Shown here piece after piece: positions 1 to 47,471 of a DNA stretch of 47,471 nucleotides. The position numbers and the translations under genes are program-made. The DNA is from a virus, in the IMG/VR virus record IMGVR_UViG_3300025466_001800, positions 1 through 47,471 of that record. One strand, 5' to 3'. The notes beneath the pieces were generated by a model. The model worked only from the letters and a program-made list of their open reading frames with translations, made no database searches and was not told where the DNA came from. How positions within the stretch are numbered: position 1 is the stretch's first letter; the number at the start of each line of letters is the position of its first letter.

Positions 1-103
1 GTATTATATGATATATACCAAATGCAATATAACTAACTACTATAATTGAGCTAACAGCTATAAGCGCATATACAAAATTACGAAACGTAAAGATCCTATT
101 CAT
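1..103 (-). CDS. Partial membrane protein, N-terminus only (runs off window start)
   Basis: An open reading frame begins with ATG at 103 and stays open to base 1 (34 codons seen). The visible part, MNRIFTFRNF followed by a hydrophobic stretch through about residue 33, reads as an uncleaved signal anchor or first transmembrane helix. The gene diverges from the adenylate cyclase at 150, with only 46 bases between the two starts, so they may share a regulatory region. No family can be assigned from 34 residues. It could be a sensor, a transporter or an unrelated small membrane protein. Confidence 0.55.
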   Translation of the reverse strand, partial: MNRIFTFRNFVYALIAVSSIIVVSYIAFGIYHII

Positions 104-149
104 ACAAGTATTATCGGGTGTTCTATATAAAAATCAACTAAATAAGTTA

Positions 150-2207
150 ATGAAGCACACGTACAAAATACTGCTCACTGGGTTTGCTATCCTCGCTGGT
201 TTAGTTGTATTAAGAATAAAAGATCCGTTTTTTATTGAAACGGCCCGGTTAAAAGGAGTAGATTACTATCAAAGGCAACAAAGTAAAGTAAAAAGTAATA
301 ATATTGTTGTAGTAACCATAGACGAGGCGTCGTTAGACAGGTTTGGCCAGTTCCCCTGGTCCAGAGCAATATTAAGCGAAGGTTTGGAAAAAGCATTTAA
401 TAGTGGTGCGCAAGTTGTAGTTATGCCTATTCTATTTTCTGAAAAAGATAGATTAGGTGGTGATACTATATTTAATATGACTTTACAAAAATATCCAGTC
501 ATAACTGCACAATCAGCTTCCCAAAAAGGTAAGGGTCAACCAGTACCACGAGGCTTAGCTACAATAGGTGATGGGTTAGGAGATTGGTTGTTTACGTATC
601 CTGCTGCTATTGGTCCTACTAAAGAAATAGGGCAATCATCTGCTGGTGTTGGTATGTTACTGACTACACCTGAACTCGATGCTGTTACCAGACGTTTACC
701 TTTAGTGGTTAAAGTAAAGGGAGAGGTATACCCTACTATACCTTTAGAAGCATTGCGTATATTTGGTGGTGAAGAGTCTTATCAAGCTAAAGTAGATGAA
801 GCAGGAGTACAAGCTATTAGAGTTAAAGGTACCCCGCCTATTACTACTGATGCTAATGGTAGAGTGTGGATAAACTTTAAATACGACTTCGATACAGTAT
901 CTTATGCAGATGCTAATTGGTCTATCTGTAAAGATAAAATAGTGTTTATTGCATTAACTGCAGAAGGCCTAAATAATACTGTAGCTACACCTGTTGGTAT
1001 TTCACAAGGATACGAGATATCTGCTCAAACCTTGCAAATGTTAATAGATAATAGCAGATTACAAAGACCTTCAACCTTCGACTTATATGAGCTTACAGGT
1101 GGTATTATACTTGCTATTATTCTTATTGTTGCTGCTTGTTATTTGGGGTATATCCTAAACGGTTTACTAATCACAGCATTCTTATGTGTACCTTATTTTA
1201 TTGGATTACGCTTATTTGCTAATTACGGATATCTTACGGATTATACGTGGCCTACTTTAGCGGTATTGTTACCCTGGGTAGGTGCTATATTCTTTAGATT
1301 CGTAATGGAGTTTAAGTTAAAGCAGCAGATCAAGAAGCAATTCGGTACCTATCTATCACCAGCAATGGTTGAGAAGTTGCAAGAGAATCCAGACTTATTG
1401 AGGTTAGGTGGTGATAGTAGAGAGTTATCTATTATGTTTACTGACGTGAGAGGCTTTACTACTATATCAGAGCATTATGGTAAAGACGTACAAGGACTAA
1501 CAAAGATAATGAACCGGTATATGACTGCTATGACTAAGGCTATATTAGATAATAATGGTACGTTAGACAAGTATATAGGTGACGCACAAATGGCCTTTTG
1601 GAATGCACCATTAGATGATAAAGAGCATGCATTAAATGCATTGAAAACAGCAATGATAATGTTAAATAATTTAGATGAGTTTAATAAAGAAATTGCTCAA
1701 GAAGGTGTCCCAGCCTTTGGTATGGGTCTTGGAATCAACACAGATACTGTTGTTGTTGGTAATATGGGCAGTACTCAGCGTTTCGATTACACTTGCTTGG
1801 GCGATGGAGTTAATCTGGCCTCGAGGTTAGAAGGACAATCTAAACCTTATGGTGTAAAGATAGTAATAGGTCCTAAGACCTACGAATACGTTAAAGACAA
1901 ATACAAGTGCTTTGAATTAGATTGTATTGCTGTTAAAGGTAAAAAGGAAGGTGTAAAGATATATACTGTTGTACAGAATAACTTTATTACAATGGAGAAA
2001 CCTTATGTAGGGCAAATACATAACGGGTTCTTATCTGATTACAGAGTACAAAATTGGGATAATGCTATACAATTAGCTAAATCGCTAACAACTTATAATC
2101 CAGAATTAGCTCACTATTATGAAAATATGATAGAAAGAATTAATGAACTTAGAAACGCCAACTTACCAGCTGATTGGGATGGAGTGTTTAGAGCCACTTC
2201 GAAGTAA
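150..2207 (+). CDS. CHASE2-domain transmembrane class III adenylate cyclase
   Basis: Predicted to convert ATP to cyclic AMP at the inner membrane. The order is: a signal anchor (about residues 7-22), a CHASE2 extracellular sensor (about 30-305, with IVVVTIDEASLDRFGQFPW typical of the family), three transmembrane helices (about 314-336, 338-356, 366-384), a short coupling helix, and a cyclase domain (about 425-608). Catalytic features are all present: metal-binding Asp432 (FTDVRGF) and Asp478 (KYIGDAQ), adenine-selecting Lys474 and Asp546 (RFDYT), and the transition-state pair Asn555/Arg559 (GDGVNLASR). The family is widespread in bacteria but not a usual phage gene. The ATG is preceded by TAAATAAGTTA with no SD. 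The stop directly abuts the stop of the halogenase on the other strand. Family call is confident; nucleotide specificity is inferred from residues. Confidence 0.95.
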   Translation: MKHTYKILLTGFAILAGLVVLRIKDPFFIETARLKGVDYYQRQQSKVKSNNIVVVTIDEASLDRFGQFPWSRAILSEGLEKAFNSGAQVVVMPILFSEKDRLGGDTIFNMTLQKYPVITAQSASQKGKGQPVPRGLATIGDGLGDWLFTYPAAIGPTKEIGQSSAGVGMLLTTPELDAVTRRLPLVVKVKGEVYPTIPLEALRIFGGEESYQAKVDEAGVQAIRVKGTPPITTDANGRVWINFKYDFDTVSYADANWSICKDKIVFIALTAEGLNNTVATPVGISQGYEISAQTLQMLIDNSRLQRPSTFDLYELTGGIILAIILIVAACYLGYILNGLLITAFLCVPYFIGLRLFANYGYLTDYTWPTLAVLLPWVGAIFFRFVMEFKLKQQIKKQFGTYLSPAMVEKLQENPDLLRLGGDSRELSIMFTDVRGFTTISEHYGKDVQGLTKIMNRYMTAMTKAILDNNGTLDKYIGDAQMAFWNAPLDDKEHALNALKTAMIMLNNLDEFNKEIAQEGVPAFGMGLGINTDTVVVGNMGSTQRFDYTCLGDGVNLASRLEGQSKPYGVKIVIGPKTYEYVKDKYKCFELDCIAVKGKKEGVKIYTVVQNNFITMEKPYVGQIHNGFLSDYRVQNWDNAIQLAKSLTTYNPELAHYYENMIERINELRNANLPADWDGVFRATSK

Positions 2208-3719
2208 TTAAACGTTACCGAACACCCAGTCCTTAGTAAGTCCTTTATTAAAAATACTATTAGGTATTAAAGGACCTCTTACTGGATCGTTAATTAACAT
2301 TTCCCATGTAGGTATAGGCATTGATGCTACCTTTTCTACAGAACTTGGGTATAGCTTTTTATTGAGTAATTTCTGACCTTCAAATATCATTATCCATTGC
2401 TCCACACCAAAAGGTGGTACTTTCATCTCATTAACTAAAGGATCTAACTCTAAAGGTATCTTTTTATGTCTATTAATTAATTCAGTAATACTGTCAAGTA
2501 TTACATTATTCTTCTTAAAGTCTTTCCAGAATGTAGTGTCTTTTCTCTTTGTAAGGTAGTGTATTTGTATTGCTGGTAAAAAGCGGTTCACTACATCTAT
2601 ATAAAAGTTGTTCAATTCATCTTTGGGCTTCTGATCGTTTATATTAATGAAGATATTTTTAAACGTACTTCTTATACCTACATCCAGTAGCATAAGAGCT
2701 GCCCACAAAGAAGTAGCTTCTAATGGTTCTGCAAACCCAGTCGATAAACCTACAGCAATACAATTCTTTACACATACTTTATCGTATTGACCAGCTTCAA
2801 ATGTAAAGGCACGTGATACATTAATATCATGACCTAATAACTGCTCTACTTCTTCTTTAGCTTTATCAGCTGTTATATGATCTGAATCAAACACATAACC
2901 ACTGCCATAGCGTGATTGTAAAGGTATCTTCCACATCCACCCGTACTTCATAGCTATTGCAGCTGTTGAGTTATTGTAATTATTAGGATCTATTTTATGC
3001 TGGAAAGCAATAGCTTTTTTAGCGGGTAGGTGTTTAGCATAACTTAACCACTTTGTCTTATAGTAATCCCCTATAATCATTCTTTTAAACCCAGTACAAT
3101 CAAATAAGAAACTGGTCTCTACTTGTTGCCCACCTTCAAGTAATATCTTGTTAATATTACCGTTACCATCAGTCTTAAACGAGTTCACTTTACCTTCTAT
3201 TCGCATTACCCCACGGCTAATAGCTACTTCTTTTAAATAATTTGCTAATAATTCTGCATCGAAATGAAATGCATAAGGCATTATCATATCATATTTTTTA
3301 GTTTGAGTGTTAAAAGCAAATGGAGAGTTTTTAAGATTCTTATAAAAAAAGCATCCTTTCTTTATAGGTTGATTACTGTTAACACTCTCAAGCATTCTCT
3401 TGAGTAAATCTAATCTATTAGGATGAGAAAATGAATTTAAATAATCATCATTATCTCCATTCCAATTAATAAATTGTGTACCATATTTAAACGTAGCATT
3501 TGTTCTTTTATAGAACTCATGAAAATCTAAACCTAATACCTTAAACATATGAGAAGGAAAAAATGGAACTGTACCTTCTCCTGCACCAACAATACCTACG
3601 TCGTCACTCTCTATAACTACTATTTTATGGTCTGGTGGACCAATCTGTAGCATAGTTAACGCCGTTAACCATCCAGCGGTACCACCACCAATAACAGTTA
3701 TGTTTTTCTTTACGTCCAT
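2208..3719 (-). CDS. Flavin-dependent tryptophan halogenase family protein
   Basis: A FADH2-dependent halogenase-like enzyme that would chlorinate or brominate an indole or other aromatic substrate. Residues 8-17 hold the FAD-binding GGGTAGW motif, Lys78 (TFKYG) matches the catalytic lysine of PrnA-type enzymes, WMWKIP at 261-266 is the diagnostic WxWxIP motif that keeps the enzyme from acting as a monooxygenase, and Glu334 lies in EPLEATS, the region of the PrnA catalytic glutamate. In PrnA the following chloride-contacting positions are Ser and Gly; here they are Ala335 and Ser337, so substrate or halide handling may differ. The 503-aa length is normal. Related genes are known in T4-like cyanophages. 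It starts with ATG and has no SD. Native substrate unknown. Confidence 0.93.
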   Translation of the reverse strand: MDVKKNITVIGGGTAGWLTALTMLQIGPPDHKIVVIESDDVGIVGAGEGTVPFFPSHMFKVLGLDFHEFYKRTNATFKYGTQFINWNGDNDDYLNSFSHPNRLDLLKRMLESVNSNQPIKKGCFFYKNLKNSPFAFNTQTKKYDMIMPYAFHFDAELLANYLKEVAISRGVMRIEGKVNSFKTDGNGNINKILLEGGQQVETSFLFDCTGFKRMIIGDYYKTKWLSYAKHLPAKKAIAFQHKIDPNNYNNSTAAIAMKYGWMWKIPLQSRYGSGYVFDSDHITADKAKEEVEQLLGHDINVSRAFTFEAGQYDKVCVKNCIAVGLSTGFAEPLEATSLWAALMLLDVGIRSTFKNIFININDQKPKDELNNFYIDVVNRFLPAIQIHYLTKRKDTTFWKDFKKNNVILDSITELINRHKKIPLELDPLVNEMKVPPFGVEQWIMIFEGQKLLNKKLYPSSVEKVASMPIPTWEMLINDPVRGPLIPNSIFNKGLTKDWVFGNV

Positions 3720-3754
3720 TTAAATAATTAAACAGACGTATTTGTTAATCAACC

Positions 3755-4189
3755 TTACGTTTTTTGATCGTAAAACTGCTTTGTATCAGCACAACCATGT
3801 ACAAAGTAACCTTGATGATAAAATATAGACTTGAAACTATATCCAGAGGCAGTAGCTGATGTAATTGCACTATCAATATCTGCTTTATTAGCGTCAGTGT
3901 TACCAAGATACGCCCACCCTAAAGTTTGACACTCAGTACCATTTACTGGTATACCTACAAAGCTATTAACTTCATTTGTTAAGAATGTAGTGTCATCTGC
4001 AGTAGGGGTTGTTGACCCAGTAATACCAGTTATATTAATAACAATACCGGATGATATTACATCTCGAGTAAACGTTACATTAAAATAGCTTTCAGGAGTG
4101 CTTGCATCTGAGCGCAATGAGTTGTAGTGATAAAGATTACCACCATCTGCGTAATAAGGTTCTAAGAGGTTGTGTGAATGTGCGTCCAT
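3755..4189 (-). CDS. Hypothetical protein (144 aa)
   Basis: Not recognised. A soluble-looking, Ser/Thr-rich protein with N-terminal MDAHSHNLLEPYYADGG and a Tyr/His-rich C-terminal third (SIFYHQGYFVHG). No signal peptide or membrane segment. It lies 5 bases downstream of the next gene's stop in a tight leftward series (4593, 4189), so it is probably cotranscribed. Its composition resembles small virion or fiber-accessory proteins, but that is only an impression. Confidence 0.7.
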   Translation of the reverse strand: MDAHSHNLLEPYYADGGNLYHYNSLRSDASTPESYFNVTFTRDVISSGIVINITGITGSTTPTADDTTFLTNEVNSFVGIPVNGTECQTLGWAYLGNTDANKADIDSAITSATASGYSFKSIFYHQGYFVHGCADTKQFYDQKT

Positions 4190-4194
4190 TTAAA

Positions 4195-4593
4195 TTATTC
4201 AGTCCACTTTGATAGAGGGCATTTAGCAGCAATCATTTTAGCTTTTGCTTTCATAAAACAACCGCATTTAGAACATCTCCATTGATTTTTATCAAGAGCG
4301 TCACAGTTGGTGCAAGTCTCTATTCTTTTATTATATACATCATCTGAAGCCATTACCTGCTGATGAATGACTGCATTACCGATTGCTGCACCAGCGGTAT
4401 ATGCTAAATTACCAGCCATCTTTAACACTGAAGGCATAGCTGGTTGTCCGTTTGATTCAGGTACATATACTGATGGCTTTGGCCATACCTTTTCTACCGG
4501 GACTGGAGCTGTTGCAGGTGAAGCTAAAATTGGTGCTGGTGGAGCAGCTGGAGGCGGAATTGGCTGTGGAATTGGTGTGCTTGTGTTGTCCAT
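4195..4593 (-). CDS. Zinc-ribbon protein with proline/alanine-rich N-terminus (132 aa)
   Basis: Residues 1-50 are almost entirely Pro, Ala and Thr, a flexible extended segment. The C-terminal 45 residues carry a CxxC...CxxC arrangement (CTNCDAL, then CSKCGCF) and a final AAKCPLSKW, typical of the short zinc-ribbon proteins found beside structural genes in many large tailed phages. It probably binds one zinc ion; role unknown. A glycine/alanine helix in the middle (about 60-80) could be weakly membrane-active. It has an unusual AAAGAG nine bases before the ATG, one of the few SD-like sequences in the window. Confidence 0.75.
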   Translation of the reverse strand: MDNTSTPIPQPIPPPAAPPAPILASPATAPVPVEKVWPKPSVYVPESNGQPAMPSVLKMAGNLAYTAGAAIGNAVIHQQVMASDDVYNKRIETCTNCDALDKNQWRCSKCGCFMKAKAKMIAAKCPLSKWTE

Positions 4594-4642
4594 AGATTAA
4601 CTCTTTTTAAAAATTTACTCCACGAACTATAAACTACAACTG

Positions 4643-4972
4643 TTAAGAAGTAGGGTACGCTAAACCATGTGCACTTAAAGCACTTACTGCGTTACTAACA
4701 ACATAAGTTGCATAAGGAACAACTGGTACATTAAATACCATACCAGCTATTGGTGCACCACCAGCAGAGGCATACCCTACCGTAGTAGTGAGCTTCGGTA
4801 CATCATAATCTGTACTTGCTATAACTTGGCCATAATAAGCACCAGACAAGCCACCGGTTACGGATATTGTCATAGGTGTGCGGTCACCGCAGTTACGGTA
4901 AGATACCGTTAAGACACCGTTACCAGCGCCTGCTGTACCACCATAGTATAAATCATATCTTGAGCATGCCAT
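4643..4972 (-). CDS. Hypothetical protein, predicted beta-rich (109 aa)
   Basis: No family recognised. The sequence is rich in Gly, Ala, Val and Tyr with alternating polar and non-polar residues (LTVSYRNCGDRTPMTISVTGG), which suggests a small beta-sandwich such as a head-decoration or fiber-tip domain. It has no signal peptide. TAAATA lies six bases before the ATG. The neighbours on both sides are equally small unknown leftward genes. Confidence 0.7.
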   Translation of the reverse strand: MACSRYDLYYGGTAGAGNGVLTVSYRNCGDRTPMTISVTGGLSGAYYGQVIASTDYDVPKLTTTVGYASAGGAPIAGMVFNVPVVPYATYVVSNAVSALSAHGLAYPTS

Positions 4973-5002
4973 ATAGATTATTTACTAATCCTGTATGGGA
5001 TT

Positions 5003-5326
5003 TTACTTACGTTTAACAGGTTTAGTGGCTTTAGTGTTATCAATCTTAATAGGTTGTACACCAGTACCAACAATTTTGTAAACTACTGATGCTCTTGCAT
5101 CTTGAGAAGATAGCTCAGCTAACGGATAATAACGACGTACTGTAGTAGCTATGTTATCAAGTACCTGTTGATTACGGCCCCACACTTCAAACCCTTGATT
5201 GGGCTTGTTTTTTACTAATTCATCATAACGTATCCAAAGGTAAAACGTTCTTTCGTCAATCTCTTTAAAAGCTACTTTACATTTATGTTCTTGCAGAATC
5301 TTTATTAAATCCGGGTTAGGTGCCAT
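5003..5326 (-). CDS. Hypothetical protein (107 aa)
   Basis: Not recognised. It is basic at its C-terminus (ATKPVKRK), with a mixed alpha/beta pattern and no membrane segment. It starts with ATG 17 bases after a TTAGTAAATC block. It sits between the HAD phosphatase and a beta-rich small protein, with about 30 bases to each neighbour, consistent with one leftward transcript. Confidence 0.7.
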   Translation of the reverse strand: MAPNPDLIKILQEHKCKVAFKEIDERTFYLWIRYDELVKNKPNQGFEVWGRNQQVLDNIATTVRRYYPLAELSSQDARASVVYKIVGTGVQPIKIDNTKATKPVKRK

Positions 5327-5355
5327 ATTAATGATTTACTAAGCGTAGTTAGTTT

Positions 5356-5892
5356 TCAACTACTAACTATATCATCAATCATATCTTTTATGTAGCTTTG
5401 AGTAAAGCCTCCATCTTTATTGCCCCAAAAAGCTGGCACATTAATATACTTAACAGTACCGTACTTTTTAATAAAAGCAATTTTTTCAAAGTTGTCACGG
5501 GGTGTTAAATCATCGATAAGAACATTTCTACCGGTAGTTATCTTTACATCAGGTGTTTTATACTTCCAATCCTTTACATACGCCTTATCAAAGATCCTAT
5601 CTTCTGTAAACCCGAAGTTAAAGGCACTGTTCATAGCTTGAGCATAGTCTTTATGTGCTCTTGTAAGCATGTAAACGTGGCTTACCTCTCTTAAGAGAAA
5701 TAAAAGATAGTTTGCACCTGGTCTTAATACAGTAACGTAGTGTTCTTTTTTACTTAATGATACTGTTACAGGCTTGTCACAGAACTCAAGATCGCCTTGT
5801 TCTTCCATATCACCTGCAATGGTTTTGAACCCGAGGGTATGTACCAAAGTTTCATCCAAATCAATAAATGTATTAATTATTTCTCTGCTCAT
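5356..5892 (-). CDS. HAD-superfamily phosphatase, FCP1/NLI-interacting-factor-like
   Basis: A compact 178-aa aspartyl phosphatase. Motif I is DLDETLVHT at 11-19, with Asp11 as nucleophile and Asp13 as acid/base. Motif II is the threonine in YMLTRAH (Thr77), and the acidic motif is LIDDLTPRDNF around 125-134. The DxDETLVHT form is the signature of FCP1/SCP-type phosphatases, which in eukaryotes dephosphorylate the RNA polymerase II tail. Phage and bacterial relatives have uncharacterised phosphoprotein or nucleotide substrates. It is the last gene in this leftward series before a rightward homing endonuclease, and an exact TATAAATA stands five bases before its ATG. Confidence 0.85.
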   Translation of the reverse strand: MSREIINTFIDLDETLVHTLGFKTIAGDMEEQGDLEFCDKPVTVSLSKKEHYVTVLRPGANYLLFLLREVSHVYMLTRAHKDYAQAMNSAFNFGFTEDRIFDKAYVKDWKYKTPDVKITTGRNVLIDDLTPRDNFEKIAFIKKYGTVKYINVPAFWGNKDGGFTQSYIKDMIDDIVSS

Positions 5893-5897
5893 TTATT

Positions 5898-5905
5898 TAT
5901 TTATA
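5898..5905 (-). promoter_or_regulatory. TATAAATA box, T4-late-promoter-like
   Basis: An exact TATAAATA on the minus strand followed by AATAA and then the ATG of the HAD gene. It matches the T4 late promoter core. If used at the T4 spacing, the message would begin almost at the start codon, so it may instead be an AT-rich translation-initiation context. Confidence 0.35.
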
Positions 5906-5952
5906 TTATAGTGTTTTATAAAAAAAGCAATGCTGCTATAATAAATATATTT

Positions 5953-6705
5953 ATGGACCTTGACACTAATATTAAACTATTACCTGTAAATGAATGTAGC
6001 AATGCAAAAATGATAATTTATATGCTTTATAATAAGGTTACTAAAAAAGCATATATAGGTAAAACAAAGCACGGATGGGTAATAAGACGTAAAACTTATG
6101 AATATGATATAAAAAACCCTAAAAAACAAAGCTTAATATTAAGATCTTTGCGTAAGCACGGATGGAACAACTTTTTAATTGCGGTGTTAGAAGAAAATGT
6201 ATCTGATCTTAAATTACTGAGTGAAACAGAGAAACAGTATATTAAAAAATATAATACGAATGTTAACGGATACAATATGACGACAGGTGGAGACGGGGGC
6301 TGTAGTGTCACTGCGGCTATAAATAATAGTAAACGTATGAAACAGCAAGTAAAGAATGGAACGTTTATATTGCAAACCCCTGCAATTAAAATAAAGGCTA
6401 ATAAAGCCGCGAGTAAAGCTAATAAGGCTTTATACGCGTCAGGTAAATCTAATTTATTGTGGCCTGAAGTGAAAGCTAAAAGACTCCAATCTTATTTGTT
6501 AAATAATTCTCATCCGCTTGCTATTACTATTAAAAAAATAGATAATACAACTATTAAAAAGCAGTATAAATGTAAAAACGATGCAATCAGAGATGGTATG
6601 ACTCAGATTATACTTGATAAACTTAAAGTGTTAAACTCTTATACGGTACAAAGAAAATCTAAAAATTATAATAAAGGTGATATTATAACTATTAAATATC
6701 TCTAA
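5953..6705 (+). CDS. GIY-YIG homing endonuclease
   Basis: A free-standing mobile endonuclease. The nuclease domain spans about residues 20-105: IYMLYN (GIY-like strand), AYIGKT (YIG strand), the catalytic arginine in the following helix (VIRRKTY), and the glutamate region ETEKQYI, ending in NGYNMTTGGDGG. The lysine- and asparagine-rich C-terminal half probably binds DNA. An upstream in-frame methionine at 5797 exists, but that extension overlaps the HAD gene and does not resemble the family. The ATG at 5953 (250 aa) places the nuclease domain near the N-terminus as usual. It is the only rightward gene between 2.2 and 9.3 kb, which fits a recent insertion. It overlaps the next leftward gene by four bases at their stops. 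Confidence 0.88.
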   Translation: MDLDTNIKLLPVNECSNAKMIIYMLYNKVTKKAYIGKTKHGWVIRRKTYEYDIKNPKKQSLILRSLRKHGWNNFLIAVLEENVSDLKLLSETEKQYIKKYNTNVNGYNMTTGGDGGCSVTAAINNSKRMKQQVKNGTFILQTPAIKIKANKAASKANKALYASGKSNLLWPEVKAKRLQSYLLNNSHPLAITIKKIDNTTIKKQYKCKNDAIRDGMTQIILDKLKVLNSYTVQRKSKNYNKGDIITIKYL

Positions 6706-7247
6706 ACTTTAAGCGAGCATTGACAGATATCGTAGTATTTGCAACCGTGACACTCGTCATCTAAATATATGTTAGGGCAAAGACAAGCTTCCTTAGTTGT
6801 TTCCGCTAAATCTGTTACAGCAGGATCGCTTCTAAAATAATCTGGTTTACCAGTCCAAGGATAGACTCTTACTTTTTCTATTTCTCCGTCACTATTGATA
6901 GTAGTGGTGGTAGATTCTGCATGAGAAGCTAACCTTTTACGCCTTTCTTTCTTAGGTGCGTTTGGATGTGGTTTTAACTTAACGTTAATTTTTGGTAGCT
7001 TGTTATTCTTACATTTAGAAGCCATATCTCTAATCTGCTCTGCAGTATAACCAGCTGCCAAGTACTTCTTAGTCTCTCTGGTAATGTACTCTTTTACAAA
7101 GCGTTCCTGACTACCACCATAATTGTCCTGAACGTTTTTAATAAAGTAATCTACGGGTGCAAATGTCTTAGCACCTGAGATTGCATCTACAGGGTAAACG
7201 TATTTACCGCATTTGGATACGGTAACAAGTTTGGTATCAATATTCAT
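6702..7247 (-). CDS. Hypothetical protein with C-terminal cysteine cluster (181 aa)
   Basis: Not recognised. The N-terminal two thirds is basic, including PKKERRKRL, which suggests nucleic-acid contact. The last 30 residues hold six cysteines (CLCPN, CHGCKYYDICQC), a likely metal site or small zinc-binding fold. It contains YPWTGKPDYFRS, which looks like an ordered conserved core. The TAG stop overlaps the stop of the convergent endonuclease. TATAGGT directly precedes the ATG. Confidence 0.75.
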   Translation of the reverse strand: MNIDTKLVTVSKCGKYVYPVDAISGAKTFAPVDYFIKNVQDNYGGSQERFVKEYITRETKKYLAAGYTAEQIRDMASKCKNNKLPKINVKLKPHPNAPKKERRKRLASHAESTTTTINSDGEIEKVRVYPWTGKPDYFRSDPAVTDLAETTKEACLCPNIYLDDECHGCKYYDICQCSLKV

Positions 7248-7283
7248 ACCTATAGTATGGTTACTTTATAATATAAAGCAAGC

Positions 7284-7571
7284 TTATTCTGAAGGTCTTG
7301 AAAGTCTACGTTCTTGATGTGTATCAATGTTTTGTGCAAAGTAATGAGCAGTAACTACAACAGGCTTGTTTGCATATTGCTTGTTGTGTGCATCTCTTTG
7401 CTTATCAGTAGCTTTAGGACTAAGCTTAGGGAAGCCTTTTTTAATCTTACCACTAATACCATGGTGGTCTTTAATAGCAGTTACAATTCTCTTTACCTTT
7501 TTACGGTAATTGGGGGAATTGTACATTTTCAGTACTTCAGGATGAATAGATGGTTTGTCTTTTGTAGCCAT
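7284..7571 (-). CDS. Hypothetical basic protein (95 aa)
   Basis: Not recognised. It is strongly basic throughout (Lys/Arg/His-rich: NYRKKVKRIVTAIKDHH, then GKIKKGFPKLSPKATDKQR) and lacks cysteines and membrane segments. The charge suggests DNA or RNA binding. It begins only three bases after the stop of the upstream 125-aa gene and is probably cotranslated with it. Confidence 0.7.
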   Translation of the reverse strand: MATKDKPSIHPEVLKMYNSPNYRKKVKRIVTAIKDHHGISGKIKKGFPKLSPKATDKQRDAHNKQYANKPVVVTAHYFAQNIDTHQERRLSRPSE

Positions 7572-7574
7572 AAA

Positions 7575-7952
7575 TTAGTTTTCGTTTATTTTGTGAGATA
7601 AATAGTAACCAAGTATATTAACGTTCTTTTTGTCGTAAGGCAATAGTGCTCCGTAAATTTGTCCGTGCTCATCAATCCAATCACGGTCAAATCCTTCTTT
7701 TTCTAAACGCTCTGCTTCTCCTACCTTAAATATAGCTGCTCGGGCAGACCCCTTTTTAAAGTCTGGCCACACTACCACAATACCAATATCAGAAGCTATA
7801 ATAGCGGAACATGCTTCTTCAGTTTCACCTATATTAGCTGCAGGTGCAAACTCTAAGTCAACTTCAATGTCAAATCTGGACTGCTTAACTACGTTAATTA
7901 TATCATTAGCGTAGTCCTTAACAGCCTGATCTACCTTTGTGTTGTGTTTCAT
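7575..7952 (-). CDS. Hypothetical alpha/beta protein (125 aa)
   Basis: Not recognised. The predicted pattern is an N-terminal helix (DQAVKDYANDIINVVKQS) followed by alternating strands and helices (GIVVVWPDFKKGSARAAIF). The acidic, soluble composition suggests a cytoplasmic protein. It is the first of three tightly packed leftward small genes. TAAACA lies just upstream of the ATG. Confidence 0.7.
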   Translation of the reverse strand: MKHNTKVDQAVKDYANDIINVVKQSRFDIEVDLEFAPAANIGETEEACSAIIASDIGIVVVWPDFKKGSARAAIFKVGEAERLEKEGFDRDWIDEHGQIYGALLPYDKKNVNILGYYLSHKINEN

Positions 7953-7990
7953 ATTGTTTATTGTAACTCATATGAAACAAAAATCAAGTA

Positions 7991-8203
7991 TTAAGCGTAG
8001 TTATTAGTTGTATCTACAGCTGTAAGTTCAACGCTATGTGCTACATCACCTTCTGGTGTTATAACTTTAATAACATCTACCCCTGTATGATTACGCTTAT
8101 CATTGCAAAAATGCAAAGCACTCTCAATTGAATAAAATATGTGATCGGTGGTATTTAAAACACCATCTTTCCAGGTGTGCTTTCTTACTTTATGGGTTTT
8201 CAT
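7991..8203 (-). CDS. Hypothetical small protein (70 aa)
   Basis: Not recognised. The reading frame can be extended to a TTG at 8212, but the ATG at 8203 (MKTHKVRKHTW) is preferred because it is a standard start preceded by TAAATA. It overlaps the end of the upstream glycosyltransferase gene by 14 bases. The sequence reads as a small beta-alpha-beta domain with one cysteine and no membrane segment. Confidence 0.65.
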   Translation of the reverse strand: MKTHKVRKHTWKDGVLNTTDHIFYSIESALHFCNDKRNHTGVDVIKVITPEGDVAHSVELTAVDTTNNYA

Positions 8204-9275
8204 GATTGTCAAAATATTTACGCCAAATTGACTCAGTCTTATTAGTGTATTGTCTTAAAGACTTTTGTCCTTGTTTAACATTTGACTTAGGGTTTTTATA
8301 TGCTAATACCATTTTATCAGCTATATCCTTACTATCAGTAGGGTTAGCGCAGTAGCTGGTTTGATAAAACCAATCACTTGTTAACCATGGTATTTCATTA
8401 CTACCAACAACAGGCACACCCTGTGATATGTAATCTGCAGATACTATATTAAATGTTTCTGAAAAACTAACCTGTAACCCTATATCCATTTGACTACAAA
8501 GATCGATGAACTGTTCACGAGGTGTCCAATTATGATTAATTAACTCATGACCTTGATCGTGTAAATGTTGAAACAACCCTTTAAGGTTGTGAAGTGCTGG
8601 TTCACCTTTCATTTCTATTCTACCAGCATTTATATGGAACCGTAGCTTCTTTCCTATTCTATTAGCAAAATCTATAGCTGCAAACGCCTGCACTAAATGG
8701 TTTTTTAATAAACGTATTGCACCAAAACAACCTACATCTACTGTCTGTTTTTTATAATCATACGGACGAGCATCTCTATAGAATTGTGGGTAGTAGTTAG
8801 GTAAATAAACTACTTTGTTATTTGTTTGTTCGTCTGTCCAGTTATTCTTAACACGTAAAAACAATCTAACCTCATTAAGCATTCGTGGTGCATTGCATGC
8901 AATAACAACGTTTTTAAATGTGGAGTAATCTCCTATCCAATCCATTGCCATACCTTCCCCGGCCATAAACGGCATTTCACTATGTAAGCGAATGATCCAT
9001 TTCACGTTTGGATGTAGTTTTTGTAGTACTGCAAACTTAGTAGGCACTACCCACAGTGCCTCAATGATAACATGGGTTGGTTTGTATTTAGTAACTTCTC
9101 TATCTATATCATTGTTATCAGTTACAACAACTAAATTAGATGTAAAGCCGGTACGACTTAATAAGTCGTTTACGAAGCTTGCTGAATTAAAAAGGCCGGT
9201 ACTTAAACCAATATTAGAGTGCATTACAGCATTGTAATCTTCGCGGCGCTTGAGTATGAAGAGGATATTAGACAC
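8190..9275 (-). CDS. Glycosyltransferase, GT4-like (GT-B fold)
   Basis: A nucleotide-sugar-dependent glycosyltransferase of 361 aa, normal for GT-B enzymes. The C-terminal domain carries the family E-x7-E region in SETFNIVSADYISQGVPVVGS, which binds the donor nucleotide sugar. The N-terminal half has the alternating strands of the acceptor domain (HVIIEALWV, KWIIRLHSEMPF). It starts with GTG. It could decorate virion proteins, modified bases or the host surface; the acceptor is unknown. It is divergent from the glycine-zipper gene at 9377. Two further glycosyltransferases (10261 and 16630) lie close by. Confidence 0.85.
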   Translation of the reverse strand: MSNILFILKRREDYNAVMHSNIGLSTGLFNSASFVNDLLSRTGFTSNLVVVTDNNDIDREVTKYKPTHVIIEALWVVPTKFAVLQKLHPNVKWIIRLHSEMPFMAGEGMAMDWIGDYSTFKNVVIACNAPRMLNEVRLFLRVKNNWTDEQTNNKVVYLPNYYPQFYRDARPYDYKKQTVDVGCFGAIRLLKNHLVQAFAAIDFANRIGKKLRFHINAGRIEMKGEPALHNLKGLFQHLHDQGHELINHNWTPREQFIDLCSQMDIGLQVSFSETFNIVSADYISQGVPVVGSNEIPWLTSDWFYQTSYCANPTDSKDIADKMVLAYKNPKSNVKQGQKSLRQYTNKTESIWRKYFDNHENP

Positions 9276-9349
9276 GGTATGTAGAGGATTTGTTTACAAA
9301 ATATATTTACCTCCCTATTGCTTTTTAAAAGAGTGACTCTATAATATTT

Positions 9350-9357
9350 TATAAATA
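9350..9357 (+). promoter_or_regulatory. TATAAATA box upstream of the glycine-zipper gene
   Basis: An exact TATAAATA followed by TTTTA, 19 bases before the ATG at 9377, within the 101-base divergent gap between leftward and rightward genes. Position and sequence match a T4-type late promoter better than any other site in the window, because it leaves room for a short leader. Confidence 0.5.
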
Positions 9358-9376
9358 TTTTAACTGATCTTAAACT

Positions 9377-9859
9377 ATGAAAAACAAATTAGTATTAACC
9401 TTAATTGTATTAGCTTTGGCTGTTCCAGCTAAAGCTCAAGAACACACAGCAGAAGGTGTTGCAGCCGGTGCTGTTGTTGGTGGTGTAATTGGTAATCAAT
9501 ACCACCATAACGTTGTTGGTGGCGCCGTTGCTGGTGCTTTAATTGGAGGAATGATTGGTAGCGCAGCTGATCATGCTAATGATCAACCCAGAGTGATCGT
9601 TGTACAAGCTCCACCCCCACCAGCACCTGCTCCAGTAGTAGTTCAAGCTCCACCCCCACCACCAATACCTGTTACAATACAATATGTTTGGGGTCCATTA
9701 GATCGGTGGGGTCACCCACAATATGTATATGTTCAAGAATGGAATGGTGTACAGTGGGTAACAACCTATTATGATTATAGAGTGTTTTTAGGTTGGTATC
9801 AACACCGTTACGGCTATGCATTCCGTGAAGATATGTACCGCCATCATTGGCACCGTTAA
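9377..9859 (+). CDS. Exported glycine-zipper protein (160 aa)
   Basis: Residues 1-20 form a clear Sec signal peptide ending in AKAQ. Residues 25-65 form a glycine-zipper double hairpin (GVAAGAVVGGVIGN and VVGGAVAGALIGGMIG), as in outer-membrane-associated 17-kDa-antigen-like lipoproteins, but without a lipobox cysteine. A proline-rich linker (PPPPAPAP) and a Trp/Tyr-rich C-terminal domain (WGPLDRWGHPQYVYV) follow. It is likely targeted to the periplasm or outer membrane of the infected cell and could alter permeability, aid lysis or block superinfection. The domain is bacterial in style, so host origin is plausible. It converges on the next gene with a four-base gap. Confidence 0.82.
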   Translation: MKNKLVLTLIVLALAVPAKAQEHTAEGVAAGAVVGGVIGNQYHHNVVGGAVAGALIGGMIGSAADHANDQPRVIVVQAPPPPAPAPVVVQAPPPPPIPVTIQYVWGPLDRWGHPQYVYVQEWNGVQWVTTYYDYRVFLGWYQHRYGYAFREDMYRHHWHR

Positions 9860-9863
9860 TTAA

Positions 9864-10268
9864 TTACCTAAACTGAGGCGCAGTATCGCCTCCAGTAGAT
9901 AGATCAGACCCGCCTGGCATTGATTTGCCTCGCGGGTCTTGTTTTGATGCGTATAAACGATTGGGTTTGTATATTAGATTTAAAGCTTTTGTTAATTCAA
10001 AAAAGCTCTTGTATTCGTGTTTAAAAACACCTCTCCCATCTTCCGTCATACGCACAAAAGTGTTATCACTGTATTTGATAATATCTTCTACTTCTCCTGC
10101 TGCTACAATGCGTCTTAGTTGCGCTGGATTGTCTTTTACTGGTTCAAAGTCAAACATAGTTTTAAGTACGCTCAACTCATCCTTAGTATAAGGAGTCTGC
10201 TTTACTACTCTTTCTTCTGTATAGAGAGTGTTATATTTTTCAGCTAAAACTTTGTAAGCATTACGCAT
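9864..10268 (-). CDS. Hypothetical protein (134 aa)
   Basis: Not recognised. The N-terminus (MRNAYKVLAEKYNTLY) is an amphipathic helix of the sort seen at the start of many T4-like prohead or scaffold-associated proteins. The C-terminus is Gly/Ser-rich and disordered (SMPGGSDLSTGGD). It overlaps the stop of the upstream GT2 gene by eight bases, so translation is probably coupled. Confidence 0.72.
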   Translation of the reverse strand: MRNAYKVLAEKYNTLYTEERVVKQTPYTKDELSVLKTMFDFEPVKDNPAQLRRIVAAGEVEDIIKYSDNTFVRMTEDGRGVFKHEYKSFFELTKALNLIYKPNRLYASKQDPRGKSMPGGSDLSTGGDTAPQFR

Positions 10269-10968
10269 TTACAATATATTTACCATGTTTAAGGTAAAAT
10301 TTATCATAAACTTCTTTATTACCTTTTGCACCATTACCGTTTGGTTTAACAGTATAGATGATAGATGCATTTGGATTTTTAAAAAACGTATAATCAGCTT
10401 CTGCTACTCTACACCAATAATCCCAGTCTTCAATACCGTTTAAATTGTTATCAAAGTAACCTACATCTAAGCATTCACATTTATGTACTGTACCTGATAC
10501 ATAAATGAAGTTACCTTTGAGTAATGCTTGTAAACCTGGATACTCTGGGTAATCCGCTATACCATAGGGTATAGCTACACTACCATCTACAAAGCGGTGC
10601 TTTACAGGGCAATAAACCACATCATAACCTTGTGATAGAGCTTGTATCTGACTTTCAAGATAGGTTTCATTCCACACATCATCTCCATCACAATAAGCAA
10701 CATATCTATACGGGTCACAGTCTTTAATTAGTTTTATAGCTGTATTGCGTGCTGTACTAACACCACCATTACTCTTATAAACGTATGTAACGTTAGTCGG
10801 CTCAATAGCCAAATAGTCTAAAACTTGATGTGCTCTATAATTGTATTGTGAACCATCATCAATTAAAAATAGGTGCCAGTCTTTATATGTTTGTTTCTGT
10901 ATTGCACGAATAGATTTAATGAGAAGCTCTTTCTCATTATAATACGGCATTATTATAGCTACACTCAT
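10261..10968 (-). CDS. Family 2 glycosyltransferase (GT-A fold)
   Basis: A 235-aa GT2 enzyme. It opens with the canonical SVAIIMPYYNEKELLIKSI, followed by FLIDDGSQ, then NGGVSTARNTAI and the metal-binding CDGDDVW, and the acceptor-side GIEDWDYW (the usual ED motif). It should transfer a sugar from a nucleotide-diphosphate donor. Length and motif order are complete for a single-domain enzyme. Its ATG overlaps the stop of the upstream kinase/nucleotidylyltransferase gene (ATGA), which suggests that the two act in one pathway. Acceptor unknown. Confidence 0.92.
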   Translation of the reverse strand: MSVAIIMPYYNEKELLIKSIRAIQKQTYKDWHLFLIDDGSQYNYRAHQVLDYLAIEPTNVTYVYKSNGGVSTARNTAIKLIKDCDPYRYVAYCDGDDVWNETYLESQIQALSQGYDVVYCPVKHRFVDGSVAIPYGIADYPEYPGLQALLKGNFIYVSGTVHKCECLDVGYFDNNLNGIEDWDYWCRVAEADYTFFKNPNASIIYTVKPNGNGAKGNKEVYDKFYLKHGKYIVNA

Positions 10969-11729
10969 TTTAATATTTCGTTACGTATTTTTGTTGCAGA
11001 TATATCTTGTAGTTTTTTATCTAAATCGATTTGTTCAATCTTATAACCCACATCTCTACCATAGAATATATTAGTAATGTTTGGTACACGTATTATTGTA
11101 TACTGACCTTCATACCCTCTCATACCGGTACGAATATTAGCTTCTACCTCATCTAAGTTAAATGGGTTCTTTTCATCCGTACCTTGAGTGTCTCTAATAG
11201 CAATACAAACTTGACCGGTGCGTTTTAAAGCTTCTAAGATAAGATTTTTATGCCCTTCATGAAATGGTTGGTAACGACCAAGCATAAACGCTGTAGGTTT
11301 CTTAGGATTAAAAGTAGGTACTAATATGTTTTTTATCTTGGTTGCCCAATATAGTGCTGAACCTTCATCTGTCACCACCACATCTGCATTATCAGGCGGG
11401 GTAAACATTTTAGTAGTGTCTTCAAAATTTCTAATTGGTATTCTATGTACCCAAACTATGAATGCTTCTCCAAATGCTTTTCTGGTCTCCGGTGTAGGGC
11501 ATACGAAATCGGCGATTGCAAAATTATTATTGCGAGTAGCAATATTACACAAAATACCCATTCTCCGAGCCTGTTCAATTCTATCTGCAGGTGAGAACTT
11601 AAGATCTTTATTAATTTCTTTACGTATTTCATCTGCGTTAAAATGAGTAGCTCCTAATAATTTAGCTAACTCTATTGATAGAGTTGTTTTACCTGCACCA
11701 GGTAGTCCCATTATTAGTATCTTTTTCAT
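10965..11729 (-). CDS. Fusion of APS-kinase-like P-loop kinase and HxGH nucleotidylyltransferase
   Basis: Two enzymes in one 254-aa chain. Residues 1-135 form a small P-loop kinase: Walker A GLPGAGKTT at 8-16, then NADEIRKEI and FSPADRIEQARRMG, closely patterned on adenylylsulfate kinase (CysC). Residues 145-254 form a cytidylyltransferase-like domain: GRYQPFHEGH at 151-160 (HxGH-type) and ISATKIR at 243-249. These motifs resemble NMN adenylyltransferases of the NadM type. The order is the reverse of bacterial NadR (transferase then kinase). Possible roles are NAD salvage, nucleotide-sugar or cofactor synthesis, or sulfate activation. The kinase substrate is not clear from sequence. Coupled by ATGA to the GT2 gene. 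Confidence 0.88.
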   Translation of the reverse strand: MKKILIMGLPGAGKTTLSIELAKLLGATHFNADEIRKEINKDLKFSPADRIEQARRMGILCNIATRNNNFAIADFVCPTPETRKAFGEAFIVWVHRIPIRNFEDTTKMFTPPDNADVVVTDEGSALYWATKIKNILVPTFNPKKPTAFMLGRYQPFHEGHKNLILEALKRTGQVCIAIRDTQGTDEKNPFNLDEVEANIRTGMRGYEGQYTIIRVPNITNIFYGRDVGYKIEQIDLDKKLQDISATKIRNEILK

Positions 11730-11759
11730 ACTAATATATTAACTAACTATTTTAATAAA

Positions 11760-12671
11760 TCAATGATGGTGCTTAGCTTTACCTCTACGCATATTAGCTT
11801 GCCAATGTGCTAATTGTTTTTTGCGTGGGCTTGCAGACTTGCTATGTACGATTTTATCTAAAGCTGAAAGACTGGTGTGCTTTTTAATACCATGACGTTT
11901 ACTGTCACCTGGCTTACCAGGACCTTTATGATCAATAAAATTTTCTTGTGTTAATGGATCTCCCATTGATGTTGTACCGAATGGTAAATCAGGAGCAGGA
12001 TCGCTTTCATCTTCACCTACCTCTACTTCTTTTGGTTCTTTACCGTCTAAGATAGCCTTTAAATCATTTAATGCTCCGTTACCGCCCTTCCACGAACTTG
12101 GACCGGTAATTAAAAACTGTTCTTGATTGCCAGGTGAAGCATCTATAGATGCATAAATATCGCTTGGTTCAATACCAACCTCTTTCAATGAATCACCCAT
12201 AGCGCGTAACAAATCACCATTAACTGGTTTACTCCAATCATGATTGGAAGCAAGATCTTCTAAATCGTTTACAATGTCATGTATAATTTGCTTTTTATCG
12301 ATACTATCGTTAAGAGCAATTTCACTTTGACCTTGATCATATTCCCCTTCTTGTACTCCAGTTTGATCACCATTCATACAAGGTGTATTAGGTGCATAAT
12401 CTTCGTTAAAGAAGTCTTTAAATGATTTAAAATCCTTTCTATTGTATTTTGATTTATCTTTAAATGACTTAGATGGTGGTGGCATACTCTTACGTATACC
12501 AGACATTACATCTTTCTGTGTAATCTTTTTAGGTGTTTTTGATTCTAAAGCATTAGCATATAGTGCTGCTTTATAAGCCTTAGCACTACCAGTAGTGCAG
12601 CCCTTTTTCTTACCTGTAGCTTTATTATAAGCACAAGTCTTATTACCTACTTTACGAAAGTTCCAAGGCAT
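11760..12671 (-). CDS. Lysine-rich hypothetical virion-type protein (303 aa)
   Basis: Function unknown. The N-terminus holds a paired-cysteine basic motif (CAYNKATGKKKGC) of a kind seen at the start of unassigned proteins in large T4-like phages. Residues 60-90 are Lys/Ser/Phe-rich (SFKDKSKYNRKDFKSFKD). The middle is acidic with a predicted helical domain (KKQIIHDIVNDLEDLA), and the end is strongly basic with a His tail. The charge segregation suggests a capsid-internal or scaffold-associated protein that binds DNA. It directly precedes no recognisable enzyme and follows the metallopeptidase gene by eight bases. Confidence 0.75.
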   Translation of the reverse strand: MPWNFRKVGNKTCAYNKATGKKKGCTTGSAKAYKAALYANALESKTPKKITQKDVMSGIRKSMPPPSKSFKDKSKYNRKDFKSFKDFFNEDYAPNTPCMNGDQTGVQEGEYDQGQSEIALNDSIDKKQIIHDIVNDLEDLASNHDWSKPVNGDLLRAMGDSLKEVGIEPSDIYASIDASPGNQEQFLITGPSSWKGGNGALNDLKAILDGKEPKEVEVGEDESDPAPDLPFGTTSMGDPLTQENFIDHKGPGKPGDSKRHGIKKHTSLSALDKIVHSKSASPRKKQLAHWQANMRRGKAKHHH

Positions 12672-12679
12672 AATAGTAT

Positions 12680-13165
12680 TTAGTTATAAATGTGAGGGTT
12701 TTCTGCGCCATATTTGCGTAACATGACACCAGCCAATGCATTGGCTTCGTTTTCGTTATCTGAACCAGTAGAACCATCTAAAGATTCTGCGCCTAATTGT
12801 TCTTTCTGTTTAACATGTACCAGTTCATGTGCTAAAGTACGAATAATGTCTGCAGTGTTTCTATTACCAGTGTATATCCAGATCTTATGTTCACTCGGCA
12901 TATAGCTACCCATTGCTTTGAGCTTTAAAACTAATTCCTTATCTTTATTAAGAGTAATCTCTGGCGGGGTCTTAATACCTAAATGTTCAATTGCATTTGC
13001 TACAAAATCATCAATGATGCTTGTTAGTTCTGCTTCTTCTGTGTTTTCGTTTTTAACGCAATTGTTAACGCGTTTACCTCCCTTGAGTTTGGTACCTACT
13101 TTATGGTAACCTTTCCAACAATGGATTTCTGATAAATTATTTAAACGCTCGTTAAAACTTTTCAC
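12680..13165 (-). CDS. HExxH zinc metallopeptidase-like protein (161 aa)
   Basis: Residues 111-120 read LAHELVHVKQ: His113, Glu114 and His117 form the gluzincin active site, and Glu140 in NENEANALAG is the probable third zinc ligand. This matches small ImmA/IrrE- or SprT-like phage peptidases. The N-terminal 37 residues hold a basic cysteine motif (CWKGYHKVGT ... NNC) found on structural-type phage proteins, so the enzyme may be packaged or act in head maturation. It starts with GTG five bases after an exact TATAAATA. Substrate unknown. Confidence 0.85.
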   Translation of the reverse strand: MKSFNERLNNLSEIHCWKGYHKVGTKLKGGKRVNNCVKNENTEEAELTSIIDDFVANAIEHLGIKTPPEITLNKDKELVLKLKAMGSYMPSEHKIWIYTGNRNTADIIRTLAHELVHVKQKEQLGAESLDGSTGSDNENEANALAGVMLRKYGAENPHIYN

Positions 13166-13170
13166 TTATA

Positions 13171-13178
13171 TATTTATA
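13171..13178 (-). promoter_or_regulatory. TATAAATA box before the metallopeptidase gene
   Basis: An exact minus-strand TATAAATA, followed by TATAA and the GTG start. It lies between the terminator-like hairpin at 13202-13267 and the gene, a natural place to restart transcription. Confidence 0.4.
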
Positions 13179-13201
13179 CTTTAGAGGTGAAAATAGTAAG
13201 T

Positions 13202-13267
13202 AAAAAGACGTACCCGAGAGACACCCCTAAACCACCTTAAACACCCTTAAACACCCTCAGGTACGTC
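13202..13267 (-). terminator. Long-loop intrinsic terminator or structured RNA element
   Basis: The arms 13207-13218 and 13256-13267 pair over 12 positions. The single imperfect position is C-A on the plus strand but a G-U wobble on the minus strand, so the minus transcript is the functional one. On that strand the stem is followed by TTTTT (13206-13202). The 37-base loop holds tandem GGTGTTTAAG repeats and several G tracts. It directly follows the stop of the leftward 69-aa membrane gene. The loop is much larger than in a standard terminator. Confidence 0.65.
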
Positions 13268-13271
13268 CTAA

Positions 13272-13481
13272 TTACTGAGCTCTTGCCGTTGTTGCTTTAA
13301 TCAACGGAGAGCTAAACAGAGAAAATAATAGCATTGATGCCAACCATGTTTTTGCATTATATGGTATACAGAGCAATGGAAAAAGCGAATTAAGAGACCA
13401 AATAAAAGCAAAAGGTATAAATACTATAACACATCCAATGAATATCGTTGCTAATATAGTAGCTATTGTTTTTGCAGTCAT
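13272..13481 (-). CDS. Small two-helix membrane protein (69 aa)
   Basis: The first 30 residues form one hydrophobic helix (ATILATIFIGCVIVFIPFAF), and residues 45-63 form a second (TWLASMLLFSLFSSPLI). The WSLNSLFP...P...TWLASMLLFSLF arrangement resembles a common small phage membrane protein of unknown function. Its start overlaps the start of the rightward gene at 13438 by 44 bases, so either one start is misplaced or the pair is regulated as an antisense overlap. It is followed by the hairpin at 13202-13267. Confidence 0.6.
   Translation of the reverse strand: MTAKTIATILATIFIGCVIVFIPFAFIWSLNSLFPLLCIPYNAKTWLASMLLFSLFSSPLIKATTARAQ
13416..13423 (+). promoter_or_regulatory. TATAAATACTATA, T4-late-like promoter for the 13438 gene
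   Basis: The sequence TATAAATACTATA begins 22 bases before the ATG at 13438 and matches the extended T4 late promoter core. It lies inside the coding region of the opposite-strand 69-aa gene. Confidence 0.5.
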
Positions 13482-13746
13482 TGTCTTAATGTACCTTATA
13501 TATTATCACTATAAAGCGAAAAATCAAGCTAATACAATTACACAAAGCAGTAACTCAGTACAAATTAACACTTCAGTAACGGTAAATAACGATATGAAAT
13601 CAAGCGAAATACTATTCAACCAACCTAAACAGCCAGTAGTAGAAGACCCTAAAGGTGAGGTTAATCGTATACAAGATGTGTTAGAAGCACAACGCGCATT
13701 CCTTGCAGAGCGTGAAGCTAAGGCTAAGAAAGCAGAGAATAAATAA
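13438..13746 (+). CDS. Membrane-anchored coiled-coil protein (102 aa)
   Basis: Residues 3-25 form one transmembrane helix (NIVAIVFAVIVLMYLIYY). A polar Asn/Gln/Ser linker follows, then a charged helix at about 75-102 (LEAQRAFLAEREAKAKKAE) likely to form a coiled coil. The topology, a short N-terminus with one helix and a long polar tail, resembles phage inner-membrane spanin-like or holin-accessory proteins, but no lysis enzyme is adjacent, so this is only a possibility. It overlaps the opposite gene at its start and ends one base from the convergent gene at 13748. Confidence 0.72.
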   Translation: MNIVANIVAIVFAVIVLMYLIYYHYKAKNQANTITQSSNSVQINTSVTVNNDMKSSEILFNQPKQPVVEDPKGEVNRIQDVLEAQRAFLAEREAKAKKAENK

Positions 13747-13747
13747 T

Positions 13748-15250
13748 TTATTGCCAGAGGTTTCTGTTCTGTAAGTTAGCAGCGTCCCAATTATAAAATA
13801 TATCCCACCAGTCTGTTAATGTAGTGTTTCTAAATGGGATCTTGTTATTATAACCTGGTATAGACTGAAACAAGAACATAAGCCATTTAAACTGAGCATC
13901 TCCTTCGATATAAGAATTATCGTACGTACTCTGACTTGGTAGATTGTATGTAAGGTTCATCCACATACTACAACTTACCATTTCTTGTTTACCACCTACA
14001 GGTACCCAATTGCGTATATCAGATGCAATGAATCTTACGTTTTGCCAATCATAATCTGAAGCACTATTAGGTGCAAAGTGCGTATCGCCAACTCTACCAG
14101 TAGGCATTCCACCCCCGGGGTAAGGTATACCGACAAATTGGTTCCAGAACAAATAGTTTCCGTTTTGTAAAGAACCGCTCGTATCAATATACGACAACTC
14201 GCACTCAATTTGATGTCCACGATTGTGCATGTTATCAGAATACGTTCTACCTAAGTTATATCCATAAACAACATAGGTACTATTATAGATAGGTAATACG
14301 TCATTACTTCTATCACTATTAGATATATTGCCTGTAGTGGGGCTTGACATATAAGACTCAGCGAAATTGATCCACTTACTTTGAGGTATATTGTACAAAG
14401 ATACTAATGAATATTCTGAACTAATAGGGTAGAAGTTTAACCATACTTCTTTTACACCTATATTATTAACAAAGTTTTTTAAATTTATGTTTAAAAATAT
14501 AGGACGTACATCAAGTATAGGATCAGTAGTAGCTGTAACCGGTTGATTAGGTACCATCATTGTACTGGCTTCATAAACATTAAACCAACCAACCACTTTA
14601 AGTCCTACTTCTGCATCAACATTGGTACCATTATAATTTCTAAACTTAGAACCTTCTTCTATACCGTACTTGGTTAGCTTTTGATTATCATTTGTACGTA
14701 ATTTTACTTGAGTGAGAGTCATGCTACCGTATACATTGCCTTGCACTGGTGCACGTGTTGTATCTAAATTTATACCATCAACAGTTGGGTAATAGTTTAC
14801 TACTACTATAGGCACTATAATACGAGCATTCTTTGCGGGGGTAGTTAAAAATGAATCTAAACTTGCAAGAGGTACAGATTCAATAGGGTTAACATAAATT
14901 GTTTCGCTTACCGATACTTTACCTTCTGTTATAGTTAATGTGGTATTGCCGCTATGTGCACCAATAAAAGTACTACCACTTTGAGTTAGGAGATACGGGC
15001 TTTGAGTTATAGTTAAATCTGAAGGATTATAAATAACTGTACCGTTACTATAATCAACTTCTATAATAGGCGTGTATGATTGAGAAATTGCTATTTCTGT
15101 ACAGGGGTTTGTTATTTTAACCCCTACAACCGTTATAGGTACAATAATAGGGTTACTGTGTATTGTACGAGACGTTGTAACTGTTTTTAAGTTAGCGCCT
15201 AAAGCAGTAGCTATTAATAGTAGATAAACTAACAGTGTTTTTAATTTCAT
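13748..15250 (-). CDS. Large exported beta-rich protein (500 aa)
   Basis: Family not recognised. Residues 1-19 are a Sec signal peptide (MKLKTLLVYLLLIATALGA), unusual for a virion protein and pointing to export from the infected cell. Residues 30-125 read as Ig-like strands (ITEGKVSVSETIYVNPIES). The remainder is rich in aromatic residues and Asn, with few cysteines, and contains HNRGHQIECELSYID and WNQFVGIPYPGGGMP. It could act at the outer membrane or outside the cell, for example as a surface-modifying or adhesive protein. It lies at the end of a leftward run of three genes with gaps of 1-3 bases. Confidence 0.78.
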   Translation of the reverse strand: MKLKTLLVYLLLIATALGANLKTVTTSRTIHSNPIIVPITVVGVKITNPCTEIAISQSYTPIIEVDYSNGTVIYNPSDLTITQSPYLLTQSGSTFIGAHSGNTTLTITEGKVSVSETIYVNPIESVPLASLDSFLTTPAKNARIIVPIVVVNYYPTVDGINLDTTRAPVQGNVYGSMTLTQVKLRTNDNQKLTKYGIEEGSKFRNYNGTNVDAEVGLKVVGWFNVYEASTMMVPNQPVTATTDPILDVRPIFLNINLKNFVNNIGVKEVWLNFYPISSEYSLVSLYNIPQSKWINFAESYMSSPTTGNISNSDRSNDVLPIYNSTYVVYGYNLGRTYSDNMHNRGHQIECELSYIDTSGSLQNGNYLFWNQFVGIPYPGGGMPTGRVGDTHFAPNSASDYDWQNVRFIASDIRNWVPVGGKQEMVSCSMWMNLTYNLPSQSTYDNSYIEGDAQFKWLMFLFQSIPGYNNKIPFRNTTLTDWWDIFYNWDAANLQNRNLWQ

Positions 15251-15253
15251 ATA

Positions 15254-15475
15254 TTAACCTCTATAACCTAATTTTTGAATACCAGATCTATGACCTGGTC
15301 TTGCCATATATTGTTTAGCTTGCTTAAAGCTATCACCAGACATTACTTGACAGGTACCAGCTGTTTTGTGGTCCCACACCATTACACCAAACCTATTTGC
15401 TACCTTTTCTCTTGGTACATAGTTTGGGTCTGGTAGTATGCCCATTTCAATTAGTTTCTGTACTCTTGGATCCAT
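15254..15475 (-). CDS. Hypothetical small protein (73 aa)
   Basis: Not recognised. The open frame extends to a TTG at 15505, but the ATG at 15475 (MDPRVQKLIEMG) is the better start because it follows the stop of the upstream gene by one base. It is basic at the C-terminus (ARPGHRSGIQKLGYRG). The middle (NRFGVMVWDHKTAGTCQVMSG) looks like a small beta-hairpin domain. Confidence 0.65.
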   Translation of the reverse strand: MDPRVQKLIEMGILPDPNYVPREKVANRFGVMVWDHKTAGTCQVMSGDSFKQAKQYMARPGHRSGIQKLGYRG

Positions 15476-15476
15476 A

Positions 15477-15722
15477 TTATGTAATAATGCGATGATATAA
15501 GTCAAGAACCGCTGGGGTGTCTAATTCTTGAAAGAATTCTTTAATATATTTCCTTACATCGTTTTCAGACATAGGAATGTTATTAATATAGTATTCTTCC
15601 TTATTATCGTGATTAAACGGAATACCAAAGTATTTGTTTAATAATTCGTTGCCAATTTTTTCAATATTTTGGCTACGAACATATTCGTTAATGTATTCTC
15701 GCATTGAAGCGACTGTTTGCAT
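15477..15722 (-). CDS. Hypothetical helical protein (81 aa)
   Basis: Not recognised. It is acidic and almost wholly helical (MREYINEYVRSQNIEKIGNE ; VRKYIKEFFQELDTP), without cysteines or membrane segments. It is likely a small regulatory or adaptor protein. It is divergent from the short rightward transcript beginning near 15.8 kb, and its stop is one base from the start of the next gene. Confidence 0.65.
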   Translation of the reverse strand: MQTVASMREYINEYVRSQNIEKIGNELLNKYFGIPFNHDNKEEYYINNIPMSENDVRKYIKEFFQELDTPAVLDLYHRIIT

Positions 15723-15809
15723 ATTATCTTGTTTTTATTGTTTGTTTAAGTTAACAAATACAATAATAGCACAAATGCCTAATATGTCAAGAAAAAAATA
15801 AATGCCTTT

Positions 15810-15926
15810 ATGGTAAACTCTACAGCCCTGTATTTTACTATAGATACACCGCGAAGGTATACGCTAACGCGTGGGTACGTTAACAACGCGCAGGGTTCAG
15901 GCTCACTTGAAGAAGAGTCTTTGTAA
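15810..15926 (+). CDS. Possible 38-aa small protein, or part of a structured non-coding RNA
   Basis: An ATG-TAA frame beginning MVNSTALYFTIDTPRRYTL and ending SGSLEEESL. It lies in a 289-base gap otherwise free of genes. It is preceded by A-rich sequence and followed by two hairpins and a strong rightward terminator, so this strand is probably transcribed. The bases around 15850-15892 are markedly GC-richer than the surroundings and contain self-complementary CGCG and TAACG segments, which favours a structured RNA as much as a protein. The coding call is weak. Confidence 0.35.
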   Translation: MVNSTALYFTIDTPRRYTLTRGYVNNAQGSGSLEEESL

Positions 15927-15949
15927 TGTAAGCGATTAAACTTACAAAG
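15919..15949 (+). ncRNA. Mutually exclusive hairpins in the short rightward transcript
   Basis: CTTTGTAA (15919-15926) pairs perfectly with TTACAAAG (15942-15949), 8 bp. TGTAAG (15927-15932) pairs perfectly with CTTACA (15941-15946), 6 bp. Both use the same 3' arm, so they cannot form together. This is the arrangement of an attenuator or RNA switch. The stop codon of the 38-aa frame lies in the first arm. Confidence 0.4.
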
Positions 15950-15972
15950 TGTTAAAAGAACGAAAGGTATTA

Positions 15973-16009
15973 TAGTACCTGATTAGGTTAAAATCAAGTA
16001 CTATTTTTT
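15973..16009 (+). terminator. Rho-independent terminator, rightward
   Basis: A 12-position stem (15973-15984 with 15992-16003, one C-A mismatch) closes a 7-base loop and is followed by TTTTTT (16004-16009). There is no T run on the other strand, so it ends a rightward transcript. It separates the small transcript from the convergent 45-aa gene. Confidence 0.75.
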
Positions 16010-16011
16010 AA

Positions 16012-16149
16012 TTATTGCTGAGGCTGATTTGAATCAGTAGCTGCTGGTGTTGCAGGAGCTGCTGATGAAGCGGATTTCTTAGCGAAGAATTTCTTATAAG
16101 CTACGAAGCCTGCTGCTGCAAGAACAAGAATAATGATTGTTGTTTTCAT
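16012..16149 (-). CDS. Small single-span membrane protein (45 aa)
   Basis: The frame runs from ATG at 16149 to TAA at 16012. Residues 3-18 are a hydrophobic helix (TTIIILVLAAAGFVAYKK), followed by lysines that would lie in the cytoplasm (KKFFAKK) and an Ala/Pro/Ser/Gln tail. TAAATA lies seven bases before the ATG, as for other genes here. It follows the endonuclease-V-like gene by six bases. It may be a small membrane effector; no family recognised. Confidence 0.7.
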   Translation of the reverse strand: MKTTIIILVLAAAGFVAYKKFFAKKSASSAAPATPAATDSNQPQQ

Positions 16150-16155
16150 ACGTTA

Positions 16156-16608
16156 TTATTTACTGGTTAAAACTTGAAATGTATCGGGATTACTCGAGGG
16201 CCAGATATACTGTAAGTCTTCTGGTGTATCCGGAAATTGTTGTTTATAATAGTCTGGATATTTCTGTATTAGCATTGATTGATGTGTTAAGTGTACATCT
16301 AACATACCTAACCACCAAGGATACGTTGTAGGTTTGGATATATCGTAGTATGCACCTATTTTCTCATAACATGTATCCTTATAACCACGTTCTTTCCATA
16401 CTTCACAAACAGTCATACCATACTCAGCTAAAGCGTTCTCATGTCCACGCCACATTTCCCGGCAAGGGTGGTTCTTCCAACCTTTATAATCAGGTTTATG
16501 AAACGAGTTAAGAAGTTGTAATACTTCAACACGCTGCTTACCGAGTCTTTTCATATCAAGACTTTTAGCAGATTCTCGAAAGTTAGCGAATGGTAGAAAT
16601 GTTTGCAC
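16156..16608 (-). CDS. Pyrimidine-dimer glycosylase/endonuclease-V-like protein (150 aa)
   Basis: It opens MQTFLPFANFRESAKSLD and continues with KRLGKQRVEVLQLL and HPCREMWRGHENALAEYG, the pattern of an actinobacterial and phage family related to T4 endonuclease V (Pyr_excise), which removes UV dimers from DNA. The invariant-looking R-L-G-K-Q-R and N-H-P segments are intact, and the 150-aa length is full size. It starts with GTG and is divergent from the glycosyltransferase at 16630 with 21 bases between them. Repair activity is inferred from family similarity, not from identified catalytic residues. Confidence 0.7.
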   Translation of the reverse strand: MQTFLPFANFRESAKSLDMKRLGKQRVEVLQLLNSFHKPDYKGWKNHPCREMWRGHENALAEYGMTVCEVWKERGYKDTCYEKIGAYYDISKPTTYPWWLGMLDVHLTHQSMLIQKYPDYYKQQFPDTPEDLQYIWPSSNPDTFQVLTSK

Positions 16609-16629
16609 GATAGATAAATAAGTTAATTA

Positions 16630-17508
16630 ATGAAAGTTGCTTTTATAACTGCTATATTAGGAAATTATGAACTAACATGCAAGCCTTTTGTTGAGCAAAC
16701 TATAGATACCGATTTTATATGCTTTACAGATAATATCAACATACCCAGTAATGGGTGGATAGTAGACACTACACCATACTGGAAAGAGTTTTCTTCAAAA
16801 GTAGATGATGGATTGTATATCAACTCTACTAATAAGTCAGAAAAACTTACCAGATGGGCAGAGGCATCATCTTCAGATTTGTTGAGTAATTTAAACAATT
16901 TTAATTTAGCAAAGTATTATAAACAGGCCTGGCACAACATACCACGCTTAAAAGAGTATGATGTGGTGATATGGTTAGATGGTACTATACAAATTACAGC
17001 TGCAGATGTTGCTGAATATATGATTGAGCTTTGTGCAAAGTATGATATTGTTAGTTGGCAGCACGAATTGAGAGCAGGCCATTTAGCATGGGAAGCATTT
17101 GGTTCGTATCTATCCAAGTATACAAGTAGAGAGTATGCTGGTAAGTGTCAACCATATCAAGACGTCATACGACAGTATCACGATTATATAAGAGATGGGT
17201 ATGATGAAGATTTTTGGGTTAACTACCCCCGTAAAGAGGGTAGAGGTGATGGTATGTACAAGGACGACCACTTTGGTGTTTGGTTGACGTGCTTTGTTGC
17301 GTTTAATAACCGTAACGATAAAGTAAAAGATTTCTTAGATAGATGGTATTTGCAGACACTTAAATATACTACTCAAGATCAGGTTAGCTTTCCTAAAGTA
17401 GTACAGGATACCGGTATTGTACCTTATACATTACCGGATACTCGGTTTACTGGAGACTACCCTCATGTAAGTACTTCAATCTTTATTAAACAAGATCACC
17501 AAAAGTAA
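16630..17508 (+). CDS. Glycosyltransferase, DUF616-like (292 aa)
   Basis: The N-terminus (MKVAFITAILGNYELTCKP, then FICFTDN) and the central YDVVIWLDGTIQI with a DxD-like WLDG are the hallmarks of the DUF616/TOD1-like GT-A family. Later features include HELRAGHLAWEAFG and DDHFGVWLTCFVAFNNR, matching the family's acceptor-side segments. It probably transfers a sugar from a nucleotide donor to an unknown acceptor. It is isolated on the plus strand among leftward genes. GATAAATA lies nine bases before the ATG. Confidence 0.78.
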   Translation: MKVAFITAILGNYELTCKPFVEQTIDTDFICFTDNINIPSNGWIVDTTPYWKEFSSKVDDGLYINSTNKSEKLTRWAEASSSDLLSNLNNFNLAKYYKQAWHNIPRLKEYDVVIWLDGTIQITAADVAEYMIELCAKYDIVSWQHELRAGHLAWEAFGSYLSKYTSREYAGKCQPYQDVIRQYHDYIRDGYDEDFWVNYPRKEGRGDGMYKDDHFGVWLTCFVAFNNRNDKVKDFLDRWYLQTLKYTTQDQVSFPKVVQDTGIVPYTLPDTRFTGDYPHVSTSIFIKQDHQK

Positions 17509-17514
17509 TCAAGC

Positions 17515-17868
17515 TTAACGTACCCAGTGCTGTGCTAACACCATTGCACTTAACCACAGCCACATAGTATTGAAACCGACCAATGTAGGTAGAGATTTCT
17601 TACGGCTTGCCCATATCAATGTAGCGCTTGTAATTAGAGTCAAATAATAGAGCTGCCAAATATTAATACCGAATATCAATCCCGGTACAATAATAATTGC
17701 TTTAGCAGCCCACGAAACGAATTCAATTATGTTATAATTTGTCCAGTACTCTTTCTTGAACCACATTGCATAACACTCTCTAATATGCTTCCAGTTTATA
17801 AAAGAGTATAACACCGCAATTATAGTAGCCCAAGTAAGTGTTGCGAATAGTATTTGATGTGTTGTCAT
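17515..17868 (-). CDS. Multi-pass membrane protein (117 aa)
   Basis: Not recognised. Three to four transmembrane helices are visible: about 6-24, 50-66 (AAKAIIIVPGLIFGINIW), 70-85 and 96-113 (GFNTMWLWLSAMVLAQHW), with a basic, tryptophan-rich cytoplasmic loop between the first two. TAAATA stands five bases before the ATG. It could be a superinfection-exclusion or holin-like protein, but no lysis gene is near. Confidence 0.7.
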   Translation of the reverse strand: MTTHQILFATLTWATIIAVLYSFINWKHIRECYAMWFKKEYWTNYNIIEFVSWAAKAIIIVPGLIFGINIWQLYYLTLITSATLIWASRKKSLPTLVGFNTMWLWLSAMVLAQHWVR

Positions 17869-17872
17869 GGTT

Positions 17873-18166
17873 TTATTTACGGTTTTCTAATACTTGTTTA
17901 TCCCATACTTCACGAATATAGGCAACATATTTGTGTAAAAAGTTTTTAGCTTCTTCTAATGTATTAAGCTGATGATAGCCTTCTGGTGGTAAGTCTGCAC
18001 CAGGCATACTCAAATCACCCATAGCCCCGATCATCGGTTTAAATTTACCGTTATCGAGCTGACGTATAACAAGATAACAGCAACGATAGTCCCATCGTTC
18101 CCAGATACCACATTGTAAGTCTTTCCACTTAGAAGCGGCTTGTCTACGTAAGAATGCTTTATTCAT
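17873..18166 (-). CDS. Hypothetical protein (97 aa)
   Basis: Not recognised. A basic, Trp- and Cys-containing N-terminus (FLRRQAASKWKDLQCGIWERWDYRCCYLVI) precedes a proline-containing loop (GDLSMPGADLPPEGYH) and a C-terminal helix (LEEAKNFLHKYVAYIREVW). It looks like a small mixed-fold cytoplasmic protein. It is the upstream neighbour of the membrane protein, four bases away. Confidence 0.68.
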   Translation of the reverse strand: MNKAFLRRQAASKWKDLQCGIWERWDYRCCYLVIRQLDNGKFKPMIGAMGDLSMPGADLPPEGYHQLNTLEEAKNFLHKYVAYIREVWDKQVLENRK

Positions 18167-18204
18167 AGTACCTATAATGGTACTTTATTAAGTTAGTGCA
18201 AGCT

Positions 18205-18456
18205 TTAAGATGAGGCGGAACCGAATGCTACTCTATTACCACGGAAGTTGGTGATAATCCAACTAATATTAGAGGTTGCAGATAAGCTACGTAAAGCAGG
18301 GAGATTAGGTGTAACCTCTTTACCTTGTACGGTAAACTCTTTTGCATCAGCAACAAGGTAATACATACCTGTTGTAATGTCTGCTCCATCTGTATAAAGA
18401 GCTTTTTGTTCGTTACCAGTTAACTCACTAACATTGCCAATTATCGTTAATTGCAT
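18205..18456 (-). CDS. Hypothetical beta-rich small protein (83 aa)
   Basis: Not recognised. Alternating strands (QLTIIGNVSELTG, GMYYLVADAKEFTVQGK, ISWIITNFRGNRVAFG) suggest a small beta-barrel or OB-like fold, possibly a head or neck decoration protein. There are no cysteines and no membrane segment. It begins four bases after the stop of the upstream 78-aa gene. Confidence 0.66.
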   Translation of the reverse strand: MQLTIIGNVSELTGNEQKALYTDGADITTGMYYLVADAKEFTVQGKEVTPNLPALRSLSATSNISWIITNFRGNRVAFGSASS

Positions 18457-18460
18457 ATTA

Positions 18461-18697
18461 TTAAAAATCAGGATATACTATAATATTCTTTTTTGGGATT
18501 GCACTAAAAAAAATCGCCTCTGGATTATTTATGGAAAGCCACTCCCGGAAACTGAGTGGAAAGTCATCTTTAAATAACTTTACCGTATCAATATCTATAG
18601 TTCTATCTTCCTCTATACATAAAAGAGTCTTAACTGCATCCTGTTGAAAAGATGCCATCTTACATTCAAACGCTATATCTAAAAATTTAACGGACAT
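18461..18697 (-). CDS. Hypothetical protein (78 aa)
   Basis: Not recognised. An acidic, alpha/beta protein with two cysteines (FECKMASF, TLLCIEEDR) and an aromatic C-terminus (KKNIIVYPDF). It lies immediately after the terminator at 18701-18743. Because that terminator should stop transcripts from upstream, this gene needs readthrough or its own promoter. Confidence 0.62.
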   Translation of the reverse strand: MSVKFLDIAFECKMASFQQDAVKTLLCIEEDRTIDIDTVKLFKDDFPLSFREWLSINNPEAIFFSAIPKKNIIVYPDF

Positions 18698-18700
18698 TTG

Positions 18701-18743
18701 AAAAAAAAGGAGCCTACTATATACTCGAAATAGTAGGCTCCTT
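18701..18743 (-). terminator. Strong intrinsic terminator, leftward
   Basis: A perfect 13-bp stem (18708-18720 with 18730-18742) with a 9-base loop, followed on the minus strand by eight Ts (18708-18701 region). It lies just after the 74-aa gene at 18757-18981 and is the most canonical terminator in the window. Confidence 0.88.
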
Positions 18744-18756
18744 GCGGGTTTAATGA

Positions 18757-18981
18757 TTATCGTGATTGACGAACCTTAGCCCAACGGCCCTTGGAGTCAC
18801 GAACGTTGTAAAAACGAGGTTGTAGAATGATTTGACTTGAACGATTCAAGAATCCAAGTACATTGTACTTAGTTGGATTGAAACGACGGACAGCTGCATT
18901 CATACGAGTCTCTACACTTTCGTCACCGAGGGTGCGGGTATTGATGTCTTTTACGATGATGTTTTCTGCTATTGTTTGCAT
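18757..18981 (-). CDS. Small basic protein (74 aa)
   Basis: Not recognised. It is basic, with two polar N-terminal segments and a C-terminal FYNVRDSKGRWAKVRQSR that resembles the short KGRFxxV signature seen in small phage DNA-binding or structural proteins. It is transcribed as a single-gene unit: divergent from the gene at 19070 on one side and closed by a strong terminator on the other, which suggests high expression. TAAATA is seven bases upstream of the ATG. Confidence 0.7.
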   Translation of the reverse strand: MQTIAENIIVKDINTRTLGDESVETRMNAAVRRFNPTKYNVLGFLNRSSQIILQPRFYNVRDSKGRWAKVRQSR

Positions 18982-19069
18982 AAGGTTTTATTTACCTGGT
19001 TATTATAACATAGGAAAAATATAACTCCACTTGCTTTTAACAAGGATTTAATAAATATTTGCATTATAC

Positions 19070-19285
19070 ATGAAACAATACATTGCTGTAATAGGTCTAT
19101 ACAATGAAATCACTACAGAACAAATTTCGTTAAAAGAAATTAGTATAAACGCAATTGATATGTATCAAGCTCATAAAGAGGCGCTATTTAAATGCAGTGC
19201 ACCAGACGGACAAGTTGTTTTACGTATATTCGAAGTACCAGGTAAGTTTATAAAGTACGACTTACTTAAAGGTTTCTTTACTTAA
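19070..19285 (+). CDS. Hypothetical small protein (71 aa)
   Basis: Not recognised. Strand-helix-strand pattern (QYIAVIGLYNEITTEQI, YQAHKEALFKC, GQVVLRIFEVPGKF), soluble, with one cysteine. It is the single rightward gene facing the long leftward tail block and overlaps the end of the 1116-aa gene by four bases at the stops. The AT-rich divergent gap (18982-19069) holds TAATAAATA just before the ATG. Confidence 0.62.
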   Translation: MKQYIAVIGLYNEITTEQISLKEISINAIDMYQAHKEALFKCSAPDGQVVLRIFEVPGKFIKYDLLKGFFT

Positions 19286-22200
19286 ATTTTATTACCTGTA
19301 CCTGGTGAAGGTAGTTGTCTACTGACTTTAGGTTTTATTAATTTAATTATACTTGATTGTAAGTTAAATATGTAAGTCAGTACTCTGTTAACAACCTCTG
19401 TTGTAACAAATTCATTGCTATGTACAAAGTAGTTTTGATCGATAGAATAAGTGTTGACAATATCCATACTACTTAAAGGTATTACAGTAAACCCATTACC
19501 ACCAAATGTAGCTGGAATTAAGTTACCGTTGTAATCAAGACTTACATTGTATCTGCCCTGTATTGCTTTATACAATATTTCATGGTTCTTAAGAAGACGT
19601 AACACACTCTTATTATAAACCCAGTCTTGTATAAATTCGTTTTGATCTATTGTAATTGCAGAGAGCGGTAAGAACAGCGGATCTACATTGGTTACATTGT
19701 AAAGATTTAATGTATTAGGTATATCTACGTATTTAAATACACGAGCATCTGTAGGTAAGAAAAAGTTTAATCTATCATCAATGTAACCTGACTTAAAGGT
19801 TTCTTGTGCACCTAAACTATAAGAGTTAGGATCGGTAATACGATTTAAAGCTACACCACTTGTAAGGTACTTGTAAATGTAATTAGGTGTAATGAAATAC
19901 ATGAACGCTCCTGTAGGATCGACTACCATCTTCTTTATAAGTGTAGTTGATTGAATGTTACCAGCTGGACTGATGTGCTTTGTGTTGCTTGGTAACGGGA
20001 AAGAGTTAACTAAATTGCTATCACTATCAAGTTCAAATACTACATACGGAGAGGAATAGGTGTAGTTGGCTGCAGTAGGTGTAGTGTTTGATAAACCAGA
20101 ACTAAACTCATTATTACCTAATGCCTTTATTGCAAAACCACTGTACGTGATACCAGAAGCTGCAGCATATGTAATTGTCTGTGTTTGGCCTATAATAGAA
20201 CCACCTAAAGAAACAGCTGCAGCAGATAACATCACTGCACTTGTTAATAAAGTATAGCTCTGACCACCATTTATTAAACCATAAAGCGAGAACGCTGATA
20301 ATGAATTAATGGTGTTGTTTAATAGTCTTGCACCATCATGTACAAATGATACACTATAAACTGTAACATCTGGTACTGAAACTGCACTTACACTCTTTAC
20401 AGCTGTTAACAAGCTTACATTAGTTAATACAGGAGCAATAGGTGCAAATGTTTGACCTAAAGCATAAACATTATTAGTAACAGGATTAACTTCAACGTGC
20501 TGTATACTGTAAGCGCTCATTGCTGAGTTGTAAATAGTGTTAACCCAGCTTAAAGCAGTGTTGTACACTTTAACACAACTGTTGTTACTATCAGCTACAT
20601 ATAACAACTCGTTACATGCTCTAATATCTGTAGCAACGTTAAAGTTGTTGTGATCTGAAATACTACCTGTGTTACCACCTACTTTTTGAACACCCTTCAG
20701 ACCTGAACTTGAAAGAGCACCTGTAATTACCAGGTCTGCTTTATAAACCGTATTAGTATCAAGAATGTAAAGTTCATTATCAATAACGTCAATTGCACTT
20801 AAGCTGTTAAATACAGGTATACTGTTACCTAAGTTTGCAGCACTTAGTATTAATGTATTACGCCAATCGTTAGTGCGTACTTGAATATGATCAGCTACTA
20901 ACCCTGCACCACTATAAGCAATGTACGTATAATAGTCAGGAGATAAATTATTTGTAAACCTATACGATTTTATATCCTTAATGATACCATCTGCAACACC
21001 AGTTGCAGAGATGTTACTGAAGGAATTATCCCAGTTTAGTCCGGCTATATTAGTATGCCATGCAAAAGCAGATGAATTGTAAACACCAGTTGAATAAGAG
21101 TTAGGAGCTAATTGCGCAGTCCATTCTACTAAATAAAATGTATTGTTAATGTTTAATGCCTGAGAAGCATTTCTTATATAATCAAAATTATCGTATAACT
21201 TAGTGAAAGAAGCATTTATTACATCTGCTACTGCCCATTCGTTAGAACCAATCAATACATCCTTTAATTGATAAGGTAATGTAGGTATTTGAGTTGTAGG
21301 ATCAAAATAATTAGCTACATTATATGTTGGTAGAGTATCTTTAATGTAAAGACCAGATAAACTACCACCTCTATATAAAGTACGTGCAGTTGCTAATACA
21401 CCATTAAGTGAATTTACTGTTACGTTGTAAAACGAATTACCAGGTGCTGCGTTTTGATAGGTATAAGGTAAAAAGTTTTCAGCAGTAGCAGAAGCAGTGT
21501 ATGTTACCGGTACTGTACTACCACCATCACCCCAGTTCACTCCGTATTGTGTTACACCATAAGATATCGGGTAAACAGTTTCAACCCAAAGTGGTGTGTT
21601 TGTAAGGGCTACTACAGTTGGTGAATAAACTGCAAGTTGACCTGGAGGTGCCCAGTTTATAGTAGCATATGTGTAACCAGAAGTATGACCGCTTGGTGGT
21701 GCATTATCTGCAGCAAGCGCTCTTACTGTTAATGTATATGAACCAGAATGTGTACCTATAGCGCTTGTTGCACCGAATCCTGTAGTAGGACTAAACGTAT
21801 CATACATTACCCCGGTAGTCCAAGTTACACCACCATCTGTTGATGTATCAAGAGAGATGGCATCTAATATACCAGCTGAAGATTGACCTATAACAGTAGC
21901 ATATACTGTTGTACCAGCTGCAACTATTATTGGTACGTACTGGTTACCACCACTAATAGTTAATCCATTAATTTGTAATATTACAGTTGGATAAGCTGGA
22001 CCTGTTGGAGTAACAGTTGGTGTAGGGGTTGGTGTATTAGGTATACCAGTCGGAGACGGAGTGGGGGTAGGTGTACCTATAGGTATTAAAATAGCAGTTA
22101 CACTAATTGCACCCTGTACTGGTGTAAATTGTGTAGTTTGACTAAAAATATTAGAAACAGCGCCAGCTGGTGCAGACCAGTACGAAAATGTGTAACCCGA

Positions 22201-22632
22201 CCCGGTAAGATCTATCGATATGGTTGGTGTCGAGTTTAAAGGTGTTAAAAATGAAGGCGTAACAGTGCCTATACCTGCAGGGCTTGTGTTAACTGTAATT
22301 AACACCGGATCAGTGGCATTAATGGTTACTGTAATATCAAACACTCTTTGACCTGCAGAGTGAGTATAATCTCCACTTACATCAACTATATTAATAGTAC
22401 CTGAAGCATTACCTTGAGTATAGGAATAGGTATTAAAACCTAAAGGTGCTGTATTAGCATAATTTGAAAGAGCTGTTTCTACAGCATTTGCATCAGTTTG
22501 AGCAGCTACTGATAACCCAGAGCTGCTTATTTCGCTCGTAAACTGCGTCCATATATTTGTCGTATATGTCCAGCCATGTGTAGAGCTGGTGTAATATGCG
22601 ATTGTCTCTTTTGTATTGGTATAGGATGCCAC
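19282..22632 (-). CDS. Giant tail/fiber protein with Pro-Thr linker and Ig-like module (1116 aa)
   Basis: A virion adhesin or fiber. The N-terminal 100 residues form a conserved-looking attachment domain. Residues 105-185 form a B-repeat-like module (SGYTFSYWSAPAG). Residues 185-212 are a Pro/Thr linker (TPTPTPSPTG, then [11 protein letters not shown]). Residues 215-331 are an Ig-like module closely similar to one in the next gene upstream. The remaining 780 residues contain beta-propeller-like strands (ELLYVADSNNSCVKVYN) and end in a basic tail. It starts with GTG. It is the last and most distal gene of the leftward structural block. Confidence 0.85.
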   Translation of the reverse strand: MASYTNTKETIAYYTSSTHGWTYTTNIWTQFTSEISSSGLSVAAQTDANAVETALSNYANTAPLGFNTYSYTQGNASGTINIVDVSGDYTHSAGQRVFDITVTINATDPVLITVNTSPAGIGTVTPSFLTPLNSTPTISIDLTGSGYTFSYWSAPAGAVSNIFSQTTQFTPVQGAISVTAILIPIGTPTPTPSPTGIPNTPTPTPTVTPTGPAYPTVILQINGLTISGGNQYVPIIVAAGTTVYATVIGQSSAGILDAISLDTSTDGGVTWTTGVMYDTFSPTTGFGATSAIGTHSGSYTLTVRALAADNAPPSGHTSGYTYATINWAPPGQLAVYSPTVVALTNTPLWVETVYPISYGVTQYGVNWGDGGSTVPVTYTASATAENFLPYTYQNAAPGNSFYNVTVNSLNGVLATARTLYRGGSLSGLYIKDTLPTYNVANYFDPTTQIPTLPYQLKDVLIGSNEWAVADVINASFTKLYDNFDYIRNASQALNINNTFYLVEWTAQLAPNSYSTGVYNSSAFAWHTNIAGLNWDNSFSNISATGVADGIIKDIKSYRFTNNLSPDYYTYIAYSGAGLVADHIQVRTNDWRNTLILSAANLGNSIPVFNSLSAIDVIDNELYILDTNTVYKADLVITGALSSSGLKGVQKVGGNTGSISDHNNFNVATDIRACNELLYVADSNNSCVKVYNTALSWVNTIYNSAMSAYSIQHVEVNPVTNNVYALGQTFAPIAPVLTNVSLLTAVKSVSAVSVPDVTVYSVSFVHDGARLLNNTINSLSAFSLYGLINGGQSYTLLTSAVMLSAAAVSLGGSIIGQTQTITYAAASGITYSGFAIKALGNNEFSSGLSNTTPTAANYTYSSPYVVFELDSDSNLVNSFPLPSNTKHISPAGNIQSTTLIKKMVVDPTGAFMYFITPNYIYKYLTSGVALNRITDPNSYSLGAQETFKSGYIDDRLNFFLPTDARVFKYVDIPNTLNLYNVTNVDPLFLPLSAITIDQNEFIQDWVYNKSVLRLLKNHEILYKAIQGRYNVSLDYNGNLIPATFGGNGFTVIPLSSMDIVNTYSIDQNYFVHSNEFVTTEVVNRVLTYIFNLQSSIIKLIKPKVSRQLPSPGTGNKI
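21640..22071 (-). repeat. Ig-like module with Pro-Thr linker, copy 1
   Basis: It encodes residues 188-331 of the 1116-aa protein. Shared words with copy 2 at 23111-23542 include the INGL/INGI strand, VIGQS/VFGQS, STDGGVTW/SYDGGATW, RALAADN/RALAADD, TSGY and the WAPPG/WSAPG ending. Confidence 0.8.
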
Positions 22633-22642
22633 GGCTTAATAC

Positions 22643-25600
22643 TTACTCCCAGATTATGGATCGCAATTGTGTGTGAGCTGGTGCTGTACTTGCAGCAGCT
22701 GCTCGTAAATTACTTTCTACTATAGCCTGTACTGCTGGATCTTTTATACCAGAGTTTTTAACTCTAATATTATAATACTGAGACTTAGAACCAGGTAAAC
22801 GATGTAAGAAGAATCTTTCTATTTCTTCAATATATCCACGGGTATTTGTTGGTATATTCCATGTTAAATCGCTAAACTGATTTAATAGATAATTCTTTGT
22901 AATTGCTTTTACATCAGATGGGGTTAAAGCTAAATCATAAACACGTAAATCCGCTATACTACCATCAAATATATAGGTATCAGGTATTTTAATCCAACTA
23001 TTTAAGGTACCAGTTTTAAAGTTACTTGTACCTATAGCTATTTGTGGGTTGTTTTTATAATTGTAAACAGTATACAATATTGAAGGTAGAGTGGTTGTTA
23101 CTGGTGGGTTTATTATATTAGGTGGTACGGATGCACCAGGAGCCGACCAGTTAACAGTTATTGTCTTGTAGCCTGAAGTTTGAGCTGGCACACTATCATC
23201 AGCAGCTAAAGCTCTTATCTTTACTGAAGACGGACCTGTAGCAGTTAATGGGTAATTGCTATTAGCACCACCACCTGTTACATAAGCACCACTTGGTGGA
23301 CCAAAATACGAGTACAACCACCCGGTAACAGGAGCATTACCAACAATCCATGTAGCACCACCATCATATGATATATCAGCTGATACCGCATTTAAGAATT
23401 GTCCGTAAGACTGACCAAATACAGTTCCATTAACTGTAGCATTTGAAGCCACGTTAATTGTATCTCCGTTATTAACCGCAATACCATTAATTATTAATGT
23501 TACTGTTGGTGGTGGAATTGAAGAGGTAGGAGTTGGTGTGTAAATGGTTTGTTGTGTTGCAACTTTACCGTCTACATATAACTTAGCAGTATTGGTTTGA
23601 TCAAAAGTGATTGTAAAGTTATGCCACCCTGCTTCTAACGCAGATGTACCATAATTTAAAGTAATATAATTTGGTGTAGGGTTAGGTACTGTGGAATCAC
23701 CGGTTACTAATTTAGCTCTAACACCAGGAACTGTTATATATGGGGCAACATATTTTCTTTGGTAATCGAAACCAGTACTATCACCACCAGGTATTAATCC
23801 TGGTATAGACATACTGTTAACTATATTACCATCCATATCTAACTTATAAACAAATTGTGACTTACCATCAAGAATTAACCCATAGTACACTACCCCACTT
23901 GAAGTATATTCTGCTATGAAGTTTACTACTCTAATGCTTGTTGGTGCAACAATAGGGTTGTTAATGTTAATTTGTTTTGTCCAAATTACATTACCGTTGT
24001 AATCTATCTTAGCTACATAGCTATTGTTGTATGTAACCCAAAGGCTATCAGCTTGATCACAATTTAAATATTCAGGAGCATTTATACCGAGTACAGCTAT
24101 ACCATTTTTATTAAGTACCCACGAAGTAGCAGAAACACCATCAATACCATTACCAGAAAGAGTGAATACGTTGCTTCTACTATCTACTGTAGCATTAGTA
24201 CCGTACCACATTTCATAACCACTTATTGAAGCAGAAGATGTAGTAGGTATATTAGTTGAATACCAAATAACATTACCAGATAAATCTAAAGTAAAGTTGT
24301 TATATGCAGTAGTAGCAGAAGAATTGGTATTTGTACCAGAAGCCAATAAAACACCGTTTGTGTTGTACCTTCTATACGATACAGTAGAAGTTGAAGGGTG
24401 GTTTTTAGTTACAATGTTAACATTACCACCACTACCAGGTACAATATATGTATCGGTTATTATTGTTCCAAAAGGTAAATTAGTACTTAATGGTACTCTA
24501 TTGGTTATTAAATCAGATGGGTCAAGTGTAGCTAAATAGTTTTTATAAGCGTAATTATCTGCAATATAATAAGAAGTATCATATGTATTCTTTACTATAA
24601 ACGAAGGAGTTGTCCATGCTGCAGATAATGTAGAAGCAACAGAACCACCGAACAATGGAGTATAGATATAATTTGTAAAATTATAAGGTTCAGAATTTAA
24701 TAAAACAAAATCAGTATTATATGTTTGTATTGTACTGCTTACTACACCAGTACTTGAATCCATACGTGCTGCTACGGTAAAGTAAGGTGTTAGTATTTTG
24801 TTATTATTAAATAACCCGACACCACCATTAAAATAATTACCGACTATTTGATCACCTTGTATTTTAGTCCAATCTGGTTGATAAGCGTAAAAAGATAAAG
24901 AGGTACCAGCACTATTTGTAAAATCGCTATTAGCTGTGTTTATATACCCATATGTATTACCTACATCATAATAAGGTACTTTTAAAGTACTGTCTGTTAC
25001 TTGATTAGAAGGTTGAAAACCAACTATACTACCTGCAGTTAACCCGTCTACACTATTAATTAAGTTTGTGTCCCAGTTTTCAATATGATATGCTAAACCA
25101 GTAATACTATCAACGATTGTTTGATTATCTTGCTCACCAACTCTATGATAATAATACAATGCACCTTGTTCAAAGGTTAAAGTTGAAGGTACATCCCACA
25201 CTAAATTAGGATAATTATTTAAGCTCGCAATTAATAAGTTTTTATTACCTAATATTAAACTACCTTCAATTGTTGTTAAGTTTACAGCAGCTGGATTATA
25301 ATATCTATCAACCCAAACCGGTCTTGTAACGTTATCCGTACCTATAACAGCAGCCGATAACCAAGAACAGAAATACACTCCGTTCTGTGGGTTGTTTGAT
25401 GTTTGACCCCAGCTACTATAATTTCTATAACCTGCTGTCTTTTTAAATATCTTGTCTGCACGGAAAGGTGATACATCTGCTCGTGCACCATAATCAATTA
25501 GTGTTGTACTACTTAAAGGAATTATATATGTATTAGAACTTAATAAAGGAGATGTAGTAGGTTTGCTATATGGATAATGGAAGTACGTATCGTTGTCTTT

Positions 25601-26617
25601 TGTAAAGGTAAGTCTTGACGTATCTGCATTATACCCTATATAAATCTTATCAAACCCATCATCTTCGTTAAGGCCGGTGTATATTTTAGTGTAGTTTCTT
25701 AAACTTGCACTTAATACAGCAGTCTGACCGTGCATCGGAGAATAATAATTCTTTAGTGGGTTAATGTTTGCATCTATAACTGCATTACCTGCTGTTAAAT
25801 TTTTAAATGCACTACTTATAAGATAGTTAAAAGGTACGTTACCAGAACTATTATCAACAATAAGGGAGTCATTAGTGTTTCTATATTTTACTAAATCAGA
25901 CTGACCTAATGCCTGTAAACTGTTATGAGTATTACTATCATTTAGTCTTGTAGCGTAAAATACGCTACTCATTGGTAATACTAAATTATTATACGAAGTA
26001 CCTGAAATACCGTTAAAATAAACACTATTACCGTTACTAACAAGCCACTCTGTTTGTATACCTAAAGCTTGAGACACTAACGAGAGCGCACCCTCGCTTA
26101 ACATATAATAATAGGTATAAGATGAAGGATCTATTAATGTGTTTACTGGGCTACCAGAAATTGTATTAATATTACTATTACATACCAAATATATATTCTG
26201 TGTAGATGTTTGATAGGGTATAGAATAAAATATTTGTATTGTGCGTGGTGTGGGTGTAAAGTAAAAATTAAATACTGTAGCAGATGCAGGGTTAACTGTT
26301 AAACTGATGGTACTGCCTTCTGTATTGAGAGGGTCTGTAGCATACAGGTAATTACCAGCATAATCTCTTATTAATGTACTATAGACGTAACTCTCAGGTA
26401 GCGGTGCAGTTATCTCGTTAGTTAAACCGTTACTCAGTTTAAGTTGCTGTGTTAGCACTAAAAGCTGTTCATTATTAAGTGTAATATCCACTGCACTCGC
26501 CAGTAGTGAGGAATCAGTATAATTTACATCATCAAAAGTATAAACCACACCACCTTTAATGGATATATTATCATCATATCCATAATTTAATAATACTGGT
26601 GTAGCACTAAGAATCAT
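22643..26617 (-). CDS. Giant tail/fiber protein with LamG-like domain interrupted by an Ig-like module (1324 aa)
   Basis: A virion adhesin. Most of the protein is long, Asn/Ser/Thr/Tyr-rich beta structure without recognised family. From about residue 980 a LamG/jelly-roll lectin-like domain begins: GWHNFTITFDQTNTAKLYVDG, and later IAIGTSNF and FDGSIADLRVYDLALTPSD. Between the halves, residues 1026-1169 are an inserted Pro/Thr linker plus Ig-like module almost parallel to that in the 1116-aa protein. The C-terminal 75 residues (RGYIEEIERFFLHRLPGSKSQ) probably anchor it. It may bind host surface glycans. The ATG is preceded by TAAATATTATAC. Confidence 0.85.
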   Translation of the reverse strand: MILSATPVLLNYGYDDNISIKGGVVYTFDDVNYTDSSLLASAVDITLNNEQLLVLTQQLKLSNGLTNEITAPLPESYVYSTLIRDYAGNYLYATDPLNTEGSTISLTVNPASATVFNFYFTPTPRTIQIFYSIPYQTSTQNIYLVCNSNINTISGSPVNTLIDPSSYTYYYMLSEGALSLVSQALGIQTEWLVSNGNSVYFNGISGTSYNNLVLPMSSVFYATRLNDSNTHNSLQALGQSDLVKYRNTNDSLIVDNSSGNVPFNYLISSAFKNLTAGNAVIDANINPLKNYYSPMHGQTAVLSASLRNYTKIYTGLNEDDGFDKIYIGYNADTSRLTFTKDNDTYFHYPYSKPTTSPLLSSNTYIIPLSSTTLIDYGARADVSPFRADKIFKKTAGYRNYSSWGQTSNNPQNGVYFCSWLSAAVIGTDNVTRPVWVDRYYNPAAVNLTTIEGSLILGNKNLLIASLNNYPNLVWDVPSTLTFEQGALYYYHRVGEQDNQTIVDSITGLAYHIENWDTNLINSVDGLTAGSIVGFQPSNQVTDSTLKVPYYDVGNTYGYINTANSDFTNSAGTSLSFYAYQPDWTKIQGDQIVGNYFNGGVGLFNNNKILTPYFTVAARMDSSTGVVSSTIQTYNTDFVLLNSEPYNFTNYIYTPLFGGSVASTLSAAWTTPSFIVKNTYDTSYYIADNYAYKNYLATLDPSDLITNRVPLSTNLPFGTIITDTYIVPGSGGNVNIVTKNHPSTSTVSYRRYNTNGVLLASGTNTNSSATTAYNNFTLDLSGNVIWYSTNIPTTSSASISGYEMWYGTNATVDSRSNVFTLSGNGIDGVSATSWVLNKNGIAVLGINAPEYLNCDQADSLWVTYNNSYVAKIDYNGNVIWTKQININNPIVAPTSIRVVNFIAEYTSSGVVYYGLILDGKSQFVYKLDMDGNIVNSMSIPGLIPGGDSTGFDYQRKYVAPYITVPGVRAKLVTGDSTVPNPTPNYITLNYGTSALEAGWHNFTITFDQTNTAKLYVDGKVATQQTIYTPTPTSSIPPPTVTLIINGIAVNNGDTINVASNATVNGTVFGQSYGQFLNAVSADISYDGGATWIVGNAPVTGWLYSYFGPPSGAYVTGGGANSNYPLTATGPSSVKIRALAADDSVPAQTSGYKTITVNWSAPGASVPPNIINPPVTTTLPSILYTVYNYKNNPQIAIGTSNFKTGTLNSWIKIPDTYIFDGSIADLRVYDLALTPSDVKAITKNYLLNQFSDLTWNIPTNTRGYIEEIERFFLHRLPGSKSQYYNIRVKNSGIKDPAVQAIVESNLRAAAASTAPAHTQLRSIIWE
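23111..23542 (-). repeat. Ig-like module with Pro-Thr linker, copy 2, inside the LamG domain
   Basis: It encodes residues 1026-1169 of the 1324-aa protein. The LamG strands before it (LYVDGKVATQQTIY) and after it (NPQIAIGTSNF) read as one domain if the module is removed. See copy 1. Confidence 0.8.
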
Positions 26618-26653
26618 GTATAATATTTATTGTGAGTTATGTAACATTATTAC

Positions 26654-29314
26654 TCAGTTTTGTATTACTTTACATGTAAAGCACGCACTTGAATCTGCTT
26701 CAACAAGGTCATAATATTCTCCGCAATTACCATCTGCATAAAGATTATACAATGTAGCGTGGTCGTCTTCAGCTTGACATTCACAAGTAGTACCTAAGAA
26801 TGTACCCTCTATAGGACATCCACCACTTGGGTTGTAATCTGGATTTGCAGGGCAGCTCGAGTCATTTGGGTATGTAATTGTTGCAGTAGTACAATCACCG
26901 TTAGCTACTATATTAACAGTTGTTTCATACTCATCTGTTGTGTTGCCTGGAGAGTTACAAGCTTTATAAAGTAAAGTACCTTCTGAAGGGCATGATTCTG
27001 TAGGTGGGCAGTGAACGCAATCTGTACCTAAACTACCACCATCGTAAACACCGCACATACCATCGTTGTATGTAACGAATCTTTCACCGCAAGAAGTAGG
27101 TGAAGAATAAGAACATGCATAATTATACACACTACCTGCAGAAGGACATCCCGGATTTACACCGCAACTTGATTCATTATCGTTAGTAACGGTATATGTA
27201 CCGCAATTTCCATCAGCGTATGTGATAACCTGATTTTGATAAGGTTGAGATGTGTTATTAGGATCTACGCAAGTTACACTTAACTGAGTACCGCTTGAAG
27301 GGCATGGTGTGGGTGTTGGTGGTGGTGGTGGTGGTGTAGATGTTGGGGCAGGGGTAGGCGTTGGAGTTGCTACATTATAACACCCAGCAGTAAGGACTGC
27401 AATCGGCCCTGGATAAGCACCTAATTGACCATCAGATGGGGTCCAAGTAGTATTTTTAGAAGATCGATCCCCGAACGTTCCATCACCACCCCATTCAAAA
27501 TACGCAGGCGATGGGCCGCAATCAAAAATACCTGGTGCTGATATAGAAACTGAATCTATAATTGATTTTTCATATGGGCCTCGTGCTGAACTACCATTAA
27601 TTTGATAACGATACCAGTCTGCAGGAGGTGGTGTTGGTGTAGGTGTTGGTGCTGGTGTTGTATAACCTGGGTTAGTACCACAACCAAGATAACCTGCGTT
27701 AGGATAATTAATAACATATGTACCGCAACTACCGTTAGCAAATACGTTATGTTGTGTTAAATACTGATCTGTAGAGTTACCTGGATCTATACAAGATTGA
27801 GATATAAGTGTGCCGTTTGATGGACATGGCGTAGGTGTTGGTGTTGGTGTTACGTAAAAACTATTCGGTCCGCAAGTACTATCATTATAAGTTGTTGCAG
27901 TATTATATGTACCGCACTTACCGTCGGCGTATATATTGTATCTTGTTTGATATTGGTTTTCTGGATGGGAGCTATCATTTAAGCAGGTATTACCTACATA
28001 TTGACCATAAGATGGACAAGGTGTTGGTAGCGCAGGACAACGACTGTCATTTGGATAAGAAATTGTATATGTATTACATCTACCTCTTGCCGGATCGTAA
28101 GTTCCGTCATAATAAGAAACAGAGTATTCACCGAGGATACCATACCCTGTATATGTACATCCACCGTGTCCTACTGGTGTACCATCAGCAGGGCATGGAT
28201 TACCTGTAGGGGTCGGTGTGGGAGGGACTGGCGTGGCAGTTGGGGTAGGGGTAGGTGTGTACGTCGGTGGTGGTGGTGTAGGAGTAGGTGGTACTGGTGT
28301 TGGGGTAGGAGTGCGTGTTACGTAAGCCGGACAGCGAGAATCACTTGTACTTGTTGCAGTAAATGTACCACACGCACCATCAGCATATGTAGCAGTATAA
28401 TTACCTAATTGTGTTGAATCGCTATAATAACATGTACCTGAACCTATTTGTGTGCCGTATGCAGGACATGGTGTTAAGGTAGGGGTAGGTGTGTACGTCG
28501 GTGGTGGTGGTGGTGGTGTAAATGTTGGGGTAGGGGTAGGTGTGTACGTCGGTGGTGGCGGTGTAAATGTTGGGGTAGGGGTAGGTGTGTACGTCGGTGG
28601 TGGTGGTGTAAATGTTGGGGTAGGGGTAGGTGTGTACGTCGGTGGTGGTGGTGTAAATGTTGGGGTAGGGGTAGGGGTATAAGTCGGACGAGGTGTTGGA
28701 GTTGGTGTTGGTGTTGGAGTCGGGGTAGGAGTAGGTATATATGGTAAGTTTGGCTTAACACCCTCATCAGATAATAAATCAGATGAATTAAAAAATACTA
28801 ACTGCCCTTGTGATCCAGACTTAATACCTTCTGCTACTATAAATTGATTGTTGTTAGTACCCCACGCTCTGTTTTTAACTAAATGTAAACTATTAAATAC
28901 GTAGTTATTACCGGGTGAAACCGGGTTAGCTACTAACCAAGGTGTATATACAACAGGTATTAACGTATAGCGTATTGCTTGAAGACTTGGGAATAATACT
29001 GCAGATATAGAAACTGTATTAACTGTTTCACCGCTTGCTGAATTATAAAATGTGTGAGAAAAATTACTTCTACTATCAGTATATTGAGTGCTACCAGTTA
29101 AAGCGTCTTGTAATGTACTATAACTATAATTCCTCGTTACAACTGTTGTTTTCTGTGTAGCTTGTTCAAAAATACTATAAGATATGTTACCAATAATGTT
29201 TTTACCAAGATTAATAGCGCTTGGTTGAAATACTATTGTAAAAGGAGCATTACCGGTAATTGTTGCAGCACCACCTAAGTCAGAAAGAGGAAATGTATAT
29301 GTGGTTAGTGACAT
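26654..29314 (-). CDS. Cysteine-module adhesin with Pro-Thr linkers (886 aa)
   Basis: A fiber or surface adhesin. Residues 1-190 are a beta-rich attachment domain. A long Pro/Thr linker with repeated PTYTPTPTPTFTPPPP units follows. The rest is about eight copies of a roughly 50-residue module of the form C-P-x-x-G ... C ... Y-A-D-G-x-C-G-T-Y ... D-S-x-C, separated by shorter Pro/Thr linkers. Four cysteines per module suggest disulfide-stabilised domains, formed once outside the cytoplasm. One different domain (about 585-650: WYRYQINGSSARGPYE) interrupts the array. Its start overlaps the upstream stop (TAATG), so the two are translationally coupled. Confidence 0.85.
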   Translation of the reverse strand: MSLTTYTFPLSDLGGAATITGNAPFTIVFQPSAINLGKNIIGNISYSIFEQATQKTTVVTRNYSYSTLQDALTGSTQYTDSRSNFSHTFYNSASGETVNTVSISAVLFPSLQAIRYTLIPVVYTPWLVANPVSPGNNYVFNSLHLVKNRAWGTNNNQFIVAEGIKSGSQGQLVFFNSSDLLSDEGVKPNLPYIPTPTPTPTPTPTPTPRPTYTPTPTPTFTPPPPTYTPTPTPTFTPPPPTYTPTPTPTFTPPPPTYTPTPTPTFTPPPPPPTYTPTPTLTPCPAYGTQIGSGTCYYSDSTQLGNYTATYADGACGTFTATSTSDSRCPAYVTRTPTPTPVPPTPTPPPPTYTPTPTPTATPVPPTPTPTGNPCPADGTPVGHGGCTYTGYGILGEYSVSYYDGTYDPARGRCNTYTISYPNDSRCPALPTPCPSYGQYVGNTCLNDSSHPENQYQTRYNIYADGKCGTYNTATTYNDSTCGPNSFYVTPTPTPTPCPSNGTLISQSCIDPGNSTDQYLTQHNVFANGSCGTYVINYPNAGYLGCGTNPGYTTPAPTPTPTPPPADWYRYQINGSSARGPYEKSIIDSVSISAPGIFDCGPSPAYFEWGGDGTFGDRSSKNTTWTPSDGQLGAYPGPIAVLTAGCYNVATPTPTPAPTSTPPPPPPTPTPCPSSGTQLSVTCVDPNNTSQPYQNQVITYADGNCGTYTVTNDNESSCGVNPGCPSAGSVYNYACSYSSPTSCGERFVTYNDGMCGVYDGGSLGTDCVHCPPTESCPSEGTLLYKACNSPGNTTDEYETTVNIVANGDCTTATITYPNDSSCPANPDYNPSGGCPIEGTFLGTTCECQAEDDHATLYNLYADGNCGEYYDLVEADSSACFTCKVIQN
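28473..28680. repeat. 45-bp minisatellite coding for Pro-Thr linker
   Basis: Four units aligned on GTACGTCGG at 28493, 28541, 28586 and 28631: one spacing of 48 and two of 45 bases. Each encodes about 15 residues of Thr/Pro with one Tyr and one Phe. The plus strand is rich in GGGGTAGGGGTAGG runs able to form G-quadruplexes. A related unit lies near 28259. Confidence 0.85.
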
Positions 29315-30813
29315 TAGCTTGGTGTTACTTTATAAGTTATTAAATTGAGTTTCTGGCTCGTATCAAAGAAAGATACAAACGCGACTATATACTTATTGGT
29401 ATCTTTATTGTAACAAAACACCGGATTCTCCATATACGATACCTTACCCGCTGGATACACATATTCTACATACGTTTCCGCATATAAACTATTAGTTGGA
29501 TATATTTTTACTCTTTCCCGTGGGTTGTTAAGATCTAATTCATATAGTACCGGCACAATAACACTTGAAAGACCGCTTGTACTGATTAGCGAACCTGCTT
29601 TACCTGTAAATGTGGAGGAAAGAACTGTACAAATTGTTATAGTCTTATTATTTGAATCATACCAGTTACCACCATAAAAGACTTGCGCGGTAGGGCTTAA
29701 ATTACCAATACCAGTACTAAATCCTAATGTTGATATAGGAGAAGAAGATGTAATACCAAGTGTTAGAGGTAAAAAGTTCTGTAACGAATTACCAATACTA
29801 AAAGTGTTGTAATCAAATACTATCTTTTCGTATAAAACTTTATTTGTAAGCTGTATAATTAAAGTATCAAAAAATACTTCAAAATTTATTATGTTATTGT
29901 TTATTAACTGATTGTATGTAATAGTATCGTTTATATAATTGGTATAAACCGAATTTAATGCTACAGGGCCAGTAGAAATAGTACTATCAATAGTCTTTAC
30001 CCATAAATTACCAATAGCGTTTGCATCTTGATAGAAAGAATGAGGTGAACTTTGAGGTTTGTATAAAGCATATTGATTACCAAATACATCAGTGTTCCAG
30101 GCATATAATGCAGAGCCTGGTGTATAGAGTAAGTTTAAGATTTTAGAATTTAAATCAAAATAACCTATATTTGTTAATTGTGTGGCTGAATTAGTAACAG
30201 ACCAGGTTTGTTTCTCTGGACCTGTAAAGAATTCGAAATCATAACGTGCATTTATTACACCATTACTATCTGTTTTGAGTGTTTCAAATGCCGATTGGTA
30301 AGGTATAAACTTTTGATATGTATCGGAATTGACTATATTACCATCAAAATAATCAGATGTATTGGTAGATTTTACCCAGTTAATATCAACTGTGTGGTTA
30401 ATGATATTATCTTGGTCCTTTTGGGTTAATCCACGGCCTTTATTATATTTCGATGGATCTATGAACTTGTACGCAGAACCATTTTTAATCTGTGTTACAT
30501 CTAAGCTATATACTATGTTTTTGGTAAGATAGATTGAAGCACCTAAATTACTCGGGGTGAAATATCCACCTAACTGGCCAGATGTTTTAATTCCATCATT
30601 ATCATAGGGTAACGTAGCTACTGTAGGGTAGTATCTATTACTTAAATTAGCATACGGGGCAAGTGCTATAACACTTGAAGACACTACCCCACTATTAGTA
30701 CCAGATAAAACATATTCATTATTCGCTAAATACTTTTGAGATAAAGCATTTAGATAAGAATTTATTTGATCTGCAGTAGTAAAACTATCTACGACTGTTA
30801 TACCATTGGCCAT
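29314..30813 (-). CDS. Tail/fiber structural protein (499 aa)
   Basis: No family assigned. An all-beta, Asn/Ser/Thr/Tyr-rich protein of uniform composition with one cysteine-poor fold, typical of tail-fiber shafts or caps. It contains repeated short strands (NSATQLTNIGYFDLNSKI ; GPVALNSVYTNYINDT). It is translationally coupled to the downstream cysteine-module adhesin (TAATG), so the two proteins are probably needed in equal amounts and may contact each other. GATAAATA lies nine bases upstream of the ATG. Confidence 0.78.
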   Translation of the reverse strand: MANGITVVDSFTTADQINSYLNALSQKYLANNEYVLSGTNSGVVSSSVIALAPYANLSNRYYPTVATLPYDNDGIKTSGQLGGYFTPSNLGASIYLTKNIVYSLDVTQIKNGSAYKFIDPSKYNKGRGLTQKDQDNIINHTVDINWVKSTNTSDYFDGNIVNSDTYQKFIPYQSAFETLKTDSNGVINARYDFEFFTGPEKQTWSVTNSATQLTNIGYFDLNSKILNLLYTPGSALYAWNTDVFGNQYALYKPQSSPHSFYQDANAIGNLWVKTIDSTISTGPVALNSVYTNYINDTITYNQLINNNIINFEVFFDTLIIQLTNKVLYEKIVFDYNTFSIGNSLQNFLPLTLGITSSSPISTLGFSTGIGNLSPTAQVFYGGNWYDSNNKTITICTVLSSTFTGKAGSLISTSGLSSVIVPVLYELDLNNPRERVKIYPTNSLYAETYVEYVYPAGKVSYMENPVFCYNKDTNKYIVAFVSFFDTSQKLNLITYKVTPS

Positions 30814-30869
30814 TAATGTTATTATTTATCATCAAGATATTAACTGCCAACCACTTATTTACAGGTTTA

Positions 30870-31643
30870 TTAACAGCCGCATGTTCCCGGTACATATGTT
30901 ACACTGTTTGTTGTGTACCAACCATCATAACTCGTAGTTGATGAACCGTGCCAATCAGATGCATAGGCAGCAAAGTTAACATTAGCGTTTGCATACAGTC
31001 CGCATAGTTGGCCACAGTATGTTGTATCACTATACGAAGCATATGGACCCCAGTTCTTATTAAAGAAGCTGTTATACGTACCAGCTGTTCCATAGTAGCT
31101 ATAATACATCTGTTCATCAGCTAAACCAGAAGAACCTGTCCATCCACCGGAACCCGTGTAAGCAGTTGAACTGATTTGTACACCGAAGAACGCATACCCG
31201 TTCGGATAACCGTTATACACATAACTAATACTTGTTGAAGGAGCTGCTGGCGGTACTGGTACTGGTGTTGCTGTTGGAGTAGGTGTAGGGGTACGGGTTG
31301 GTGTTGGAGTTGGTGGTACTGGAGTTAAAGTAGGTGTAGGTGTAGGAGTAGGAGGAGGTGGCGGTGGTGGTGGTGTTATTGTCGGAGTAGGAGTAGGAGT
31401 AGGCGGTACTGGTGTTAACGTAGGTGTAACAGTTGGTGTTGGTGTAATTGTTGGAGTAGGAGTTGGAGTAGGTGGTACTGGTGTTAACGTAGGTGTAACA
31501 GTTGGTGTTGGTGTAATCGTTGGTGTCGGAGTAGGAGTTGGTGGTACTGGTGTTGGAGTGGGAGTGAGCGTAGGTGTAACTGTTGGAGTAGGCGTCGGTG
31601 TTGGCGACGGACTAAACATGAAAAACGGCTGTATTACGCTCAT
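30870..31643 (-). CDS. Pro-Thr stalk protein with small C-terminal head (257 aa)
   Basis: Residues 10-135 are almost wholly Pro/Thr ([15 protein letters not shown]), with a 23-residue unit repeated. The last 120 residues form a Tyr/Ser/Gly-rich head ([14 protein letters not shown]) with cysteines only near the end ([14 protein letters not shown]). The architecture is an extended stalk with a tip domain, like a short fiber or spike. It lies between the collagen-like fiber and the 499-aa structural protein in the leftward tail block. Confidence 0.8.
31315..31560. repeat. 69-bp Pro-Thr coding repeat
   Basis: A unit encoding [20 protein letters not shown] and flanking residues (23 aa) occurs twice in close copy and in weaker form on both sides. 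The bases are GGTGTTGGAGTAGG-like runs on the plus strand. Confidence 0.7.
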
Positions 31644-31650
31644 TTTTTTA

Positions 31651-33834
31651 TTAAGTTACACCTGGTCCAGATATCACAAATGTATTACCACCTACACATA
31701 GCACTGTACATATACCGTATTGTGCTAATGTACGATTACCTGTACTTGAAGTACCTGCCCATCTTAAGGTAACAGATGTGCCTTGAGTAATAGTTTGATT
31801 ACTACCACTATTATTATATATAGTAATTACATTACCATCAGAGAATATACTTGCTGGTATAGTAACACCACCTGTAGTAATATTAATATATTTACCGTTA
31901 TCGGTAAGCTGTAGTGTGTAGCTTGTTGATTGACTGTTAGAAGGTATTGAGTTTGTACCGCTATAACCTGAAATACCAGAGCCGCTATAACCGCTTATAC
32001 CACTCCACCCACTAATACCGCTATAACCACTAATACCAGAATAACCAGAGTAACCGCTGATACCAGACCAACCAGAGATACCTGAGTAACCACTGATGCC
32101 GGAGTAACCGCTATAACCCGAAATACCGGAATAACCGCTTATACCACTATAACCTGAAATGCCGGAATAGCCACTATAACCAGAGATACCTGAGTAACCA
32201 CTTATACCAGAAAAACCAGATATACCGCTATAACCACTGTTACCAGAGTAACCTGAATAACCAGAAATGCCTGAATAGCCACTGATGCCGCTAAAGCCGC
32301 TGTTACCACTGAAGCCAGAATAGCCTGATATACCTGAAACACCTTGCCCTATAGGTGTACGTAATACCGTAAATACTGAACTACCATTATATTGATAAGC
32401 AGCTGTAACAGGAGAAACACTTGAAGTATATGCTGAAACTTGTAATAAAATACGATCTGTAGCAGATAGAGTTGTAATGTTACTTGTAACTGTAGCTAAT
32501 TTTTGATAAGTTGAAGTTGTATCTGAAACCGTACCAGAATCAGCACTTAATATAAACGTTCCAGTGCTACTGGTGGTCATTGAATACGTATATACACTGA
32601 ATACAAAATTAGCTGTACCACCTGTTACGTAACGATAAAATTCGACATCCCAAAGACCTGGGGGTATTTCTGTTAAACCAGGCTCTCCAATTGGTGTTAA
32701 ATACCAGCCGAAAGCTGTTAACCCCGTACTTGAAGTAATTGCTATATAATCGTCGTTAACTGTTGTTCCACCGCCACCTGGCTGTAAAGCCATTACTTCA
32801 TATGTGGAAGAGTTTTGATCGCTTGCTATTTCTTCTAAAAAGTATGTACGTCCGTATATTGAACCACCTGTTGTACCAGACCAACCTGAAATACCAGAAT
32901 AGCCTGATATACCACTATAACCTGAATACCCTGAAATACCTGAAGCTGCATAAGCACCTGGTATACCACTAAAGCCTGATATACCTGAGTAACCAGATGT
33001 ACCAGAATAACCAGAATAACCGCTTATACCACTATAACCTGAAATACCGCTATAACCACTAATACCAGAATAACCTGAAGTACCTGAAAAACCAGAATAA
33101 CCACTTATACCAGAATAACCAGAATGGCTACTATAGCCTGAATAACCTGAAATACCAGAGTACCCTGAAATACCAGAATAACCACTATAACCTGATGTAC
33201 CGGAATAACCAGAAATACCGGAATAACCTGAAATACCAGAGTAGCCGCTTGTTCCACTAAAACCACTAAAACCAGAGATACCAGAATAACCACTTATACC
33301 GGAGTAACCGGAAGTACTGTTACCGGAGTAACCGGAAGTACCTGAGTAACCGGAATAACCAGAGGTACCGGAATAGCCACTTATACCAGAATAGCCGGAA
33401 TAACCGCTAATGCCAGAATAACCTGAAATACCGCTAAAACCTGATATACCACTAAAACCAGAGATACCAGAATAACCAGAAGTACCGGTACCACTAAAAC
33501 CAGAGTAACCAGATACTCCGGAACCTGAATAACCAGACTTACCAGAGATACCCGAGTAACCAGAGATACCAGAAAAACCACTATAACCTGAACTTGCAGC
33601 CGCACCAGGTATACCACTATATCCCGAAGGACCGGTTGGACCAGAATAACCAGATTTACCAGAAGTACCAGACCAACCAGATATACCACTATAACCACTA
33701 TACCCACCTATACCTGCTGTACCAGAAAAACCAGAATAACCAGATGTATTGCCACTATAACCGCTCACGCCTGAATAACCGCTTGTGGTAGCGGTGTACA
33801 GCATGTTTGAATTAATTTTTATTAAAGAAGACAT
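31651..33834 (-). CDS. Collagen-like fiber protein (727 aa)
   Basis: Two long blocks of Gly-X-Ser triplets ([15 protein letters not shown]...) cover about residues 18-325 and 498-625. They should form a collagen-like triple helix in which most Y positions are serine. Between them is a globular beta domain (about 330-495, [20 protein letters not shown]) and at the end a 100-residue beta domain ([21 protein letters not shown]) of the type that trimerises phage fibers or binds receptors. It probably forms a trimeric tail fiber. It follows the 332-aa wedge-like gene by three bases. Confidence 0.88.
31960..32345. repeat. Collagen-like Gly-X-Ser coding repeat, block 2
   Basis: The second triplet array of the same gene, separated from block 1 by about 520 bases that code for a globular domain. 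Confidence 0.85.
32870..33785. repeat. Collagen-like Gly-X-Ser coding repeat, block 1
   Basis: A 9- and 18-base periodic array of CCAGAATAACC/CCACTTATACC-like units (minus strand: Gly-Tyr-Ser-Gly-Ile-Ser). Synonymous variation between units shows that the amino-acid pattern, not the DNA, is conserved. Confidence 0.85.
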
Positions 33835-33837
33835 AGT

Positions 33838-34836
33838 TTAGTAGCGTTTTACAATTAAAATAGTATTACCAATTGGCGGTATGTCATTAAACGTTAATGT
33901 TTGGTTCTGTACACTAACAGTATAGCTACTATCAGGTGTTTGTGTTACACCATCAATGGTCACCTGATAGTCGCTTGCACGGGAAGAGGTAATATTAGAT
34001 AACGTGTATGTGGTTGTTGCACCATCTGATATAAATGTCCAATAAGTTGGTAAAGTGGTTGTCATTGAAAGAGAGTTTGTTGTAGCTACTGCTGCTACAG
34101 CCTGAGATATTAAGTACTCTTCTGGAATATTATATTCACCAGCATTATAAAATGCAGCTGAAGCCTCAGATGTAGTTGTAGTAGTATATGTATTTATCGA
34201 GACAGATGGGTCTCTATCAAAGTAATTGTTTGTATCGTAAAGCTCTTCTATCTCTATACTAAATTGAGATGATACAGTATTTAAATAAGGTAAAGAAGTT
34301 AAAATATCCGGGTTTGTTATAGTAAAACCGTTTAATATAATACCATCTGGGGTAACCTTACGAGTGAAAGCAGTTAAGAGGTAATTGTAGAAAAGTCTTT
34401 CTAAAGAAGTGCTTGTGCCTGTGAGATTATTTTTAAGTTTAGTATAAGATATATGATTACGTTTATTGGCTAAATAAACAGATATGTCTTTTAATCTACG
34501 AGCATAAGCAGTAATAGTAGCCTGTAAGCTTATGTTATCATTAATGTTTACCTCACTAAAAAATGTTTGTTCTTCAGGTGTACGAGCAACTATACCTAAA
34601 GTTTGTAAAAATGTTTGATAATAATTTTTTACATAATTAACTGAAACCGCATTTGATAAACCCTTGTTTACGTACCAGCTGGTTACATAAGCATTGTATT
34701 GAGCGGTTAGATCCGAAGATGTTATGTTGTTATTACGTATTCTCCAGTCTTGAAACGAATAAGGCTGGGTTGAATCACCACCACCAGATACACTGGAGGC
34801 ACTTGCTAATGTACTAATTGTATTAAAAACTGGCAT
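33838..34836 (-). CDS. Baseplate- or fiber-attachment protein (332 aa)
   Basis: Not firmly assigned. The N-terminal two thirds is helical (YVKNYYQTFLQTLGIVARTPEE ; LQATITAYARRLKDISVYLANKRNH), which suits a baseplate-wedge or adaptor protein. The C-terminal 90 residues are beta-rich (TTTYTLSNITSSRASDYQVTIDGV) and probably hold the following collagen-like fiber. It lies one base after the PKD-domain gene and within the same leftward series as gp6 and gp25, a location where T4-like phages carry wedge proteins. Confidence 0.72.
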   Translation of the reverse strand: MPVFNTISTLASASSVSGGGDSTQPYSFQDWRIRNNNITSSDLTAQYNAYVTSWYVNKGLSNAVSVNYVKNYYQTFLQTLGIVARTPEEQTFFSEVNINDNISLQATITAYARRLKDISVYLANKRNHISYTKLKNNLTGTSTSLERLFYNYLLTAFTRKVTPDGIILNGFTITNPDILTSLPYLNTVSSQFSIEIEELYDTNNYFDRDPSVSINTYTTTTTSEASAAFYNAGEYNIPEEYLISQAVAAVATTNSLSMTTTLPTYWTFISDGATTTYTLSNITSSRASDYQVTIDGVTQTPDSSYTVSVQNQTLTFNDIPPIGNTILIVKRY

Positions 34837-34837
34837 A

Positions 34838-37201
34838 TTATTGTTTAATTAACCCCAATCCTTGATGCATATAATAGTTATAAATTGACTCTAAGATACC
34901 ACCATCTTTTACCCAGTCTGCATGATTTGTTCCAGATAATTCAGATAACGTGGTATACGGGTCATCCCAACTAACTAAACCTTCAACTTGTTGACCGTCT
35001 ACTTGTCCGTTATATACAAAGAATCTATAATTTTGAGATACTGGTGTCTGTAAACCCCAACCGAAGAACGCACTTAAAGGATAAGCTGTTAAAGGATAAG
35101 ATGAAACAGGATATGCTTTAGTAGGTAAAAGATTACCCAAGCCACGTGCTGTAACACTACTGTAGCTCGTAATCTTAGGTACCTCTATTAGCTCAAAGTT
35201 TTGGGAATTAAACAAATCATTAGCTACTATTTTCTGCCCGGCTGAAACAATAGTAGTGTTAATAATATACTCTGATAGTATACCGCCTAAATTAGGTAAT
35301 CCAGCGCTTAACGAAAAATTACGTGCATATTGGGATCTTGCACCCCACACGACACTTTGTTGGGTGGTATACATATCTACTACTCTACGCAATGTAGGCG
35401 GAATATCGTAATTGTAGTTATCAAGTGTTAAGCCTAACGATTCAGCCTGAGAATAAAAACTATTAACATTAGCAGTGTTTAAATCAGCTATATTTTTTAC
35501 ATAATTAGCGATTCTTTCATACACTACACCACCGTACGTATCATCATTCGTAGCACTGGTACCGGCAACTGCAGCTAAGTAGTTATCAAACAGTACTGTA
35601 TTTTGATTAATTGACGGTTGTAAAGCATAGGATTTTAATTGTGCACTAAAATCAAAATTGCCATTAATCTTACGAGCAAAATATGTATTATCGAAGTCTA
35701 CTACGTAGAACACCGGGCTTACACCTGCTATACCATAACCACCTACCGAATTAGGTTGATTGGTAATATAGCGAAGTGTAGCAGCTGATGCACAAGGTAT
35801 AAGTGTTGGGTTATAGCCTGCAGACACACTCGGTGTAAGATCTGTAGTATATGCAAAGCCACTATAACTCGGGGTAGTTAAATTGTATACGTTTAATGTA
35901 GCAGCCCCTACTGTATAAGGTGTAAAAGTACCAAGATAATAACCACCTGCATCTCTACCATTAAGATCAAATCTTGTTATCGTGTATTGTAAAGAGTTAC
36001 CTGTTAAACCTGTTGTACTTAAATTAAATGATGCACTACTTGCAGAAGTATAATTGGTAGAAGATAATGAAACCTGGAACGAATTACCCACATTAGTAGT
36101 ACCTGCATTAAGTGGGTAGTTAAACAGAGAAACATTCGATAAAAATGCTGCGGTACCAACAGCAGACGGACTCTTTATCATTGTTACAAATTGACTTTCA
36201 ACACCTGGCCAATATGTAGTGTTTAATGGTATAGTACCGTTTAATGTTACATTTACGTGATCAGGTAAGAAGCGCTGTACATAATAATATGATGATAACG
36301 CAACTAAAGAATTTGAATACGAAGGTACATCAATGTAATCTGGTCCAGGTAAATTAGGTACGTATGTAGTATCTAATGTAACCCATATAGTAGTTGGGTT
36401 AACAGATTGATAAGGTACAATTACACCACTAACGGGTGTGGATGAAACCTTTACAGAAGGTATATCGTCTATATAGTAAAAATTACCAGAACCTGAAAGA
36501 CCTACTAATGTACCGTTAGGATTATAATTACCATTAGCATCAATTATAATAGGTGTACTACTAATTGGTTGGTAATTAGTAATAATGGTACCTTCATCTA
36601 AAGGATTAGCAGAAACTGTAGTAAACCGCCAAGCCGGGCGCAAATCTGATGTCTGCGTTTGTTCAATTTCCGTATAAGGTTGAGATAAAGAGCCTTGAGA
36701 GTATAAACGAAAGTTTAATGCGCTGTTATTGAGTATACTTGTATAGTAATTGAATGTAAGTGGTACAGGACCTGAAGTAGGAGTACCAGACTTACATCCT
36801 TGATAACCAAAGAAGCAAGCACCAGCAGACAACTGCCCTACCATGATACTGTTCCAATTAGTATAATCCCAGGCTAACGTATCTTTAACGAAACTAACCG
36901 CTGTAACTAATACAGAAAATGTTGATGGTGGTATGTTAGTAGCATTATTGAATAGTGCTACTTTTACTTCATAAATACCTGGCCAATTATAAATGTGAGT
37001 AGGAGAATAATCTGTACTATATGTACCATCACCAAACCACCACATTAAACTATAGGTTGATGTTACTGCTGCAGGCGTGATACCAGCAGAAGCAGGAAAC
37101 GTGAGTGAATAACTGAAAGGAGTAGCTAAAGTAAAGCCACTAAGTGAACTGTTTGATCCACTAACCGTAATACCTTGAAGAACACTTAGCGGGGTAGCCA
37201 T
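34838..37201 (-). CDS. PKD-domain baseplate/fiber protein (787 aa)
   Basis: A structural protein. Residues 12-105 form a PKD (Ig-like) domain: TYSLMWWFGDGTYSTDYSP then HIYNWPGIYEVKVALFNN, with the family WxFGDG and HxY...GxYxV signature. The rest is large and mainly beta, with a helical segment near the C-terminus (RRVVDMYTTQQSVVWGARSQYARN). The gene lies one base after gp6 in the wedge operon, so it probably joins the baseplate and displays the PKD domain as a host-contact or protein-protein module. No enzymatic site seen. Confidence 0.8.
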   Translation of the reverse strand: MATPLSVLQGITVSGSNSSLSGFTLATPFSYSLTFPASAGITPAAVTSTYSLMWWFGDGTYSTDYSPTHIYNWPGIYEVKVALFNNATNIPPSTFSVLVTAVSFVKDTLAWDYTNWNSIMVGQLSAGACFFGYQGCKSGTPTSGPVPLTFNYYTSILNNSALNFRLYSQGSLSQPYTEIEQTQTSDLRPAWRFTTVSANPLDEGTIITNYQPISSTPIIIDANGNYNPNGTLVGLSGSGNFYYIDDIPSVKVSSTPVSGVIVPYQSVNPTTIWVTLDTTYVPNLPGPDYIDVPSYSNSLVALSSYYYVQRFLPDHVNVTLNGTIPLNTTYWPGVESQFVTMIKSPSAVGTAAFLSNVSLFNYPLNAGTTNVGNSFQVSLSSTNYTSASSASFNLSTTGLTGNSLQYTITRFDLNGRDAGGYYLGTFTPYTVGAATLNVYNLTTPSYSGFAYTTDLTPSVSAGYNPTLIPCASAATLRYITNQPNSVGGYGIAGVSPVFYVVDFDNTYFARKINGNFDFSAQLKSYALQPSINQNTVLFDNYLAAVAGTSATNDDTYGGVVYERIANYVKNIADLNTANVNSFYSQAESLGLTLDNYNYDIPPTLRRVVDMYTTQQSVVWGARSQYARNFSLSAGLPNLGGILSEYIINTTIVSAGQKIVANDLFNSQNFELIEVPKITSYSSVTARGLGNLLPTKAYPVSSYPLTAYPLSAFFGWGLQTPVSQNYRFFVYNGQVDGQQVEGLVSWDDPYTTLSELSGTNHADWVKDGGILESIYNYYMHQGLGLIKQ

Positions 37202-37202
37202 A

Positions 37203-39038
37203 TTAGAAGTTTACTATTGATGCGTTTTGAGATACTTCTTGTTGTACTACAACACGGGAGAGTAGCTCAGTAATATCATTTAAATATACTGTTTGGAATG
37301 GCTGTACAGTGAATGTTTTTGAGGTTGATGTAATATCGTTGTTTGGATAAGATGGGTTATATACAATTAATGACACACCATTAACTGTTTCTGTACCGTT
37401 TATTGTTTGTACTGATTGTACATCAGTTAGAGCTAATATACTACCGGTAATATCTGAAACATTAATTGTACATCCTAAAGTTAAACTGGAAGGATTGAAA
37501 TAAGATTCAAATATAGATTGTATATTGCTTTGTATTACGCTTACCGGTGTTTTAGCACCACGTTTCAACGTAATCACTAATTGAGAGTTGGCTATGTCGC
37601 TTGCTGTTACAGTAGTACTAACACCTGTACCTGTTGTTACTGCCAAGTACACTGGGTCCATTACAATAACTTCAGATGTTAAACTCTTTTTATCAGTAAT
37701 AGTAGAAATGATTAATTGTTTTTGAGCTGGTGTAAGATAGTTTATATAATTGTTAGTTAAAAGCTTTGTAGCTTTAGGTAAAACATATACATATACATTA
37801 TTAAAGTTACAAGCATCAGCAAAAGCCATTTGATTGTAAAGCACTCTATAATCAACTCCTGGGTTAGTTAGACCAATATTATAAAGATACTGTAAATGTC
37901 CATTTACATAGTCATTGTTGCTTAATACTGCTACATCGTTTATAATGTTTGCAAAATTAGCTTTAATATATGACTCATAGTCTGCAGAAGTTACTACCCT
38001 GTACTGAGACTTGTATGAAGCTGGAGCATTAGAGCGAATACTATCTACTGATTCAATATCTGTAAATGTAGTAGAAATGTTAGTATTAGAGAATTGTAGA
38101 TTTAGAATGCTTACATCATCTAATAGATTTAAATCACTACTTGTGACTTGAGGCTGTATTTGTGCAAATTGGCCGGTAGTGTATAATGCAGCGCTTTGAC
38201 CATTAATAGCACCAACACCCACCTCTCCTGTTGTACCTGCTGATTGTAAATAGTATATTGCTACAACATCACCAACATCTAATTGAGCACCGTTAATGTT
38301 ATCACCGAATTTAAGTTCGTAATTCTTATTACTGTTTAAACGTATTTCGTATGTGGTGTCAGTGGCGTTTTGTAGATAAAGAGATTCAGTCTTTGTCCAT
38401 TTTGTCCATTCTCCAGTAGAATTGGTTTTCTTTACATATACATCAATATTAAAATGATCTATAATAACATTGGTACCTGGAATTAAATAAACAATTTCAT
38501 TAGCTTCACCGCGTGCCGTGTAAAGCGGGTACTCTATATAGCTACCCTGATACAACAAGTACTGATTACCTACAGTTGTTAGTTCTTCTGTAACACCAGA
38601 AAGCACTCTTGTAAAAGTAATGTCTTCATTGAATGAATACGTTGCATTACCTGCACGGAGTAAAGTATAGCGAGGTATTGTATAGTAGCCTGGAGCTAAA
38701 TTTGGTCCTGCTGAAACTGAAAATGATAAAGTAGAAGTTTGTGCACCGATTGGAGCGTAGTTTAGAATCTTAACTATACGATTCATGTTTTCGTAAAGCT
38801 GAGCTTCACTAAACAAGGATTCGGTTGCTGTTTGATTCTGATAGTATAAAAGAACGTGGAAAGCGTATGCTATAATGTTATTAATAGCCGTAATATTAGA
38901 ACCTTCGTAGTTCTGGTCTGTAATAATGCCGCTGTTGTTTAAACGACTTGTAATAAAGCTTCTTAATGAAAGAGCATCAAATGCTACGTATTCATTATTT
39001 GCTATATTAAGATCTTTATTGTCTGAAGCTGTATTCAT
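37203..39038 (-). CDS. gp6: Baseplate wedge protein, T4 gp6-like (611 aa)
   Basis: A core ring-forming subunit of the contractile-tail baseplate. N-terminal text follows T4 gp6: FDALSLRSFITSRLN, IITDQNYEGSNITAINNIIAYA, then YYQNQTATESLFSEAQLYENM and RIVKILNYAPIGAQTS. The C-terminal half has the J-like RVVTSADYESYIKANF segment, where gp6/gpJ dimerise. The 611-aa length is normal. It follows gp25 by two bases, the order found in T4-like baseplate operons. The assignment is firm on sequence pattern and context. Confidence 0.93.
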   Translation of the reverse strand: MNTASDNKDLNIANNEYVAFDALSLRSFITSRLNNSGIITDQNYEGSNITAINNIIAYAFHVLLYYQNQTATESLFSEAQLYENMNRIVKILNYAPIGAQTSTLSFSVSAGPNLAPGYYTIPRYTLLRAGNATYSFNEDITFTRVLSGVTEELTTVGNQYLLYQGSYIEYPLYTARGEANEIVYLIPGTNVIIDHFNIDVYVKKTNSTGEWTKWTKTESLYLQNATDTTYEIRLNSNKNYELKFGDNINGAQLDVGDVVAIYYLQSAGTTGEVGVGAINGQSAALYTTGQFAQIQPQVTSSDLNLLDDVSILNLQFSNTNISTTFTDIESVDSIRSNAPASYKSQYRVVTSADYESYIKANFANIINDVAVLSNNDYVNGHLQYLYNIGLTNPGVDYRVLYNQMAFADACNFNNVYVYVLPKATKLLTNNYINYLTPAQKQLIISTITDKKSLTSEVIVMDPVYLAVTTGTGVSTTVTASDIANSQLVITLKRGAKTPVSVIQSNIQSIFESYFNPSSLTLGCTINVSDITGSILALTDVQSVQTINGTETVNGVSLIVYNPSYPNNDITSTSKTFTVQPFQTVYLNDITELLSRVVVQQEVSQNASIVNF

Positions 39039-39040
39039 CG

Positions 39041-39481
39041 TTATGTTAGAAGTGTAAACCCGCTTTTGTCTAAAACACCCGGTAAGATGATTTGTTGATT
39101 AAGAGCTGGTATCAAAATACTTAATACAATAGTAAAGGTTTGCTCGTCTTTATTGACAGTTATGTTAACATTCTGGACTTGTACTCGTGGTTCAAAATTA
39201 CTAACGTTATCCATTATATGATTACCTATTAGGTGAGCGGTAGCATTAGTAGCTGGTTCAAACACAAATTGCACCAAATTTAATCCATATTCGGGATTTA
39301 ATAAGTTTTGACCAGGAATTGTATTAAATAGGTTAGTAAGAGAGTTAGATATTGCATCACCGTCATAATCAACCTGTACATCTCTTACTATAGGGTCGGC
39401 AAAATCCAAGTGTACATCCACATAGTTATGCTTTTTAGTAGATACTACCTTCTGTAGACCGTTAAAACTAATAGATGGCAT
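39041..39481 (-). CDS. gp25: Baseplate wedge protein, gp25-like (146 aa)
   Basis: A small wedge protein that starts sheath polymerisation. It shows the GPW/gp25 signature: ISNSLTNLFNTIPGQNLLNPEYGLNLVQFVFEP, then VSNFEPRVQVQNVNIT. Despite the family's old lysozyme label, no catalytic function is expected. It is the first gene of the leftward structural block. The 51-base divergent gap to the acidic protein at 39533 probably holds promoters for both directions. ATG start, no SD. Confidence 0.93.
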   Translation of the reverse strand: MPSISFNGLQKVVSTKKHNYVDVHLDFADPIVRDVQVDYDGDAISNSLTNLFNTIPGQNLLNPEYGLNLVQFVFEPATNATAHLIGNHIMDNVSNFEPRVQVQNVNITVNKDEQTFTIVLSILIPALNQQIILPGVLDKSGFTLLT

Positions 39482-39532
39482 GTAAATTACTTAGGAACAA
39501 AGTATAAAAACATAAGTAATAATATACATTTT

Positions 39533-40942
39533 ATGAAGAACAGTAAGTTTATCCCTCTATATGAAACTATAACGGCTCGCTATAAAGAAGGCGCTGGGTT
39601 CTTGGAGGGTGATATTATTAAGCTTAAATCCAATTATAAGAGCTTAGACGCTTTTAAAGAACTAAACGAGACAGTAAAAGCACGTATTGAAGATGCAGAA
39701 AAAACAGGTTACAATTTGCGTGTGGCTCGTTTACACACACCTAATAACCAATACGGCTCATATGGTTATATTCGCTTACCTGCTACACATGCAGATATTT
39801 ATCAAGAAAAAGCTCCAGGCTATTTCAGTAACATTACTACTGTTCCATTATCTATTATTGAAGCAATTGACACAGGTGTAAATCTTGCTCCTATTTCACA
39901 AAATAATAGACGCGACAATGGAGAGAATCAAAAACCACAAAAGTGGAAATCCAATAAAGACACTCCAGAAACAAAAGAACAAAATCATTTAGGTCATGAT
40001 GAAAATTGGGTTAAGAATGGTAATTACGAGTTAGCAGAAAAGAATAAAAAACCAGGCGTCGGTGCAAACGACTATGATGATACAAAGCCTTCTACTGGTT
40101 ATAAGCCACTTCCAAAGAATAAACTAAAGCCAAAAACATTAAAAGAATCAGAACAAGCTTTAGATAGCCTCTATATACACATTTTACGAGAAGACGGTAA
40201 TGAAGAAGAACGAGTTGAAGAAGATGTTGGTATGATGAGTTCTAATGCAAATATGGGAGAAACAGAAAACAATAAAGAAGATTACGACATTTACGCTTTT
40301 GAAAAAATGGCTCTTGCTGGTGCAAAACCAGGTATGTCTGAAGATGAAGTACTTAGCTTAGCATTTACAAATATTGAAAATTGGGCTATGGCGACTCGTA
40401 AAGTTGATGCAAGAAAAGCAGAAATTATTGCAGGCAATATACTTTATTATACGAATGATGGCGATGGTGCTTCAGAAGTAGTAACGTATTATGGTCATAT
40501 GTTTCCAAAAACAGCAACTATTGCTGAAGAAATTTGCCCTATATGTAAAAGAGATGTTTGTCAATGTAATGAAATGGAAATGATGGGTAATGACATGGAA
40601 GCCCCGTGCCCTAAGTGTCATACAAACCCATGCACTTGTTTAGAAGAAGTTTACGATGAATCAGATCTAAAGCACCATGTAAAAGATGAATGCTGGAACA
40701 TGGAAGAAAACAGATTAGTAGATGAGTGCTGGGGTGAAGATGGATCTGTTAAAGAAGAGTGCTGGGCAAGTTCTTCTAATGCAGAACCAGCACCAGCTCA
40801 ACAATTAACTGGCCAAGAAGCAGGCACCCGTGAAGACGGTCCTATGGAAGAGTCAGAACAAGTAAAACGTGCTTACCTACCAGGTGGTCATCCAAAAGAT
40901 GGTGTGACTATTAAAGCTCACCCAAACTCTTACCTATCATAA
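39533..40942 (+). CDS. Acidic protein with two CPxCxxxxCxC motifs (469 aa)
   Basis: Function unknown. The N-terminal 110 residues look folded (FIPLYETITARYKEGAGFLEGDII). Residues 120-220 are Lys/Asn/Pro-rich and probably disordered. The middle contains an alpha domain (EDEVLSLAFTNIENWAMATRK). The C-terminal part has CPICKRDVCQC and CPKCHTNPCTC, likely zinc-binding knuckles, followed by three DECW/EECW tripartite repeats. It could be a structural or scaffold protein. It converges on the clamp loader with a six-base overlap at the stops. Confidence 0.78.
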   Translation: MKNSKFIPLYETITARYKEGAGFLEGDIIKLKSNYKSLDAFKELNETVKARIEDAEKTGYNLRVARLHTPNNQYGSYGYIRLPATHADIYQEKAPGYFSNITTVPLSIIEAIDTGVNLAPISQNNRRDNGENQKPQKWKSNKDTPETKEQNHLGHDENWVKNGNYELAEKNKKPGVGANDYDDTKPSTGYKPLPKNKLKPKTLKESEQALDSLYIHILREDGNEEERVEEDVGMMSSNANMGETENNKEDYDIYAFEKMALAGAKPGMSEDEVLSLAFTNIENWAMATRKVDARKAEIIAGNILYYTNDGDGASEVVTYYGHMFPKTATIAEEICPICKRDVCQCNEMEMMGNDMEAPCPKCHTNPCTCLEEVYDESDLKHHVKDECWNMEENRLVDECWGEDGSVKEECWASSSNAEPAPAQQLTGQEAGTREDGPMEESEQVKRAYLPGGHPKDGVTIKAHPNSYLS

Positions 40943-41878
40943 TTGACTTAAAGCAATAAGACAGCTAAAGAAATTGATTTCTTGATCCATTACTAAAGCT
41001 GATCGATACAGATATTCAGAGACTTGCAGCAATGCAAGTCTTTTTTTATCCTCCTTCATTGAGCTTTTATAAACAGAATTAAACAAATCTTTCATTAACT
41101 TTGGGTAATCATTACCAAAGGATTGTTCTGATTCTATAACGAACTTACGTATAGACATTAAATCTTCTTTATCTTCAATTTTACTAAGGATATCTTGGGC
41201 GAATCCCTCGTTATTAATAACGTCTTGTATAACGAGCTTATTATCAATAACGCTGCGTTGTATGTAGTTAATAATTCTACGTAAATCCGGATAGTAATAA
41301 CGAATAACTTCTTTGATACGTTCTACTTGACCAGCTTCAATAGCTATTTTTTCTTGCTGTAGTATATACTTTATTCGTTTAGCATATTCTCCAATAGGAG
41401 GAGTAAAATCAGTGAAAACTTGACATCGAGACTGAATCGGTTGGATAATACGATGTAAATAGTTGCCAGTGAGGATAAAACGGGTATTACCAGCATACTC
41501 TTCCATAACATTACGCAGAGCTCTTTGACCGGCATCAGTAAAGTTATCAAACTCGTCCAGAAAGATAATCTTAATTTTGCCATCCAGGCTCTTAGTTTGA
41601 GCAAACGAAAGAATAGAGGATCTGACTTCGTCGATACCGTTCTTTTCGCTCGCGTTAATGTAGAGGTACTGTGCATCGAGTAATTCATTTATAATAACTT
41701 TAGCTAATGTAGTTTTACCGGTACCCGGGTTACCTACAAGTAATAGGTTAGGTATTTCTTCTTTTCGTTTACATTCTTCTACAAATGCACGTAAAGACTC
41801 AGATAGAACCATATCGGCTAATTTAGTTGGCCGGTATGCTTCTACCCATATATTCATTAACTGTTCGTTAATTGTCAT
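40937..41878 (-). CDS. gp44: Sliding-clamp loader ATPase, T4 gp44-like (313 aa)
   Basis: An AAA+ ATPase that opens the sliding clamp and loads it at primer ends during phage DNA replication. Walker A is GNPGTGKTT (49-57), Walker B FLDEFD (106-111), sensor I lies in FILTGNY, and the SRC motif (150-152) supplies the arginine finger. N-terminal WVEAYRPTKLADMVL is the classical clamp-loader opening. The length matches T4 gp44. The ATG overlaps the dUTPase stop (TAATG), so the two are coupled. The partner gp62-like subunit and the clamp are not in the window. Confidence 0.96.
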   Translation of the reverse strand: MTINEQLMNIWVEAYRPTKLADMVLSESLRAFVEECKRKEEIPNLLLVGNPGTGKTTLAKVIINELLDAQYLYINASEKNGIDEVRSSILSFAQTKSLDGKIKIIFLDEFDNFTDAGQRALRNVMEEYAGNTRFILTGNYLHRIIQPIQSRCQVFTDFTPPIGEYAKRIKYILQQEKIAIEAGQVERIKEVIRYYYPDLRRIINYIQRSVIDNKLVIQDVINNEGFAQDILSKIEDKEDLMSIRKFVIESEQSFGNDYPKLMKDLFNSVYKSSMKEDKKRLALLQVSEYLYRSALVMDQEINFFSCLIALSQL

Positions 41879-42438
41879 TATTTCTTTTTAGGTTTAACCG
41901 AGAAGCCACCGTCGTTATCTGCTACAATTGTAACCTCTGTAGGTGAAAATGCACTCATTTTGTTGTTATATGTTGTAACAGCATCAACTGCTTTATCAGA
42001 AGCACCGAAGCCCTTTTCACCACGAGTGGTTTCACTTACTTGATCTGTCCATTCAATATCAGCTTGAACTAAAGGATAAACAATGAGTTGAGCAATCTTA
42101 TCACCAACTTTAAACGTCTGGTCTTCTGTACCGAAGTTATAGAGCTTAATACCCATATCACCTCTATAAGGGTTATCAATGATACCGAAATGAGGAAAAA
42201 TATGTTTCTTAAAACCTACACCAGAACGACCCTCTACACGGATCCAATAACCTGGTGTAACGTAACCTAATTTAAGACCTACAGGTACTACTGCATAGCC
42301 CTTAGCGGGTACAGTAACTTGCTCAACTGCTGTAAGATCTATACCAGAATCACCTGTATAAGGGTCTGAATGATTAAACTTTGGTAGCACAGCTAAATCG
42401 TGTGTCTTTACGAATTTAATGTTAACTGGGAATGACAT
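41878..42438 (-). CDS. dut: dUTP diphosphatase (dUTPase, 186 aa)
   Basis: It hydrolyses dUTP to dUMP and pyrophosphate, keeping uracil out of DNA and feeding dTMP synthesis. All five trimeric-dUTPase motifs are present: DSGIDL, EGRSGVG, IIDNPYRGDMGIKL with the catalytic Asp, GDKIAQLIV and RGEKGFGASD. The frame reaches a TTG at 42474, but the ATG at 42438 (MSFPVNIKFVK) begins just before the conserved fold and is preferred. A C-terminal extension of about 35 residues beyond motif V (ending VKPKKK) is longer than usual. Confidence 0.96.
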   Translation of the reverse strand: MSFPVNIKFVKTHDLAVLPKFNHSDPYTGDSGIDLTAVEQVTVPAKGYAVVPVGLKLGYVTPGYWIRVEGRSGVGFKKHIFPHFGIIDNPYRGDMGIKLYNFGTEDQTFKVGDKIAQLIVYPLVQADIEWTDQVSETTRGEKGFGASDKAVDAVTTYNNKMSAFSPTEVTIVADNDGGFSVKPKKK

Positions 42439-42495
42439 AATGACGTAGTATATATTAAGAGCTTGATAACTCAACTGCTTGCCTAAATATTCTTA

Positions 42496-43050
42496 GTGAA
42501 TCCACCATTACCGGACAAAAATTCCACAGACAATCAATCCGTTATCGATCAAATCGATGCTGTTATAGCTGGATTGAACACACCTGAAGAATCTAAAGAA
42601 AAGGTAGAAGATAATGTACCAGTAAAGACTACTGCTATACCACCAAAAACAAACGAAGAAATGCAAACGTTTGTATTACAGCACTCTGCTGAATTGGTGG
42701 AAAATAGTGTTAAGAGTATAATGGAATTACAAAAACTAACAGTAGCTACTGGTGATCCTGAAATGATGGCAGGGTTAGCAAGCTTAATAGCTGCAAGTAC
42801 CGGTGCTATTGAAACTGTCAACAAAATACATTTACAAGCTAAAAAGGCAGATACTGTTAAAGAGCTTAAAAAACTTGAAATCGAAGGTAAGAAAGAAATA
42901 CAACGTCTTAAGAATGACGGGTATCTCAATTTACCTCAGGGTAACACTAACATATTAGTAGCTACCCGAGAAGAGATTATAGCTCAATTAACCGGAAAAG
43001 CAAAAGCTAAGGTAACAGATACTAATGTTATTGAGTTGTCGGCGGGGTAG
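42496..43050 (+). CDS. Possible small terminase subunit or helical DNA-packaging protein (184 aa)
   Basis: The central half (about 70-145) is a long helical hairpin: HSAELVENSVKSIMELQKLT, then GDPEMMAGLASLIAASTGAI and NKIHLQAKKADTVKELKKLE. This pattern resembles T4 gp16-type small terminase cores, where the hairpin drives ring assembly. The N-terminus is Pro/Asp-rich and disordered. The C-terminus has a short basic segment. It starts with GTG. The stop overlaps the convergent lipoprotein by 23 bases. No large terminase is in the window, so the call rests on helix pattern alone. Confidence 0.45.
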   Translation: MNPPLPDKNSTDNQSVIDQIDAVIAGLNTPEESKEKVEDNVPVKTTAIPPKTNEEMQTFVLQHSAELVENSVKSIMELQKLTVATGDPEMMAGLASLIAASTGAIETVNKIHLQAKKADTVKELKKLEIEGKKEIQRLKNDGYLNLPQGNTNILVATREEIIAQLTGKAKAKVTDTNVIELSAG

Positions 43051-43963
43051 TTTTTAGAGTCTTTTTAAGTTTAGACCCGTGAGATTCCCAAATTAGTAGT
43101 AATACTACTACACCTACAACACTACCAATTACCCATATAGGTACAGTAGCAGCTACATATGCTAACGCTAAACAAGCTAATGCGCCAATACCCATACTAA
43201 TACTCTTTAACAGTATAGCAAGTACCAAGAATAGTATACCTACCCCTACCAAGGCTTTAATAATATAACCTAACATTTCTGCTTTTTGATTGGCTTTAGC
43301 AATTGCTAATTGATCTGCAGCTTCTCTTTTTAATCGCGCAAGTTCAGCGTCCTTTTCAGCCTGTATTTTATTAATAGTGACTTGTTGTGCTTGTCTTAGT
43401 TGTTCTTTTTCTTTTTCTTTTTGGGCAATTAAAGCCTCTGCATTATCTAACTGAGATTTTTGAGATATAGCTAATTCCACCTGCGCATTGTATTTGAGAT
43501 ATAATTGATCTATAGTTTTTGTTTTTTCATCATCTACTTCTTTAGCTATAGCTGTCTTTTGTTCAGGAGTAGTCTTATCTGTACGGTTCATTATTTCTTT
43601 TGAACGTAAGTGAGCTATAAGTGTGTTAATGTCTTGTTTCTTCTTCTCTTGAGTAACAATGTATATACCGTAATTTAATTCTCCTATTTTTGCAAAATTA
43701 GCGTCATCTAATTTAGTTCTATCATCGTATGCTTTCTGTAAACCATCTCTAAACTTAGCATATTGTAATTCCATTTCTTTACGTGCTGCTTCAACTTTAG
43801 CATTAGCTTCTGCTGCAGCATCAACTTGCTTTTTGGTGTCCTCTGCTTTCACTACAACCGCTGCAGACGTAGTTGTGTCTACTTTAGGTGTATTGAATTT
43901 AGGAAGGCCTAAACACCCTGCAAAAAACAAGGATGTTAATACTATTACAAAATACTTTTTCAT
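43028..43963 (-). CDS. Lipoprotein with long coiled coil and C-terminal membrane helices (311 aa)
   Basis: Residues 1-17 form a lipoprotein signal ending FFAGC, with Cys17 as the lipidation site. Residues 30-225 are a charged coiled coil (Lys/Glu/Ala/Gln-rich, with KEKEKEQLRQAQQV). Residues 228-285 hold two to three hydrophobic helices (IIKALVGVGILFLVLAILL; WVIGSVVGVVVLLLIW). A protein lipidated at one end and membrane-embedded at the other could span the periplasm, as spanins do in lysis, but no spanin family is recognised and the lytic genes are not seen. It is preceded by the Hsp20 terminator. Confidence 0.75.
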   Translation of the reverse strand: MKKYFVIVLTSLFFAGCLGLPKFNTPKVDTTTSAAVVVKAEDTKKQVDAAAEANAKVEAARKEMELQYAKFRDGLQKAYDDRTKLDDANFAKIGELNYGIYIVTQEKKKQDINTLIAHLRSKEIMNRTDKTTPEQKTAIAKEVDDEKTKTIDQLYLKYNAQVELAISQKSQLDNAEALIAQKEKEKEQLRQAQQVTINKIQAEKDAELARLKREAADQLAIAKANQKAEMLGYIIKALVGVGILFLVLAILLKSISMGIGALACLALAYVAATVPIWVIGSVVGVVVLLLIWESHGSKLKKTLKTTPPTTQ

Positions 43964-43978
43964 ATTAATACTTACAAT

Positions 43979-44007
43979 AAAAAAGGGGAGAGATTTCTCC
44001 CTCCCCC
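43979..44007 (-). terminator. Intrinsic terminator after hsp20
   Basis: The minus strand reads GGGGAGGGAGA, three bases of loop, TCTCTCCCC, then TTTTTT (43984-43979). The stem has one bulge. It is placed directly after the Hsp20 stop and before the lipoprotein gene. Confidence 0.8.
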
Positions 44008-44025
44008 ACGTACCTTGCCAAGTTG

Positions 44026-44436
44026 TTAATCAATATCAATAACCTTTTTGCCACCAGACTCTACCTTATTTTTTGGAAAGGTTAGAGTAAGGACACCGTC
44101 TTGTTGTACGGCTTTAGCTTTGTCAAGATTAAACGTATTAGCGACAGTAAAACTGCGACTAAAGGTCTCTTCTTGGGTTCCACCTTTATGGATAACCTTA
44201 CGAGCTCCTTCAATCGTTACAACTCTACCTTCTACTGTAACGTTTGTTTTATCTTTAGGTACACCGGGAAGATCCACCTCTACGGTGAGCTCGTCCCCTT
44301 CTTTAAACCGTACAGTATCTCCTGTACGGCTGACGTCACCCCAAAAGAAAGGGTGATCGAACGGATCCCTGTTGAATAGTTGTTCAACGAGAGATGTTGG
44401 TCTGTATGCGCTACTATTGTAGTTAGTTAGTTTCAT
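44026..44436 (-). CDS. hsp20: Small heat-shock protein, Hsp20/alpha-crystallin family (136 aa)
   Basis: An ATP-independent chaperone that holds unfolded proteins. The alpha-crystallin domain covers about residues 40-130: DELTVEVDLPGVPKDKTNVTVEGRVVTIEG, the FSRSFTV strand and DGVLTLTFPK (A-x-x-x-G-V-L signature as QQDGVLTLTF). An N-terminal FNRDPFDHPFF resembles host IbpA-like proteins. Hsp20 genes are a known part of T4-like cyanophage gene sets, where they may aid virion assembly or host protein homeostasis. A clear terminator follows. Confidence 0.94.
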   Translation of the reverse strand: MKLTNYNSSAYRPTSLVEQLFNRDPFDHPFFWGDVSRTGDTVRFKEGDELTVEVDLPGVPKDKTNVTVEGRVVTIEGARKVIHKGGTQEETFSRSFTVANTFNLDKAKAVQQDGVLTLTFPKNKVESGGKKVIDID

Positions 44437-44447
44437 AGCAATAATAA

Positions 44448-44642
44448 TTATTGTTCTTTTCTAAAAAAATCAATAATTTTTTGGACATCATCACTACATT
44501 TACTACACCTGTCCGCACAATTACAATACTGTTGCAAGCCTTCTATAGAATTTATATCTTCGTGTTTATCAACAAGATGTATAATTTCTTTATACGAAAT
44601 ATTATTGCAAACACAGCGTGTATTATCTAACTCAAGCCCCAT
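44448..44642 (-). CDS. BFD-like [2Fe-2S] ferredoxin, coupled to nrdA (64 aa)
   Basis: A bacterioferritin-associated-ferredoxin-like domain. It has the CxC (Cys10, Cys12) and CxxC (Cys46, Cys49) ligands about 34 residues apart in a helix-rich setting (CVCNNISYKEIIHLV ; ADRCSKCSDDVQKII). Two extra cysteines (40 and 42) are unusual. The ATG at 44642 gives a TAATG overlap with the nrdA stop and is preferred to the TTG at 44654. Coupling to ribonucleotide reductase suggests it gives electrons or iron to the reductase system. This is inference; the family itself has diverse roles. Confidence 0.65.
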   Translation of the reverse strand: MGLELDNTRCVCNNISYKEIIHLVDKHEDINSIEGLQQYCNCADRCSKCSDDVQKIIDFFRKEQ

Positions 44643-46294
44643 TACGACTCGCAATTTGAACAGGTTAATATCGAACGAGCAAGTTCTTGAGCTGGATTAG
44701 CAGAGCGTTGATAGTAAAGACTCTTAATACCGTTCTCCCAAGCAAATACTATTAACTCGTTGACATCTTTTGGTTTAGTGTTAGGTGGAATCATTAGGTT
44801 TAATGATTGACCTTGATCAATATACTTTTGACGAGCTGCAGCTTGAATTACTATTTCTTTTTGGCTAATTTCGCCGAAAGTTTTGAATACAGCCTTTTCT
44901 TCTGGGGTGAGAAACTCTAAGTGTTGTACAGAACCACCTTTTACGAGAATGGACTTCCATACCCCCTCTGTATTCTTTTTCTTTGTTTCAAGTAAAGCTT
45001 CAAGATAAGGGTTCTTATACGTAAACTTACCTTTAGCTAAGTCTTTTACAAAGTAGTTAGAGTTGAGAGGCTCAACTGAAGGAGAAGCTTGACCGAGAAT
45101 AAACGAACTGGAGGTAGTAGGCGCTACAGCTAATGTAGTTACATTGCGGCGACCGTAACCTTTAAGTAAAGGTGGTTCACCATATTCTACAGCCATTTGA
45201 GCTGTAGCAGCATCTGCTTTCTTACGAACAAAACTCCATATTTGAGTATTAAGTAGCTTTGCTTCCATTGTTTCAAACCCAATCATCTTGGATTGAAGGT
45301 ATGTGTGCCAACCAAGAGCACCGATACCGAGCGCACGCTGATTAATAGCAAAGTTTCTTGGGTGTACCATGAACTTCATTTTCTCGGTCTTATTAATAAA
45401 CTCAGTCATTACAGCATCAAGGAAGTATACTAATGTTTCTACTGCATCGGTATTCTTCCAGTTGTCCCATTGCTCAAAGTTAAGAGAAGACAAATCACAA
45501 ACGAACGATTCTTCGTTATCGTTTGATAGCATAATCTCCGTACAGAGATTACTTTGGTTAATCTTAATGTTCTTGTCTTTATATACCTGTGGTGCTTGAT
45601 TATTAGCATTATCAGTAAAGAAGATATAAGGATAACCAGACTCGAAACGCTTTTTAATAACTAAACCCCAGATACGACGCTTTTCTTTATCACCATCAAG
45701 CATAGACTTCAACCATTCATCGGTTACACAAACACCGATAGAAAGATTTTGTATGTCGTCTCCATCACTTCTAATCTTTAAGAACTCTTCAATATCCTTA
45801 TGATCGATAGGTAGGTACGCAGCAAATGAACCTCTACGCACGTTACCTTGCGAAATATAATCAGTTAACGATTCAAATACAGTTAATTGATGATGTACAC
45901 CAGTAGATTCACCACCAGACGAGATTGGGGTACCACGTGCACGTATTTTACCAAAGTAAGCAGATGTACCACCGCCTGCTTTTGACATAGTACCTATTTC
46001 TGAAATCTTGTACAGAATGGCATCCATATCATCGTCAATGTATGAACCGAAGCACGAGATAGGTAAACCGCGATTACGACCGAAGTTTGACCAGATAGGA
46101 GAAGCTAAGGAATAAAAACCTTGGTGCATATAGCTTTCAAACTTATCTGCAAAACCTTTCAACTTAAGATAATCTTCAGCTGTCTCAGCTATATCTCTTA
46201 TACGCTTTTCGGCAGTTTCTCCGTCCAGGAGATAACCACGTTCAAGGAACTTGCGGGAGTCGCTATTCAGCCAGTAAATGTTCTTGTTACTCAT
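44642..46294 (-). CDS. nrdA: Ribonucleoside-diphosphate reductase alpha subunit, compact form (550 aa)
   Basis: It reduces ribonucleotides to deoxyribonucleotides with NrdB. Active-site features: redox Cys81 (LPISCFGS) and Cys266 (CDLSSLN), the N-x-C-x-E catalytic set Asn249/Cys251/Glu253 (SNLCTEI), the radical-relay tyrosines in SLYYQR, and C-terminal shuttle cysteines Cys545/Cys548 (LTCSNCES). At 550 aa it is much shorter than E. coli NrdA. The first redox cysteine is at 81 rather than 225, so the N-terminal ATP-cone is missing. Loss of the cone should remove dATP feedback inhibition, useful for a phage. Three tandem TATAAACAC repeats precede it. Confidence 0.96.
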   Translation of the reverse strand: MSNKNIYWLNSDSRKFLERGYLLDGETAEKRIRDIAETAEDYLKLKGFADKFESYMHQGFYSLASPIWSNFGRNRGLPISCFGSYIDDDMDAILYKISEIGTMSKAGGGTSAYFGKIRARGTPISSGGESTGVHHQLTVFESLTDYISQGNVRRGSFAAYLPIDHKDIEEFLKIRSDGDDIQNLSIGVCVTDEWLKSMLDGDKEKRRIWGLVIKKRFESGYPYIFFTDNANNQAPQVYKDKNIKINQSNLCTEIMLSNDNEESFVCDLSSLNFEQWDNWKNTDAVETLVYFLDAVMTEFINKTEKMKFMVHPRNFAINQRALGIGALGWHTYLQSKMIGFETMEAKLLNTQIWSFVRKKADAATAQMAVEYGEPPLLKGYGRRNVTTLAVAPTTSSSFILGQASPSVEPLNSNYFVKDLAKGKFTYKNPYLEALLETKKKNTEGVWKSILVKGGSVQHLEFLTPEEKAVFKTFGEISQKEIVIQAAARQKYIDQGQSLNLMIPPNTKPKDVNELIVFAWENGIKSLYYQRSANPAQELARSILTCSNCES

Positions 46295-46300
46295 AGTTAT

Positions 46301-46327
46301 AGTGTTTATAGTGTTTATAGTGTTTAT
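46301..46327 (-). repeat. Three tandem TATAAACAC-type 9-mers upstream of nrdA
   Basis: On the plus strand AGTGTTTAT is repeated exactly three times and continues as ATTAT. Read on the minus strand this is TATAAACACTATAAACACTATAAACAC, just before ATAACT and the nrdA ATG. Each unit is one base off the T4 late TATAAATA core, so it may be a promoter array, a binding-site array or slippage. Confidence 0.75.
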
Positions 46328-46342
46328 ATTATATTATTTTTG

Positions 46343-47065
46343 TTAATTTTCAAGAAATAGCTTCGCTTCTTTTCGTTTTTGCCAAGCTAATCTCAACTTT
46401 TCTCTTGTTGCTTCATTATGTTTTTTGCCAAACATACCGTTATTAGCTCCCTTGCTTTTTTCTCTATGCTTCTGTCTTGTTTCTTCACTTATAGGGTTCA
46501 ATTTATGCACTTCTTTCATTTTTTCAGAGTGCTTTCTTCTATTCTCTTCATTCCACCAAGTGGCGTTATGTTGCTTTATGCGTTCAATCTGTTCCGCTGT
46601 ATGCCAGGACGTGTATCGGCTTTTACGCGTTGCAACCATTTTATTGTAAACATCTTTACTTCTTGTTCTCTTTTCCTGATTTTGCTTTTCAACAGTTTCT
46701 TGCGATTTCGGCTTTCTCATTTTTAGCTTTGTATGTTCAGACAGCTTATACCCTCCCTTATTAACAAAGTTCTTTCCTCCATTATGTCTGTTATAAAACA
46801 TTGGATGCTCAGCCGCATTTACTTTTGTCAAGAATTTCATTTCGTATGTCAAAGCTTCTTCTGGTGTTGTAAAGTGTTTTATTCTAATTATTTCAAATGC
46901 ACTCAGTCCATCTTTTTGAATTAATCTCTTAATAATATCAGATGTTGTCTGGTATCCCTTTTCAGTCATAAAATTAAAAGAATTAGCTTTTGAGTTTATC
47001 TTACATCCTGCATAATACTTTTGTGTGGGTATATGTCTTATTATATAAAAATATGGTTTTCTCAT
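46343..47065 (-). CDS. GIY-YIG homing endonuclease between nrdB and nrdA (240 aa)
   Basis: A mobile endonuclease. The N-terminal domain begins MRKPYFYIIRHIPTQKYYAGC (GIY and YIG strands as YFYII and YYAGC), with the glutamate helix EEALTYEMKFL and a closing FYNRHNGGKN. The C-terminal half carries NUMOD3-type DNA-binding repeats (SEHTKLKMRKP; SEETRQKHREKSKGANNGMFG; NEATREKLRLAW). It lies between the two ribonucleotide reductase genes in the same direction, the typical site for free-standing endonucleases that target conserved replication genes. Forty bases separate it from each neighbour. Confidence 0.88.
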   Translation of the reverse strand: MRKPYFYIIRHIPTQKYYAGCKINSKANSFNFMTEKGYQTTSDIIKRLIQKDGLSAFEIIRIKHFTTPEEALTYEMKFLTKVNAAEHPMFYNRHNGGKNFVNKGGYKLSEHTKLKMRKPKSQETVEKQNQEKRTRSKDVYNKMVATRKSRYTSWHTAEQIERIKQHNATWWNEENRRKHSEKMKEVHKLNPISEETRQKHREKSKGANNGMFGKKHNEATREKLRLAWQKRKEAKLFLEN

Positions 47066-47103
47066 CTTTATTATTTACATCACACGACCTATAGAATATC
47101 AAT

Positions 47104-47471
47104 TTATTCACCGAATAACGCATCTTCGTCAAAACATTGTGACTTTTTAGAGTATTCAACGGGCCTGGACGAAAAAAAGTCAACCATATTATTACCTAAC
47201 AGCTCTTCGCTAAACCACGCTGTTTCCTTTAGTAACTTTGTATCCGTTTCAAATACTTCTGGAAAACCAATACCCTTGAGAGATTCGTTAATACGGTCTT
47301 TTACAAACTCTTTAAGATGAGCTGCAGTTAATCCGTCTTCATTGATGCCGTTAACCATCCAATCGATAATCTTTGCTTCGCTTTCATATGCTTCTTTAGC
47401 TTCAGCAAGAATTCTTTCTGTAAGCTCTTCATCAAAGAGTTCTGGGTGTTCTTCTCTAATAGTGTTAATAA
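47104..47471 (-). CDS. nrdB: Ribonucleotide reductase beta subunit, C-terminal part (cut by window end)
   Basis: The small subunit that holds the diiron-tyrosyl radical cofactor and passes the radical to NrdA. The frame stays open to the last base (47471); an internal Met at 47358 is not the start. Seen are a helix ending REEHPELFDEELTERILAEA, EAKIIDWMVNGI, LKEFVKDRINESLKGIGF, and the tail WFSEELLGNNMVDFF...SRPVEYSKKSQCF, the NrdB C-terminus whose last residues dock into NrdA. The metal ligands are outside the window. The order nrdB-endonuclease-nrdA is leftward. Confidence 0.85.
   Translation of the reverse strand, partial: INTIREEHPELFDEELTERILAEAKEAYESEAKIIDWMVNGINEDGLTAAHLKEFVKDRINESLKGIGFPEVFETDTKLLKETAWFSEELLGNNMVDFFSSRPVEYSKKSQCFDEDALFGE

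Follow-up and report, generated by a model that had tools for sequence, protein, structure and literature searches.

The window analysed here (an IMG/VR contig of 47,471 bp, class 'linear') encodes a complete CHASE2 cyclase of a T4-like phage, membrane-bound by prediction and probably active. The gene lies at 150-2207 on the plus strand and is a further member of a phage cassette family that has already been described, from a separate clade. On balance, we think it probable that this cyclase is the terminal regulatory gene of a phage curli module. A FecR-domain protein and the CHASE2 domain would sense the state of the envelope or of fibre secretion, and cAMP would act on a receptor of the phage or of the host.

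The open reading frame runs unbroken from ATG to stop over 685 codons. Its product carries a CHASE2 domain (PF05226, residues 18-325, E 2.9e-40) N-terminal to a class III cyclase domain (Guanylate_cyc PF00211, residues 425-607, E 1.7e-19), both above the Pfam gathering cut-off. This domain order defines the CHASE2-type class III nucleotide cyclases. The full CHASE2 sensor claimed in the first-pass annotation is thus present. The PHROG phage family phrog_35576 spans the protein end to end (8-685 on 9-681 of 681, E 3.5e-213), a match far above chance, which also means that the family was already known from phages. The features of the gene and its leader are the following, in window coordinates:

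1..104, minus strand: start of a small membrane-protein gene (about 34 codons), cut by the contig end (translation; counterpart in the related contig L002)
121..149, plus strand: conserved leader TTCTATATAAAAATCAACTAAATAARTTA just before the ATG (also in the related contigs L002 and L005)
150..2207, plus strand: CHASE2 - class III nucleotide cyclase, 685 aa, complete (open reading frame, PHROG, Pfam, alignment, conservation)
153..221, plus strand: first transmembrane helix, residues 2-24 (AlphaFold2 helix 2-24; hydropathy peak 5-23)
201..1124, plus strand: CHASE2 sensor domain, predicted periplasmic, residues 18-325, the ends including membrane helix (PF05226; model pLDDT mostly 82-95)
1074..1343, plus strand: three further membrane helices leading into a signalling helix, residues 309-331, 334-359 and 366-398 (AlphaFold2; hydropathy peaks)
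1422..1970, plus strand: class III cyclase domain, residues 425-607, with D432, K474, D478, T548, N555 and R559 (PF00211; alignment to CyaC, CyaB and Cya2; invariance; omega 0.01-0.09)
1980..2204, plus strand: helical C-terminal tail, residues 611-685, with a conserved W(D/N)GVxxATSK-type motif at its end (common to cellular relatives)

Alignment to CyaC, CyaB and Cya2 identifies Asp432, Lys474, Asp478, Asn555 and Arg559 as the catalytic positions and Thr548 as the second base-contact position. The metal-binding aspartates 432 and 478, together with Asn555 and Arg559, line up with their counterparts in CyaC and CyaB. All cyclase residues named at first sight therefore stand except Asp546, whose place the alignment gives to Thr548. 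Class III cyclases with Lys and Thr, Asp or Ser at the two base-contact positions are of the adenylate type. The pair Lys474/Thr548 follows this rule and not the guanylate one, and cAMP is the predicted product.

AlphaFold2 predicts four transmembrane helices, one before CHASE2 and three after it, the number needed to put CHASE2 in the periplasm and the cyclase in the cytoplasm. Three helices had been counted initially; a plain hydropathy scan likewise gives three peaks, with two helices merged into one. The input alignment of the model left out two rows from annotated database records. The cyclase domain is poorly modelled (pLDDT often under 50), and the fold comparison of the model found a known cyclase domain only and no CHASE2 structure. 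A complete membrane cyclase of this kind could in principle increase the level of a cyclic nucleotide and signal the state of the envelope, as had been suggested.

The contig itself is viral, in agreement with the first impression of a T4-like phage. It carries genes for baseplate wedge subunits, collagen-like tail fibres, a gp44 clamp loader, ribonucleotide reductase and a homing endonuclease. The GC content of the cyclase gene (36.7%) and its GC3 (27%) match the surroundings (36.3%; GC3 22-33% in six other genes). An assembly chimera, which the first-pass annotation named as a refutation, is not borne out at the cyclase gene, because L003, an independent contig assembled from a different metagenome, matches window positions 106-4189, across the junction between the cyclase and the adjacent halogenase gene (79.5% identity), and L002 covers window positions 1-2207 (85.7% identity; L002 5852-8055).

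Several other genes of the window deserve a short description. The tryptophan halogenase-like gene at 2208-3719 on the minus strand lies tail to tail with the cyclase and has relatives in HTVC008M and cyanophages. A ribonucleotide reductase large-subunit gene (44642-47065, minus strand, 550 aa) stands beside the homing-endonuclease-like gene. A collagen-repeat tail fibre is encoded at 31651-33834 on the minus strand, within the part of the window that is richest in GC (about 39-44%, near 27-33 kb). The gene at 16156-16608 (minus strand) encodes a pyrimidine dimer DNA glycosylase (PF03013), comparable to denV-type repair in T4. No RNA element was found with Rfam in the window or in L002.

The left end of the contig lies only 149 bp upstream of the cyclase ATG. 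For this reason, the curli and FecR context of the gene was hidden from the first-pass annotation. The small opposite-strand membrane-protein gene that is cut by the contig end is complete in L002 (5721-5954, minus strand), where it lies between FecR and the cyclase. The leader TTCTATATAAAAATCAACTAAATAARTTA is possibly a promoter or leader element; its motif TATATAAAAATC, with one mismatch allowed, is not more frequent in the window than expected by chance. L004 and L003 have other inserts directly upstream of the cyclase. The insert in L003 (184-1560, minus strand) codes for 458 aa; its N-terminus looks like an export signal, and on visual inspection the product resembles a secreted peptidase of the serine (sedolisin-like) type. 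On either side of this gene L003 matches the window by BLAST, and the two matches both include some 35 leader bases (window 106-140).

In relatives, the cyclase is the final gene of a curli (type VIII secretion, T8SS) cassette with the order csgF-csgG-curlin-FecR-(curlin)-cyclase. Among the matches listed, 48 viral loci extend at least 4 kb upstream, and 46 of these have CsgF, CsgG, curlin and FecR all ahead of the cyclase. In 53 of 68 viral loci, again among the matches listed, the first 4 bp of the cyclase gene are also the last 4 bp of the FecR gene. The same order is annotated in the cultured phages Melnitz and HTVC008M, and the whole cassette precedes the cyclase in L002 and L004, the closest long relatives of the window. 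Curli genes and a cyclic-nucleotide (cNMP) receptor are absent from the window itself; we infer both from the relatives. The 149-bp leader of the window aligns to L002, which has the entire cassette upstream, and the window's own csg and FecR genes most likely lay beyond the left edge of the contig. In the clade of the window, the small opposite-strand gene parts FecR from the cyclase, so that the 4-bp coupling does not apply there.

In the FecR protein of L002, the one domain recognised is PF04773, which follows a hydrophobic N-terminal stretch resembling an export signal. A cytoplasmic anti-sigma region, as in FecI/FecR iron signalling, was not found in this protein. Hence, nothing points to a sigma-factor role of the iron type.

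Many aquatic phages carry curli modules, for which the published proposals range from host aggregation through nutrient uptake to lysis timing. The cassette was reported in 2020 (PMC7029224), and FecR and the adenylate cyclase (AC) of the T8SS module are described in a 2022 paper (PMC9599517). Relatives of the cyclase occur in at least 591 stretches of IMG/VR, the best 80 of which are full-length or cut only by contig ends. Together with the annotation in HTVC008M and Melnitz, this number makes the cyclase a common gene in an aquatic T4-like lineage. The opinion that it is not a usual phage gene has to be given up, given these counts, phrog_35576 and the published AC. The module is probably facultative in the lineage. 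In a control set of 17 contigs over 20 kb, chosen by the clamp loader of the window and not by the cyclase, one contig has CHASE2 (cut at the contig end), and neither the cNMP protein described below nor CsgG was found in any of the 17, most of which are fragments. IMG/VR contigs are often fragments in general, and absences from them are therefore weak.

The viral copies have kept their catalytic residues. Among the matches listed, D432, K474, D478 and R559 are each present in all 89 viral copies, N555 in 86 and T548 in 84. In the cyclase of Melnitz (L082 9932-11983), Ser stands in place of Asn555 and Asp in place of Thr548. Some copies may thus be weakened, and the activity of the Melnitz enzyme may differ. 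By the Nei-Gojobori method, omega is about 0.01-0.09 in the cyclase domain and 0.04-0.19 in CHASE2, which is strong purifying selection. On average, two full viral copies are 78% identical over the cyclase domain and 57% over CHASE2. In steps of 50 codons, identity between the window and L002 is 89-99% as far as about codon 400 and drops to 65-80% beyond; with L005 it is 57-80% as far as about codon 300 and rises to 81-97% beyond. The sensor and catalytic halves appear to differ in history, a pattern that recombinational swapping of sensor halves would give. Conservation, omega and the separate halves support selection for activity with adaptable sensing, as far as can be read from sequence comparison.

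A CHASE2-cyclase tree, the check proposed by the first-pass annotation, places the phage copies on one side, away from the sampled cellular ones. In this tree of 29 phage and 80 cellular sequences, the phage copies form one clade (100% SH-aLRT) set apart by long branches, and the rows closest to the window are phage contigs; the window cyclase is 88% identical to that of an uncultivated phage. The cellular sequences were picked by similarity, and thus the tree gives the distance from those relatives and not the exact donor. They were retrieved with an alignment query; a single-protein query of genome contigs found none. Among the matches listed, cellular proteins reach at most 38% identity and nearly all come from Alphaproteobacteria, which agrees with the alphaproteobacterial origin reported in PMC9599517. 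The suspicion of a transferred host regulator does not hold for any recent transfer: a recent host contaminant is rejected by the single phage clade and by the contiguity with L002 and L003. We also rejected a cyanobacterial origin, because the nearest cellular matches listed are nearly all alphaproteobacterial. Matches labelled Acinetobacter phage MD-2021a were rejected as phage cyclases because the records carry housekeeping genes (mfd, isc operon); GenBank CAKLQH020000011.1 (L084), under this label, looks like a bacterial chromosome.

The cellular relatives point to secretion. Among the matches listed, 67 cellular relatives have enough flanking sequence; 28 of these have a FecR-domain gene nearby, 18 an HlyD gene and 42 one or the other kind of secretion gene. 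One cellular FecR-domain protein that we examined is 2,452 aa long and also contains domains like those of laminin G and cadherin. In five marine alphaproteobacterial loci (L110 2753-4477, L112, L114, L115 and L144), an HlyD protein with its own N-terminal cNMP-binding domain is encoded directly before the CHASE2 cyclase, and a small further cNMP-binding gene follows directly after it. Such loci are possible candidates for a type I secretion operon controlled by a cyclic nucleotide. Published systems run parallel to these neighbourhoods. A FecR-domain outer-membrane protein is clustered with CHASE2 cyclases in Campylobacterota (PMC9239204), FecR and a CHASE2 kinase share a biofilm operon (PMC5192318), and in Sinorhizobium meliloti the outer-membrane protein NsrA signals to CHASE2 cyclases (PMC13001267). 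Because of the FecR and HlyD neighbours and these parallels, we consider sensing of the envelope or of secretion more likely than general catabolite control.

A candidate phage receptor for the cyclic nucleotide exists in some relatives. L002 encodes a 213-aa protein (1712-2353, minus strand) with a cNMP-binding domain (PF00027, E 4.6e-21) and hydrophobic C-terminal helices, divergently beside csgF. Proteins of this kind are divergent from csgF also in seven loci (L177, L178, L180, L181, L182, L183 and L199). At most about half of the residues differ between the csgF-adjacent proteins, and the binding-loop residues G-E-G-A-L...P-R-N-A are conserved. Only the N-terminal domain is well modelled, and fold comparison matches it to the cAMP- and cGMP-binding domains of CRP, PKG and an M. 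loti channel (E about 1e-12 to 1e-10). A profile scan found the protein in 27 viral contigs; the final HMM for this protein was built from 21 viral sequences only. Twelve of the 27 contigs also have CHASE2, and one further contig has CsgG and ends before the cyclase would be reached. G044 (185 kb) has the protein without CHASE2 or CsgG. Conversely, the protein is missing from 26 of the 32 cyclase-positive contigs examined, and it was not found in the long cyclase-positive contigs G013, G027 and G029, in Melnitz or in HTVC008M. Hence, its linkage to the cassette is real but optional. A description of a csgF-adjacent cNMP protein was not found in the open-access literature. As far as our searches of this literature reach, the protein beside csgF, the cellular cNMP-HlyD neighbours and the separately recombining halves of the cyclase are new.

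To explain these associations, we propose that the cyclase reports on the curli module. During infection, CsgG and CsgF, curlin-repeat fibre proteins and an exported FecR-domain protein would be made; the gene content comes from the relatives and expression is presumed. FecR, or a secretion state mirrored by FecR, would then contact the periplasmic CHASE2 domain. The 4-bp overlap in most phages, the cellular FecR-cyclase pairs and the NsrA-to-CHASE2 precedent suggest this contact. Through the membrane helices and then along the conserved signalling helix, the signal would reach a class III catalytic dimer, which is predicted to make cAMP. Where the clade has a cNMP-binding membrane protein beside csgF, cAMP may act on it; elsewhere a host cAMP receptor may take this place. 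In this way, the status of envelope and fibre secretion could feed back on secretion or on host surface physiology instead of general catabolite control.

In some phages the circuit may even be self-contained. The FecR-CHASE2 cyclase and the phage's own cNMP-binding membrane protein would gate or report fibre secretion or the state of the host membrane without host regulators. The fusion of a type I secretion adaptor (HlyD) to a cNMP-binding domain next to the same kind of cyclase is the cellular parallel. We put this forward tentatively, as a possibility that we would not bet on.

Alternatively, cAMP may act mainly on a CRP-type regulator of the host and redirect transcription (catabolite control, surface genes), with the curli module as a target or a fellow traveller. 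A host receptor would indeed be needed in the five contigs and phages named above in which the cNMP-binding gene was not found, and CHASE2 cyclases of S. meliloti work through the CRP-family regulator Clr (PMC13001267). Against this alternative stands the close and ancient association with FecR and secretion genes, in phages as well as in cells. We consider the alternative rather unlikely, though it deserves to be kept in mind.

An improbable alternative is superinfection exclusion similar to Pycsar. The cyclase would respond to a damaged envelope or to a further infection, with the cNMP-binding membrane protein as its membrane effector. A cyclase and a cNMP-binding membrane protein, found together in some relatives and not in the window itself, are a Pycsar-type pairing, and in PADLOC the PycC models match the cyclase domain and the Pycsar TIR-effector models the cNMP domain. 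Yet these matches are confined to the shared domains. PycC similarity is limited to residues about 387-619, and the csgF-side protein matches only the cNMP part of the effector models, with no TM-effector or TIR part. The Lys/Thr base-contact residues are of the adenylate type, the cyclase is linked to curli, and the 26 cyclase-positive contigs without the membrane protein would lack the effector. The initial idea of interference with Pycsar or CBASS thus finds no support.

Still less credible is counter-defence, in which cAMP would flood, or compete for, the receptors of host cyclic-nucleotide defence. Its one argument is that the product would be a cyclic nucleotide; but no defence-linked neighbour was found, flooding needs no large periplasmic sensor, and the same type of gene sits in cellular secretion operons. 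That the gene is a passenger from a host, a host gene in decay or a product of misassembly could be suspected from the position at the contig end and the changed Asn555 in copies such as that of Melnitz, but is already refuted for the family by intact full-length viral copies among those examined, an omega well below 1, a junction recovered in an independent contig and one deep phage clade.

The cyclase is a clear regulatory handle on the function of phage curli modules. If our proposal is confirmed, a virus would encode a complete second-messenger circuit. The conserved residues for catalysis, the secretion-gene partners in cells and the candidate phage cNMP receptor make regulation of the module directly testable.

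Among the closest known systems is the T8SS AC of pelagiphages. The window cyclase is 42% identical to that of Melnitz (QZI94833.1) over 96% of the query and 41% identical to that of HTVC008M (AGE60353.1) over 87% of the query. The pelagiphage AC of PMC9599517 likewise comes last, after csgF-csgG-curlin-FecR-(curlin2), in T4-like phages of small aquatic proteobacteria; the word CHASE2 is absent from that paper, and no cNMP-binding partner was seen in its accessible part. The window differs from the pelagiphages in belonging to another clade and in the small opposite-strand gene between FecR and cyclase.

Pycsar shares the class III cyclase and, in some relatives of the window, the cNMP-binding membrane protein. 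In contrast to Pycsar, the phage cyclase has a large periplasmic sensor, residues of the adenylate type and a linkage to curli, with no recognisable TIR or TM effector part; its residues predict adenine instead of a pyrimidine product.

The alphaproteobacterial CHASE2 adenylate cyclases (Bradyrhizobium and others) have the same domain order, the same catalytic residues and a similar C-terminal tail motif, and CyaD1, CyaD2 and CyaK of S. meliloti are functional relatives among them. Among the matches listed, the second base residue is mostly Ser in cells (74 of 80) and Thr in phages (84 of 89). The sampled cellular cyclases adjoin type I secretion genes or large FecR-domain proteins and not curli. 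Finally, the FecR-LysM/CHASE2 histidine-kinase operon of Burkholderia (PMC5192318), which has a role in biofilms, shares with the phage module an exported FecR protein next to a CHASE2 sensor with 1+3 helices; its output domain is a histidine kinase, whereas that of the phage protein is a cyclase.

Follow-up and report, generated by a model that had tools for sequence, protein, structure and literature searches.

A conserved phage locus with a candidate leftward non-coding RNA and a predicted pseudoknotted core

A short intergenic block beside a denV-like gene in a T4-type phage is conserved far beyond chance and carries a predicted structured RNA on its minus strand. The block probably constitutes an autonomous leftward phage gene, from which the host sigma70 polymerase would transcribe a pseudoknotted non-coding RNA of ~170 nt that may act in trans through its fold. 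The conserved block, its strand, its covarying helices, its promoter, the lack of coding capacity and the independence from the downstream gene are all computed results. The DNA is viral sequence from a lake metagenome (IMG/VR record IMGVR_UViG_3300025466_001800), whose 47,471 bases are here called the window, and the window contains T4-type baseplate genes.

The conserved block and its neighbours

The initial annotation described a GC-rich, self-complementary stretch in a gap between leftward genes, and both the gap and the stretch exist. Genes flanking the RNA are as follows, in window coordinates:

16156-16608, minus strand: denV-like pyrimidine dimer DNA glycosylase (Pyr_excise; Pfam PF03013, E 6e-21)
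16012-16149, minus strand: small 45-aa ORF (MKTTIII...) that separates denV from the RNA and that only some relatives have
15763-15790, minus strand: separate promoter of the next leftward gene, TTGACA-N16-TATTAT, just past the U-run of the RNA
15477-15722, minus strand: next leftward ORF, 81 aa, downstream of the RNA

Glycosylase homologues were gathered from 59 viral loci for comparison with the window. In this comparison the block at ~15790-16016 is conserved as a unit, with ~73-85% identity across the aligned stretches (members L002-L008, L010 and L012), even in relatives that have unrelated DNA on its left side. With pattern scans added, the block was found in 15 public contigs besides the window. 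The denV-like gene is the constant neighbour, lying upstream of the RNA in 9/9 aligned members, and the 45-aa ORF is present in the window, L003, L005, L006 and L012 and absent in L002, L004, L010 and L014. On the left, four lineages have the 81-aa ORF as their downstream gene, another four have a 172-aa ORF, and in one a 73-aa ORF follows at once. Since the downstream gene varies while the block stays, the block is a unit of its own, which argues against a cis-acting switch serving one gene.

A covariance model of the proposed RNA matches a single copy in the window (142 bits, E 3e-27). It also picks up L014 (E 2.4e-9), places no copy in L015, L018 or the distant L173, and fails to detect L174, whose RNA was identified from its two ends. 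At blastn sensitivity, 50,697 phage records contained no similar DNA save short weak matches to L174.

Promoter and strand

The elements at the right-hand end of the block are:

15992-15997, minus strand: -35 box TTGATT (TTGATC in seven relatives, TTGATA in L014, TTGATT in L174)
15969-15974, minus strand: -10 box TATAAT (TATAAT in seven relatives, TATTAT in L014, TACTAT in L174)
15972-16004, minus strand: inverted repeat with 13-bp arms (16004-15992 and 15984-15972) that overlaps the promoter

Positions 15997-15969 are predicted to form the leftward sigma70-type promoter of the RNA. Seven of nine aligned members carry exactly TTGATC-N16-TATAAT, and the spacer is 17 in the window and 16 elsewhere. 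Hexamers and spacing can be recognised in every member, even in L014 and L174, whose flanking sequence differs. The window holds two strong matches to TTGA[CT]N-TATAAT, this promoter and one at 9802. Because the promoter is of the host sigma70 type, the RNA would probably be made early in infection. T4-type late boxes (TATAAATA) lie 5-19 bases before ORF starts at 9350 and 13416 on the plus strand and at 13178 and 5905 on the minus strand, which suggests T4-like late transcription in this phage.

A strong rightward terminator had been proposed at 15973-16009. A hairpin beside a T-run does exist there (15972-16004), but it is the dyad of the leftward promoter. A terminator scan lists the 15973-16009 hairpin on neither strand, and the plus-strand T-run is lost in relatives (ACTATGTTTAA, ACTATTATTTAC, ACTAATACTTAC). 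The repeat also pairs better as minus-strand RNA, forming G-U where the plus strand would have C-A (15 G-U cells on minus versus 4 C-A). The dyad may serve as an operator or as the end of the upstream message. More generally, a structured region read on a single strand can be assigned to the wrong strand, as a promoter dyad here mimicked a terminator of the opposite one.

Judged by its pairing, the conserved RNA would be read leftward, from the minus strand. For eight members, with block and promoter taken together, the RNAalifold consensus fold reaches -35.7 kcal/mol on the minus strand versus -17.1 kcal/mol on the plus strand. When the columns of the RNA core were shuffled, the minus fold stood at z -3.48 (1/150 as good) and the plus fold at z -1.05 (23/150). 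The window's copy of the block, folded alone, gave z -3.33 on minus (0/200 shuffles) and z -1.75 on plus (13/200). Wobble cells in the helices number 59 G-U on minus versus 4 A-C that would be G-U on plus, a count biased toward minus because the helices were chosen on that strand; the RNAalifold comparison is free of this bias. The rightward transcript of the initial annotation is thus not borne out, as conserved structure and promoter both lie on the minus strand.

Limits and predicted fold of the RNA

The ends of the RNA are taken from the promoter and the U-run. Its proposed elements are:

~15962 (CGUUCUUU) to ~15792, minus strand: proposed non-coding RNA, ~170 nt
15919-15949, minus strand: H1 stem-loop, CUUUG-UAAG ... 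CUUA-C-AUUA-CAAAG, with two compensatory pairs
15916-15919 with 15816-15819, minus strand: P1b, GACU/AGUU, with C-G to U-A covariation
15899-15902 with 15804-15807, minus strand: P1, GCCU/AGGC, crossing P1b
15891-15895 with 15826-15830, minus strand: P2, CCCUG/CAGGG, with no broken cell in 10 members
15888-15890 with 15850-15852, minus strand: P3, CGC/GCG, invariant in all members
15863-15884, minus strand: inserted hairpin GUUAACGU/GCGUUAGC, with a C-G/U-A change between members
15838-15843 with 15820-15825, minus strand: P4, CUAUAG/CUGUAG, pseudoknotted with P2
15792-15802, minus strand: 3' U-run following AUAAAGGCA; most members are T-rich here

The core is predicted to be pseudoknotted through P2 and P4. 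P2 has four pair types at one position and two at the next; other members have CCCCG/CGGGG, CCCUA/UGGGG or CCCAA/UUGGG, in the pattern CCYYG/CRRGG. P1 covaries in the pattern RCCU/AGGY, as ACCU/AGGU in L014 and AGCU/AGCU in L174. As P1 and P1b cross, they would form either a second pseudoknot or alternative pairings. P3 is invariant and thus uninformative taken alone. P4, the weakest helix of the model, is invariant in eight members and cut to CUA/UAG in L014 and L174. The inserted hairpin is found only in the window, L003 and L006. No strong GC-rich hairpin precedes the U-run, so the 3' end may come from processing. A further stem, P0 (UCUUUA/UAAAGG), was rejected as a closing stem, because some of its cells are broken in L003 and the window and because P1 uses the same 3' strand.

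Standard pairs fill 99.3% of pair cells, a value that falls to 34-53% once one strand is slid by 1-3 columns. Two-sided changes occur at 4/39 pairs in the main alignment, a count that 48/500 shuffles also reach. Because 8/10 compared members are close relatives, the covariation reflects few evolutionary events and few covarying pairs.

The two mutually exclusive hairpins of the initial annotation share an arm at 15919-15949, and a hairpin does exist at these positions. What had been read as exclusive alternatives, however, are the lower and upper halves of a single minus-strand stem (CUUUG-UAAG/CUUA-CAAAG), namely H1. For the block as a whole, pairing is conserved among relatives on the minus strand, contrary to the refuting outcome named in the initial annotation.

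Divergent members

Since members of the main alignment are mostly close kin, independent support for the fold comes from L014 and L174, both of which keep P1 and P2 through compensatory change. L174 (contig 3300005805_007239) has the same promoter and start (GUUCUUUU) as other members, with 75% identity to L014 across 72 nt of promoter and 5' start. Its 3' end is that of the family: GCUGAACCC ... UUGGGCUGUAGA ... UUCAUUUUAUGG. The L174 RNA, at 1926-2323, is a 364-nt, GC-richer non-coding version with >200 nt extra in the 5' domain. In it P1, P2 and, by position, a P1b equivalent (GUUCC/GGAAU) pair with new sequences; folded alone, this version does no better than shuffles (z 0.45). H1 behaves as a variable peripheral domain, being replaced in L014 and expanded in L174. 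The family therefore seems, from these few members, to combine a constant core with a changeable outer domain. ARAGORN reports a tRNA-Leu on L174 that is separate from the RNA and outside it.

Coding capacity and searches for known RNAs

Comparison of the relatives revealed no conserved coding frame on either strand of the block. The 38-aa plus-strand frame pointed out earlier (MVNSTALYF...EEESL) does exist in the window, but it is shifted or absent in relatives. With the peptide frame not conserved and the downstream gene varying between 81-, 172- and 73-aa ORFs, the suggestion of an attenuator or leader-peptide switch fails. A riboswitch was rejected on similar grounds, as downstream genes vary and the next leftward gene of the window has its own promoter just past the U-run.

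At the gathering threshold, Rfam 15 has no match to the window, L005, L014 or L174, and permissive thresholds (E up to 10 for the window and 5 for relatives) returned chance-level matches only. ARAGORN found no tRNA or tmRNA in the window. Antisense targets of the RNA within the 47-kb window showed complementarity no better than that of shuffled RNAs, which makes action as a folded RNA more likely.

P1b and P1 cross and enclose a domain, an arrangement reminiscent of how P1 and P2 are nested in HDV ribozymes. Unlike HDV-like ribozymes, the present RNA lacks a P4 and P1.1 arrangement, and its joining strand reads CAUA instead of CNRA. The permissive Rfam search gave no such hit, and membership in that class is not claimed.

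A 19-base family motif (CTGTAGARTTTCATAAAGG; 15804-15825, minus strand) has 72 matches in bacterial genomes, nearly all on the sense strand of one conserved Bacteroidota coding gene (...TVEFHKGK...), which we take to be purine nucleoside phosphorylase. A conserved gene of Flavobacteria contains the very same bases as a series of codons (TVEFHKG). Kinship was rejected, as the similarity extends no further and the window copy is interrupted; the match is probably a coincidence. Viral matches to the motif in L078-L084 are unrelated sequence.

Proposed mechanism and alternative explanations

The favoured explanation, held with reasonable confidence, is the autonomous leftward gene. Host sigma70 polymerase would transcribe leftward from TTGATT-N17-TATAAT at 15997-15969, probably early. 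The RNA would start near 15962, end within the U-run near 15795, and fold into a compact pseudoknotted core of P1, P1b, P2, P3 and P4 with replaceable outer hairpins. It would then act in trans, most likely by binding a protein of the host or the phage, or keeping it occupied, in preference to simple antisense pairing; this last step, with a protein as the probable partner, is an educated guess. An extension of this proposal, which we regard as quite unlikely, is that the RNA founds a class of its own among phage RNAs for host takeover, with a double-pseudoknot core and an outer domain that can grow from a single hairpin (~150 nt) to >200 nt. Such an RNA would be made by host sigma70 polymerase right after infection and would either target a protein machine of the host or work as a catalyst, a mode of action not described for other phage RNAs.

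The chief competitor, itself unlikely, is that the block belongs to the 3' UTR of the leftward mRNA for denV (and the small ORF), as a terminal hairpin and pseudoknot protecting that message or processed from it, and that the promoter boxes are incidental. The block is always downstream of denV on the same strand, the dyad lies just past a stop codon, and its wobble pairs favour pairing in minus-strand RNA. Yet the consensus -35 and -10 boxes keep their fixed spacing even in L014, where the -35 overlaps the denV stop codon, and the L174 promoter is kept though the RNA lies elsewhere (denV at 3001-3411 and RNA at ~5500 of L011). In L011 an unrelated long gene separates denV from the RNA, with a terminator-like hairpin just before the RNA, and elsewhere the 45-aa ORF between them comes and goes.

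The single copy, the promoter with its dyad and the absence of coding capacity would also suit a functional DNA element, either an operator or an R-loop type replication origin composed of a promoter and transcribed non-coding DNA. This seems very unlikely, because an origin would not be expected to show compensating two-sided changes that maintain RNA pairing between segments far apart, and the cumulative GC skew minimum in the 14-16 kb bin is weak within a shallow, noisy profile. Least credible of all is a transcript read rightward through a leader peptide and attenuator hairpins to a terminator. The plus strand of the window does have a hairpin followed by T6, as well as the 38-aa frame. 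Neither the frame nor the T-run is conserved, however, and the plus fold does not outdo column shuffles (z -1.05). Nor is there anything to attenuate, since the adjacent genes on the right are themselves leftward.

Relation to known phage RNAs

As a category, the small regulatory RNA of the initial annotation agrees with a conserved, structured non-coding unit bearing a promoter and a U-run, though not with its rightward direction. Phage-encoded sRNAs are well known as a kind, including PreS, sar, c4, VpdS and others (PMC12197685). The autonomous leftward RNA would resemble the trans-acting ones, which are intergenic, separately transcribed genes, and its predicted size is near that of the larger examples (PMC12197685). 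Most of those, however, come from temperate phages or prophages and act by short antisense pairing (PMC12197685), whereas the present phage is T4-type and its RNA is dominated by a conserved pseudoknotted fold, with no antisense target in the window. RNAC and RNAD of T4 are likewise small RNAs in a T4-type phage, of unknown role (PMC3014915); by location they differ, as they lie in the T4 tRNA region and the window has no tRNA gene. GOLLD and ROOL are also structured non-coding RNAs from phage or lake DNA (PMC12286853), and the L174 version reaches 364 nt, but the present RNA has no Rfam match and its core is far smaller. It would thus be a new RNA family, judged by Rfam 15, within the known kind of phage-encoded non-coding RNA.

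A 2010 review of post-transcriptional control in T4 noted that no small trans-acting T4 RNA had been functionally characterised and suggested looking to T4-related genomes (PMC3014915). The present RNA is a candidate of this T4-related sort, and it is directly testable because its strand, promoter, limits and fold have been defined, along with its relatives.

Other features of the window

A tryptophan halogenase-like gene lies on the phage contig at 2208-3719 on the minus strand (PF04820, E 3e-98). Next to it, at 150-2207 on the plus strand, is a gene for a CHASE2 and adenylate/guanylate cyclase protein (PF05226, PF00211), which could also mark a non-phage contig end. Likely homing-endonuclease genes, with a weak GIY-YIG match and a NUMOD3 motif, occur at 5797-6705 (plus strand) and 46343-47065 (minus strand). 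The tail-gene region encodes highly repetitive proteins with GYSG-type and PTPT-type repeats at 31651-33834 and 30870-31643, both on the minus strand.
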